Origin: Alphaproteobacteria bacterium | GTDB taxonomy: Bacteria; Pseudomonadota; Alphaproteobacteria; GCA-2731375 | Length of the DNA stretch: 46,283 bases | Assembly (NCBI GenBank): GCA_021776235.1 | Contig: JAJFGG010000117.1 | Coordinates: 1 to 46,283, forward strand | Direction of reading: 5' to 3' | Shown: positions 1-46,283 of the stretch, one piece after another | Layout: every line of letters begins with the position of its first letter | Numbering within the stretch: the first letter of the stretch is position 1 | Position numbers and translations under genes: made by a program | The notes under the pieces: generated by a model | Told to the model about the DNA's origin: nothing | The model's input: only the letters and a program-made list of their open reading frames with translations | Database searches by the model: none

Positions 1-1
1 G

Positions 2-487
2 GCGCCCAGTACCGAACGGGTGGGCGCCAACGCGGTCGATTGGAAACATGATCCGATCATTCTGTTTTCCAATTCCAAGCCAAATGCGAAAGAGCTTTTG
101 CAAGGCGTCCGCGATCAAATGGGCGCCTACCGTGCCACCGACAACATCGACTATGCCTATAAGGACAGTGCGGCCCAGGGCGCGCCGGATGCGATGTATG
201 ACGAGTTGGCCACGAAGTATCGGGCGGCGTTACTCGCCATAGCGGATTGAGGGGCATGTTCGTCGTGGAGTTTCCATGACAGCATCGAACTTGAAAAACG
301 CGGCGTTGCCAACTTTATCCTGACCACCGACACCTTCCTGCCCCTGGTTGAGGCACAAGCCAAGGCGCGCAAGGTCAAGGCCCAGGTCATCGTTGTAAAA
401 CATCCCATCGGCGGGCTGAATGCCGAGGAACTGGTGGAACGGATTGAAACCGCGGCCAGCGGCTTGCAGGCCGCGATCGACGCTTGA
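2..487 (+). CDS. UGSC-family selenoprotein, UGA-coded Sec, 5' partial
   Basis: The frame is open from base 2 to a TGA at 248-250 and stays open past it to a second TGA at 485-487. Reading the first TGA as selenocysteine (U) gives ADUGACSSWSFHDSIELEK around the site. This matches the (D)UGSC(S/T)SW.HDS.ELEKRG core of the UGSC (seleno)protein family, with Ala in place of the Ser. The part before the TGA has the family's ILFSNSKPNAKELL segment, and the part after it (ILTTDTF, VVKHPIGGLN) is the usual C-terminal half, so both halves belong to one protein. 161 residues are visible and the N-terminus lies outside the window. A U-x-x-C pair suggests a thiol/selenol redox role; the family's function is not established. 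It is probably the first visible gene of the operon running to 5437. No tRNA-Sec, selA, selB or selD is in the window. Confidence 0.88.
251..290 (+). promoter_or_regulatory. Candidate bacterial SECIS hairpin just after the UGA
   Basis: Right after the in-frame UGA the RNA can fold as GUUCG (258-262) with CGAAC (286-290), and UCGUGG (263-268) with CCAUGA (274-279, one G-U pair). The apical loop is AGUUU (269-273), with a six-base bulge on the 3' side. Loop base G270 lies 20 nt behind the UGA, within the range of bacterial SelB-binding SECIS elements, which need a loop or near-loop G. The hairpin lies inside coding sequence, as is normal in bacteria. The fold was made by eye. Confidence 0.65.
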
Positions 488-576
488 CGAACCGCGGCAA
501 TGACGGCGTGGGCGGGTTGGGCCGTTGTTCGGTCGGGCCGGCACGGCGCCGCAATGGACAGTGAAGAGTAAGACAT

Positions 577-1617
577 ATGGAACCTGCGCCGCAGACTGAA
601 ATTCTGGACCTTGATGACCTGGACCAGGCGGAATGGGACGAATATGCCCGTGCCCAGGGCTGGAGCGACGGCTTTCCTCTGGTGATGCCGACGGAGGCGG
701 TGGTGGCGCGTTTCGTGGCGACCTGTCATGGAGACAACGCGCCGATCCCGGCCATGTCGCCACGCCGGGTGATCCCAACCTTGCAGGCCATGGCCGCCAA
801 CGCGGTCATGGCCGGTTGCCGTCCGGAGTATTTTCCCGCCGTGCTGGCGGCGGCGCGGGCGGTGTTGACGCCGGAATACAATCTGCACGGCAGTCTGGCG
901 ACGACCCATTCCTGTGCGCCCATGCTGCTGTTCAATGGACCCATCCGCAAGAGCCTGGACATCAACTGCTCCTCCAACTGCTTTGGTCAGGGCCGGCAGG
1001 CCAACGCCACCATTGGCCGGGCGCTGCAATTGATCCTCTTGAATGTGGGTGGGGCCAAGCCCGGCGTGATGGATCGTTCTACTCAGGGCTCGCCAGCCAA
1101 ATATGCATTCTGCTTCGGCGAGAACGAGGAGGAGAGTCCGTGGGAGCCGTTCCATGTGCGCCGGGGATTCGCGGCCGGGGACAGTGTGGTCACCGCCATG
1201 CCGGCCGAGGCGCCCCATAACGTAAACGATCACGGCTCGAATACAGGTGCTGGCATCCTGACCACGATCGCGGGCACCATCTCCCAGGTTGGCGCCAACG
1301 CGATCTATTGCAATGCGCCCATTTTCATAGTGCTGGGCCCGGAGCACGCCCAGACCCTGCACCGGGACGGCTGGACCATCCCTGATATGCAGCAGGATCT
1401 GTATGATCGCTCGGCCGTGCATATCTCCCGCGTCTCGTCGGAAAACCAGGAAAGCTACGCCGGCATGGACCGGCCCATGGTCAAGGATCATTACCACATG
1501 ACCCCCAGCGCCGAGGATATCCTCATCCTGGTGGCCGGCGGTCCCGGCAAGCATTCCGCCTATATTCCCCCCTTCGGCTTTACCTCCGCCTGTTCCGTGC
1601 GGCTTTCCCACGTCTGA
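577..1617 (+). CDS. Conserved protein of unknown function, UGSC-operon paralogue A
   Basis: This is a 346-aa soluble protein with no signal peptide or membrane segment. I do not recognise a characterised family. It is clearly paralogous to the next gene: both have an N-terminal (W/L)xDG(F/L)PLV.PT motif near residues 28-40, an N-(A/C)-V-x-AGC-x-P motif, an NC-(F/L)-G-x-G-(R/N) motif followed by RAN or QAN, an (N)(V/I)GGA segment and a P(A/G)KY.FCF segment. The conserved Cys in AGC, NC and FCF could take part in redox or metal chemistry, which would fit a selenoprotein partner; that is inference. It lies 89 bp behind the selenoprotein and 10 bp before its paralogue, on the same strand, so co-transcription is likely. 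The ATG at 577 is preceded by a weak GAAGAG. Confidence 0.85.
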   Translation: MEPAPQTEILDLDDLDQAEWDEYARAQGWSDGFPLVMPTEAVVARFVATCHGDNAPIPAMSPRRVIPTLQAMAANAVMAGCRPEYFPAVLAAARAVLTPEYNLHGSLATTHSCAPMLLFNGPIRKSLDINCSSNCFGQGRQANATIGRALQLILLNVGGAKPGVMDRSTQGSPAKYAFCFGENEEESPWEPFHVRRGFAAGDSVVTAMPAEAPHNVNDHGSNTGAGILTTIAGTISQVGANAIYCNAPIFIVLGPEHAQTLHRDGWTIPDMQQDLYDRSAVHISRVSSENQESYAGMDRPMVKDHYHMTPSAEDILILVAGGPGKHSAYIPPFGFTSACSVRLSHV

Positions 1618-1627
1618 CGGCCCTGCC

Positions 1628-2647
1628 ATGGAAGCGTTGGGCGATCTGCCGGTCTTTCGGGAAACGGTGCCTTGGGAAGAGGCCCAGACGGTGCTGGAAG
1701 AGGGCGCTTTAGGCGATGGCCTGCCCCTGGTGCCGCCAACGCCACGGCGCCTGCAGGCGATGCTGGCCGGCGTCGCGGCGCCGGATGAATGCCATGGCCA
1801 ACTATTGCCTCTGTTCGGAGATCTGACGGCCGCCGCCGTGGCTTACAATTGCGTCCTGGCCGGTTGTCCGCCGGCCGCCCTGCCCATCGTGCTGACCGCC
1901 GCCGAGGCTAGTCTGGAGGCGCGATTCAATCTGCTGGGTCTTCTGACCACCACCGGCACACCGGCAGTGGTAACAATCGTGCACGGCCCCATTGCCCGCG
2001 CCCTGGGCATGAATGCCGGCACCAATTGCCTTGGCCCCGGCAACCGCGCCAATGCCTCTCTGGGCCGGGCCATCGCCCTGGTGATGCGCAACATCGGCGG
2101 CGCCCGGGCCGGCATAGGTGATATGGCGACCATGGGCCAGCCGGGCAAATATACGTTCTGCTTCCCCGAGGGCGGGGAAGCGGTCTTCCCACCCTTGCCG
2201 GCGCGGCGCGGCCTTGATGGGGATACAAGCGCGGTAACAGTACTGGGGGTTTCCGGCACGACGGAGGTCCTGCCCAGCGGCGGCGGTGATACGCCGGAGG
2301 CCATATTGGCGCCCATGGCCGCTGCCATGACTGCCGGCGGGGCGGTGGCCAGCGCGGGCCGGCAGCGGGACCTGGGCGAGCAGTTCTTTTTGTTGCCGCC
2401 CGAACTGGCCCGGCAGATCGTCAAGCATGGCTGGGACCTGGCCCGGCTGCAGGAATATCTGTTCAACGCCCGCTCAGTGGCCCTGCCAGAAATTGCCAGC
2501 ATCGCCGCCCTGCGGCCTATCGCGGCCGGCGCAGGGGATATTCACCCCGTCGTTACCGGCGGGGCCGGCGTGAAAATGACCCATCTGCCGCTGTGGGCCG
2601 GCGGCAGCGTTTCCGTAACCAGAACCGTGCAAGATCTTGGGAGTTAG
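1628..2647 (+). CDS. Conserved protein of unknown function, UGSC-operon paralogue B
   Basis: This 339-aa soluble protein is a tandem paralogue of the gene just upstream. Shared landmarks in order are DG-L-PLVPPT near residue 33, NCVLAGC near 75, NCLGPGNRAN near 130, NIGGA and GKYTFCF. The two copies are well diverged, so the duplication is old and they may form a heteromer. The paralogues start only 10 bp apart and the next gene begins 5 bp downstream, which points to one transcript. No Shine-Dalgarno sequence is obvious at the ATG, consistent with translational coupling. Its function is unknown; the link to the UGSC selenoprotein rests on gene order. Confidence 0.84.
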   Translation: MEALGDLPVFRETVPWEEAQTVLEEGALGDGLPLVPPTPRRLQAMLAGVAAPDECHGQLLPLFGDLTAAAVAYNCVLAGCPPAALPIVLTAAEASLEARFNLLGLLTTTGTPAVVTIVHGPIARALGMNAGTNCLGPGNRANASLGRAIALVMRNIGGARAGIGDMATMGQPGKYTFCFPEGGEAVFPPLPARRGLDGDTSAVTVLGVSGTTEVLPSGGGDTPEAILAPMAAAMTAGGAVASAGRQRDLGEQFFLLPPELARQIVKHGWDLARLQEYLFNARSVALPEIASIAALRPIAAGAGDIHPVVTGGAGVKMTHLPLWAGGSVSVTRTVQDLGS

Positions 2648-2652
2648 CTGAT

Positions 2653-4608
2653 ATGGCCATTACCCACCTGGAAATTCTGCAACGCGGACCGTATGAGGAC
2701 GGCCGTGGCTTTGGCGATGTCGGGCCTTACGAGCGGATCGAGGCCATAGCCCATTATGGGGTCGACCCCCGGCACACCGCCAACCAGGCGGTGGTGGACC
2801 TGGCGCTGGCGGAACGGAACGCAGCTGATGACCTGGTGCATTTCCAGGGCGATGTTACCCTGTTGCAGCCGGTGCAAACCGGTGCCGGCAACCGCGCCCT
2901 TTTGATGCAGGTGCCGAACCGGGGCAAACGTGTGTTGGCCCGCTTTAATCAATCCCCCATGGGCACCGAGAACACGGCGGAGATCGCGCCCGGCGACGGA
3001 TTCCTGTTCGAAAAAGGCTGGACCGTCGCCTGGGCCGGTTGGCAATGGGATGTGCCGCGTACACCGCAGCGCCAGCGCATTGGCCTGGTGCCGCCCATGG
3101 TCCCAGCCAACGCGCGGACCCCGGCCAGCCGGATGCAGCTGCGTATCCAGCCGGACAAAGCGTGCGACCGTTTGCCCCTGACGGATCAGCATGTGGGTGA
3201 TCTGGGCCGTCATACCCTGGTGCGTGTGGCGGATAGCAACGAGCCTGGCGCCCAATTGTTGGTGCGCAGCAGTCCCTATGGTAAAGCAGCGGTCATTCCA
3301 CGGCAGAACTGGCGCTTCGAACCTGATGATCATATTTGGTTGGATGGCGGGTTTGCAGCTGGACTGATTTACGACGTCCTCTATACCCCGCTGGATTGCC
3401 CCATCGTCGGTGCGGGGCTATTGGCGACCAGGGAACTGGCGTCGTATCTGCGCTATGACGCAGACGCGCCCACCGCCGGCGCCATAGAGCATGTGATCGG
3501 CGAGGGGCAGTCCCAATGCGGCCGATTTCTGCGTACCTATCTTTACCTGGGCCTAAACAAAGACGAGGCGGGCCGGGCGGCCATGGATGGCGTGCTGGCC
3601 CATATCGCCGGGGGCCGGCGTGGTGAATTCAATCACCGCTATGCGCAGCCGTCCGTACAGCCGACGCCATCGTTCGGCCATCTGTTCCCCTTTGCCGATG
3701 GCGTCCAGACCGATCCCCTGACGGGCGCCACGGGCGGTCTGTTGTCGCGCCAGGCAGCCACGGGCGCCATGCCCAAGATCATTTACACGGATACCTCGTC
3801 GGAATACTGGCGCGGTGACGCGGGCCTTAGCCATGGTAATCTGGAAACCGGCGGCGATGCTGAAATGCTCCCGGGAGTGCGGCGTTATCTGTTCGCCTCA
3901 ACCCAGCATGGCCCCGGCGCCGCCGCCCTGGCCAGGCGCACCATGTTCGGCAGCCATGGCCAGAATTACCTGAACATCATCGACTATCGGCCGCTGTACC
4001 GCGCCGCCCTGATGAACTTGCTGGCCTGGGTAAAGCACGATACGCCGCCGCCCGACAGCGCCTACCCCAGCGCGGCCGCCGGCGATCGCCGCAGCCGCGG
4101 GGAGATCATGGATGCGTTAACTGCGATACCGGCCTTTGCTTTGCCTGATGCTGCGGCCATGACCTGGGTTTATCCTCTGGACCTCGGCCCTGACGCCGAA
4201 AGGGGGATCGGCGTTCTGCCGGCGACGACCGGGCCGGCGCCCTATCCCGACTGGGTTTCAACCGTCGACCAGAATGGCAACGAGGCCGCCGGCCTTGTCA
4301 TGCCCGACGTGGCCGTGCCTGTGGCCTCCCATACGGGCTTCAACCCGCGCCATGCCGATACGGGCGGGGCCGGGCAATTGCTGGAATACGTTGGCTCCTC
4401 CATTCCTTTTGCCAGGGACAAGGCCAGCCGCCAGGCGGCGGGCGATCCGCGCCCCTCTTTACAGGAGCGTTATGCCAGCCGCGATGATTATCTGGAACAG
4501 GTCCGCGCCGCGGCGGAAGAATTGGCCGGGCTGCGCTATTTGCTGGCCGAGGATGTAGCGCTATGCGTTGAGCTTGCCGCCGCCCGCTACGATGTTTGTA
4601 TAGCGTAG
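2653..4608 (+). CDS. Alpha/beta hydrolase domain-containing protein
   Basis: A 651-aa protein of the large 'alpha/beta hydrolase domain' family (Abhydrolase_10 type). The N-terminal MAITHLEILQRGPYEDGRGFG and PYERIEA stretch is a typical N-terminal beta-rich module. The hydrolase domain starts near residue 200 and has the nucleophile-elbow-like GEGQSQCGRFLRTYLYLG, where the Ser sits in GQSQCGR. No signal peptide is seen. I chose the ATG at 2653, preceded by GGGAG, over an in-frame ATG at 2593 that would overlap the upstream gene. Members are presumed esterases or lipases of unknown substrate. Here it probably acts on an ester intermediate of the pathway served by the UGSC operon (inference). 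Confidence 0.85.
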   Translation: MAITHLEILQRGPYEDGRGFGDVGPYERIEAIAHYGVDPRHTANQAVVDLALAERNAADDLVHFQGDVTLLQPVQTGAGNRALLMQVPNRGKRVLARFNQSPMGTENTAEIAPGDGFLFEKGWTVAWAGWQWDVPRTPQRQRIGLVPPMVPANARTPASRMQLRIQPDKACDRLPLTDQHVGDLGRHTLVRVADSNEPGAQLLVRSSPYGKAAVIPRQNWRFEPDDHIWLDGGFAAGLIYDVLYTPLDCPIVGAGLLATRELASYLRYDADAPTAGAIEHVIGEGQSQCGRFLRTYLYLGLNKDEAGRAAMDGVLAHIAGGRRGEFNHRYAQPSVQPTPSFGHLFPFADGVQTDPLTGATGGLLSRQAATGAMPKIIYTDTSSEYWRGDAGLSHGNLETGGDAEMLPGVRRYLFASTQHGPGAAALARRTMFGSHGQNYLNIIDYRPLYRAALMNLLAWVKHDTPPPDSAYPSAAAGDRRSRGEIMDALTAIPAFALPDAAAMTWVYPLDLGPDAERGIGVLPATTGPAPYPDWVSTVDQNGNEAAGLVMPDVAVPVASHTGFNPRHADTGGAGQLLEYVGSSIPFARDKASRQAAGDPRPSLQERYASRDDYLEQVRAAAEELAGLRYLLAEDVALCVELAAARYDVCIA

Positions 4609-4636
4609 AATAGATTATTCACAGGAGAACGCCGCC

Positions 4637-5437
4637 ATGGCAGACGATCCCACAAATCCCGATGGCCGTATCAATACTGAACGGCGCGGGCCATTGTTGC
4701 TGATCGGCATTGACCGGCCGCACAAATTCAACGGCTTCACGCCGAAAATGACCCTGGAGCTGGGCGCTGCCTACACCCTGTTGGAGCGTGATGATGACTT
4801 GCGCTGCGGAGTCCTGCACGCGGTCGGTCCCCACACCACTGCCGGTCTGGATCTTCCGAAAATGGCGCCTCACAGAGAAAAGGGCGAGCCGCTGTATGGC
4901 AAGGGCAATATCGACTGTTTCGGCCTGGCCGGACCTCACCGCAGCAAACCCATGCTGGCGGCGGTGCAGGGCATCACCTACACCATCGGCATCGAACTGA
5001 TGCTGGCATGTGACATCGTGATTGCTGCCGACGACTGCCGCTTCTCGCAACTGGAAGTGCAGCGCAACCTGATGGCCACGGGCGGGGCGACCATCCGCAT
5101 GGTGCAGCGCGCCGGCTATGGCAACGCCATGCGCTATCTGCTGACGGATGATGAATTCGACGCGGCAACGGCACTGCGTTTCAATTATATCCAGGAAGTG
5201 GTGCCTGTGGGGCAGCAACTGGACCGGGCCATCGAATTGGCGGAAAAGATCTGCGCCCAGGCCCCCTTGGCCGTGCGCGCGACCATCGCCAATTCACAAA
5301 AGTTCATTGAACAGGGTTTCGATGCGGCAGTGGCGGAATTCGCCACCGTCAACGTCGAACTAGGCAAAACCAGCGATGCCAAGGAGGGCCTGGCTGCTTT
5401 TGTCGAGAAACGCCCGGCCAAGTTTACCGGCACTTGA
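4637..5437 (+). CDS. Crotonase / enoyl-CoA hydratase family protein
   Basis: A 266-aa cytoplasmic protein with the crotonase fold. After a beta strand (GPLLLIGIDRPHKFNGFTP) comes the first oxyanion-hole region (AVGPHTTAGLDLPKM), then the second, where IELMLACDIVIAADDCRF matches the typical G-x-ELxLACD(I/L) helix. Crotonases hydrate or isomerise 2-enoyl-CoA esters. The usual paired catalytic Glu residues are not obvious, so the exact reaction is open. The ATG at 4637 has a good AGGAG nine bases upstream and is 28 bp behind the hydrolase. As the last gene of the plus-strand operon it implies a CoA-thioester step. Confidence 0.85.
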   Translation: MADDPTNPDGRINTERRGPLLLIGIDRPHKFNGFTPKMTLELGAAYTLLERDDDLRCGVLHAVGPHTTAGLDLPKMAPHREKGEPLYGKGNIDCFGLAGPHRSKPMLAAVQGITYTIGIELMLACDIVIAADDCRFSQLEVQRNLMATGGATIRMVQRAGYGNAMRYLLTDDEFDAATALRFNYIQEVVPVGQQLDRAIELAEKICAQAPLAVRATIANSQKFIEQGFDAAVAEFATVNVELGKTSDAKEGLAAFVEKRPAKFTGT

Positions 5438-5497
5438 GGCGGAAATGCTCTGGTCTGCGAATTCCGATGGTGGAATCTATTTCCTGTATGGCCCGCC

Positions 5498-6901
5498 TCA
5501 ATTATAGCCCTTGAAATCCTGTCCGGGTTGAATATTTGGAAACTTCTTCATGCTGATCGCCTTCACTCCGAGAACGGTCATCACCGGTTTCATGACCCAG
5601 GTATGGGCAAAGCCCTGGGCTTGCCAAAGCTCATCCTTTTCATCCGGATCATTCTTAATGTCGTAAACCTGAGGAAAAGTATGCCGTTGTATGGTGGCAA
5701 ATGTACTTGCGGCGGTGATGAAGTGAACCTTCAATGTCCGCCATTTCACGGCATAAACCTCGTTGCCAACATAGGTAATTACGTGCTCTCGGTTGGACTT
5801 CTCCTGTTCGCCTAGGATGAATTTTGACTGGTCGATGCTGTCTATCGGCCGGTCGCTTGGTATGCGTTTACTTTCGCCAATCATATGGGCGAGTGTGGCA
5901 TACCAATCCAACGACGCGACGATTTCATCGGATACCCTCGGTTTTATCCTGCCCGGCCAGCGGATCATTCCAACCGTGCGAATGCCCCCTTCATAACCAG
6001 TGCTCAAACCGCCGCGCCAAGGTCCATTTGAGCCGCCGTCGCCGGCATCCTCTCCGGCCGCATTGTCACCGGATAGTATGACAATGGTGTCGTCTTCGAT
6101 GCCCGCGCCCTTGATGGCGGCAAGTATTCTGCCAACGTGGTCGTCCACCTCCATCTGGATGTCAGCATAGACTCCGGCCCCTGATTTGCCGGCTATATCC
6201 GGATGGGCAATGAAGGGCGGATGAATATTGCTAAAGGCCGCATAGACATAGAAAGGATTGTCTTTCCTGGCATGGGCAGCAATGTAGGCGATTGTCTTTT
6301 CAACAATGGCACGATCCGTGGTGCCCCGGTTTTCGAGATCGAAGGGCGTCTCTTTCTTTGATTTCTCGCCCTTTTTCCCGGACCAGATATACGGCACAGG
6401 ATAGACCTTTGGGTCGAACTGCGCGGTGCTGGTGTAGGCAGCGTCAAACGCACTTGCCTTAATACCCCACCATTCGTCATAGCCCTGGTCGTTTGGCAGT
6501 CGGCCGTCAATATCGCCGATGTGCCATTTTCCGAACAAGGCCGTGTTATAGCCCGCATCGGAAAGATACTCGGCTATGGTGTACTCCCACGGTGCCATGC
6601 CATTGGCGTCGCCAGGGTTGGGTACCTTTTGCGTGCCGGAGCGGATCGGCAATCGTCCTGTATGTATGGCTGAGCGGGTCGGGGTGCATTGATTTTCAAC
6701 ATTGAAATTGGTCAATCGCAAGCCCTCGCGTGCCAACTGGTCGATTTTGGGGGTCTGCACCGTGCTCCCTTGAATACTGATGTCGCCCCATCCCCAATTA
6801 TCGACCAGGATATAGACGATATTAGGTTTGTTCGCTGCGTCTGCCGAAGCGAAACTGACAACGCAACTCAACAAAAATGCAGCGCAGAAAAATGCCCGCA
6901 T
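5498..6901 (-). CDS. Sulfatase (arylsulfatase type), secreted
   Basis: A 467-aa sulfatase. Residues 1-20 form a signal peptide (hydrophobic FFCAAFLLSCVVSFASA), so it acts in the periplasm. The N-terminal metal site DNWGWGD supplies D34. The formylglycine motif is C72-T-P-T-R-S-A-I-H-T-G-R, the C-x-P-(S/T)-R form that needs anaerobic- or FGE-type maturation. FGKWHIG and the later ILSGDNAAGEDAGDGGSNGP provide the other ligand regions. It hydrolyses sulfate esters; the substrate cannot be told. It is convergent with the crotonase gene (60 bp between stops). No sulfatase-maturing enzyme is in the window. Confidence 0.92.
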   Translation of the reverse strand: MRAFFCAAFLLSCVVSFASADAANKPNIVYILVDNWGWGDISIQGSTVQTPKIDQLAREGLRLTNFNVENQCTPTRSAIHTGRLPIRSGTQKVPNPGDANGMAPWEYTIAEYLSDAGYNTALFGKWHIGDIDGRLPNDQGYDEWWGIKASAFDAAYTSTAQFDPKVYPVPYIWSGKKGEKSKKETPFDLENRGTTDRAIVEKTIAYIAAHARKDNPFYVYAAFSNIHPPFIAHPDIAGKSGAGVYADIQMEVDDHVGRILAAIKGAGIEDDTIVILSGDNAAGEDAGDGGSNGPWRGGLSTGYEGGIRTVGMIRWPGRIKPRVSDEIVASLDWYATLAHMIGESKRIPSDRPIDSIDQSKFILGEQEKSNREHVITYVGNEVYAVKWRTLKVHFITAASTFATIQRHTFPQVYDIKNDPDEKDELWQAQGFAHTWVMKPVMTVLGVKAISMKKFPNIQPGQDFKGYN

Positions 6902-6994
6902 GGATCGGTCCTTTTCAGTTCTACGTCATGGATCTGTCGGTAGATGGTACCTGAGGCAAAGGATCCAGTAAAAAAAACTGCGCCAGGATCGCGG

Positions 6995-8419
6995 CTATTG
7001 GGCTGCGGTCTTGAAGCCGGCGTATTTGGGCTGGTCGATGGCGATCTGATTAACCACCGTCTGGCGCAAATGTTCGCTTAGGCCTGGATAATCCAGAGAA
7101 ATTTCACCTGCCCGCAGGCCTTTGACCAGGCGCCAGCGCAGATCTTCCAGGCTGCCCTCGGTCGCCAACAGGGCGGCCAGGCGCTGCTGCTCCAGGCGGC
7201 GGTGGGCGGGGCCGAGGGAATTATCGCGCAACACGATATCCAGGGAATTACCGGCCACCCGGGCCAGGAAATTGGTCCGGCCGGAACTCTCGGCCATGAC
7301 CTCGCGGTGCAGGAAGTCGCGCACGCTGGTCAACAATTCGTCGATCCGGGGCATCTCGTCGGCCATGGCCGGCGCGGCGCCCGGGACCAAGGTGATGGCC
7401 CCCGGTATCAGGTGGTTGACGCAATCCACCTGGCATTCAGAGCTGCGCCGCCCAATGGCCGGGCGCTCTACCGTATTGTCAGGACCGGTGCGGTAGTGTT
7501 CGGCCATGCCCAGGCAACCGATGGCCCACCAGAAAGAGCCGAAGACCTCCCAGAATTTCACCCGCGCCGGATCGACGGTGCGGCCGGAGACGGCTCGATA
7601 GCCGTCGAACAGGTCGGCATAGTCACCGAAACCGCCGACCGGCAGATCACTGCGGCCAAAACGCCATGAATTGGTGCAGATCCAACCCAGATCACGCATG
7701 GGGTCGCCAATATGGGCCACTTCCCAGTCCAGCACGGCGACCACGCCGGTGGGCGAAATCATCAGATTGCCGTTGCGGAAATCGTTGTGCACCAGGGCCA
7801 TCCCGTCTTCGCCGGGCAGATGCGCCAGCAACCAGCGCGCCGTGTAGTCGATCATGGGCTGCGGCGTGTTGAAACCTTTGTAGCGCTCCCAGGTGTCATG
7901 CACATATTGTTCCGGGGTCAGCCTGTGCAGGCGTTTGTCCAGGCCCGTTGCGGCCAGATCGATGGCGTGAATGCGGGCCAGAATCTGGCCGCATTCATAG
8001 GCCAGTTTCGGCCGGATATCAGCCAGTTCCGGCGCCCGGACAATCCGCGCGCCCAGGCATTCCCCCTCCAGCCAGGCCATGATGAAACCTTCGCCCAGGC
8101 CATCATCGTCGCTCAGGACATAATGGACATCCGGTTCCGGGACGCCCACGGCCTGGGCCGATTGCATCAATAATGCCTCCACCGCCAGGCCCGGATAATA
8201 CGAGCGCTGTCCACTTTCATGGCCGCTAGACTCGCCGCCGCCGCCAGGCGCCCGGCGCAGGGCCAGCAACCGCTCGCCCTCGTCCCTGACCCTAATTTTC
8301 AGGCGATAGGTTTCCTGGCTGGCGCCGCCCGACAGCCGTTCCGCCGACAGCAACGCCTGACAGCCTGGTATGCACCGGGTCAGGACGGTTTCCAGTTGGC
8401 TCTGAAACATCTCCGTCAT
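6995..8419 (-). CDS. APH-family phosphotransferase fused to DUF6285
   Basis: This 474-aa protein has two parts. Residues 1 to about 345 form an aminoglycoside-phosphotransferase/choline-kinase-like domain with the catalytic loop HNDFRNGNLM and the metal loop LDWEVAHIGDP. The C-terminal 120 residues (IDELLTSVRDFLHREVM, NFLARVAGNSLDIVLRD) match DUF6285, which is often a separate neighbouring gene; here it is fused. Related proteins sit beside acyl-CoA dehydrogenases and are annotated as kinase-like; the substrate is unknown. I chose the ATG at 8419 (MTEMFQSQLE), with GAGGG upstream, over a longer start at 8485. Confidence 0.87.
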   Translation of the reverse strand: MTEMFQSQLETVLTRCIPGCQALLSAERLSGGASQETYRLKIRVRDEGERLLALRRAPGGGGESSGHESGQRSYYPGLAVEALLMQSAQAVGVPEPDVHYVLSDDDGLGEGFIMAWLEGECLGARIVRAPELADIRPKLAYECGQILARIHAIDLAATGLDKRLHRLTPEQYVHDTWERYKGFNTPQPMIDYTARWLLAHLPGEDGMALVHNDFRNGNLMISPTGVVAVLDWEVAHIGDPMRDLGWICTNSWRFGRSDLPVGGFGDYADLFDGYRAVSGRTVDPARVKFWEVFGSFWWAIGCLGMAEHYRTGPDNTVERPAIGRRSSECQVDCVNHLIPGAITLVPGAAPAMADEMPRIDELLTSVRDFLHREVMAESSGRTNFLARVAGNSLDIVLRDNSLGPAHRRLEQQRLAALLATEGSLEDLRWRLVKGLRAGEISLDYPGLSEHLRQTVVNQIAIDQPKYAGFKTAAQ

Positions 8420-8528
8420 TGCGATCCGCGCCCTCTGTCGGCGACCATTGGCATGACCCGCAAAATCTGCCGGACTGCTGCACATTTGCTTGGCATCTTG
8501 GCAAAGTGCGGAGGGATCAGCAACCGCG

Positions 8529-10028
8529 TCATCGGGCCTCGGGGTTCTTTCGAACGACGAACAGAAACGCCAGGGGCGCGGCCAGGGCCGAGGCCATGGT
8601 CAGCATGTAGAAGGCGTTGATATAACCGATCATGGAGGCCTGCTGGCGGACTTCGGCAAGCAGGCGCGTGTTCAGTGCCGACTGGCCCGGATCGCCCAGG
8701 ATCGCGATCCAGGCGCTGAGATTTCGCAGGTCAAAGGCATCGATCAGGCTGCTTAGATTGACGCTGGCTTCGGCGCTGGTGCGGGTGAAGACCACCAGGG
8801 TCAGGGCGATAAAGATGCTGCTGCCCAACAGGCGCAGCAAAGAGAAAATGGCGTTGCCCTGGGTCAAGAGACGCATGGAAAGGGTGGAAAAGGTCAACAT
8901 TGCCATCGGTGTGTAGGCGGTGCCGAAACCCCAGCCATGCAGGATATTGCTCCAGAAGACATCCGCTGACGTCATGTTCATGTCCAGCGAGGCCATCCAC
9001 AGGCCCGCCGTGGCCTGCACGCTCAGGCCGATGAACAGACAAAGCCGGGGATTGAAGCGGGTCAGTTGGACGACGGTGAAGAAGCTGAGGAAATTGCCCA
9101 TGCCCCGTGCGGCAATCAGGTATCCGACAATGGAGTCCGGATAGCCGCGCAGTTCCTGCAACAGGGGCGGGAACAGCACCATGGGCGTGAATTGCAGCAT
9201 TCCCATGATCATGGCAAGAGTGACGCCGATGGTGAAGTTGCGGTCGGCGAAGGTCGCCGGGTCGAACAGGGCCTGGCGCGTGGTCAGGATATGGACCATG
9301 AAAAGGTAAAAGAATACAACCGCCAGCGTCAGTTCGAGCTGAATTTCATAAGAGTCCAGCCAGTCCAGCCGCTGCCCCCGGTCGAACATCAGCTGCGTCG
9401 CGCCGATGGCGATGGCAATCAGGATGAAGCCCAGATAGTCGAACCTTTGGGTTTTGCCTTTCTCCTGGTTCGACAGGGCGGCAAAGGCGAACAGGCTGGC
9501 GATGATGCCAAGGGGCAAAATCATGTAAAAGGCCCAACGCCAGTTCAGCAGTTCCGCGATCAGGCCGCCGAACATCGGTCCGAGGATCGGCCCCATGACA
9601 CCGCCGACGCCCCAGGCCATCAGGACGAAGGGATGCTGGGCCCGGGAAAAACTGGCCAGTATGATGGCCTGGCCCAGGGGAAAGATCGGCGCTCCGAACA
9701 GACCCTGAAAGACCCGGGTGACCAGCATTGTTTCGAGGGAGTCCGAAGTGCCCGCCAACACGGAAAACGAGGTGAAGCCGGCGATGGCGCCCATCATCAA
9801 ATTGCGCCAACCGAATTTCGTCGCCAACCAACCGGTCAGGGGCGTGGCAACGGCGGTGGCCACGAGGTTGAAGGTGATGATCCACGAGACCTGATCCTGG
9901 GTCGCCGACAGCGCCCCCTTCATCTGCGGCAGGATCACCGCAACGGAGGTCATGGTGGCGCCAAACAACAGGGTCGCGAACTGTACCGTAAACAGGATCA
10001 ACCATTGCCGGAGAGTAAAAAAACGCAT
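8529..10028 (-). CDS. DHA2-family MFS drug/organic compound transporter
   Basis: A 499-aa integral inner-membrane protein with about 14 hydrophobic segments, the layout of the DHA2 (EmrB/QacA) drug:H+ antiporters. TM1 holds FGATMTSVAVILPQM. TM2-TM3 carry the G-W-L-ATKFGWRN loop (motif A region) and TM5 shows the motif C-like GVGGVMGPILGPMFGG. EmrB-like pumps normally pair with an EmrA membrane-fusion subunit; none is adjacent. It lies 136 bp behind the Mo-hydroxylase gene on the same strand. The substrate is unknown. Confidence 0.9.
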   Translation of the reverse strand: MRFFTLRQWLILFTVQFATLLFGATMTSVAVILPQMKGALSATQDQVSWIITFNLVATAVATPLTGWLATKFGWRNLMMGAIAGFTSFSVLAGTSDSLETMLVTRVFQGLFGAPIFPLGQAIILASFSRAQHPFVLMAWGVGGVMGPILGPMFGGLIAELLNWRWAFYMILPLGIIASLFAFAALSNQEKGKTQRFDYLGFILIAIAIGATQLMFDRGQRLDWLDSYEIQLELTLAVVFFYLFMVHILTTRQALFDPATFADRNFTIGVTLAMIMGMLQFTPMVLFPPLLQELRGYPDSIVGYLIAARGMGNFLSFFTVVQLTRFNPRLCLFIGLSVQATAGLWMASLDMNMTSADVFWSNILHGWGFGTAYTPMAMLTFSTLSMRLLTQGNAIFSLLRLLGSSIFIALTLVVFTRTSAEASVNLSSLIDAFDLRNLSAWIAILGDPGQSALNTRLLAEVRQQASMIGYINAFYMLTMASALAAPLAFLFVVRKNPEAR

Positions 10029-10164
10029 GATCCTGGGGGCCTAGGAAATGGCATAGGAAGAGAAGGCAAGGGCCGTCTCGCCAACGGCATGATCAGGGTA
10101 AGCGGCGATCACGCCTTGACGCAACCGCAATCACATTATGGGCGCAAGCCAGTCGACCGGATAA

Positions 10165-12492
10165 TCAGGCAGATGCGCCGGCCTGCAGGGCGCGCCAGAC
10201 CCGCTCCGGCGTTGCCGGCATGTCGATGGGGGCGGCGCCGGCGCTTTGCAGGGCATCGGCAAGGGCGTTCATCACCGCCGCCGGCGCCCCGGTGGTGGCG
10301 CTTTCGCCGGCGCCCTTGGCGCCAATGGGATTGTCGGCCTCGACGACTTCGTTGAAGGCAATCGTGAATTCCGGCAGGTCATCGGCCCTGGGCAGGCAAT
10401 AATCCATCAGACTGCCGCTCAAGGTCTGGCCGCTGCCGGGGTCGTAGACCACCTGTTCCAGTAACGCCTGGCCGATGCCCTGGGCGATGCCGCCGTGCAT
10501 CTGGCCATGTACGATAATCGGATTGACGATCCGCCCGACGTCGGCGACGACGCTGTAGTTTTCCAGGCGCACGCTGCCATTGGCCGGATCGACGGTCAGC
10601 TCGCAAACATGCACCCCGTTGGCAACGACCTCCCGTCCGGCGTCAAAGTCGGCCTCGTCCGCCAGCTTGCCGCCCGCCGCCTCGATGCTTGCCGCGACTT
10701 CGATCAGGGTGACGCCACGGTCGGTGCCGGCAATGGCGAAGCGGCCATCGGTGAAGTCGATATCGCTGACGGCGGCTTCCAGCATATCGGCTGCCGCGTC
10801 CCGGGCGCGGGCGATGACTTTTTCGGCCCCCATCACCGCCGCCGTGCCGCCCATGCGCGCGGAGCGCGAGCCGTGGGAGCCGGCGCCGCGCCGCACCCGG
10901 TCGCTGTCACCAAAGACAACGTCGATATCCTCGAAGCCCACGCCGAGTTTTTCCGAGAGGATCTGCGAATACATGGTGGCATGGCCCATGCCAAAATCCT
11001 GGGTGCCAAGCAGGGCGGTAACCCGGCCGCTGCCGCTGACGGCGATTTCTGCGAACTCAGTCGGCGTGCTGCCGTCGTTTTCGGCATACATGCCCAGGCC
11101 AATTCCATGCAGCCGGCCTTGCGCCTCGGCCCGACGGCGCCGCGCCGGGGCGTCGTGCCAACCGGCAAGTTCCACCGCGCGGTCAAGGTTGGCCGCGAAG
11201 GCGCCGGAGGTTACGACTGCGCCCCCGGGCATCTGCCACGGTAGGTCGCCGGCATCAATAAGGTTGCGCCGGCGCAGGGAAAGAGGATCCATGCCGGTGT
11301 CGCAGGCCGCCTGATCGACCAGCCGTTCCAGAACGTAATTGGCTTCCAGGCGGCCAACGCCGCGATAGGCGGATTGCGGCGTGGTGTTGCTGACAATGCC
11401 GCGCAGGCGGAGATGGGCCGTCGGAATGCGGTAACTTCCGCCCAGAACCTGGCTGAGATAATGGGTCATGATCCATATGCCACGGCTGGTCAGATAGGCG
11501 CCATGGCGCCAGTCACCGGACACCCGCAGGCCGATGAACCGGCCCTCCGCATCAAGCGCCAGTTCGCCATGGAACAGATGATCGCGGGCCTGATGATCAC
11601 TCAAAAAGGCTTCGCCGCGGTTCGCCGTCCATTTGACGCTTTGCCGCAGCCGCCGGGCCGCGATCAGGGCGAGCACGAATTCAGGATAAACCCCGCCGCG
11701 CGCGCCAAAGCCACCCCCCGTGTCCGGTACCACCACATGCAGGCGGTCTTCCTCTATTCCCAGTACACTGGCCAGCCCGGCGCGCATGCCATGGGCGGAC
11801 TGGCAGCCCAGTTGCAATGTCAGGCGCCCATTGCTCTCGTCATAGCCGGCCACGGCGGCGCGCGGCTCCATGAAATTTATTACCACCCGGTTGTTGACCA
11901 GGGACAGTCGGCTGATGTGATGGGCCGCGGCAAAGGCGGCCTCTGTCGCCTCCGCGTCGCCGGTTTCCCAGTCGAAGGAGATATTGCCCGGCGCGTCCGG
12001 CCAGATTTGTGGGGCCGACGGATCAAGGGCATCCGCGATCTCCATCACCGCCCCCAATGGCGCATAATCGACCGCGATCAGTTCGGCCGCATCCTGCGCC
12101 TGCGCCAGGCTGTCGGCGACGACAACGGCGACCGGCTCACCCAGATAACGCACCCGCTCCCGCGCCAGGGGATATTGCGCCGCCTCGGCCGCGTCGCCGC
12201 CATCCAGGCGGCCGACGTTGAAGGGGGGTACGGTGGAAAATGAGGGGATCGGGCCGGCGATCTCGCCTTCCAGATCCGCCGCCGTCAGGATCAGACGCAC
12301 CCCAGGCGCTGCCTGCGCCAGGGCTAAATCAATCCCGCCAATTTCAGCATGCGGCAACGGCGCCCGTAGGATCACGGCCGCCAAGGCGCCAGGTGACTGA
12401 ATATCGTCGCTGAATTGCCCGGCTCCGGTCAGGAAACGCCGATCTTCCTTGCGCGGCATTGCCGCGCCAATACCGGTTTGATGTACTGCCAT
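10165..12492 (-). CDS. Xanthine dehydrogenase-family molybdopterin-binding subunit (CoxL-like)
   Basis: A 775-aa large subunit of the Mo-hydroxylase superfamily. The N-terminal a/b hammerhead domain begins with GIGAAMPRKEDRRFLTGAGQF and includes YLGEPVAVVVADS. The Mo-pterin domain has VVPDTGGGFGARGG, the substrate loop SAYRGVGRLEANYVLERL and the GAKGAGESATTGAP loop carrying the catalytic Glu. It lacks the CoxL-specific AYxCSFR loop, so CO is an unlikely substrate; an aldehyde or N-heterocycle is more likely. The FAD (CoxM-like) and 2Fe-2S (CoxS-like) partners usually lie next to it but are absent here. A terminator at 12616-12651 separates it from the next gene upstream. Confidence 0.92.
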   Translation of the reverse strand: MAVHQTGIGAAMPRKEDRRFLTGAGQFSDDIQSPGALAAVILRAPLPHAEIGGIDLALAQAAPGVRLILTAADLEGEIAGPIPSFSTVPPFNVGRLDGGDAAEAAQYPLARERVRYLGEPVAVVVADSLAQAQDAAELIAVDYAPLGAVMEIADALDPSAPQIWPDAPGNISFDWETGDAEATEAAFAAAHHISRLSLVNNRVVINFMEPRAAVAGYDESNGRLTLQLGCQSAHGMRAGLASVLGIEEDRLHVVVPDTGGGFGARGGVYPEFVLALIAARRLRQSVKWTANRGEAFLSDHQARDHLFHGELALDAEGRFIGLRVSGDWRHGAYLTSRGIWIMTHYLSQVLGGSYRIPTAHLRLRGIVSNTTPQSAYRGVGRLEANYVLERLVDQAACDTGMDPLSLRRRNLIDAGDLPWQMPGGAVVTSGAFAANLDRAVELAGWHDAPARRRRAEAQGRLHGIGLGMYAENDGSTPTEFAEIAVSGSGRVTALLGTQDFGMGHATMYSQILSEKLGVGFEDIDVVFGDSDRVRRGAGSHGSRSARMGGTAAVMGAEKVIARARDAAADMLEAAVSDIDFTDGRFAIAGTDRGVTLIEVAASIEAAGGKLADEADFDAGREVVANGVHVCELTVDPANGSVRLENYSVVADVGRIVNPIIVHGQMHGGIAQGIGQALLEQVVYDPGSGQTLSGSLMDYCLPRADDLPEFTIAFNEVVEADNPIGAKGAGESATTGAPAAVMNALADALQSAGAAPIDMPATPERVWRALQAGASA

Positions 12493-12615
12493 GGCGCAAT
12501 CACCCTGTTATTCGCAATTTCTTGGCGGGGTGCAAGTGCCGAATGATGGGTGCTGGCGTGTTGCTATGGCAAGTGTTGTTTTCGTCGCGTAAGCGGCCGG
12601 GGAGGGGCGATACAG

Positions 12616-12651
12616 AAAAGGGCGGCGGTCTTGCAAGACCGCCGCCCTTTT
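12616..12651. terminator. Bidirectional rho-independent terminator
   Basis: A perfect 28-base palindrome (12620-12647, half-site GGGCGGCGGTCTTG) is flanked by AAAA on the left and TTTT on the right, so it works as an intrinsic terminator in either direction. In the minus direction it follows the stop of the small gene at 12689. Confidence 0.9.
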
Positions 12652-12688
12652 AATCTGCTTGCCTAACGTCCGTGTCCGGACGCGGCGA

Positions 12689-12913
12689 TTAGTTTTCCAG
12701 AGGACCCGTGGTGGACACGCGCTCCAGCCATTTGGACAGCCGTAGCGAGCCCCACAGCAAAGCGCTTGAAACCACGATCCAACCGGCCGCCCCAATCATT
12801 ACTTTGGCCTGCAACCAATAGGCCCAATCAATATTCCATGGCATTGACAGCACCGCAGCGGGCAGGCCAACGATCAGCACCAGCAACAGCAAATACGCAA
12901 CATAGTTCTTCAT
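12689..12913 (-). CDS. Small two-helix membrane protein, unknown
   Basis: A 74-aa protein with two clear hydrophobic segments: residues 5-24 (VAYLLLLVLIVGLPAAVLSM) and about 35-58 (KVMIGAAGWIVVSSALLWGSL), then a basic/polar tail. The ATG has GAAGGG 12 bases upstream. It is isolated between two intrinsic terminators (12616-12651 and 12943-12974), so it is a monocistronic unit. I do not recognise the family; it is a small inner-membrane protein. Confidence 0.65.
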   Translation of the reverse strand: MKNYVAYLLLLVLIVGLPAAVLSMPWNIDWAYWLQAKVMIGAAGWIVVSSALLWGSLRLSKWLERVSTTGPLEN

Positions 12914-12942
12914 TCAAACATACCCTTCTTGTTGTCCTGCCC

Positions 12943-12974
12943 AAAAAGCCCGGCACCTGTTTCCAGGACCGGGC
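12943..12974 (-). terminator. Intrinsic terminator, minus strand
   Basis: In the minus direction the sequence folds as GCCCGG-T-CCTG-GAAA-CAGG-TG-CCGGGC followed by TTTTT. A GNRA-like GAAA loop and a U-run make this a strong terminator. No convincing protein gene ends here, so it either ends a small RNA or is the remains of a lost gene's terminator. Confidence 0.75.
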
Positions 12975-13112
12975 GTCTTGGACGTCTGCGCCATCAAGCA
13001 GGGAGTTGATCCCAAACCACACAGGCACGTTACGCGAGGCCAAAAAATATCGCCCCATTACGCCAATCTGTACGCCACTCTGTACGCTACTCGTCGACCG
13101 TACAATGGCCGC
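12943..13112 (-). ncRNA. Possible small RNA ending at an orphan terminator
   Basis: This is speculative. Upstream of the orphan minus-strand terminator lies a promoter-like TTGCCT (13144-13149) with an 18-base spacer to ATATAC (13120-13125). It would give a transcript of about 170 nt containing no convincing ORF. It does not resemble 6S, 4.5S or tmRNA by eye. Confidence 0.2.
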
Positions 13113-13211
13113 CTGCCGTGTATATTGCCAAGAAACCGCCGTCAGGCAACCGGTCGGGCGTGGACATATTGTCGCAGGGTCCCCGCCCACCGATTCCGAT
13201 TTTACTGAAAT

Positions 13212-13628
13212 TCAGCCAGCCAGGTGGATTCTCGGGCCGCGGGGGTCCTCGACGTCGCGGCGGTCGACCTGGAAACCAAAGCTGCCGTCGTCGCGGCGAA
13301 AGATGTCGACCCATCGGTCACCATCGGGGGTTTCTAGAGCATTTCCGGGCTATTCTGGGTCATTTGACTGTGCACCAAGGCCCCGCGGGTAGGCGCGGTT
13401 TGCAGGACGATGCGGGACATCGTCCAAAAACCGCAACGCCGCCACGGGGCCTTGGTGCACAGCCTACGGTGGCGACCCTAAGCCATTCGGATGCGTTGCG
13501 CCGCTTGCCCGATGTACCACATCGCGCTGTGCGACGCGCCTACCCGAATGGCTTAGGGTCACCATCAAATGACTCAGAATAGCCCGGAAGTGCTCTGGGA
13601 ATTCAAGAACCAAATGCCGTATGGCCAT
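13212..13628 (-). pseudogene. Small 51-codon ORF behind ssb, interrupted by a cloverleaf repeat
   Basis: On the minus strand an ATG at 13628, 17 nt behind the ssb stop, opens MAIRHLVLEFP and runs into the repeat at 13596. On the other side of the repeat, coding resumes at 13335 with ETPDGDRWVDIFRRDDGSF and continues to a TGA at 13212-13214. Deleting exactly 13336-13596 joins the two parts in frame (CC + AGAAACC gives P-E-T) as a 51-aa protein. The WVDIFRR-DGSFGF-RRD-EDPRG pattern looks like a real conserved small protein; I cannot name it. The repeat contains stops, so the gene is split. Confidence 0.6.
13336..13596. repeat. 261-bp cloverleaf repeat element (MITE-like)
   Basis: The outer arms 13336-13367 and 13565-13596 are inverted repeats matching at 30 of 32 positions. 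Inside are two further perfect 16-bp inverted repeats: 13370-13385 with 13445-13460 (GTGCACCAAGGCCCCG) and 13475-13490 with 13544-13559 (ACCCTAAGCCATTCGG). The first contains an extra stem, GGACGATG/CATCGTCC. The whole folds as a three-way junction. It encodes no plausible protein, so a transposase must come from elsewhere. It interrupts the small ORF behind ssb. Confidence 0.85.
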
Positions 13629-13645
13629 GGCCCAGGATCAGCAGG

Positions 13646-14146
13646 TTAGAACGGAATTTCGTCGTCCAGGTCGCCGCCACCGCCGCCACCGCCACCGCCG
13701 AAATCACTGCCGCCGCCGCCGCCGCCGCCGCCACCGAAATCATTGCCGCCACCGCCACCGCCACCGCCACCGCCGCCAAAGCCACCGCTGTCGGAACGGC
13801 TATCCAGCATGGTCAATTCGCCGCGATAGCGCTGCAGAACGATTTCAGTGGTGTATTTTTCCACGCCGCTTTGATCCTGCCATTTGCGGGTTTGCAGCGC
13901 GCCTTCGATATAGACCTTGGAGCCCTTGCGCAAATATTGCTGGGCGATTCGGCCCAGATTCTCGTTAAAAATGACGACCCGGTGCCATTCGGTCTTTTCC
14001 CGCCGTTCGCCACTATTCTTGTCCTTCCACGATTCGGAGGTGGCAAGGTTGAGATGTACGATGGGATCGCCGCTCTGGGTGTTCCGAACTTCCGGGTCGC
14101 GGCCCAGATTTCCTATCAAAATGACCTTGTTGACACTGCCTGCCAT
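13646..14146 (-). CDS. ssb: Single-stranded DNA-binding protein
   Basis: A 166-aa SSB. Residues 1-110 form the OB fold ([63 protein letters not shown]). The tail ends in DLDDEIPF, the acidic tip that docks replication and repair partners. The linker is unusual: three near-pure glycine runs of 9-11 residues separated by NDF and SDF, encoded by imperfect DNA repeats. The ATG at 14146 was chosen because it is the family N-terminus; a longer reading to 14287 is not homologous. It is divergent from uvrA, the same arrangement as in E. coli. Confidence 0.97.
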
Positions 14147-14307
14147 GGTTATATCCAACCCTTCGCAACTACATCCGAATCCAGGAGTGACTATAGCCAC
14201 ATCGCCCCTGCTGCCGCCACCCCTGTTCCTGATGCCGGTTAATGGCGCATACTGTTTCGTTCCGCGGGCCTGATCGCATCTCGCCATTCAGTTCGCAATC
14301 GGGGCGT

Positions 14308-14322
14308 GTTCATGTTATGTTC
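14308..14322 (+). promoter_or_regulatory. LexA/SOS box in front of uvrA
   Basis: GTTC-ATGTTAT-GTTC is an exact match to the alphaproteobacterial LexA operator GTTC-N7-GTTC. It ends 34 bases upstream of the uvrA ATG (14357) and lies in the intergenic region shared with divergent ssb. DNA damage induction of uvrA is expected; an effect on ssb is possible. Confidence 0.85.
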
Positions 14323-14356
14323 CGATAATTACAGATTCGAAAAGCAAAGTCAAATC

Positions 14357-17317
<2,961 letters not shown>

Positions 17318-17325
17318 TGCGCTCT

Positions 17326-17365
17326 CCCTTCGGGTAGGAATGTGCTAACCCTACTGATCGAAGGG
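17326..17365 (+). promoter_or_regulatory. Hairpin covering the ribosome-binding region of the 17374 gene
   Basis: CCCTTCG (17326-17332) pairs with CGAAGGG (17359-17365), with an inner GGTAG/CTACC-like stem. The 3' arm contains the GAAGGG that would serve as Shine-Dalgarno for the ATG at 17374. It may control translation or simply terminate uvrA transcription; there is no U-run. Confidence 0.4.
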
Positions 17366-17373
17366 TCTAAGCT

Positions 17374-17958
17374 ATGAAAGCCGTACTGCTAATATTGATC
17401 GCGTTGATGCTGACCATTTGCGGGCCGGCCGATGCAAGCGATAGGTTGGGGAAACAGCGCAATTTCTTAATCATTGGGGAAGATGCGACTAGTGACGCCG
17501 TCCCGCATGGTGGGTCCACTTTCAAACGCGTACTTGCCGCCCTGATAAATCAATTCAGGGAAGATGGCTTCAACGTATATGGTGAGGAGGTTGTTTCTAT
17601 CGCCGCCGACGCACAAGCACGCGACCATCACACCGATGCCGAGGCTATTGAAATCGCCGGGTCAGTTAAGCGAATATCCATCGACATCATTGTAATGATT
17701 TCGATCAGCGCCCAATGGCATGAACCGTCACACCTACATGTTTTGGACCACGGCCCAATGACGGATATCCATTTTGAAGCTCGCATAATCGATGTTCCCG
17801 GCAAAAAGCGCTTAGAAAGTCTAAAAAGCGAATGGGACTGGTTTTCGCTCAAAGTTTCGCCTGTTTGTAACCATGCGTGCCGGTTATCAGCTATTGACCG
17901 CAACTCTGATAGACTGGCGCAGAGTCTCTTTATGAGCCTAAAGCGAAAGTTGATCTAG
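17374..17958 (+). CDS. Exported hypothetical protein
   Basis: A 194-aa protein with a clear signal peptide (residues 1-21: MKAVLLILIALMLTICGPAD then ASD). It is predicted periplasmic or, less likely, a lipoprotein, since the LTIC context is not a good lipobox. The body shows alternating alpha/beta segments (NFLIIGEDATSDAV, STFKRVLAALINQFREDGFNVYGEEVVS, ISIDIIVMISIS), which resembles secreted CsgG/LPP20-like folds, but I cannot assign a family. Two Cys near the end (VCNHACR) could form a disulfide. Base composition is less GC-rich than that of neighbouring genes. It stands alone between uvrA and the hydantoinase-like pair. Confidence 0.7.
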   Translation: MKAVLLILIALMLTICGPADASDRLGKQRNFLIIGEDATSDAVPHGGSTFKRVLAALINQFREDGFNVYGEEVVSIAADAQARDHHTDAEAIEIAGSVKRISIDIIVMISISAQWHEPSHLHVLDHGPMTDIHFEARIIDVPGKKRLESLKSEWDWFSLKVSPVCNHACRLSAIDRNSDRLAQSLFMSLKRKLI

Positions 17959-18050
17959 TTGTCCGAAGTTGTGGAGTTAAGAGCATGCCTCGACGCTCTG
18001 GCAAGATGACAATTCCTCTAACTATGGCGATGCGATAAGGGCTACCGAGA

Positions 18051-19637
18051 ATGGGCCATGCTGTTAGCCAGAATTTACGTCTGGGCATCGATGTTGGGGG
18101 TACCAATACCGATGCGGTCTTGATGGACGGCGACCGGGTTGTCGCCTGGCACAAGGCCACCACGGGCCGGCATATCACCGACGCCATCGTCGCGGCCGCC
18201 GGCGCGGTGCTGCAACAGGCCGGCATCGCCCCGGAACAGATTTATGCGGTGATGCTGGGGACCACCCAGTTCACCAACGCGGTGATTGAACGGCGCCGCC
18301 TGAACCCGGTCGCGGTGCTGCGTCTGGCGGCCCCCGCCACCACCGCCGTGCCGCCCATGTCCGACTGGCCCGAGGATCTGGCCGCCGTGGTGGGCGGGCA
18401 GCACTATCTTCTCAAGGGCGGACTGGAATTCGACGGCCGCCCTATCTCGCCCCTGGACGAAGACGAGATCGCCGCGGCGGCCAGGGAAATCCGCGGCCTT
18501 GGTCTGAAGGCGGTGGCCGTTACCTCCGTGTTCTCGCCCCTGGACGCGGAAATGGAGCACCGGGCCGAGGCGGTGCTGCGCCGGGAACTGCCCGCCGAGA
18601 CTTGCGCCATCACCCTGTCCCACCGCATTGGCCGCATTGGTCTCTTGGAGCGGGAGAACGCGGCGATCCTGAATGCCGCCCTGTCCGGCCTGGCGGGGCA
18701 GGTCCTCGGCGCCTTTGCCCAGGCAATCGATGACCTGGGCCTGAAGGCGCCGCTTTTTATCTCGCAGAACGACGGCACCTTGATGACGGCGGAACACGCC
18801 GCCCGCTATCCGGTTCTGACCTTTGCCTCGGGCCCGACAAATTCCATGCGCGGCGCGGCGGTGCTGTCGGGCCTGGAGGATGCCCTGGTGGTCGATATCG
18901 GCGGCACCACCACGGATATCGGCCTGTTGCTGGATGGCTTCCCCCGCGAAGCCGCCATGACCGTGGATGTGGGCGGCGTGCGGACCAATTTCCGGATGCC
19001 GGATTTGCTGGCCCTGGGCCTGGGTGGGGGCAGTCTGGTGCGCGATGGCGGCGCCCGCATCGGGCCGGACTCCGTGGGTTTCGAACTGCGGCAGCGGGCC
19101 CTGGTCTTTGGCGGCGACAGCCTGACCATGAGCGACATCGCCGTTGCCGCCCGTCAGATGCAGCTTGGTGATCCGGCCAAGGTTGGACAATTGGATGGCG
19201 TCGAGACCGCCCTGGCCCGGGCCGCGGCGATGATCGAGGAAGCCTTGGAGCGGGTGCGCCCCAGCGCGGCGACCCTGCCGGTCATCCTGGTGGGCGGCGG
19301 TGCGCCGGTCTTGGCGGGGCAGCGCATCGGCGGCGGCGAGATCGTGCGGCCCGGCCATGGCCAGGTGGCCAACGCCATCGGCGCCTCCATCGCCATGGTG
19401 GGCGGCGAGTGCGACCGCATCTTCTCCCTGGACGGCGTCAGCCGGGATGAAGCCGTGGCGGCGGCCAAGACCGAGGCCAGGGCCCAGGCGGCGGCAGCCG
19501 GCGCGGCGCCCGGCAGCATCCGGATCGTGGAACTGGACGAGATCCCCTTGAGCTATCTGCCCGGCAACGCGACCCGTCTGCGGGCCAAGGCGGTGGGCGA
19601 TCTGGCTGCCGGTGCTGGCATGGAGGGCGGCGCATGA
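18051..19637 (+). CDS. Hydantoinase/oxoprolinase family protein (HyuA-like)
   Basis: A 528-aa ATP-dependent ring-opening enzyme homologue. The hydantoinase/oxoprolinase N-terminal ASKHA motif LGIDVGGTNTDAVL is at residues 11-24. The HyuA domain has the second phosphate loop VVDIGGTTTDIG and LGLGGGSLV. It is shorter than full HyuA proteins (about 680 aa) and lacks the C-terminal extension, as is typical of forms paired with a DUF917 gene. It overlaps that gene by ATGA (19634-19637), so the pair is translationally coupled. The likely substrate is a hydantoin- or oxoproline-like lactam; which one cannot be told. Confidence 0.88.
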   Translation: MGHAVSQNLRLGIDVGGTNTDAVLMDGDRVVAWHKATTGRHITDAIVAAAGAVLQQAGIAPEQIYAVMLGTTQFTNAVIERRRLNPVAVLRLAAPATTAVPPMSDWPEDLAAVVGGQHYLLKGGLEFDGRPISPLDEDEIAAAAREIRGLGLKAVAVTSVFSPLDAEMEHRAEAVLRRELPAETCAITLSHRIGRIGLLERENAAILNAALSGLAGQVLGAFAQAIDDLGLKAPLFISQNDGTLMTAEHAARYPVLTFASGPTNSMRGAAVLSGLEDALVVDIGGTTTDIGLLLDGFPREAAMTVDVGGVRTNFRMPDLLALGLGGGSLVRDGGARIGPDSVGFELRQRALVFGGDSLTMSDIAVAARQMQLGDPAKVGQLDGVETALARAAAMIEEALERVRPSAATLPVILVGGGAPVLAGQRIGGGEIVRPGHGQVANAIGASIAMVGGECDRIFSLDGVSRDEAVAAAKTEARAQAAAAGAAPGSIRIVELDEIPLSYLPGNATRLRAKAVGDLAAGAGMEGGA

Positions 19638-20719
19638 TCAGGATTACCCTCGATGATCTGGATGATATCGCTCTGGGCGCGACCTTTCTGGGCACGGGGG
19701 GGGGCGGTGATCCCTATATCGCCACCCTGATGACCCGACAGGCCATTACGGAGCATGGCCCGGTCACCATGTTGTCCCTGGACGAGGTGGCCGACGATGC
19801 GCTTGTTTTTGCCTGCGGCAATATGGGCGCGCCCACGGTGGCGATCGAAAAGATCATGGCGGCCGGCCAGCCGCCCGCCGCCGTGCTGGCCCTGGAGGCG
19901 CACCTTGGCCGCCAGGCCGATGTCCTGATGGCGTTCGAGGCGGGGGGCTCCAACTCCATGATGCCGATCTACAATGCCGCCATGCTGGGCAAACCCATGC
20001 TGGATGCGGACGGCATGGGCCGGGCTTTTCCGGAAATGCAGATGGTCACCTTCTCGGTCTATGGCGCCTCGGGCTCTCCTTTCGCCCTGGCCTCGGAACA
20101 TGGCGACACGGTCATTCTGAATATCAACGACGACAAACGCGCCGAGTACATCGGCCGCGGCATCGTCATCCGCATGGGCGCGCGCTCCGCCAAGGCGTCC
20201 TATCCCATGGATGGCCGGACGGCGCGCCGGGTCGCCATCCCCGGCACCACCTCCCTGTGTCAGGCGATCGGCGCCAATTTGCGCCAGTCCCGGGCCGGAA
20301 ACCGCGATCCCTTCACGGCCCTGATCGAAATGCTGGCCGGTACCCATTATGGCCATGCAAAGGTGCTGTTCAAAGGCAAGGTCACCGATTTGATCAGGGA
20401 GACCCGGGACGGCTGGGCCATTGGCAAGGTCGTGATCACCGATCAGGCCCAGGGGGCATTCGAGGTTGAGTTCCAGAACGAGTTTCTGGTCGCCCGCCAG
20501 GACGGCCGGCTGCGGGCCATTGTCCCCGACCTGATCTGTATCCTGGACAGCGAGATGGCCCAGCCGATCACCACGGAGCGCCTGCGTTATGGCCAGCGGG
20601 TAACGGTCATGGCCGTCTCCGCCCCGCCCATCATGCGCACGGAGCAGGCCCTGGCGGTGTTCGGCCCGGTCGGCTTTGGATTACCGGAGCCGTTCGTGCC
20701 GGTGGAAGAGCTGGATTAG
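19634..20719 (+). CDS. DUF917 domain protein (S-methyl-thiohydantoin desulfurase-like)
   Basis: A 361-aa DUF917 protein. The family N-terminal signature is FLGTGGGGDPYIATLM at residues 18-33; GAPTVAIEKI, MLDADGMGRAFPEMQM and a C-terminal (V)SAPPIMRTEQAL segment follow. DUF917 members act with HyuA-like partners; one characterised type desulfurates S-methyl thiohydantoin. The start codon overlaps the stop of the HyuA-like gene. The pair likely forms one enzyme that acts on a cyclic amide. Confidence 0.88.
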   Translation: MIRITLDDLDDIALGATFLGTGGGGDPYIATLMTRQAITEHGPVTMLSLDEVADDALVFACGNMGAPTVAIEKIMAAGQPPAAVLALEAHLGRQADVLMAFEAGGSNSMMPIYNAAMLGKPMLDADGMGRAFPEMQMVTFSVYGASGSPFALASEHGDTVILNINDDKRAEYIGRGIVIRMGARSAKASYPMDGRTARRVAIPGTTSLCQAIGANLRQSRAGNRDPFTALIEMLAGTHYGHAKVLFKGKVTDLIRETRDGWAIGKVVITDQAQGAFEVEFQNEFLVARQDGRLRAIVPDLICILDSEMAQPITTERLRYGQRVTVMAVSAPPIMRTEQALAVFGPVGFGLPEPFVPVEELD

Positions 20720-20732
20720 AAAGGACACCGCC

Positions 20733-21236
20733 ATGGGCAAACGCCTGAAAACGACGATCAAGGCCTTGCTTGCGCTGGTTGTTTTGCTGGCCCTGTTGAT
20801 TGCCGTCCTGGGGCGGGAGAGGTCTCTGGAGGTGGTCTTTGGCGCCGTCGAAGTCCAGCCGGTGGAATTCGCGGCCCTGGTGCTGAGCCCGAAACCGAAC
20901 CAGTTCCTGGTCTGCCCGCCCGGCTATTGCAGCGCCAAGCCGCACCTGTTGAGCCCGACATTTGCCGCTTCAGTGGATGATTTGCAGCAACGCTGGATGA
21001 CCATGATCGCGGCCCAGCCCCGGATCGAGGCGGGGGCGGCGGACGCAGGGGCCCGGCAGTACGATTTCATCCAGCGCACGAAATGGATACGCTATCCCGA
21101 TAGCATCACCGTGCGCTTTATCCCGCTTACCGCGGACAGCGCCACCCTGGCCATCTACAGCCGCTCCCACTACGGCCGCAGCGACTTCGCCGTCAACGAG
21201 GCCCGCATCCGCGCCTGGCTCGGCCTGTTGAATTGA
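20733..21236 (+). CDS. DUF1499 domain-containing protein
   Basis: A 167-aa protein with one N-terminal membrane or signal segment (ALLALVVLLALLIAVL, residues 10-27). The rest resembles DUF1499: NQFLVCPPGYC, the R-IRYPDSITVRFIPL strand and YSRSHYGRSDFAVNEARIRAWL, the characteristic end. DUF1499 proteins are membrane-anchored periplasmic proteins of unknown function. ATG 20733 has AAAGGA upstream and lies 13 bp behind the DUF917 stop, so it may be co-transcribed with the pair; a longer in-frame start lies inside DUF917. Confidence 0.83.
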   Translation: MGKRLKTTIKALLALVVLLALLIAVLGRERSLEVVFGAVEVQPVEFAALVLSPKPNQFLVCPPGYCSAKPHLLSPTFAASVDDLQQRWMTMIAAQPRIEAGAADAGARQYDFIQRTKWIRYPDSITVRFIPLTADSATLAIYSRSHYGRSDFAVNEARIRAWLGLLN

Positions 21237-21292
21237 TCATGTGAGCGTTTGCAAATTCATGTCGCTCGGCAGGCGGCCGTCCCGTTCGTGTC

Positions 21293-21787
21293 CTAAAGAT
21301 AGCCGGCGTCTTTCAGCCGAGTCGTAATTTTTTGCTGCAACTGAATCATTTGCGGGACTATGCGTTTTTGAGTCGCGGCCATACTTTCCTGAAAAATAAG
21401 CGGCGTCGTCGCCAACAGTTTTCGTCCGGTGGCCGTGGCATGGAATGCAATAATGTCCTGGAGTTCCGACTTTGTGAAATGGCGGGCATAAATATGAACA
21501 GAGTCCTCCAACGCATCGTCAACGTTCGCCTCAAGCATGGCCATGACTTCCTCGTGGATGATTTCCCGTGCCTGCTTGGGCGTTTTCGGATTTGCCTTCT
21601 CGATCACCGCCCAAAACTGGCTTGTGACGGCATCAGCTAGCTGCATCGCTAAACCTTTCGCGCCGGTCGTCACCATGAGTTTCTCGATGAGCGCACGTTT
21701 CTCCGGATCTATGGGTTGTGCCGCCAGGGCTGGGGTGAAGGCGATGATGGTTTGCAGAACGAATAGTACAGCGAATGCATGACGCAT
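21293..21787 (-). CDS. DUF2059 domain-containing exported protein
   Basis: A 164-aa protein with signal peptide (MRHAFAVLFVLQTIIAFTPALA). The mature part is all-alpha with the DUF2059 pattern: KRALIEKLMVTTG near the start, IYARHFTKSELQDIIAFHATATGRKL, then PLIFQESMAA. DUF2059 proteins are periplasmic and of unknown function. The upstream region 21788-21934 is very AT-rich and contains an 11-bp inverted repeat. Confidence 0.88.
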   Translation of the reverse strand: MRHAFAVLFVLQTIIAFTPALAAQPIDPEKRALIEKLMVTTGAKGLAMQLADAVTSQFWAVIEKANPKTPKQAREIIHEEVMAMLEANVDDALEDSVHIYARHFTKSELQDIIAFHATATGRKLLATTPLIFQESMAATQKRIVPQMIQLQQKITTRLKDAGYL

Positions 21788-21860
21788 GAGTTTATCTCCA
21801 AAAAAATAACTATATCATGGCGGTTAAAATTGTGAAGAAGAAAACATAAAAGATAAGTAT

Positions 21861-21901
21861 TTTGAATATTAAACACGTTTAAGAGGTGCATAATATTCAA
21901 A
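21861..21901 (-). promoter_or_regulatory. AT-rich hairpin between LysR and DUF2059 genes
   Basis: TTTGAATATTA (21861-21871) and TAATATTCAAA (21891-21901) are exact inverted repeats with a 19-base spacer. It sits behind the LysR stop and 74 bp in front of the DUF2059 start on the minus strand. It could be an operator or a weak terminator; no adjoining U-run is seen. Confidence 0.45.
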
Positions 21902-21934
21902 AGATTAGCGGTCTTTCGTAAGGGTTCCAAACGG

Positions 21935-22849
21935 TTATGCTGCTATTTCGGCCAGGCGCTGGATATCATCGGCGGCTTCGGCCAGCAGCCAGTCCCGGAA
22001 GGTCACGATCTTGGGCAGGGTTGCCGTCGCCTTGGGGCAGACGATCCAGTAGGCATAGGGGACGGGCAGTGCCAGTGAAAACGGGCGCACCAGACGGCCG
22101 GCAATAAGGTCCCAGGCGGCCAGGCCGGTTCGGGCCAGCGCCACGCCCTGGCCGTCCACGGCGGCATCGATGCCCATGCTGGCCTGGTTGAGAACGGGGC
22201 CGCGCGACAGATCCGCGTCCGTGACCCCGGCGGCGTCGAGCCATTTGCGCCAATCCTGGCGATGGTCCAGATGCAGCAGCGTATGGTGCACCAGATCCCT
22301 GGGCTGGCGCAGGGGGTGGGGGCCGCGCAGCAGATCCGGGCTGCAGACCGGCACCAGTTCCTCGGTGTACAGGCGGCTGATATGCAGCCCCGATGCGGTA
22401 CCGTCGCCGTGCCGCACCGCGATGTCCACATCCTCGGCCGCGAAATCCACGTGGTGCAGCGTGGCGCTGACCCGCAGGTCAATGCTGGGGTGCAATTCGG
22501 CAAACCGGCCCAGGCGGTGGACCAGCCATTTCGAAGCGAAATTGGGCGATGTGCTGACCGTGAGCACGCCCGCGTTCTGCCGCCGCAGCAAACGGTCGGT
22601 GCCGGCGGCGATGCGGTCCAGTGCATCGCGCACCACCAAAAGATAATCACCGCCGGCCTCGGTGATGACGAGCCCCCGTGGCTTTCGATTGAACAGCCTG
22701 AGGCCCAGTTCCGCCTCGAGCGCCTTCACCTGATGGCTGACCGCCCCTTGGGTGACATAGAGCTCTTCCCCCGCGCGGGTGAAGCTTTCGTGCCGGGCGG
22801 CGGCCTCGAATGCCCTGAGGGCGTTCAAGGGTGGTAGTCGGCGGGCCAT
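21935..22849 (-). CDS. LysR-family transcriptional regulator, GcvA type
   Basis: A 304-aa LysR regulator. The winged HTH is residues 5-64 (LPPLNALRAFEAAARHESFTRAGEELYVTQGAVSHQ), with the GcvA-like start 'PPLNALRAFEAAAR' and 'VTQGAVSHQVKALE'. The effector-binding domain (about 95-300) has the GcvA-type STSPNFASKWLVHRLGRF and HTLLHLDHRQDWRKWL. The ligand is unknown; the type is named for the glycine-cleavage activator, but such regulators are diverse. It is divergent from a DUF1127 gene with a T-N11-A dyad between them. Confidence 0.94.
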   Translation of the reverse strand: MARRLPPLNALRAFEAAARHESFTRAGEELYVTQGAVSHQVKALEAELGLRLFNRKPRGLVITEAGGDYLLVVRDALDRIAAGTDRLLRRQNAGVLTVSTSPNFASKWLVHRLGRFAELHPSIDLRVSATLHHVDFAAEDVDIAVRHGDGTASGLHISRLYTEELVPVCSPDLLRGPHPLRQPRDLVHHTLLHLDHRQDWRKWLDAAGVTDADLSRGPVLNQASMGIDAAVDGQGVALARTGLAAWDLIAGRLVRPFSLALPVPYAYWIVCPKATATLPKIVTFRDWLLAEAADDIQRLAEIAA

Positions 22850-22866
22850 GGCATAGTTCCTCTAGG

Positions 22867-22881
22867 CTGAGAATTTCTCAG
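22867..22881. promoter_or_regulatory. Candidate LysR-box dyad
   Basis: CTGAGAA-T-TTCTCAG is a perfect 7+7 dyad containing TGAGAATTTCTCA, the T-N11-A form of LysR operators. It is 18 bp from the LysR start codon (22849) and about 105 bp from the DUF1127 start, so autoregulation and control of the divergent gene are plausible. Confidence 0.55.
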
Positions 22882-22985
22882 GCATGGTAGAGAAATCATG
22901 CTTTGCGGGCAAGGCGGATAAAACCCTAAATATCGCCGCATACCGCGCACTATTTTGCGCTTGCAACAGCGAAGGAGACCGAGAA

Positions 22986-23225
22986 ATGTTAATATACCGA
23001 CCCTCCAGAACCGAAGTCGCATACGATCATTTTCCGGCCCGGTCCGCAGCCCGGTCTTTCGCCCAGCAGGTATTCTGGCGACGTTGGCTGGGGCTCATCG
23101 CGACCTGGATCGAGCGCGGCCGTCAACGCCATGCCCTGGCGCAGCTGGACGAGAGGTTGCTTGACGATGTGGGGATCTCCCGCACGGCCGCGGCGCACGA
23201 GATCGCCAAGCCCTTCTGGCGCTGA
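22986..23225 (+). CDS. DUF1127 domain-containing small protein
   Basis: A 79-aa basic protein. The C-terminal half is the YjiS-like DUF1127 motif: W-x-ERGRQRHALAQLDERLLDDVGISRTAAAHEI-KPFWR. Such small Arg-rich proteins bind RNA or influence phosphate, carbon and stress metabolism in alphaproteobacteria. The start was set at ATG 22986, seven bases behind GAAGGAG; a longer frame from 22884 has no such site. The divergent LysR gene probably regulates it. Confidence 0.88.
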   Translation: MLIYRPSRTEVAYDHFPARSAARSFAQQVFWRRWLGLIATWIERGRQRHALAQLDERLLDDVGISRTAAAHEIAKPFWR

Positions 23226-23255
23226 GACAGCATAGCGTTCAGGCGCAGCTCCGCA

Positions 23256-24125
23256 TCATTTGCAGGCGTAGGGCCAGATACGCCTTGTATCGGGTGGCAC
23301 AAGCGAGCCGTCCGTCTTCAGGTAGGGCACGGGAATATTCTTTTGCCCGGCGGGCAGGCGCGACAAGGCCTGGGAGTCATAGGGCGGCTGCAGCCGGTAG
23401 AACGCGTTCGGGTCCATGAAGTAGCCGTCCTTTGGCGTCACCACCGCCCCGTCGTTGGACCATTCCGGATGGGCGCTGTAGAGAATGGCGAAATGCAGCG
23501 CGTCCCGGCGCACCCGCCGGCCCATTTTGCCGGTGTTGGAGGTCTTGCCGATTTCCATGCCCATTTTGACCAACCCACCCATGGGCAGCGGCGACATCTC
23601 CCGCAGGTGGGTGTACTGGGAATAGCTCCAGTAGGGCAGGCCGGTCTGCGCCGGTGTGTGCCGCAGCATGACCTCTATGCCTTTCCTGTTGCCCTCGTTC
23701 ATGAAGCGTCCGACCACCGTGCCGTCGGCGACGGCCCGGATCGGCGTGCCCCGCGGCTGCGGGATGTCGATACCCTTGTGCAGGGCCGCGCGCCGGCGTT
23801 TGTGTGAATAATCGATGGCCCATTTTTCGCTGTCGATTTGCGGACAATCGGCCCCGCCAATGAAGTCCGGATATAGTTGTGTTTCGATCACGCCGCGGGC
23901 TTTCTGGATCGCCACGTTCTCCCGGCCGCCGCCGCCCTTGTGCTTGCCGGTGTACTTGCCCACCATCTTGCGGATCTCGTCGTCGATCTCGCCGGGCCTG
24001 ACAAATCCGGCCAGTTTTTCACAGGCCGCGCACGGCCCCGACCGTTCCCCGTAGGCCGCCGTCGCAACCAGCAGTCCCGAGATCAGCACCGTCAGGCCGG
24101 TTATCAGGCGGGTTCTGGCGCGCAT
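23256..24125 (-). CDS. M23 family (LytM-type) peptidase, exported
   Basis: A 289-aa protein with N-terminal signal (LITGLTVLISGLLVATAAYG). The LytM/M23 zinc site is visible as H116-KGI-D120 (LHKGIDIPQPRGTPIRA) and H211 in ALHFAILY, with H173 as the usual extra His. It is a zinc endopeptidase or scaffold acting on peptidoglycan cross-links in the periplasm. The N-terminal 30-100 region has Cys pairs (PCAAC and GADC) that may form disulfides. All the metal ligands I expect are present, so it looks active. Confidence 0.88.
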   Translation of the reverse strand: MRARTRLITGLTVLISGLLVATAAYGERSGPCAACEKLAGFVRPGEIDDEIRKMVGKYTGKHKGGGGRENVAIQKARGVIETQLYPDFIGGADCPQIDSEKWAIDYSHKRRRAALHKGIDIPQPRGTPIRAVADGTVVGRFMNEGNRKGIEVMLRHTPAQTGLPYWSYSQYTHLREMSPLPMGGLVKMGMEIGKTSNTGKMGRRVRRDALHFAILYSAHPEWSNDGAVVTPKDGYFMDPNAFYRLQPPYDSQALSRLPAGQKNIPVPYLKTDGSLVPPDTRRIWPYACK

Positions 24126-24180
24126 GCGATTTCCTATCTATGCAACACACCGTCGAATAAATTGCTGGACGCGGCCGCCC

Positions 24181-24939
24181 TCACAGTTTTGCCAGGAATT
24201 CACCAAGCGCCTTGTTGACCGCTTCCGGCTGGTCCACGTTGACGCCGTGCCCGGCGTCCGCCACCACGACGTTGACGGCGCCGGGGATACGTTTGGCCAT
24301 ATAGTCGGAGCCGACCAAATAGTCGTGATCGCGGTCGCCGATAATGATCAGCGTCGGCACGGCGATGCCCGGCAGGCTGTCGATCACCCGGGCATCGACC
24401 TGGCTTAGTATGCCCCGGGACGCCAGGGCCAGCCCGGCGGCGCTGTTCTGCCGACTGACCGTGACCTCGGAATTGCCGCCCAGCGCCGCCAGGCCGCCGT
24501 CTTCCAGGCTTCGCGCCCGGCTTTCGGCCCGCTGGTTCCAGGTTTCCCGCGCTCTATCGCTGCGGTAACCGGGGCCGCAACCCTGCAGCACCAGGGCCCT
24601 GACCCGGCCGGGATAGCGCACATTGAAGGCCAATGCCATGAAGCCGCCCAGGGAATGACCCGCGATTACGGCAGCGTCTATGCCCAGATGATCCAGCAGC
24701 GCGGCCATATCCTCTTCCGTATGGCGCTGGCTATAGAGGCTCTGCTCGTCCGGGCATTCCGTGCCGCCATGGCCGCGCATGTCCCAGGTGATCAGGCGAT
24801 AGCGCTCCCTGAAGGCCTCCACCTGGCCCCGCCACATGCCCGTGGACGCACCGAAGCCGTGGGCAAGCAGGATAGGCAACCCATTGCCGCCGCTGTCCTC
24901 GTAGTAAAGGCTGACGCTATCTCTGTCCAAATGGGGCAT
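24181..24939 (-). CDS. Alpha/beta hydrolase
   Basis: A 252-aa single-domain hydrolase. The oxyanion loop is HGFGAST and the nucleophile elbow is GHSLGGFM (Ser about 95). The acid is likely the Asp in IGDRDHDYLVG and the catalytic His is in DAGHGVNVDQPEAVN. The fold resembles 3-oxoadipate enol-lactonase and arylesterase types. It is cytoplasmic. It lies 21 bp behind the phosphonoacetate hydrolase gene and is probably the third gene of that operon, which suggests a related ester or lactone substrate. Confidence 0.9.
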   Translation of the reverse strand: MPHLDRDSVSLYYEDSGGNGLPILLAHGFGASTGMWRGQVEAFRERYRLITWDMRGHGGTECPDEQSLYSQRHTEEDMAALLDHLGIDAAVIAGHSLGGFMALAFNVRYPGRVRALVLQGCGPGYRSDRARETWNQRAESRARSLEDGGLAALGGNSEVTVSRQNSAAGLALASRGILSQVDARVIDSLPGIAVPTLIIIGDRDHDYLVGSDYMAKRIPGAVNVVVADAGHGVNVDQPEAVNKALGEFLAKL

Positions 24940-24960
24940 GTGAGACTTCCATTTCCGGTT

Positions 24961-26226
24961 TCACGACACCTGGACCGCGTGGTTCAGGGCCAGATCGAAG
25001 GCGTCGAAATTGCGCAGGGGGTGGCTCTCCGCCAGGTCCGTAGGGCGGTTCATCAACAGGGGCACGCGCTGTTCCGACAGGCCGCCGTGGGAGCGCAGGG
25101 GCTCGCGCAGGGCGCTCAGGTCATGGCGTTCGGCGGCGGTGCCCAGGACATGATCCCTGACCGAAACCAGGACCAGGTCGCCAAGGCGGTCGGGGGGCAG
25201 CTCGAACCGCGCCGCCGCCTCGGCCCGGGTCAGGACCTCTTCCATCCCCGCCACCCCGCGCAGGCGTTCGGCGATTGCGCCCAGACCTGCGCCGGCCGGT
25301 AGATAGGCCGTGGCGTAGGAGCCCAGGGCGCCGTGATGCACCACGTAAGGATCGGTGATGGGCAGGATCACCCGGGCCCGTTCGGGGCCCAGCCACTCGT
25401 CCAGTAGGCTTTGCAGATAGATCACCCGCGGCGCGCCGTTGCCGTCGTGCTTGGCGTTCATGCCGTGATCGGCGGTGGCGACGATGGTGCAGCCCAGGGC
25501 ATCCAGCTGCTCCAGGTAACCGTCCAGCAGGGCATAGAAATCGTTCGCCACCGGGGTGCCGGGGGCATGTTTGTGCTGGATATAATCGGTGGTGGAGAGA
25601 TACATCAGCCGCGGCCGCCGGCGCTGCATGATCTTCACGCCCGCGGCCAGGACAAAGCCGCTGAGTTCGGCGCTGTAGACATCGGGCACCGCCTGGCCGA
25701 CCAGCTGCGGCACCCCGTCGATGCCGTGTTCCGCCAGGTTGGCCTGGTCCGCCAGTTCCGAGGAAAAACAAATGCCCGTCTCGCCCATTTCCAGGCCATG
25801 GCCCAACAGGCGGCGCAGCTTGTCCTTGGCGGTGATGGTGACGATATGGGCGCCGGCCGCCTGGAAGGCCTGAAACAAGGTCGGCGCGCGCAGAAAGCGC
25901 GGTTCGTTCATCATCACTTCCTCTCCCGTCTCCGGATCGAGAAAATAGTTGCCGCAAATGCCATGCACCGCCGGCGCCACGCCGGTGACGATGGACAGGT
26001 TGTTGGGGTTGGTGAACGAGGGCACTACGCAGTCCGCCAGGCGGTTGGTGCCCTGGGCCAGGGTTTTGGCGAAGAACGGCGCCAGACCGGCTGCCGCCGC
26101 CGCCTCGATATAGCCCGGTTCCGAGCCGTCGATGCAGAGCACCACCACCGGCCCCTGGGGCCAGGCATAGCTGCGGCCGTTGACCTGGATGCTGTCGGGG
26201 GCGCCGTTCCCCATGGCCGCACTCAC
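24961..26226 (-). CDS. phnA: Phosphonoacetate hydrolase
   Basis: A 421-aa alkaline-phosphatase-fold enzyme. The ligand pattern fits phosphonoacetate hydrolase, which splits phosphonoacetate into acetate and phosphate: D33 (CIDGSEPGY), nucleophile T72 (PSFTNPNN), D214-x3-H218 (STTDYIQHKH), D253-H254 (TADHGMNAKH) and H380 (RSHGGLSEQ). The spacing is that of the characterised enzymes. The stop overlaps the hydantoinase start region: ATG at 26224-26226 and TGA at 26223-26225 share bases, so they are coupled. No phosphonate transporter or 2-AEP genes are in the window. The closest alternative is another phosphodiesterase of the same superfamily. Confidence 0.85.
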   Translation of the reverse strand: MSAAMGNGAPDSIQVNGRSYAWPQGPVVVLCIDGSEPGYIEAAAAAGLAPFFAKTLAQGTNRLADCVVPSFTNPNNLSIVTGVAPAVHGICGNYFLDPETGEEVMMNEPRFLRAPTLFQAFQAAGAHIVTITAKDKLRRLLGHGLEMGETGICFSSELADQANLAEHGIDGVPQLVGQAVPDVYSAELSGFVLAAGVKIMQRRRPRLMYLSTTDYIQHKHAPGTPVANDFYALLDGYLEQLDALGCTIVATADHGMNAKHDGNGAPRVIYLQSLLDEWLGPERARVILPITDPYVVHHGALGSYATAYLPAGAGLGAIAERLRGVAGMEEVLTRAEAAARFELPPDRLGDLVLVSVRDHVLGTAAERHDLSALREPLRSHGGLSEQRVPLLMNRPTDLAESHPLRNFDAFDLALNHAVQVS

Positions 26227-27692
26227 CGGCCCAGCAGCTCGGCGCCGAAATTGGTTTCCGGGTCCATCTCCGGCTCCAGCCGGCCCAAAGGCACCGCGGC
26301 CTCGGAAACTGCCCGGGCCAGGAACTGGCCGTCGCCCCGTTCTGCGTGCAGGGCGCCGTCTGAGACCACCACCCGGCCCCGGCTGAGCACCGTTGTGGGC
26401 CAGCCCTTGATCTTGATCCCCGTATAGGGGGTGTAGCCCACGTCGTCATGCAGCATGGCATGCTCGATGGTCTGTTCCAGGTCCGGGTCCCAGATGGCGA
26501 TGTCGGCGTCCGAGCCCACGGCGATGGTGCCTTTGCGGGGCGACAGGCCGTACAGCTTGGCCACATTGGTGGCGGTCAGGGCGACAAATCGGTTCAGGTC
26601 GATGCGGCCCTTGCCCACGCCTTCGGAAAACAACAGGGGCAGGCGCAGTTCGATTCCCGGCACGCCATTGGCGATCTGCTTGAAGGTGGGCTCGGGCCCG
26701 GCCTTCAACTTGCCGCTGTCATCAAAGCGGTACGGCGCGTGGTCGGACGAGAATACGCTGAAGGTGCCGTTGGCCAGGCCGCGCCACATGGCTTCCTGAT
26801 CCTTGGCGCTGCGGGGCGGCGGGCTGCAGCAGAACATGGCCCCGTCCATGCCGTCGCGCTGCAGATCCTCCGCCGTCAGGAACAGGTATTGCGGGCAGGT
26901 CTCGGCAAAGATTTTCAGGCCCTTGTTCTGGGCCAGGCGGATCTCGTCCATGGCCTCTTCCGAGGAGACATGCACCACCAGGATCGGCTGGTCCATCAGG
27001 CGCGACAGCGCGATGGCCCGGTGCGCCGCCTCGCCCTCGCCGGCCCGGGAATGGCTGACCGCGTGATATTGCGGCTGCCAATGGTTGGCATCCAGCAGCT
27101 TCTGGCTGAGCCAGCGGATCATGTCGTGGTTTTCCGCATGCACCATGACCATGGCGCCGTCCCGCCGCGCCGCCGACAGCACCTCCAGCATCTGGTAGTC
27201 ATCCAGGCGCAGATCGTCATAGGTCATATAGACCTTGAACGAGGTGAAACCGTCCTTGATCAGGGCCGGCAGCTCCTGGCCAATGACCTGATCGGACGGG
27301 TCGGAAATAATCAGGTGAAAGCCATAGTCGATCACCGCCTTGGGACCGGCGCAGGCGTGGTAATCCTCCACCGTCTGGCGCAGCGAGGCGCCCTTTTGCT
27401 GGGCCGCGAAGGGGATCACCGTGGTGGTGCCGCCGAACACCGCCGAGACGGTGCCGGAATAGAAATCGTCCGCCGTCATCACTCCCGACGAGGAGATCTG
27501 TTCAATATGGCAATGGCCCTCGACCCCGCCGGGCAGCACCAGCTTTCCCGACGCATCGATTTCGTGGTCCGCCGTGCCCAGGTTTTCCCCCAGGGCCACC
27601 ACGCGGCCGTCCTTGACCGCCACATCCGCCTGAAAGGTATCCGCCGCCGTGGCCACGGTGCCGTTGTGGATCAACAGATCGAAATAGGACAT
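26223..27692 (-). CDS. Dihydropyrimidinase / D-hydantoinase family amidohydrolase
   Basis: A 489-aa cyclic amidohydrolase. All binuclear metal ligands are visible: H60-C-H62 (VEGHCHIEQ), K153 for carbamylation (FTSFKVYMTYDD), H185 (VHAENHD), H241 (VVHVSSEEA) and D317 (FSSDHAPYRFD). It hydrolyses cyclic amides such as dihydropyrimidines or 5-substituted hydantoins. The usual dihydropyrimidinase H-x-H is followed by Ile-Glu-Gln, as in several D-hydantoinases. It is the first gene of a coupled minus-strand operon with phnA and an alpha/beta hydrolase, an unusual pairing. The N-terminus MSYFDLLIHNGTVATAADTF is typical. Confidence 0.93.
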   Translation of the reverse strand: MSYFDLLIHNGTVATAADTFQADVAVKDGRVVALGENLGTADHEIDASGKLVLPGGVEGHCHIEQISSSGVMTADDFYSGTVSAVFGGTTTVIPFAAQQKGASLRQTVEDYHACAGPKAVIDYGFHLIISDPSDQVIGQELPALIKDGFTSFKVYMTYDDLRLDDYQMLEVLSAARRDGAMVMVHAENHDMIRWLSQKLLDANHWQPQYHAVSHSRAGEGEAAHRAIALSRLMDQPILVVHVSSEEAMDEIRLAQNKGLKIFAETCPQYLFLTAEDLQRDGMDGAMFCCSPPPRSAKDQEAMWRGLANGTFSVFSSDHAPYRFDDSGKLKAGPEPTFKQIANGVPGIELRLPLLFSEGVGKGRIDLNRFVALTATNVAKLYGLSPRKGTIAVGSDADIAIWDPDLEQTIEHAMLHDDVGYTPYTGIKIKGWPTTVLSRGRVVVSDGALHAERGDGQFLARAVSEAAVPLGRLEPEMDPETNFGAELLGR

Positions 27693-27811
27693 GGGCTTTC
27701 CTCTCTTTGCTTAGCCGTATTTTCCCTGCGACACCCAGGGCAAAGCCATACTATAACGGGCGCGGCCTGGTATATAGTCCTGGTTGGGGAATTGCAGGGG
27801 AGCAACAAAAA

Positions 27812-28387
27812 ATGGCGGATCTATTGGGTATGGATCCGGCGCGCATCGAACGGCTGCGCAGCCCGGAGCGTCTGGAATATTTCGATCCGGCGAAAATCTG
27901 GCAGGTGCTGCGCCCGGCCCCCGATTGCACCCTGGTCGACATCGGCGCCGGCGTGGGCTTCATCTCCCTGCCGTTCGCCCGCGCCTATCCCGGAGCCCAG
28001 GTCTATGGCTGCGATATCCTGGAAGGCATGGTCGGACTGCTGGCCGAGGACGCCGCCGAACAGGGCCTGGATAATCTGCAGGCGGTCTTGATGCAGCCCA
28101 ACGCCGTTGACCTGCCGGACGGCTGCGCCGATTTCATCGTCATGGCGCAATTGCATCACGAACTGGACGAACCGGAGCCCCTGATGGCCGAATGCCACCG
28201 CCTCCTCGCCCCGGGCGGCACCGTCGCCGTCGTCGACTGGAAGGACGAAGAAAACGGCAAAAGCCCCGCCAAAGGCCGCCGCGTCCCCGAAGCCACTATC
28301 CGCGCCCATCTCACGGACGCCGGCTTCAGCGATATCGAAAGCCACGAGGTCTATGAATTCCACGGCTTCATCACCGGGCGCGCCTGA
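27812..28387 (+). CDS. Class I SAM-dependent methyltransferase
   Basis: A 191-aa methyltransferase. Motif I is VDIGAGVGFISLPFA (about residues 42-56), with acidic D at CDILEG, motif II-like DFIVMAQLHHELDEP and the LAPGGTVAVVDWKDE strand typical of the UbiE/COQ5-like class. The substrate is unknown. ATG 27812 follows AGGGGAG; the longer frame from 27707 runs into the divergent promoter region. It is divergent from the hydantoinase gene and is the last GC-rich gene before the island. Confidence 0.88.
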   Translation: MADLLGMDPARIERLRSPERLEYFDPAKIWQVLRPAPDCTLVDIGAGVGFISLPFARAYPGAQVYGCDILEGMVGLLAEDAAEQGLDNLQAVLMQPNAVDLPDGCADFIVMAQLHHELDEPEPLMAECHRLLAPGGTVAVVDWKDEENGKSPAKGRRVPEATIRAHLTDAGFSDIESHEVYEFHGFITGRA

Positions 28388-28459
28388 CACGGTTTGCCCT
28401 TTTTCGCCACAAAGACTAAGGTCACTTTCGCGGTCTGCGATCCAAATCCATAGACACTT

Positions 28460-28529
28460 CCCCCGGATGGCGCAGCGCATCAGGCTCATAACCTGAAGGC
28501 TGTTGGTTCAGATCCATCCCTGGCAATCA
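28460..28529 (+). pseudogene. Degenerate tRNA-Met(CAT) remnant at island junction
   Basis: A tRNA-like sequence with an intact anticodon arm (TCAGG-CTCATAA-CCTGA, anticodon CAT), a T-arm-like GTTGG-TTCAGAT-CCATC and a 3' CCCTGGCA. The D-loop is shortened by about five bases (GGCGCAGC runs directly into GCATC), and the 5' acceptor strand does not pair with the 3' strand. It is therefore a decayed tRNA or the 3' part left by integration. AT-rich accessory DNA begins right after it. Confidence 0.6.
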
Positions 28530-28868
28530 AATTTACATATGGAATACAATGACTTAGCCGGGCTTCCGCTAGGCTTTTCTGTGGCCATGCGCATTTCAGG
28601 AAAAACTTTTATATATCAATTGTTTACACGATTACCCATCAATTCGCGGGGATTCCGTGCAACGTCCTCGCAACAGTATTTTTGTTTGAAGTTCATATTT
28701 TGTTCTATACGATGTTCGATGATTGGAATGATGCCCTTTCAAGGATTTGGAATGTCACATTCAATATCTCTTCCGGCCGAGAAACCCAGTAGATTTCTCT
28801 TTTGTCGAAGAATTGGGTGTGATACCCATTCTTTGGTCGGGCGATTATTGGTTTTGTGGAGGACTATG
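28530..28868 (+). other. AT-rich leader of the island operon, no gene
   Basis: These 339 bases hold no convincing ORF and are far more AT-rich than the preceding genes. A promoter-like TTGTTT (28682-28687), 18-base spacer and TATACG (28706-28711) precede the first island gene. GGAGG at 28858-28862 is its ribosome-binding site. Confidence 0.45.
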
Positions 28869-29405
28869 ATGCGGCTTGTCGTGACGCGTGACGCAAGAAC
28901 ATTAAGTGGTTTGACCTCCCACCAACTTAGGGAATGGACAACCCGCCGAGCAATAATTCCAGCGGATCGGCAAAGTCGTGGGCATGGCCGCCCCGCGGAA
29001 TTTTCATGGCAAACAATTTTGTTATTGAGAATTGCCCTCGAATTGAGGACGCACTTCCACGTCGAACTTGGAGCGTACAGAGAATTTTTTTCGTCTATGA
29101 GAGACTATATCACATCAGCGTCATTCATAGGTCTGTGGGGGACTTCTTTACATATTCTATCAGACGAAAAATGGGCAATTACTAACGGCGATTATCCCTC
29201 TGCTTCGACGAACACAATTAGTATCCCGTTAAATAAACATCTCGCGGTTCTATCAGTTGGATTCTCATTCCCTACGTCAAGTGTTGAAGGTCAATTTGAT
29301 CTGTTCCCAGTGCAAGATACTGCAGGCGTTAATCGACCGACATCGAAGTTGTCGGAGAATGCCGTATATGATTCTGCGGTAAGGCCGTCGAGGGGGCGAA
29401 CATGA
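28869..29405 (+). CDS. MerR-like HTH protein, first gene of the island cassette
   Basis: A protein of about 178 aa. Near the N-terminus, LSGLTSHQLREWTTRRAIIP is a MerR-type winged-HTH with the usual L-T-x-x-Q-L-R-x-W pattern, followed by a GRPAEFSW wing and LLRIALEL helix. The rest has no recognised domain and no effector-binding Cys. ATG 28869 is six bases behind GGAGG; ATG 28866 is also possible. The stop overlaps the methyltransferase start (ATGA). It may be a regulator of the cassette, or a sequence-binding subunit, since MerR-HTH proteins occur in several phage and restriction contexts. Confidence 0.72.
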   Translation: MRLVVTRDARTLSGLTSHQLREWTTRRAIIPADRQSRGHGRPAEFSWQTILLLRIALELRTHFHVELGAYREFFSSMRDYITSASFIGLWGTSLHILSDEKWAITNGDYPSASTNTISIPLNKHLAVLSVGFSFPTSSVEGQFDLFPVQDTAGVNRPTSKLSENAVYDSAVRPSRGRT

Positions 29406-32400
29406 CGAGTAGTGCATATCGTCGAGCCCTAAAAGCCACTGGCTATTTCACAGAGAAGGGTAGGGGTGCACCGGGCCTCAGCACCTTGAATGATAGTCGA
29501 GATACTCGACTGCGGCCCTTGTTGAATAATGATCGAGTGGGATTAAATGCCGATGCTGTATTTTATGCACAAGGGACTCCGACAGCGGTTTTTAAAGATG
29601 CCGGCAAGGCTATGCCCGATGAAAAGCAAATCGATAAATGGCATGAGGCGGCATGGAATGTGGGCCTGGCTCCATTGCTATGGATAGTCACGCCAACCGA
29701 CATTCGCCTATACGATTGCTTTGCTTCGCCGACCAAAATAGCAGGTAGTAGCAGTTCACTAGGAGTCTTTAGTCTTGATGATGATGAGAAATTGGCGTCA
29801 CTCAATTCCATGTGTGGTCGGTTGGCCACTGAAACAGGAGCATTCTGGTCGAGCGTAATTGGTGAAAAGATAGATCGGCGCTACAGAGTTGACCAAGAGC
29901 TGTTAAACGAAATTGGAGCGCTGGAAGAAAAACTGGCGGAGCTACCCCCGGCGAACCCAAATCAAGATCAACGAATTGTAGCGGGAGCAGTCGCAGCGAG
30001 AGATTTCGCTCAGCGGCTAATCGGGCGGTGTATCTTCACATGGTACCTTCTGGATAGAGAGATAGCGCAACCATTTCTGCCGAGAAACCTAAAGTGTGAT
30101 TTGGCCAAAATGTTTTCTGACGAGAGCAATGCGTTCGCACTTTTTGATTGGCTGCGTAAAACTTTCAATGGCGATTTGTTTCCGATGGATGATCCTGGGG
30201 CAGAGCGCCAACGTCTTGGACCCAGCCATCTTAGTTTGATGTGTGACTTTATTGAGGGACGGAGTTTAACTCGAGGTGGTGCAGGTCAAGGCAGATTATT
30301 CAAATTTCGCTTTGATGCTATTCCCGTTGATTTGATTAGCTCCATTTATCAACAGTTTGCGCGTTCGAGTGACGTAGATACCGCGAAGTCTCAGGGGCTA
30401 CATTATACACCAGTCGAACTGGTGCATATGACCTTGGATCCAGTGTTTGAAGATTTATCACCAACAGCACGAGTAATTGACCCAACGTGTGGGTCTGGTG
30501 CTTTCCTTGTTGAGTCGTTCCGTCGTCTTGTTTGGAAATCTTGTGGAGACAAAGCGCCATCGCGACAGCTTGTCCGCGAGATATTATACACTAGATTATT
30601 CGGCATCGATATTAACCGATCTGCTCTTGGCATTGCGGCATTCAGTCTCTATCTTGCGGCCTTAGAATTCGAAACAGGGCCAATAACTGATGTTTCGGAT
30701 TTGAAGTTTGATCGATTGATCGGAACGACGCTATTTGAAGCCGATGCAACAGGAAAAACGTTACCTGATGCTATCGTGAAGAACCAGTTTGACGCAGTTG
30801 TTGGCAATCCACCATGGACGTTTGACGGATCACTAAAACGTCCACCACGAGTAAAGGGACGGAAATCGACCGTGCGGCCCAGACGCAGTCCTGATCAAGA
30901 ATTCCTAAAGACTGCAAGCAACCTTTCAGGCGAAACAGGCCGGATCGGCATGATCATGAAGTCGACTCCATTCTTTTCTCGGGATGATCATGCGATTTCA
31001 GCACGAAATCACCTATTTAGTTCACTTTCGCCTGTTGCTCTCGTCAATCTCTCGGCTTTGCGAAAAGAGAATCTTTTCCCGGACACCTCTGGTCCGGCCA
31101 TGTTGTTTTTTGCGCGATGCGCACTAATAGGCGATGCAGACCAGATGATGGTCGGATCTGCGCCGTGGACGTCGGATTTCAAGCGAAATGGCATTGTCAA
31201 TATTGGTACGGGTGATATCCGCTCTGTACCGCTTTCACGAGTATTGGAGGAATCAACTGTACTTAAAGCAGCGACTTTGGGCTCTGTTCGAGACAGCTGG
31301 CTAATTGAACGTTTGCAGCTTGAGTTTAAAACATTCGATGATGTTTTGAACTCGCTAGGCCTATACCCCAAGAAGGCGCGCGGACAAGGATACAAGGTGA
31401 TTGGCCCACCCAGTCCTTTCCCTAAAAGCTATTTTCGTAAGAAAGATTTAAAAACCAAAGATTACCAGGCTTTGAGATTAAACGATCTCTTATTGCCACG
31501 TTTCAACCACAAGACACTGCATCGTCCACGAGAGGGGGCGATTTTTGAGGGGCCGCTACTTATTTGCCCAAAAGGTCAATTGAGTAGAAGTCTCGAACTT
31601 GGTCGATACAGTGCTGCTGTGCAGGAACGCGGATTACTCTACAATGAGAGTTTTTATGGAATCTCTTTTAAACAATGCGATGGCGATTACGCCTTTCTAT
31701 ATAGTGGAATCCTGAATTCGTGTTTGACTAGCTTTCAGTTGGCGTTCGCAGGCGGTGTTTGGGGTCTCGAGCGGCCTACCGTAGGGCCAAATGACATACG
31801 CGCGTTGCGGATGCCTCATCCAGATCGATTGACAAAAAAATCTATCAATCGAGTGGTTAAAGCTGAGGCCATTCTTTCAAAAGGTCAGAACGTGCCTCGT
31901 CAACCAAGCCTTCTCGGCGATACCTTTGAATTGATCCCGGCGCCAACCGATTCCGACGCGCTATTGCGGTTGGACCAAGCCGTTGCTGAATTATACGGCC
32001 TAGACGCAGACGAATTTGTCCTCGTGCGAGAAAGTGTCGAGCGGGCGCGAATGATGATCTATGAGACTTATGGGCATCGCAAAAACTCGGTTTTGCCGCC
32101 AAATTTAGACGACCTTAAGGAATATTCTCAAGCGGTAATTCAGGTCGTGAATCGCTATTTGCGTGCCAAGGAAGAACGTCATCTTGAAGCCGTGATTTAC
32201 GAGATGCCAGTACTTCGATCTTCTTGGAACCAAGGACAAGGGGGGCTTAGCGCTGTACGGTTTTCAATGGTTCCTGGCTCGCCTACGAAAGTGGGAAAGG
32301 TACGATATGGAGAAGAGGACGAACTAAAAAGGGTACATGGGGCACTTGCTGGCAGTGATGATGGATTGCTTCCTCCATATCTCAATGAACGTCGATATTT

Positions 32401-32539
32401 GCGTTTTTACTTTGAAAATGATCTCATCATCGTGAAACCGAGTGAGCGTCGTGCTTGGACCGGTGTTGCCGGGCTCAATGATGGAGATGTAATTCTTGCT
32501 GATCATTGGCTCGGAGCGCGAAATGCAGTTCGGGCCTGA
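29402..32539 (+). CDS. N6-adenine DNA methyltransferase, type IIG/Eco57I-like
   Basis: A 1045-aa protein. The SAM motif I is DPTCGSGAFLVESFRRL (about residue 360), then FGIDINRSALGIAAFSLYLA, and the catalytic motif IV is NPPW (about residue 469) in FDAVVGNPPWTF, which is typical of N6-adenine methylases. The C-terminal half (LLLPRFNHKTL, GPLLICPKGQ, YSGILNS, GVWGLERPTVGPNDIRALRMP) looks like a type IIG target-recognition domain. The N-terminal 120 residues may be a nuclease-like fold, but where a PD-(D/E)XK Glu should stand there is V-F-K (PTAVFKD), so it may be inactive. It is coupled at both ends (ATGA overlap upstream, 17-bp overlap downstream) and AT-rich compared with the flanks. Confidence 0.88.
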   Translation: MTSSAYRRALKATGYFTEKGRGAPGLSTLNDSRDTRLRPLLNNDRVGLNADAVFYAQGTPTAVFKDAGKAMPDEKQIDKWHEAAWNVGLAPLLWIVTPTDIRLYDCFASPTKIAGSSSSLGVFSLDDDEKLASLNSMCGRLATETGAFWSSVIGEKIDRRYRVDQELLNEIGALEEKLAELPPANPNQDQRIVAGAVAARDFAQRLIGRCIFTWYLLDREIAQPFLPRNLKCDLAKMFSDESNAFALFDWLRKTFNGDLFPMDDPGAERQRLGPSHLSLMCDFIEGRSLTRGGAGQGRLFKFRFDAIPVDLISSIYQQFARSSDVDTAKSQGLHYTPVELVHMTLDPVFEDLSPTARVIDPTCGSGAFLVESFRRLVWKSCGDKAPSRQLVREILYTRLFGIDINRSALGIAAFSLYLAALEFETGPITDVSDLKFDRLIGTTLFEADATGKTLPDAIVKNQFDAVVGNPPWTFDGSLKRPPRVKGRKSTVRPRRSPDQEFLKTASNLSGETGRIGMIMKSTPFFSRDDHAISARNHLFSSLSPVALVNLSALRKENLFPDTSGPAMLFFARCALIGDADQMMVGSAPWTSDFKRNGIVNIGTGDIRSVPLSRVLEESTVLKAATLGSVRDSWLIERLQLEFKTFDDVLNSLGLYPKKARGQGYKVIGPPSPFPKSYFRKKDLKTKDYQALRLNDLLLPRFNHKTLHRPREGAIFEGPLLICPKGQLSRSLELGRYSAAVQERGLLYNESFYGISFKQCDGDYAFLYSGILNSCLTSFQLAFAGGVWGLERPTVGPNDIRALRMPHPDRLTKKSINRVVKAEAILSKGQNVPRQPSLLGDTFELIPAPTDSDALLRLDQAVAELYGLDADEFVLVRESVERARMMIYETYGHRKNSVLPPNLDDLKEYSQAVIQVVNRYLRAKEERHLEAVIYEMPVLRSSWNQGQGGLSAVRFSMVPGSPTKVGKVRYGEEDELKRVHGALAGSDDGLLPPYLNERRYLRFYFENDLIIVKPSERRAWTGVAGLNDGDVILADHWLGARNAVRA

Positions 32540-33206
32540 TCAACCTATCGGCGCTCCTTCTTTTGATCTGCACGGCGATGAAATCGAAACCGTTGTCGAT
32601 TTAGTCTGTAGTGCGGCCAAAGCTGCGCGCTCGCATTTGACGCAGGGTATGTTGGAAGTGCCTATTACTATCTTGGTACGCAAAACAATGCGATCAATCA
32701 AGAAGGAACGAGGATTGACCAATTTGGAAGTTCGTGGTGAACACGAATTGGAGAACATGGTAACGATCGACCCCTCTCTTCTTGGGCGAATAGATATTTC
32801 GCTCAAGTTTCGACGTCAGTTCGGTGATGAGGACGACTATGTTGGCGTGGAGTGTAAACGCGTCGGCGCGGGAGCTACCTATAGCTCACTAAATGGCAAC
32901 TATGTTGTCGAGGGTGTAGATCGTTTTGTTGTTGAAAAGTATGGCGCAGGTCATACTTGGGGCTTCATGCTCGGCTTTGTGTTGGCAGTGCCCATTCAGA
33001 AACTTCTAGCCACAATCGACAAGAAGCTCGAAAAGACATATGGAGAATTTTCAAAGTTTCGAGATGCAGTTCAGCACCCAGCTGCGCTCGCCGTTCGTGA
33101 TAGTGATCATATACAGAACAGCGGCACACTGATCCGACTTCGCCATATGTTCATCGATATGACCCCTGCCGCTCCGTCGGGAAAACAAAGGGGACGCTAC
33201 CCTTAA
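32523..33206 (+). CDS. Putative PD-(D/E)XK nuclease, third gene of the cassette
   Basis: A 227-aa protein without a named homologue that I recognise. D91 (LGRIDISLKF) and E110-C-K112 (YVGVECKRVG), 19 residues apart on predicted strands, fit a PD-(D/E)XK active site; the following GVDRFVVEKYG and WGFMLGFVLA would be the next helix and strand. It starts inside the methyltransferase gene (17-bp overlap), so it is expressed with it. It is predicted to be the cutting subunit of a restriction-like system. The last codons (GKQRGRYP-stop) lie in the RAYT-element inverted repeat, so the native C-terminus may have been altered by insertion. Confidence 0.72.
   Translation: MQFGPDQPIGAPSFDLHGDEIETVVDLVCSAAKAARSHLTQGMLEVPITILVRKTMRSIKKERGLTNLEVRGEHELENMVTIDPSLLGRIDISLKFRRQFGDEDDYVGVECKRVGAGATYSSLNGNYVVEGVDRFVVEKYGAGHTWGFMLGFVLAVPIQKLLATIDKKLEKTYGEFSKFRDAVQHPAALAVRDSDHIQNSGTLIRLRHMFIDMTPAAPSGKQRGRYP
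33187..33204. repeat. RAYT-family repeat, left end
   Basis: AAAGGGGACGCTACCCTT; it forms the stop region of the nuclease gene and the left boundary of the RAYT element. Confidence 0.85.
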
Positions 33207-33883
33207 CTGTCATCCCCCTTCTTCGGCCGTCCCCGTGGCCGGTACTGTAGCGCCCGGCCTGTCAGTTTCTCCAGTTTCCGGATAAAATTCTCCGAACCAC
33301 AGGGCAGGCCTTTGTCTGCATTGCGCCGCAACACCTCCATCTTGTCCGGCTCATCACCTACCGCAAGCCAATCGGACCAGTCGCCGATGGAATCAAATTG
33401 CCGCCGCCATGCGGACTTGTCGGTCAATGCTGCATCGTGTCGCAATCCACAGTGCGCGCCGGCACTCGACCAGCGATAATTCTTTGCCTTTCGCACCATC
33501 CCGGCCCGCACGGGATTGCGCTCCACGTAGCGCATGGCCGCCCAGAGATAGCTCTCGTCGAGGGCCGAGGAAAAGAACCGTCCCTGCCAGAGATGCCCTT
33601 TCCAGTTGTTGGCGCGATTGATGCGCTGGGCGTAACGCATGTGCAAGGGCTTAAGCATCTGGTGTAGACTATCCTTGCTTGCCGGCACCGCCACGAGGTG
33701 AACATGGTTGGTCATCAGGCAATAGGCGAGAATGTCCACGTCGTATATTTCGGCGTATTCCTTCAACCATACCAAATACGCGTTGCGATCCTCATCGCAA
33801 AAGAACACGTCCTCACGGCGATTGCCCCGCTGGGTGATGTGATGCGGCACTCCGGCAAAAACAGTTCGGGCGAGGCGGGGCAT
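33203..33883 (-). CDS. REP-associated tyrosine transposase (RAYT, Y1 HUH)
   Basis: A 226-aa transposase of the Y1 superfamily. MPRLARTVFAGVPHHITQRG is the typical start. The HUH motif is N-H60-V-H62-L-V, and the catalytic Tyr is probably Y119 in RYVERNPVRAGMV. A GHLWQGRFFS motif precedes it, as in TnpA-REP proteins. The C-terminus ends in a basic RPRGRPKKGDD. These enzymes bind and cleave REP hairpins as single-stranded DNA; here the flanking inverted repeats are the probable substrates. It is convergent with the nuclease gene, and the two stops overlap by a few bases. Confidence 0.95.
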   Translation of the reverse strand: MPRLARTVFAGVPHHITQRGNRREDVFFCDEDRNAYLVWLKEYAEIYDVDILAYCLMTNHVHLVAVPASKDSLHQMLKPLHMRYAQRINRANNWKGHLWQGRFFSSALDESYLWAAMRYVERNPVRAGMVRKAKNYRWSSAGAHCGLRHDAALTDKSAWRRQFDSIGDWSDWLAVGDEPDKMEVLRRNADKGLPCGSENFIRKLEKLTGRALQYRPRGRPKKGDDS

Positions 33884-33919
33884 GCCGACACGCTAACAGA
33901 CTCGGCAGTGGAGAACAAT

Positions 33920-33937
33920 AAGGGTAGCGTCCCCTTT
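33920..33937. repeat. RAYT-family repeat, right end
   Basis: Exact reverse complement of the left end; it marks the right boundary of the RAYT element and is followed by a CCCCTTTTT tract repeated once. Confidence 0.85.
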
Positions 33938-34266
33938 TTCCCCTTTTTCCCAAGAAGAAAGAGGGAACTATCGGACTGACGTACCACGGGGAAGGGGCTA
34001 TTGTTTTGACTGACAGGCCAGAAAGTTTGGGGTTAGGTCTTGTGTTTTGTTCCTATGTTTTGAGTACCCCGCGCCGGACTGACAGCGCCCAACGCCAACG
34101 GCGCGGTGTACGGTTGGCCTGGCTGGACCAGAGCCTCACGCTGCGTTGACAGCCCTTGCGGCGGGGTGCGGCGCGTATGTGGTACGCTATCTGGCTCATT
34201 GTCACCAATCTGATGCTGGAATAATTGGCAAATATTGCTGTGTGGAATGACGTTGGAGGGGGAGAG
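33938..34266. other. Intergenic region right of the RAYT element
   Basis: No gene is supported. It contains a T-rich stretch (34035-34065, TTAGGTCTTGTGTTTTG and a nearby similar TTGTTCCTATGTTTTG) that may belong to a second REP-like family, and a GC-rich tract 34080-34180 with no clear ORF. GGAGGGGG near 34256 is the ribosome-binding site of the next gene. Confidence 0.4.
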
Positions 34267-35715
34267 ATGCTTGTACGAGATCGTGTTTATGTGCGTTCGA
34301 ATATCCGCCGGTCAATATTGGAAGTCACGAATAGCCCAAATCGGGCCATATTTTTGTCCCCTTACCTAACTTCGAATACCGCAGAAAACGTAATCTCAAG
34401 AGCAGAACCAAATGACGCCGAAATTTACACAACGTTCTTAGCAGAGAACTTTGCTGCTGGGGCATCCTCAATTCGGACATTGAGGTCGCTCCTTGAAGAA
34501 GGGTATGACATTTATCACCTTCCAAATCTCCACGCGAAAGTCGTACTTACGGAAGAATATGCCAGTATTGGCAGCCAGAATCTGACCACTGGCGGCACCA
34601 GAAACCGAGAGATAAGCGTCGCCCTGACTGACGAGCGTGATCTCAAGTCCCTACGCAGTCAAATGGCTCGATGGTTTGTAGATCGATTTCCAGTAACTAT
34701 CGACATGGTGGCGGACATGGAAGAACTTCTTCCTAGCCTCAGAAAACTGCACAAGGATTTCGAGAAGGCTGTGCAGGCGGCAAATCTTGAAATGGCGTCG
34801 AAAGCCGAAACCCGTGAGGCTGAGCGTCAGGCTTGGGAAGAGGAACAAGAGCGCAAGGAATTGGAACGCCAAATTGCCGCCCAACGCCAGCTTCAGGTGG
34901 AGGCAGAAGAACAAAAGCGCTTGGAGTTGGAACGCCGTCTGCTTGCCGAACAACAGCTTCGGGCGGCGTTAGAGGCAAGGAGCGAACCCATGCGCATGGC
35001 AATTCGTTCAGCAGAGGTTCGTTCGGCAGAGAGAATTTTCTGCGAACTGGTTACCAAGGGAAGATACAAAGACGGAGATTGGATCGGGAGCTACGGCACA
35101 TTGGAGCGTTACTTCAAAGATGAATCCTTTTTGGAATGGTCGATTGAAAGTGATGTAACACCAGCCCAATCGCACTCTTTGACGAAACGAAATCGTTATC
35201 TAATTATGCTTCTGAACAATGGGCGCTTGGCGTGGCCGGCCCTTAACATAGGCCAAATTACGGATTTTGGTGTGAATACGAACGCAGCAGACCCGATGCG
35301 GATTGGAAACCACAATTACCTAATAAGATTGGAGCTTCCGTCAGACGAAACAAGTCTGCAAGAATTTAATGTAGTAGCAAAGGTTGGGCCTGTTTCTAAG
35401 AATGGCACCGGTGGACTTCCTGGCATTGTCGTCCGTGGCTATTTTTCTCTCTCAGATTTCACAATTGTTGACTTCGACTTTGATCCTGAGGCCGAGACAG
35501 TTTTTCGCGGCACTTCGGAACTTTATCGATTTATCGAAAATGACAGTTCCGCAATTCGAAATTCTATAATAAAAGAATTGTTGGAACCATTTAGGTTCGA
35601 AAAAAATAGGGCAGGCATCAACGCCCATGAATATTTTAATGGTCAAGGGTCTTTGTTCTACCTTCAGCTTCATGAATTTCATGGCTACAAATTTTTGACT
35701 GCTGAAAGGGCGTAG
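34267..35715 (+). CDS. Phospholipase D-like nuclease domain protein with coiled coil
   Basis: A 482-aa protein. Residues about 10-150 form a PLD-like domain: SPYLTSNTAENVISRA, then LHAKVVLTEEYASIGSQNLT, an HKD motif with H89 and K91 and a Glu in place of the Asp, ending in GSxN. A long charged coiled coil (about 165-245; rich in EEQERKELERQ and LELERRLLAEQQL) follows, then a C-terminal beta-rich domain of unknown type. One HKD per chain implies a dimeric active site. ATG 34267 follows GGAGGGGGAGAG; a TTG at 34225 is less likely. It is AT-rich like the island, so it was probably acquired; a defence nuclease or effector is a reasonable guess. Confidence 0.78.
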   Translation: MLVRDRVYVRSNIRRSILEVTNSPNRAIFLSPYLTSNTAENVISRAEPNDAEIYTTFLAENFAAGASSIRTLRSLLEEGYDIYHLPNLHAKVVLTEEYASIGSQNLTTGGTRNREISVALTDERDLKSLRSQMARWFVDRFPVTIDMVADMEELLPSLRKLHKDFEKAVQAANLEMASKAETREAERQAWEEEQERKELERQIAAQRQLQVEAEEQKRLELERRLLAEQQLRAALEARSEPMRMAIRSAEVRSAERIFCELVTKGRYKDGDWIGSYGTLERYFKDESFLEWSIESDVTPAQSHSLTKRNRYLIMLLNNGRLAWPALNIGQITDFGVNTNAADPMRIGNHNYLIRLELPSDETSLQEFNVVAKVGPVSKNGTGGLPGIVVRGYFSLSDFTIVDFDFDPEAETVFRGTSELYRFIENDSSAIRNSIIKELLEPFRFEKNRAGINAHEYFNGQGSLFYLQLHEFHGYKFLTAERA

Positions 35716-35772
35716 TGACGCCCGAAACGAAGGTGGGAAACCTAGCCGTCCTTCCCGCCATTTTGTCTCTTC

Positions 35773-35880
35773 CTACGCAGCCTTCCGCCGCCGCCGCGCA
35801 GCGCCAAGGCCCAGTAGGCCGAGGGTGAAGAGGCTTATGGTGGCGGGTTCTGGCATGGGCGATGGTGGATCGGTCTCCAT
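35773..35880 (-). pseudogene. PEP-CTERM sorting-signal remnant
   Basis: A minus-strand frame reads METDPPSPM, then PEPATISLFTLGLLGLGAA, then a tetra-Arg stretch and KAA-stop. That is a textbook PEP-CTERM sorting signal: PEP motif, hydrophobic helix, Arg cluster. Only about 35 codons are open; an upstream in-frame TAG and a RAYT-family repeat at 35912 mark where the rest of the exported protein was lost. Its presence suggests the host has or had an exosortase system; none is in the window. Confidence 0.75.
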
Positions 35881-35911
35881 CGCTGTCGTTATCTAGGAGT
35901 AGGTTCACGGT

Positions 35912-35939
35912 AAAGAGGACGCTTCCCTTTAATAAAGGG
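35912..35939. repeat. RAYT-family repeat, variant
   Basis: AAAGAGGACGCTTCCCTTT followed by AATAAAGGG, with an inner CCCTTTA-A-TAAAGGG hairpin. It lies at the broken upstream end of the PEP-CTERM remnant. Confidence 0.7.
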
Positions 35940-36014
35940 CAACACCGCCACGGACGATTTATCCGGCAGGCTGTGGGCCATGCGCGTTTCCGAGGCGGGT
36001 TCCACAGCCGCCAA

Positions 36015-36656
36015 CTAATTGCCGAGCCAGATATCATAGGAATAAAACACCATGACTGCGGCCACCACGGCGGCGATACCATAGCGGTGAAATTTGGGAA
36101 TGCGCGCCAGGCCCCGTGGTGCGGCATTGCTCTCGGTTGCTATTTTGAAAACCTGAATGGGCCGGGCGATATTCTTGACCTCGACCTCGCCCTGGTCTTC
36201 CAACGTCACATCAATCCGATCCAGGACCTGATCACGGGCGGCGCGGGAGAGGCAGATGCCGCCCGGATCGGCCAGAGCTTTCAGGCGGGCGGCGACATTG
36301 ACGGCGTCGCCATGGATGTCATCGCCATCAACAACCACATCGCCGGGATGCACGCCGATGCGGAATTCCAGCCGTTCATCATCGGATAGCCCGGCATTGC
36401 GAGCGGCCATGCCGGCCTGGATCGAAATGGCGCAGCGCACGGCATTGACCACGCTGTGGAACTCCAGCAACAGACCGTCACCCATGGTTGTGACGATACG
36501 GCCGTGGTGTTCGGCGATCTTGTTGTCGATGGCTTCTTCGCGGTGCGCCCGCAGGCGGGCCAGAGTACCTTCCTCGTCCAGGCCGATCAGGCGGGAGTAC
36601 CCGACCACGTCAGCCTGAACAATCGCGGCCAATCTGCGTTGCATCCCCTCCACCAT
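36015..36656 (-). CDS. Class III adenylate/guanylate cyclase, C-terminally short
   Basis: A 213-aa protein. The cyclase homology domain starts at residue 5 (QRRLAAIVQADVVGYSRLI) with metal-binding D16 and D60 (TTMGDGLLLEF) and the HGDAVNVAARL transition-state region. At the end one membrane helix (YGIAAVVAAVMVFYSYDIWLGN) closes the protein. Related rhizobial and rhodospirillal proteins go on after the helix into a TolB- or TPR-like region of several hundred residues; here the ORF stops within about 15 residues, and a RAYT-family repeat and a PEP-CTERM remnant follow. It may make cAMP but has probably lost its sensor or output half. Confidence 0.85.
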   Translation of the reverse strand: MVEGMQRRLAAIVQADVVGYSRLIGLDEEGTLARLRAHREEAIDNKIAEHHGRIVTTMGDGLLLEFHSVVNAVRCAISIQAGMAARNAGLSDDERLEFRIGVHPGDVVVDGDDIHGDAVNVAARLKALADPGGICLSRAARDQVLDRIDVTLEDQGEVEVKNIARPIQVFKIATESNAAPRGLARIPKFHRYGIAAVVAAVMVFYSYDIWLGN

Positions 36657-36725
36657 GGCCCAGAGTGTAGCGAAAGTGGCGGCATATATCTATGCGTTGG
36701 TGAAAGGGCTCAATGTCTCCTCATC

Positions 36726-36750
36726 GGCAAAGGGTAGCGTCCCCTTTGCC
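36726..36750. repeat. RAYT-family repeat, full palindrome
   Basis: GGCAAAGGG-TAGCGTC-CCCTTTGCC: a 9-bp stem with a seven-base loop, the cleanest hairpin form of the family. It lies 70 bp upstream of the cyclase start. Confidence 0.8.
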
Positions 36751-36806
36751 CCCCGTGCCGCCACTGGCACGGCCCGGGAGCTTAGCCTGCGGACGGCAGG
36801 GTGCCT

Positions 36807-38006
36807 TCACTCCCCTGCTGCCGGATACGCCGGCGGCGTCTTGATCTCATGCGCCTGGAGGGCCGGCAGGACCTCCTTGGCGAAGCGGCGGATTTGTTCG
36901 ATAAACATCTCGTGCGGCATTGCACCGCGATTCAAGGAAACCTGTACCATATTGGCGCCGGCGTGTTCGCCGGCCGCGATGATCCGTTCGATGACTTCCT
37001 GGGGCGTTCCCCAGGGCAGGTCCTCGGCCCTGCGCGCGACATCCTCCATGGTCATATTGCGCATGATTTCACGCGGCATTGAGACAGCAGAGAGGTTTTC
37101 CGGCCGAATGTAGTCGGTCGACGATGTGCTGACATAGCCCGCCTTGCGCTGGGTCTCGGTGGCGTTGAAACTGCCGTGGCTGAACAGGGCGCGGTTGAAG
37201 TAGAGGTCATAGGGTCCCATCTCCTTGACCGCCTGCGCCTTTGAATCGGCGATATAGGCAGTGATGCCGAGCGACAAATGGTTGGGGGTGAAGGTATGAC
37301 CGGCCTTGGCCATGCACTTCGCGTAGTAGGCGATAATATCCTCGCGCAGGCCGCCGCCGGCCAGCCCCGGGGTGATCGGAATATTCCGCTCGGCGGCGAA
37401 CTCGATCGATTCCTTGCTGCCCAGGACCGGTACCCAGATCTCCGGATGGGGGCGCTGCACCGGGCGCGGCCACAGCGCCACATCGTGGTAGGACCAGAAC
37501 TCTCCTTCATAGGAGAATATGTCCTCGGTCCAGGCGCGGGTGACGATATCGTAGGCTTCCTCGAAACGGGCGCGGGACTCCGCCAGCGGCACATTGTGGA
37601 CCTGGTATTCCCGCGGGATGCCGCGGGCAAAACCGGAAATCAACCGGCCTTCGGACAGACAGTCCAGCATTGCCAGCTCTTCAGCCAGACGCAGCGGTTC
37701 GTGTAGCGGCAGCAGGTTGCCGTAGATCAGGAGCTTCAGGTTTTTCGTTCGCTGGGCGGCGGCCGAGGCCATCAGGTTGGGTGAATTCATCAAACCATAG
37801 GGCGAGCAATGGTGTTCGTTGAAGCCGACCCCGTCATAGCCGAGTTTGTCCATCTCCTCCCAGGCGGCCAGGTGTTCCGCGTACGTACGCACAGCCACGT
37901 CCGCCTTGAAATATTCCTTCGACAACGGATAGGGCAATTCCAGCCCCTCGCGCAGATGTTCGAGATTCTCGCCATAGGCCAACAGGTCAAAGACAAAGAC
38001 TTTCAT
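36807..38006 (-). CDS. LLM-class flavin-dependent oxidoreductase
   Basis: A 399-aa luciferase-like monooxygenase. The N-terminal strand MKVFVFDLLAYGEN, the EEMDKLGYDGVGFNEHHCSPYGLMNSPNLMA segment (N-E-H-H), and the LRLAEELAMLDCLSEGRLISGFARGIPREY phosphate/flavin-binding region are typical of F-type LLM enzymes using FMNH2. The substrate is unknown. ATG 38006 was chosen because it starts the fold; a longer frame from 38114 is not homologous. It is a monocistronic gene bounded by RAYT-family repeats on both sides. Confidence 0.92.
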   Translation of the reverse strand: MKVFVFDLLAYGENLEHLREGLELPYPLSKEYFKADVAVRTYAEHLAAWEEMDKLGYDGVGFNEHHCSPYGLMNSPNLMASAAAQRTKNLKLLIYGNLLPLHEPLRLAEELAMLDCLSEGRLISGFARGIPREYQVHNVPLAESRARFEEAYDIVTRAWTEDIFSYEGEFWSYHDVALWPRPVQRPHPEIWVPVLGSKESIEFAAERNIPITPGLAGGGLREDIIAYYAKCMAKAGHTFTPNHLSLGITAYIADSKAQAVKEMGPYDLYFNRALFSHGSFNATETQRKAGYVSTSSTDYIRPENLSAVSMPREIMRNMTMEDVARRAEDLPWGTPQEVIERIIAAGEHAGANMVQVSLNRGAMPHEMFIEQIRRFAKEVLPALQAHEIKTPPAYPAAGE

Positions 38007-38172
38007 GTTTTTCCGCCCCGTTCGTTGCCGCAAACCCCGCACTTGTCGGCGGGACTTGCCAACATTTAAGCATCGGTTCGAATAAGTCGCAAACTTAGCT
38101 AGAATTGCCGCCAACGGTAATACCGGCGCTTTCGGGAATTTGGATCGACCAGCGCATTGGGAAAAGCGCCTA

Positions 38173-38208
38173 TGGGGACGCTTCCCTTTACTAAAGGGAA
38201 GCGTCCCA
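38173..38208. repeat. RAYT-family repeat, tail-to-tail palindrome
   Basis: Two copies of the half-motif face each other: TGGGGACGCTTCCCTTTA (38173-38190), one spacer base, then TAAAGGGAAGCGTCCCA (38192-38208). It is an almost perfect 36-base palindrome with one bulged G, lying between the dioxygenase stop and the LLM start. Confidence 0.85.
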
Positions 38209-38287
38209 TTTCTTCAAACGAGGGTAAGCCAAAAAGCTGCCGTATCCGGTTCTGATAACAGTGCGTTCCACATGCAAAAGTGCACCG

Positions 38288-39217
38288 TTACATTAGTTTG
38301 AGTTCCTCTTCCACCGACAAAATGGGCGCACCCTCCAAGGCAACGGAGCGGGCGCCGTCGATGCCCTGGGGTACATCGCCAACGAGGGTAACGCGGAAAA
38401 GCTGGCGGTCGTAGTCGGAGGCGAAAACATCGTTGGGGGCCAGATGCGCGGTGGAGCGGTTGTCCCACATGGCGATGTCACCGGCATTCCATTTGAAGCG
38501 CACGGTGAATTCTGGCCGCACCAGATGTTCCCACAGCATTTCTAACACCTTCTGGCTCTCCCGGGGGTTGAGGCCGACAATCGATTTCACGAACGAGGGG
38601 CTAATATAGAGCATCCGCTCGCCGGTTTCCGGATGCACGGTGACCAGGGGATGTTCGCTCTTCAAGGTCCGGCGCTCGACACGTCTGTCATAGTCATCGC
38701 CCGACTTCGCACCGGGCGGCGGGGCGAAGGCATGAATGCAGCGCAAACCGTCGATCATCCCCTTGATAGGCGCCGACAGGGTATCGTAGGCAAGCGCCAG
38801 ATTGGTCCACATGGTATCGCCGCCATAGGGCGGAATGGTGACGCCGCGCAGGATCGAAGCCTTGGGCGGATTGATGGCGGCGGTGATATCCGTATGCCAG
38901 CCAGCCCACGGCGTGGCCGGCCGCTGTTCGCGATGGCTGTTGGCGGTCCGATTCTTGGCAATGGCGTAGATCTCGGGAAAGCCATCCACATGACCGAATA
39001 CCGCATGACCGATGGTCGGTTGGCCGAAGGCCCGCGCCAGGGCTACTTGGCCGGCGTGATCCAAATTCTGATCGCGGAAGAAAATGACCTTCCATTTCAG
39101 CCAGGCGTCATTGATCTCCTGGCGCACCTGTGGCGCCAACGGCTGGCTCAGATCCACGCCCGATATTTCCGCGCCGATATGAAGCGTCAACGGTGTGATG
39201 TTGATGGCATTGCTCAT
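38288..39217 (-). CDS. TauD/TfdA-family alpha-ketoglutarate dioxygenase
   Basis: A 309-aa Fe(II)/2-oxoglutarate dioxygenase. The Fe ligands H-x-D are in GWHTDIT and the distal His is in WDNRSTAHLAPND, with the 2-OG Arg (R in FASDYDRQLFRVTLVGD). The N-terminal ITPLTLHIGAEISGVDLSQPL is the family start. The substrate class includes taurine, 2,4-D and alkylsulfates and cannot be narrowed. ATG 39217 follows GGAAAG; a start at 39253 would add 12 residues without support. It is a single gene. Confidence 0.93.
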   Translation of the reverse strand: MSNAINITPLTLHIGAEISGVDLSQPLAPQVRQEINDAWLKWKVIFFRDQNLDHAGQVALARAFGQPTIGHAVFGHVDGFPEIYAIAKNRTANSHREQRPATPWAGWHTDITAAINPPKASILRGVTIPPYGGDTMWTNLALAYDTLSAPIKGMIDGLRCIHAFAPPPGAKSGDDYDRRVERRTLKSEHPLVTVHPETGERMLYISPSFVKSIVGLNPRESQKVLEMLWEHLVRPEFTVRFKWNAGDIAMWDNRSTAHLAPNDVFASDYDRQLFRVTLVGDVPQGIDGARSVALEGAPILSVEEELKLM

Positions 39218-39301
39218 GCCGATGCTTTCCCCTGCCGGTGATATCGCAGTCATCGCACTACCTCATTTTTAGCCACTACCGGGCCCTTCGTCGGAAAGAC
39301 G

Positions 39302-39425
39302 CTACAGCAAAGCGTAGAACGCCAGTTTATTGCCATCCAGATCGCGCACATAGCCAAAAATTATGCCGCTGCCGCGCGGCCCCACCTCGCCTTCATCGCT
39401 TGCGCCCAACGCCAACGCCTTGGCA
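39302..39425 (-). pseudogene. VOC/glyoxalase C-terminal fragment
   Basis: On the minus strand an open frame ends GIIFGYVRDLDGNKLAFYAL-L-stop, a typical VOC (glyoxalase/bleomycin resistance) C-terminus with the (A)YVRDPDGNKLAF motif. It is preceded by ALALGASDEGEVGPRGSG. No start codon is available upstream, because the frame runs straight into a RAYT-family repeat at 39432. The repeat therefore replaced the 5' part. Confidence 0.7.
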
Positions 39426-39431
39426 CAAAAC

Positions 39432-39450
39432 AAAGGGGACGCAACCCTTT
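39432..39450. repeat. RAYT-family repeat
   Basis: AAAGGGGACGCAACCCTTT, differing from the RAYT end by one base (CAAC for CTAC). It abuts the truncated VOC fragment. Confidence 0.8.
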
Positions 39451-39461
39451 GCTATTTGTTT

Positions 39462-39608
39462 CTATTTTATTATTAAAGGGTAGCCGTAGCCCTGCCGCAG
39501 GTTCCCCTCGTAGGTTGGGCCCCAATCCTCATAAACTTCGCGCGAGTCGCCGGAGCCTCCGCCCAGGGCCGTCAACCTGGCGACAAAACCTTCCAATTTT
39601 TTCACCAT
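39462..39608 (-). CDS. Short 48-codon ORF, doubtful
   Basis: ATG at 39608 opens MVKKLEGFVARLTALGGGSG, then an EDWGPTYEGNLRQGYGYP-like stretch, and ends at a TAG at 39462-39464 after crossing a RAYT-family half-repeat. The C-terminal residues thus come from the repeat. It may be a remnant of a gene (possibly the same VOC gene, or another one); I do not recognise the sequence. Confidence 0.3.
   Translation of the reverse strand: MVKKLEGFVARLTALGGGSGDSREVYEDWGPTYEGNLRQGYGYPLIIK
39475..39484. repeat. RAYT-family half repeat
   Basis: AAAGGGTAGC, half of the motif. It faces the copy at 39432, and the two enclose 24 bases. Confidence 0.45.
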
Positions 39609-39632
39609 GACGCGTTGTCCCTCGCAGGTAGA

Positions 39633-39652
39633 ATAGGGACGCTACACTTTAT
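39633..39652. repeat. RAYT-family repeat, degenerate
   Basis: ATAGGGACGCTACACTTTAT. It covers the stop codon (39642-39644) and last codons of the M24 gene, so that gene's end is repeat-derived. Confidence 0.6.
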
Positions 39653-40814
39653 TGGAAACGCAAACCGTGAATTCGGGTTGCAGTCGGCTAAGTGTTTCCG
39701 CGCCGGTGTCTGTGACGATGATGGTATGGCCAAGGCTCATGGCAAGTTCCGCCGCGTTGTCGACCAGGATGGCATGCAGAAACAATACCATGCCAGGCCG
39801 GGCCGGCAGCGGATTGCCGCTGTACAGCATGGGCGGTACGTCCATCCAGGTCGGGCGAAAAGAGGCGCCGAGGGAATATCCGCAGGCCGCCATGCGGAAA
39901 TCACCGTAGCCGTTTGCATCGTATACCTGGCGGTGCGCGTCATCGATCTCGCCAAGCGGACGCCCGGGACGTACGGCGTCAGTCATGGCGGCGAGGGTTT
40001 CGCGGGTCACTTCGAACATGCCGCGATGTCTGGCATCCCCCCTCCCGATCGCGGCGGTGCGCATGAGGCAGGCGCAGTAGTGGCGGTAAGAGGCGGCAAA
40101 CTCCATGGTGAGTTGATCCTGTCCGTCGAGATGCCGGTATCCGGTGGCCGAACGAATTAACAGTGCACGCTCGCCGGAGCCGAGGACGGGGCCGGACGGC
40201 GCCGGGTCACCGCCACCGGACAAAATTGCCGCCTGCCCGGCGGCCGCGATATCACCTTCGAAGGCACCCGGTGCGGCAGCGTCGAGCATCGCCAGCAGGG
40301 ACCCATCCGCCAGTTCCGCCGCGCGGCGGACATAGGCCAGTTCCGCCGGCGACTTGACCAGCCGAAGACCCCGCACCAGCAAGGAGGCGTCCTGCAAAGA
40401 GCCCCAGCCGGCCAGACTGTGCTTGAGCTGCTCATAGTGATGCGCCCGAAGGCCGTAGCTGTCGAGTTCGACACCGATCCGTTCGCCTTTGAGGCCTTTC
40501 TCCAACAGGATGTCCCTGAGGTCGTCCGTTGGTGAGGCCCCCTCCCGGTCGTACCAGATGCGAATATCCTCGATGACCGATGTCCGCCGCGCCTGCTCCA
40601 GGTCCGGCCGCCGGGTGAGCAGAGTAATTGGCTGTTCATTGGCGGTCAGGATGACGCATTGAAAGAAGACGTAGCCGGTGGTGTCGTAGCCGGTCAAATA
40701 GTAGTGGCTCTCTTGCGCGAAGAGCAGAATAGCCGCCAATCCATGTTCCTCGAGGCTGGCCCGGGCGTTGCTGATGCGCCGCTCGAATTCCCGGCGTTCG
40801 AAATGCAGAGCCAC
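39642..40814 (-). CDS. M24-fold protein lacking metal ligands (creatinase/ectoine hydrolase-like)
   Basis: A 390-aa two-domain pita-bread protein. The N-terminal creatinase domain is about 1-140. The catalytic-fold domain has TMEFAASYRHYCACLMRTAAIG where metallopeptidases have IDAG-x-Y-x-G-Y-x-x-D-x-x-RT: both Asp are replaced. CGYSLGAS stands for GHGIG (His lost), and MVLFLHAIL stands for MV-x-T-x-E-P (Glu lost). It is therefore not a metalloprotease; it fits creatinase-like or ectoine-hydrolase-like enzymes. The start is GTG 40814 behind AGGAGGAG. The final residues VCVSNKV overlap a RAYT-family repeat, so the native tail is likely changed. Confidence 0.83.
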   Translation of the reverse strand: MALHFERREFERRISNARASLEEHGLAAILLFAQESHYYLTGYDTTGYVFFQCVILTANEQPITLLTRRPDLEQARRTSVIEDIRIWYDREGASPTDDLRDILLEKGLKGERIGVELDSYGLRAHHYEQLKHSLAGWGSLQDASLLVRGLRLVKSPAELAYVRRAAELADGSLLAMLDAAAPGAFEGDIAAAGQAAILSGGGDPAPSGPVLGSGERALLIRSATGYRHLDGQDQLTMEFAASYRHYCACLMRTAAIGRGDARHRGMFEVTRETLAAMTDAVRPGRPLGEIDDAHRQVYDANGYGDFRMAACGYSLGASFRPTWMDVPPMLYSGNPLPARPGMVLFLHAILVDNAAELAMSLGHTIIVTDTGAETLSRLQPEFTVCVSNKV

Positions 40815-40847
40815 GTTCGCACTCCTCCTGCAATTAGCTTTTCCCGC

Positions 40848-40872
40848 GGCAAAGGGGAGGCTACCCTTTGCC
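40848..40872. repeat. RAYT-family repeat
   Basis: GGCAAAGGGGAGGCTACCCTTTGCC: hairpin form with GAGG in place of GACG. It begins 34 bp upstream of the M24 start and ends four bases from the ParE toxin stop. Confidence 0.75.
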
Positions 40873-40876
40873 CCGG

Positions 40877-41194
40877 TTAACGGTCTCTCGCCCGGTCCGA
40901 CAAGAACGTGTCTGGAGAGATGTCACGATAGCCATTAAAAACGCGCACAATCTGAATGCCATTCCGATATCGCCGGTAGAAAATGACGTAGTCCCCGTGT
41001 GGAAAGCTGCGGATGCCTTTTGCCAGGTCAGATCGATCACGCCCCATGTCGGGATGTACAGCGTAGGCCTCGGATTTCTTATGAATGTCACGAATGAATG
41101 TTCCCGCCCTGGCGGAATTATCCTTGCCTATGTAGCGCCCAATTTTTTGCAAATCCAACCGCGCCTGGACGGTTAGGCGAACTTTCCCAGCCAC
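40877..41194 (-). CDS. RelE/ParE-family toxin
   Basis: A 105-aa toxin. The fold is seen in VRLTVQARLDLQKIGRYIGKDN, the PDMGRDRSDLAKGIRSFPHGDYVIFYRRYRNGIQIVRVFNGYRDI core and a basic end. ParE-type toxins poison gyrase and RelE-type toxins cleave mRNA on the ribosome; the R-S-F-P-H-GDYVIFYR-x-R-x-G-I-x-IVRV pattern is closer to ParE. The start is a GTG at 41194, ten bp behind the antitoxin stop, so the pair is one operon. Confidence 0.92.
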   Translation of the reverse strand: MAGKVRLTVQARLDLQKIGRYIGKDNSARAGTFIRDIHKKSEAYAVHPDMGRDRSDLAKGIRSFPHGDYVIFYRRYRNGIQIVRVFNGYRDISPDTFLSDRARDR

Positions 41195-41204
41195 GGGTTT
41201 CTAG

Positions 41205-41465
41205 CTACCCGTTCTCAAGGTCATTCGCAATTTGGGCAATCACAGCGTCCGGATCGAACACGCCCGCATCGCCACTTTTCAGTCCAGTATCTATTCCCGC
41301 TTTCAACGCGGCGTATTTCATCTGCTCAAAGAGCTGATAGTCCTCATGGGACAGCAGGACAGCGTGGGGTCTGCCGTATTTTTCGATAACCACGGGGCCG
41401 CGTTGGGCGTAGTCCATCATTTGCCCCGTCGATTGTTTTAGCTCGTTCGCCGAGACGGTTTTCAT
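41205..41465 (-). CDS. Phd/YefM-family antitoxin
   Basis: An 86-aa antitoxin. The N-terminal KTVSANELKQSTGQMMDYAQRGPVVIEKYGRPHAVLLSHEDY is the Phd/YefM DNA-binding fold (sheet and helix). The C-terminus, rich in Asp and Ala (DAGVFDPDAVIAQIANDLENG), would bind the toxin. It is the first gene of the pair, with GGAGGAA before ATG 41465. It probably represses its own operon at the dyad upstream. Confidence 0.92.
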   Translation of the reverse strand: MKTVSANELKQSTGQMMDYAQRGPVVIEKYGRPHAVLLSHEDYQLFEQMKYAALKAGIDTGLKSGDAGVFDPDAVIAQIANDLENG

Positions 41466-41480
41466 CGCAGTTCCTCCATA

Positions 41481-41522
41481 GTCTAAATTATGGGCAGATT
41501 AGACGAAAAGTACAAGTCGTCT
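41481..41522 (-). promoter_or_regulatory. Overlapping dyads upstream of the antitoxin (probable operator)
   Basis: GTCTAA (41481-41486) pairs with TTAGAC (41499-41504), and AGACGA (41501-41506) pairs with TCGTCT (41517-41522). The two overlapping inverted repeats lie 16 bp in front of the antitoxin ATG, where Phd/YefM antitoxins bind to repress their operons. Confidence 0.5.
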
Positions 41523-41581
41523 ATTTTGCTCCTTTCAGACGGTAGGTTTGGTTGCGATGTGCATTGAGCATTTTGCCAACG

Positions 41582-41599
41582 CCCCGCCTATCGGCGGGG
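41582..41599. terminator. GC hairpin between the cyclase and TA genes
   Basis: CCCCGCC-TATC-GGCGGGG: a 7-bp perfect stem without a U-run on either side. It may terminate the minus-strand cyclase transcript. Confidence 0.4.
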
Positions 41600-41603
41600 G
41601 GTT

Positions 41604-41629
41604 GGGAAAAGGCGAGGTTACCCTTTGCC
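41604..41629. repeat. RAYT-family repeat, diverged
   Basis: GGGAAAAGGCGAGGTTACCCTTTGCC-type copy with several changes from the consensus. It ends 11 bases before the cyclase stop. Confidence 0.45.
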
Positions 41630-41639
41630 ATGCTTGTTC

Positions 41640-42974
41640 CTAATTCGATTTCGTGTTTCGGCTTTCCGGTTCCATGCGTAAGGAATAAAGACCGACCGGC
41701 GCGCTCAGGCCACGGATCTCGACCTCACCAATTTGTCGGAGGCCGACACCTTGCAACAACGCCGCCGTCGATTGCGAGACAAGAATGGAGGTTCCATGGG
41801 CCTTGTTCAGGCTCTCCAGCCGGGCCGCCAAGTTCACCGGGTCGCCATATACCGTATAGCTCTGCCGGCCGCCGCCGCCGACGCTGCCGGCGATCAGCGG
41901 CCCGGTGCTCAGGCCGATGCGGATCGCCAGTTTCTCGCCGCCGAAGGGCTTCTCCTGAACCAGTTCGAGGAGGCCTTTTGCCGCGTTGAAGGCGTTGCGG
42001 GCATGATTTTCGTCTTCGAGGGGCACGTTGAATGTCGCCAGAATACCGTCGCCCTGGAACTGCGTTACGACGCCGTTGTGTTGGCCGATAATTTCGGCGG
42101 CGTCATCGAAGAACGCGTTCAGGATGTCGATGGTCGCCCGGGCGCCCTTGGCCTCCATCATCTTGGTAAAGCCGGCAAGATCACTGAACAGAACCGTCGC
42201 CGGCCGCTCGGTTGGATCCAGCGTGCCCTTGCTCTCGATCATGGATTCCGCTATGGCGGGCGGGACAAATTGGCCGAATATCCGCGAAACCATGCTCATA
42301 TCCCGCTCCGCTTCCAGTTGCAGCCGGACGGTCTGCCGGGCGCGGCGCACCACGATCGCGATCAGAACGGCGACCACGAGATAGATCACCGCTTCCTGGA
42401 CCCGGCTGCCCGCCGGCGCAAAATTCGCGTTTAAGAAGACCTGAAGAAACTGTTCCGTCGTTGGATCGGCCGGGATATCGGACCACGACAAAGGCGCCGC
42501 CATCCGGGCCTGGACCAGCAAAAATGCCCCCACCCAACCAGCGGCGCCGGCCAGTCCCGCCCACAGGACAAGACCCGGCGAAAAGCTGAACGCGGCAACA
42601 CCCAGAATGATGAAATAGTAGGGAAAGATTTCAAACCGGAACATGAAGATCTGCGGCAGGGCGGCCTCCGAGGTGGGCGGCACCAGGGCAACGGCGGTCG
42701 ACAGGAGTGCGATGTCGAGGCTCAAAAATGCGTACTTCACCCAACTGCGGTCGAGCGCCGAGCCGATCAACTTGTAATGCAGCAGGCCTGGTATGGCGAA
42801 GATCAGCGCCGCCAGGATGAAATCAGGCGCCCGTTCCGGCCCGCGCGACAAGGCCAGTAACAAGCCAATGAGGCACAGCGCGGCCAGGCGGCCCTTTATG
42901 GCCAGTTTCAGACCGGCCTGTTCGGCGGCGTCGAACATCAGGTCCATGTCGGTCTGAACTGGCTTGTTGTCCAT
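41640..42974 (-). CDS. Membrane class III adenylate/guanylate cyclase
   Basis: A 444-aa protein. The N-terminal half has about six membrane helices (for example LAALCLIGLLLALS, FILAALIFAIPGLL, YYFIILGVAAFSFS, AVIYLVVAVLIAIVV) acting as anchor or sensor. A short linker (VRLQLEAERDMSMVSRIFGQFVPP) leads to the cyclase domain, with metal-binding Asp in VLFSDLAGFTKM and QFQGDGILATFN and the GDPVNLAARLESL transition-state region. It would make a cyclic nucleotide from the inner-membrane face. It is unlike the short cyclase at 36015 (different N-terminus, intact length). It follows htpX on the same strand. Confidence 0.93.
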   Translation of the reverse strand: MDNKPVQTDMDLMFDAAEQAGLKLAIKGRLAALCLIGLLLALSRGPERAPDFILAALIFAIPGLLHYKLIGSALDRSWVKYAFLSLDIALLSTAVALVPPTSEAALPQIFMFRFEIFPYYFIILGVAAFSFSPGLVLWAGLAGAAGWVGAFLLVQARMAAPLSWSDIPADPTTEQFLQVFLNANFAPAGSRVQEAVIYLVVAVLIAIVVRRARQTVRLQLEAERDMSMVSRIFGQFVPPAIAESMIESKGTLDPTERPATVLFSDLAGFTKMMEAKGARATIDILNAFFDDAAEIIGQHNGVVTQFQGDGILATFNVPLEDENHARNAFNAAKGLLELVQEKPFGGEKLAIRIGLSTGPLIAGSVGGGGRQSYTVYGDPVNLAARLESLNKAHGTSILVSQSTAALLQGVGLRQIGEVEIRGLSAPVGLYSLRMEPESRNTKSN

Positions 42975-42999
42975 TCAAATGGCCCTGCTGTGAATTACC

Positions 43000-43087
43000 C
43001 AGTTACGGGGACACAATACTTTTCTCGCTCGGTTTGGAGAATTCATGTCGAGAACGAGGCGAGATAAGTATTGTGTCCCCGTAACTG
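43000..43087. repeat. 88-bp inverted-repeat element flanked by 16-bp direct repeats
   Basis: The 22-bp arms 43000-43021 and 43066-43087 are exact inverted repeats (containing GGGGACACAATACTT). The loop has a further pairing of TCTCGCTC with GAGGCGAGA. The 16-bp CTGCTGTGAATTACCC lies immediately on each side (42985-43000 and 43088-43103), like a target duplication. It is a different family from the AAAGGG repeats. Confidence 0.75.
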
Positions 43088-43141
43088 CTGCTGTGAATTA
43101 CCCCGCAACTGCACCGTAACTGCATTGTTTGCCAGCAACAA

Positions 43142-44038
43142 CTAAGCCCAGGGGCCGCGGCGCGTGCTTGGCAGCGGGGAGGGGCCCATGGGCGTCCGCC
43201 GTTGTTCCTGGGCCATCTGCTCGAGCGCCGCAATGCGGTTGGCGGTGGCTGGATGGGAGGAAAAAAGGCTGTCCCGGCGATGGGCATGCAGAGGGTTGAT
43301 GATGAACAGGTGCGCCGTCTCGGGGTGGGCCTCGGCCACTTGATTGTCGATGCGCTGGCCCGCGCCGGCGATTTTTTGCAGCGCCGATGCCAGGGCGAGG
43401 GGATTGCCGGAGATTTCGGCGCCGGTCTTGTCGGCGGTGTATTCGTTGCCGCGGCTAATGGCCATTTGCACGACCATGGCCGCGATCGGCGACAGGATGG
43501 CGACAAGAATGACGCCCATGATGCCCAGTGGGTTGTTGCGGCTGCCGCCGAAGAACATGGCAAAGTTCGCCAACATCCCGATGGCGCCGGCCAGCGTCGC
43601 CGTGACGGTCATGGTCAGGGTGTCGCGGTTGCGCACATGGGCCAGTTCATGGGCCATGACCCCGGCCAGTTCGTCCCTGTTCAACATGCCAATGAGCCCC
43701 GTGGTGGCCGCCACGGCGGCGTTTTCGGGGTTCCGGCCGGTCGCGAAGGCGTTGGGCTGATCGTTGTCCATGATATAGACACGGGGCATGGGCAGGCCGG
43801 CGCGGCCGGCGAGGCCTTTGACAATGCCATGCAGTCCCGGCGCGGTCGCTGCGTCAACTTCACGGGCGCCGTACTGGGACAGCACCATGAACCCCGAGTT
43901 CCAATAGGCAAAGACGTTCATGCCTGCCGCCAGCATGAAGGCGATGACCATGCCCATCTCGCCGCCAAGCATGAAACCGACGGCCAGAAACAATCCGGTC
44001 ATGCCGGCCAGCAGAATGGCCGTGCGCGCGAAATTCAC
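43142..44038 (-). CDS. htpX: Protease HtpX (M48 metalloprotease)
   Basis: A 298-aa inner-membrane zinc protease for quality control of damaged membrane proteins. Two N-terminal helices ([21 protein letters not shown] and [21 protein letters not shown]) precede the H130-E131-L-A-H134 zinc site; E199 in [11 protein letters not shown] is the third ligand. The [19 protein letters not shown] segment is the family signature. A C-terminal tail with [11 protein letters not shown] is short. It lies 31 bp downstream of trxC on the same strand; both handle envelope or redox stress and may be co-transcribed. Confidence 0.96.
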
Positions 44039-44069
44039 CTGCCGGACCCTTGCGTCATCACTTGTCTCA

Positions 44070-44495
44070 TCAACCGTACTGTCGGATCCAGGCCGTCAGT
44101 TGGCCGGCCGGGAGGGCCCCGGATTGGCGGGCGATTTCCTTGCCGCCCTTGAATACGATCATGGTCGGAATGCTGCGGATATTGAATTTCGCGGCAATTT
44201 CCGGCGCGGCTTCGGTATCCAGCTTGGCGAGACGAAATTCAGGTTCAAGCTCCCGGGCCGCTTCGGCATAGGCCGGCGCCATCGTTTTGCAGGGCCCGCA
44301 CCAATCGGCCCAGAAGTCGACCACGATGGGGATGTCGGAGCGGCCGACCTGACGTTCAAAGTCCTGGCCGGAAAGATCCGCCGGCTTGCCATCGAACATT
44401 CGACGCCCGCATTTGCCGCATTTCGCGGCCGCATGGTTACGCTCCGTGGGGATACGGTTGATGGCCGAACAATGGGTACAGACAACGTGCTGCAT
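44070..44495 (-). CDS. trxC: Thioredoxin 2
   Basis: A 141-aa thioredoxin with an N-terminal zinc ribbon (C6-T-H-C9 and C26-G-K-C29) followed by a Trx domain with the active site W-C66-G-P-C69-K and the cis-Pro region [13 protein letters not shown]. Zinc-ribbon thioredoxins reduce protein disulfides and in E. coli are induced by oxidative stress. ATG 44495 follows GAGGAA; the ORF upstream to 44564 is not homologous. It lies 31 bp in front of htpX. Confidence 0.95.
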
Positions 44496-44578
44496 GAGCA
44501 AATTCCTCACAACTGGGAAGCCCCCCATACATTGGCCGTTATGATCGAGAATCAACGCCCGCATTTCGCCTTTGCAGG

Positions 44579-46036
44579 TTAGAGCATGTCGCGGTTATCG
44601 GCGACAAATTGCAGACCCAGGGTTTGGCCCAGCCAGCGGCCCAAAGCAAGCGCCGGCGTGACGCTCATACCGCCGACAAAGGCATTGCCCGATAGTGCGC
44701 CGCCGCCGATCGCCTCGCCAACGGCAAAGAGGCCGGGGATCGGCTCGTCAGCGTTATCCAGCACCTGCAGTGCCTCGTTCACCGCCAAGCCAGCCGCCGT
44801 TTTCAGAACCATGCCATGCATCATGATGGCCCGGAAAGGCGGCTCGGCAATAGGCAGCGGCAGGTGCCGGCGGTTAAGGGGATCGGTTCGGTTGCCAGCG
44901 ACAGACTCGTTGTAGGTTGCCACGGTTTGCCTCAACCCACCGGCATCGATGCCGGTGCTTTCAGCAAGTCCAGCCAGCGTGTCCGCCGCGAAGAAAGCGC
45001 CGTGATGGGACCACGCGGCCGCCTGCTTGTCATCCGGCCAGCCAGGCAAAAGCGCCGGGGCTTCGCGCCAGATCCGGTCATCGAAAACCGCGAAGAAGGT
45101 CAGGTCCGGTATGGCCGACAATGCCCTTTCGCGGGCATCAACGCTGTCGATATCTTCCTGCACGAAGCGCTCGCCGTTACGCCCAACGTATATCTCCCAC
45201 GGGGGCCGGATCTGCGGCGTCAGTTGCGGCAGCAAATCCCAATGGATCCAGGGTTGGCCCATCTGGTCAACGATGCCGGCAAAGGTCGGCAAATGGTGCT
45301 GGCCATGCGCCAGTCTGCCGCCCGCCGCCAAACCGAGATCGATGCCCCTGCCGGAGGTTGTCGGCAGGGCGGCGGAGTAAAGCGGCAATCCGTCATGCCA
45401 GGCGGCAAAGCGCCGGGCGTTGCCGCCATAGCCGCCGGTCGCGATCACGGTCGCCTTCGCCTGAACATCGAACTGGCGACCGGTGCCATGCTCGGTCAGC
45501 CGCGCGCCGCGCACGCCCGCGCCGTCGCGCGCCAGCGCCGTTGCCTCGGTGCCCAGGCGCAGATCGATCCGGCCTGCCTTTTGCTCTTTGTCGAATAGGG
45601 TCCGCAACACCGATAGCACCGACCTGCCACCATCCCGGCCCCAATATGTCCGCGGCAGTTGATAGGCCTCATGAAAGTGTAGAATGGCGGGACATTCGGG
45701 CGCCATGTCAAAGCCGTGCGCCATCAGCCAGTCGATCGTGCCGCCGCCAAGTGCAGTTGCCTTGCGCACCAGAGCCTCGTGGGCCGTGCCCCGGCTGATC
45801 CGCATCACGTCCTCAAAGTGCGCTTGTGGAGAATCCTCAATCCCGCGCTGCCGCTGCAGTTTCGATCCGGCGCCGGACATCTGCGCGGCCGAGACATGCA
45901 AGGTGCCGCCGATCCGCTCGGTCTGCTCGACCAGAACGACACGGGAACCCGCGGCACTGGCTTCGATTGCCGCCGGCAGGCCCGCGGTGCCGCCACCGAT
46001 GATCAGCAGGTCCGTCTCTAGGGAATTCGTGCGCAT
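44579..46036 (-). CDS. FAD-dependent oxidoreductase (fumarate reductase/KstD-like)
   Basis: A 485-aa flavoprotein of the succinate dehydrogenase/fumarate reductase flavoprotein class. The dinucleotide fold is DLLIIGGGTAGLPAAIEASAAG at residues 8-29, followed by VVLVEQTERIGGTL; GGYGGNARRF and the C-terminal ALSGNAFVGGMSVTPALALGRWLG are the closing FAD-binding segment. Such proteins reduce or dehydrogenate CC bonds next to a carboxylate or keto group (for example fumarate, 3-ketosteroid, tricarballylate). The electron donor and substrate are unknown. It is 83 bp upstream of trxC on the same strand. Confidence 0.93.
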   Translation of the reverse strand: MRTNSLETDLLIIGGGTAGLPAAIEASAAGSRVVLVEQTERIGGTLHVSAAQMSGAGSKLQRQRGIEDSPQAHFEDVMRISRGTAHEALVRKATALGGGTIDWLMAHGFDMAPECPAILHFHEAYQLPRTYWGRDGGRSVLSVLRTLFDKEQKAGRIDLRLGTEATALARDGAGVRGARLTEHGTGRQFDVQAKATVIATGGYGGNARRFAAWHDGLPLYSAALPTTSGRGIDLGLAAGGRLAHGQHHLPTFAGIVDQMGQPWIHWDLLPQLTPQIRPPWEIYVGRNGERFVQEDIDSVDARERALSAIPDLTFFAVFDDRIWREAPALLPGWPDDKQAAAWSHHGAFFAADTLAGLAESTGIDAGGLRQTVATYNESVAGNRTDPLNRRHLPLPIAEPPFRAIMMHGMVLKTAAGLAVNEALQVLDNADEPIPGLFAVGEAIGGGALSGNAFVGGMSVTPALALGRWLGQTLGLQFVADNRDML

Positions 46037-46283
46037 ATAAGAACATTTTATCCGCCCGGGCGCATGCGGGGCAATGGCGCAAAAAGAAAACCGGCCGCGT
46101 CAAAAAGAGGGGAGGGAGGCGGCGCCATCGGAGATTGGAAGACATGACCGCCTACCTACAGCGTCCCCTTTGCCCGCAAATCCAACACTAGTGGTCTGCA
46201 TCGCCTTATTTGCATGGTTTGGACGGCTTTTCAGGTTTGCCGGGTAGGCGCGTGGCGCGTCGTGGTGTGGGCCACCACAAGCG
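46037..46283. other. Intergenic end of window with repeat copies
   Basis: No gene is supported. It contains a RAYT-family half-copy (46159-46174, CAGCGTCCCCTTTGCC) and, near the edge, CGGGTAGGCGCGT (46241-46253) followed by a GTGGTG-CACCAC hairpin. This last part resembles an arm of the 13.3-kb cloverleaf element and runs out of the window. Confidence 0.5.
46159..46174. repeat. RAYT-family half repeat
   Basis: CAGCGTCCCCTTTGCC, the right half of the motif (TAGCGTC-CCCTTTGCC with one change), upstream of the FAD oxidoreductase start. Confidence 0.5.

Follow-up and report, generated by a model that had tools for sequence, protein, structure and literature searches.

The closest described relatives of the locus analysed here are proteins of the UGSC family (PF24696; NF041046; the "UGSC-containing protein" of PMC2398784), which was described, together with its selenocysteine (Sec), in 2008 (PMC2398784). 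According to the available passages of that paper, UGSC proteins are among the commonest selenoproteins of ocean metagenomes (255 sequences; Table 2 therein), the family is likely to be thioredoxin (Trx)-like, and fusion of a UGSC protein to a conserved domain, designated Unknown_1, was already recorded. In the passages at hand of a 2026 review (PMC13188914), the functions of this selenoprotein group are referred to as largely uncharacterised. The same source describes glycine reductase, in which GrdB is the substrate-binding subunit and releases ammonia. A preliminary description of the present sequence had called the biochemistry of the UGSC family undescribed, in agreement with the passages of PMC2398784, PMC13188914 and PMC9312934 that were available.

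In the present study we analysed a 46,283-nt stretch of DNA (hereafter the window), which constitutes the entire contig C21 of an alphaproteobacterial draft genome (6.36 Mb in 174 contigs, 98.4% complete). The selenoprotein gene located at its edge is therefore truncated at the 5' end, with a loss of 11 codons relative to full-length orthologs (nine of the 11 full-length aligned sequences start with MRIVNP, and the other two with MLIVNP and MKIVNP). Translation of positions 2-484 with TGA read as U gave 161 residues with a single internal U, in the core ADUGACSSWSFHDSIELEK. This reproduced both the frame proposed in the preliminary description (from position 2 through the TGA and on to 487 without a further stop) and the replacement of Ser by Ala in the family core. 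The Pfam profile PF24696 matched the whole window protein with 109.9 bits (gathering score 25), and each half was also recognised separately, as had been anticipated (Table 1). The score against the NCBIfam equivalog NF041046 (UGSC_fam) was 110.7 bits, i.e. below the curated cut-off of 125, as were the scores of two full-length orthologs (L192, 106.4; L199, 116.3). The window gene was therefore assigned to PF24696, and not to the NCBIfam equivalog.

Table 1. Features of the selenoprotein locus and the conserved genes that follow it (positions in the window).
Feature	Position	Strand	Basis
UGSC-family selenoprotein, first part	2..247	+	PF24696, 32.9 bits on this half alone; 5' end lost at contig edge
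In-frame TGA, most probably read as selenocysteine	248..250	+	TGA in 13/13 orthologs; TGT/TGC in five Cys homologs
SECIS-like hairpin, nt 15-33 from the T of the TGA; apical GT at 270-271	262..280	+	pairing conserved in the family
UGSC-family selenoprotein, second part; terminator TGA at 485-487	251..487	+	PF24696, 53.2 bits on 254-484 alone; purifying selection
Partner protein, 346 aa, unannotated family	577..1617	+	without Pfam/NCBIfam match; adjoins UGSC genes
Second, diverged partner protein, 339 aa	1628..2647	+	approx. 32% identical to the first partner; without Pfam/NCBIfam match
Alpha/beta hydrolase (PF20091), conserved next gene	2593..4608	+	PF20091, 122 bits; order kept in 8/12 loci; start codon uncertain, the listed start overlapping the preceding gene
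Enoyl-CoA hydratase/isomerase family protein, conserved next gene	4637..5437	+	PF00378; order kept in 8/12 loci

Two further regions of the window are worth recording: (i) a hydantoinase/oxoprolinase-type gene that overlaps an S-Me-THD family gene (PF06032/PF20906) by 4 bases (18051-20719), and (ii) a gene for a probable restriction-modification methylase of 1045 aa with N6_Mtase/Eco57I domains (29402-32539).

A search of 61 genomes (the source genome and 60 relatives) identified UGSC homologs in 18 of them, with a total of 99 matches. After removal of four fragmentary hits (L067, L121, L125, L158), the remaining 95 members all carried U, within the motifs UGSC (78), UGAC (14), UGTC (2) and USSC (1). 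The window protein has the UxxC arrangement, with Cys three residues after the Sec, and resembles the family in the extent of the domain over nearly the whole length, in the position of the Sec and, as far as the core family is concerned, in the hairpin following the TGA. It differs in carrying UGAC instead of UGSC, in scoring below the NF041046 cut-off and in belonging to a clade of its own. This clade comprises 12 members with support of 100/100 (long branches were flagged at the deeper joins) in a tree of 76 of the 95 sequences, from which 19 divergent, fused-type ones had been left out. UGAC is present in ten of the 13 window orthologs and UGSC in three (G010, G025, L201), and the tree requires at least four changes of the UGAC label, also when well-supported branches alone are considered. 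Thus, Ala is a tolerated, recurrent replacement: the site is a variant, as originally noted, but a recurrent one. The window gene is a variant member of a family known since 2008, and a UGAC gene alone, as one more member, would matter little.

Neither of the two partner proteins encoded behind the selenoprotein gene had a Pfam match up to E 10 or an NCBIfam match at 1e-3; similarly, three sampled relatives of these proteins gave no Pfam match up to E 1, and the two that were tried gave no NCBIfam match. An alignment search detected the partner family in exactly those 18 of the 61 genomes that have the UGSC family, while 43 genomes have neither (15 of these 18 genomes belong to one family, so the cases are not independent). 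A partner was found at 96 of the 99 UGSC matches, within 500 nt on the same strand or in frame. Conversely, 120 of 123 partner matches lie at most 2.5 kb from a UGSC match (of 131 rows, eight short fragments with E 9.6e-10 or weaker were not counted). Three UGSC matches fall outside the 96: (i) G003:C73, placed at a contig end, with the remainder seemingly at the other end of the contig, (ii) a match in the congener G008, whose cognate partners are on another contig, and (iii) G011:C165, a short contig. In some paralogs of the source genome (G000:C126 and C98) the partner continues in the same open frame, which constitutes a fusion. Unknown_1 of PMC2398784 is likewise a conserved domain that occurs in fusion with a UGSC protein, a likeness that is drawn from its description only. 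Linkage of UGSC genes to a partner as a general rule is not stated in the passages of PMC2398784, PMC13188914 and PMC9312934 that were available, and is new relative to them; the literature searches made here yielded no paper devoted to it. The hydrolase and enoyl-CoA hydratase family genes follow in the same order in most of the ortholog loci examined (Table 1); they were not seen at L195, L202 or L069, and the L201 locus ends too early to show them.

Structural models were generated for both components. The model of the full-length ortholog L192, based on a 17-sequence alignment that included the window protein (pLDDT 85.4, pTM 0.80), consists of five alternating strands and helices, with the Sec (residue 94) between a strand (86-91) and a helix (95-110). 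The UGSC fold is thus probably Rossmann-like, with the UxxC motif at the start of the helix following the third strand, a prediction that we consider moderately supported. The best structural matches were a mixed set of three-layer alpha/beta proteins, headed in VIA by a designed protein (Z 10.3; 3.2 A over 126 residues) and in Foldseek by a flavodoxin-like domain (E 3.7e-4, TM 0.45); folds of this kind often give values in this range, which have little bearing on function. The partner was modelled with a pLDDT of 84.9, and comparison with the PDB yielded no convincing fold (Foldseek, best E 9.9e-3 and TM about 0.2; VIA, best Z 5.9 over 78 residues), cyclic amide hydrolases leading the Foldseek list and fumarases appearing, with low Z, in that of VIA.

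Sequence searches with the UGSC, partner and GRDB-like alignments brought up no convincing relative of solved structure (all matches at chance level, with E of 0.26 or weaker). When profiles were compared with one another, a relationship between UGSC proteins and the selenoproteins of the glycine and proline reductases emerged. In hhalign, 29 UGSC sequences matched 16 GRDB-type sequences with a probability of 84.9 (E 6.4e-6 for a single comparison), Sec being aligned with Sec. The score for all 95 UGSC sequences was 41.8, and 34.8 with the Sec and Cys columns masked, compared with at most 20.7 in 60 column shuffles and 12.2 for a reversed alignment; without the fused divergent group it dropped to 30.2. 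Among six UGSC proteins compared with NCBIfam models, L083 matched TIGR01917 (glycine reductase selenoprotein B; E 2.2e-4) and GrdF (1.6e-4), and L107 matched GrdF (5.6e-4), in both cases over the C-terminal end of the model. The other four (L192, L199, L002, L203) gave no GrdB-type match at 1e-3, nor did the window protein, in which PF07355 was not detected up to E 10 either (the membership score is 22 bits). The clade of the window gene taken together with the Cys relatives matched the GRDB-type sequences weakly (hhalign probability 4.8), and so did the set without the fused divergent group (25.6). The similarity to the GrdB-type Sec domain, with Sec aligned, therefore exceeds chance for the UGSC family as a whole and is weak for the window clade.

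The features common to UGSC proteins and GrdB/GrdF/PrdB (PF07355, TIGR01917, TIGR04483) are the UxxC motif followed by a helix and then by an "LE..GIP"-like stretch, as well as the coincident Sec; the two groups differ in that they can be aligned over 61 columns only. These observations lend moderate support, less firm than that for the fold, to the view that the UGSC family shares descent with the Sec-bearing end of GrdB/GrdF/PrdB. The passages of PMC2398784, PMC13188914 and PMC9312934 at our disposal state neither a link of UGSC proteins to proline reductase nor a function for them, and the relation to GrdB is new relative to these passages; the literature searches made here likewise yielded no paper devoted to it. 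Profile comparison of the partner with GRDB-like proteins detected nothing (probability 0.5).

Most likely, the UGSC protein acts together with the two adjacent partners as a reductase. In the scheme that we infer, the substrate would be bound by the partner and attacked by the selenolate; the Cys located three residues further on would form a selenenylsulfide, to be reduced by a thioredoxin-like donor. A selenolate-based two-component reductase operating by precisely these steps is a serious, though tentative, proposal. The main competing explanation is that the UGSC protein is a general thiol oxidoreductase with a thioredoxin fold, which keeps the partner reduced and is not a GrdB-like catalytic subunit. 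The resemblance of UxxC to redox motifs speaks in its favour. Against this, five alternating beta-alpha units make up the predicted fold, structure searches place it closest to other three-layer alpha/beta proteins, and the sequence similarity, although weak, points to GrdB-type proteins; absence of the thioredoxin fold from the structural match list is not equivalent to its exclusion. On balance, we regard this explanation as unlikely, but as the strongest of the alternatives. Less probable again is the binding of a metal or metalloid by the Sec and Cys, with a role in detoxification or transport carried out together with the partner. UxxC can bind metals, and the presence of several paralogs per genome would fit such a role, but the two further conserved neighbours encode a hydrolase and an enoyl-CoA hydratase family protein and are not metal genes.

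The internal TGA is almost certainly read as selenocysteine, as judged from comparative sequence data. TGA occupies the same codon in 13 of 13 orthologs compared (the window gene, 11 from relatives and L201). In 12 comparisons with the window gene, dN/dS values ranged from 0.06 to 0.26 before the TGA and from 0.09 to 0.25 after it, which indicates purifying selection on both halves. Across the 61-genome search, exactly one in-frame TGA was present in 98 of the 99 UGSC matches; the remaining match is a fragment that covers 32 profile positions and lies at a contig end. A separate scan of named genomes yielded 16 loci, of which 11 have TGA at the Sec site and five a Cys codon: TGT in two Natronomonas (L203, L204; haloarchaea), and TGC in the actinobacteria Actinophytocola (one) and Pseudonocardia (two) (L205-L207). 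A partner is encoded nearby at all five of the Cys loci. The 11 TGA loci come from MAGs titled Rhodospirillaceae, Alphaproteobacteria, Hyphomicrobiales or Proteobacteria; ten of them are apparently already included among the relatives and do not represent extra evidence. Hence the Cys homologs that the preliminary description had named as potential support do exist, and the downstream frame, for which a lack of selection would have counted against its reading, is under constraint, with homologs carrying either TGA or Cys codons at the site.

A SECIS-like hairpin at a fixed distance after the TGA, as expected of a bacterial selenoprotein gene, could also be recognised in the sequences. It begins 11 bases after the TGA, and 452 of 469 cells were paired in 67 distinct core-family sequences (distinct 51-mers were counted, 67 core and 17 fused divergent). 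In 2000 shuffles, which take no account of relatedness, the mean was 416 and the maximum 431 cells, and sliding of one side reduced pairing to 6-49%. The pair 21-27, through which the Cys/Trp codon six positions after the Sec is tied to the third base of the codon preceding His, was formed in all 67 sequences, as C-G in 48 and as G-C or G-U in 19. This swap follows the tree, in which the sequences with Trp fall into two sister clades (modest support, 88/69), and it may reflect a single event. Three of the five Cys homologs, which also have Trp there, show G-G at this pair, as expected where there is no selection for a hairpin. Moreover, the apical GT is absent from all five Cys homologs, which have kept five to six of the seven pairs. 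Codon choice in the core family also fits the hairpin: at codon 8, Ser is always encoded by AGT (30 of 30) and Cys mostly by TGT (34 of 36), in contrast to Cys at codon 4, which is TGC in 51 of 67. The window contains 1252 TGA triplets, counting both strands, and the one at position 248 alone is followed by all seven pairs together with the apical GT (the gene's own terminator has three of the seven pairs). Raw folding energy was discarded as evidence for the hairpin, because it was ordinary (rank 184 of 1252 TGA contexts; z -2.0 to -2.9). In the fused divergent group (17 distinct sequences) the hairpin is missing in this register, with 55 of 119 cells paired, and an Rfam search of positions 1-3000 of the window gave no match.

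Analysis of the source genome revealed genes of the selenocysteine machinery, among them selA (583.5 bits) and selB (414.3 bits when its in-frame neighbours are included). Two matches to selD, with 381.6 and 315.1 bits, also exceeded the cut-off, and an in-frame TGA is present in one of them. The latter SelD (L023; G000:C46:22266-23192) is itself likely to be a selenoprotein (GGGUGSK), and the second selD match, at C25, is without TGA. In contrast to these genes, tRNA-Sec was not detected when the draft assembly was searched by Rfam, by an anticodon pattern or with the tRNA of a congener as the query, so that the set selA/B/C/D suggested for inspection was confirmed except for the tRNA. Of nine matches to the tRNA-Sec model in this genome, the eight submitted to ARAGORN were assigned to tRNA-Ser, Tyr, Cys, Phe or Asp. 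The anticodon pattern produced 43 matches (14 for a backward control), and ARAGORN identified no tRNA-Sec among the 30 of them submitted to it; Rfam gave no match over 19 kb around selAB. ARAGORN detected tRNA-SeC(tca) in 10 of 10 congeners searched, and the missing gene is taken here as an assembly gap, an assumption and not a proven fact. In one congener (G006:C209; L028 / L158), the tRNA-Sec gene is placed directly beside a UGSC-partner pair.

The failure to find tRNA-Sec in the assembly is what could be said for the TGA being a true stop, and the locus a degraded pseudogene or a pair of separate short genes. We reject this highly improbable reading, given the purifying selection on both sides of a TGA present in all the orthologs compared, the single in-frame TGA and absence of TAA and TAG in the orthologs inspected, the Cys codons of homologs, the conserved hairpin and the presence of SelA and SelB. 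Routine translation of TGA as a standard amino acid, for instance Trp (code 4), which the in-frame TGA in several genes of these genomes might suggest, is of negligible probability and was also rejected, since the selenoprotein gene and the next gene end in TGA (485-487 and 1615-1617), the internal TGA falls at Sec/Cys positions in the families examined, and Sec genes are present.

Reading of the internal TGA as selenocysteine, as originally proposed, is thus upheld by the Cys homologs, the SECIS-like hairpin, SelA, SelB and SelD, and the constraint on both halves. In a well-supported model, SelB, guided by the hairpin, would insert selenocysteine at this codon, and translation would terminate at the TGA that closes the frame. 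That the gene encodes a selenoprotein and that this protein is associated with the partner is very probable, a judgement that applies to these two points and does not extend to the chemistry.

The lineage itself looks like a group of selenoprotein-rich alphaproteobacteria. Proteins of the GRDB type (PF07355) are encoded in 16 of the 61 genomes, also with in-frame TGA; 19 of the 20 loci examined show UPxC with an in-frame TGA, and the remaining one (L220) shows UPLD. The source genome (G000, including L215) contains six PrdB/GrdB-like (PF07355) matches in addition to six UGSC matches, and L208-L227 include such proteins of congeners and relatives.

It is possible, though we advance this with still more reserve than the reaction steps, that UGSC proteins and their partners make up a widespread class of two-component reductases, distributed from Alphaproteobacteria to haloarchaea and actinobacteria, in which a stand-alone GrdB-like selenolate or thiolate protein is combined with a substrate-binding subunit and each paralog pair serves another substrate. 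The version found in the window, with two diverged partners, a hydrolase and an enoyl-CoA hydratase, would then form part of a catabolic operon. Taken together, the nearly constant partner, the predicted fold and the distant link to glycine and proline reductases provide a concrete and testable hypothesis on the function of the UGSC family.
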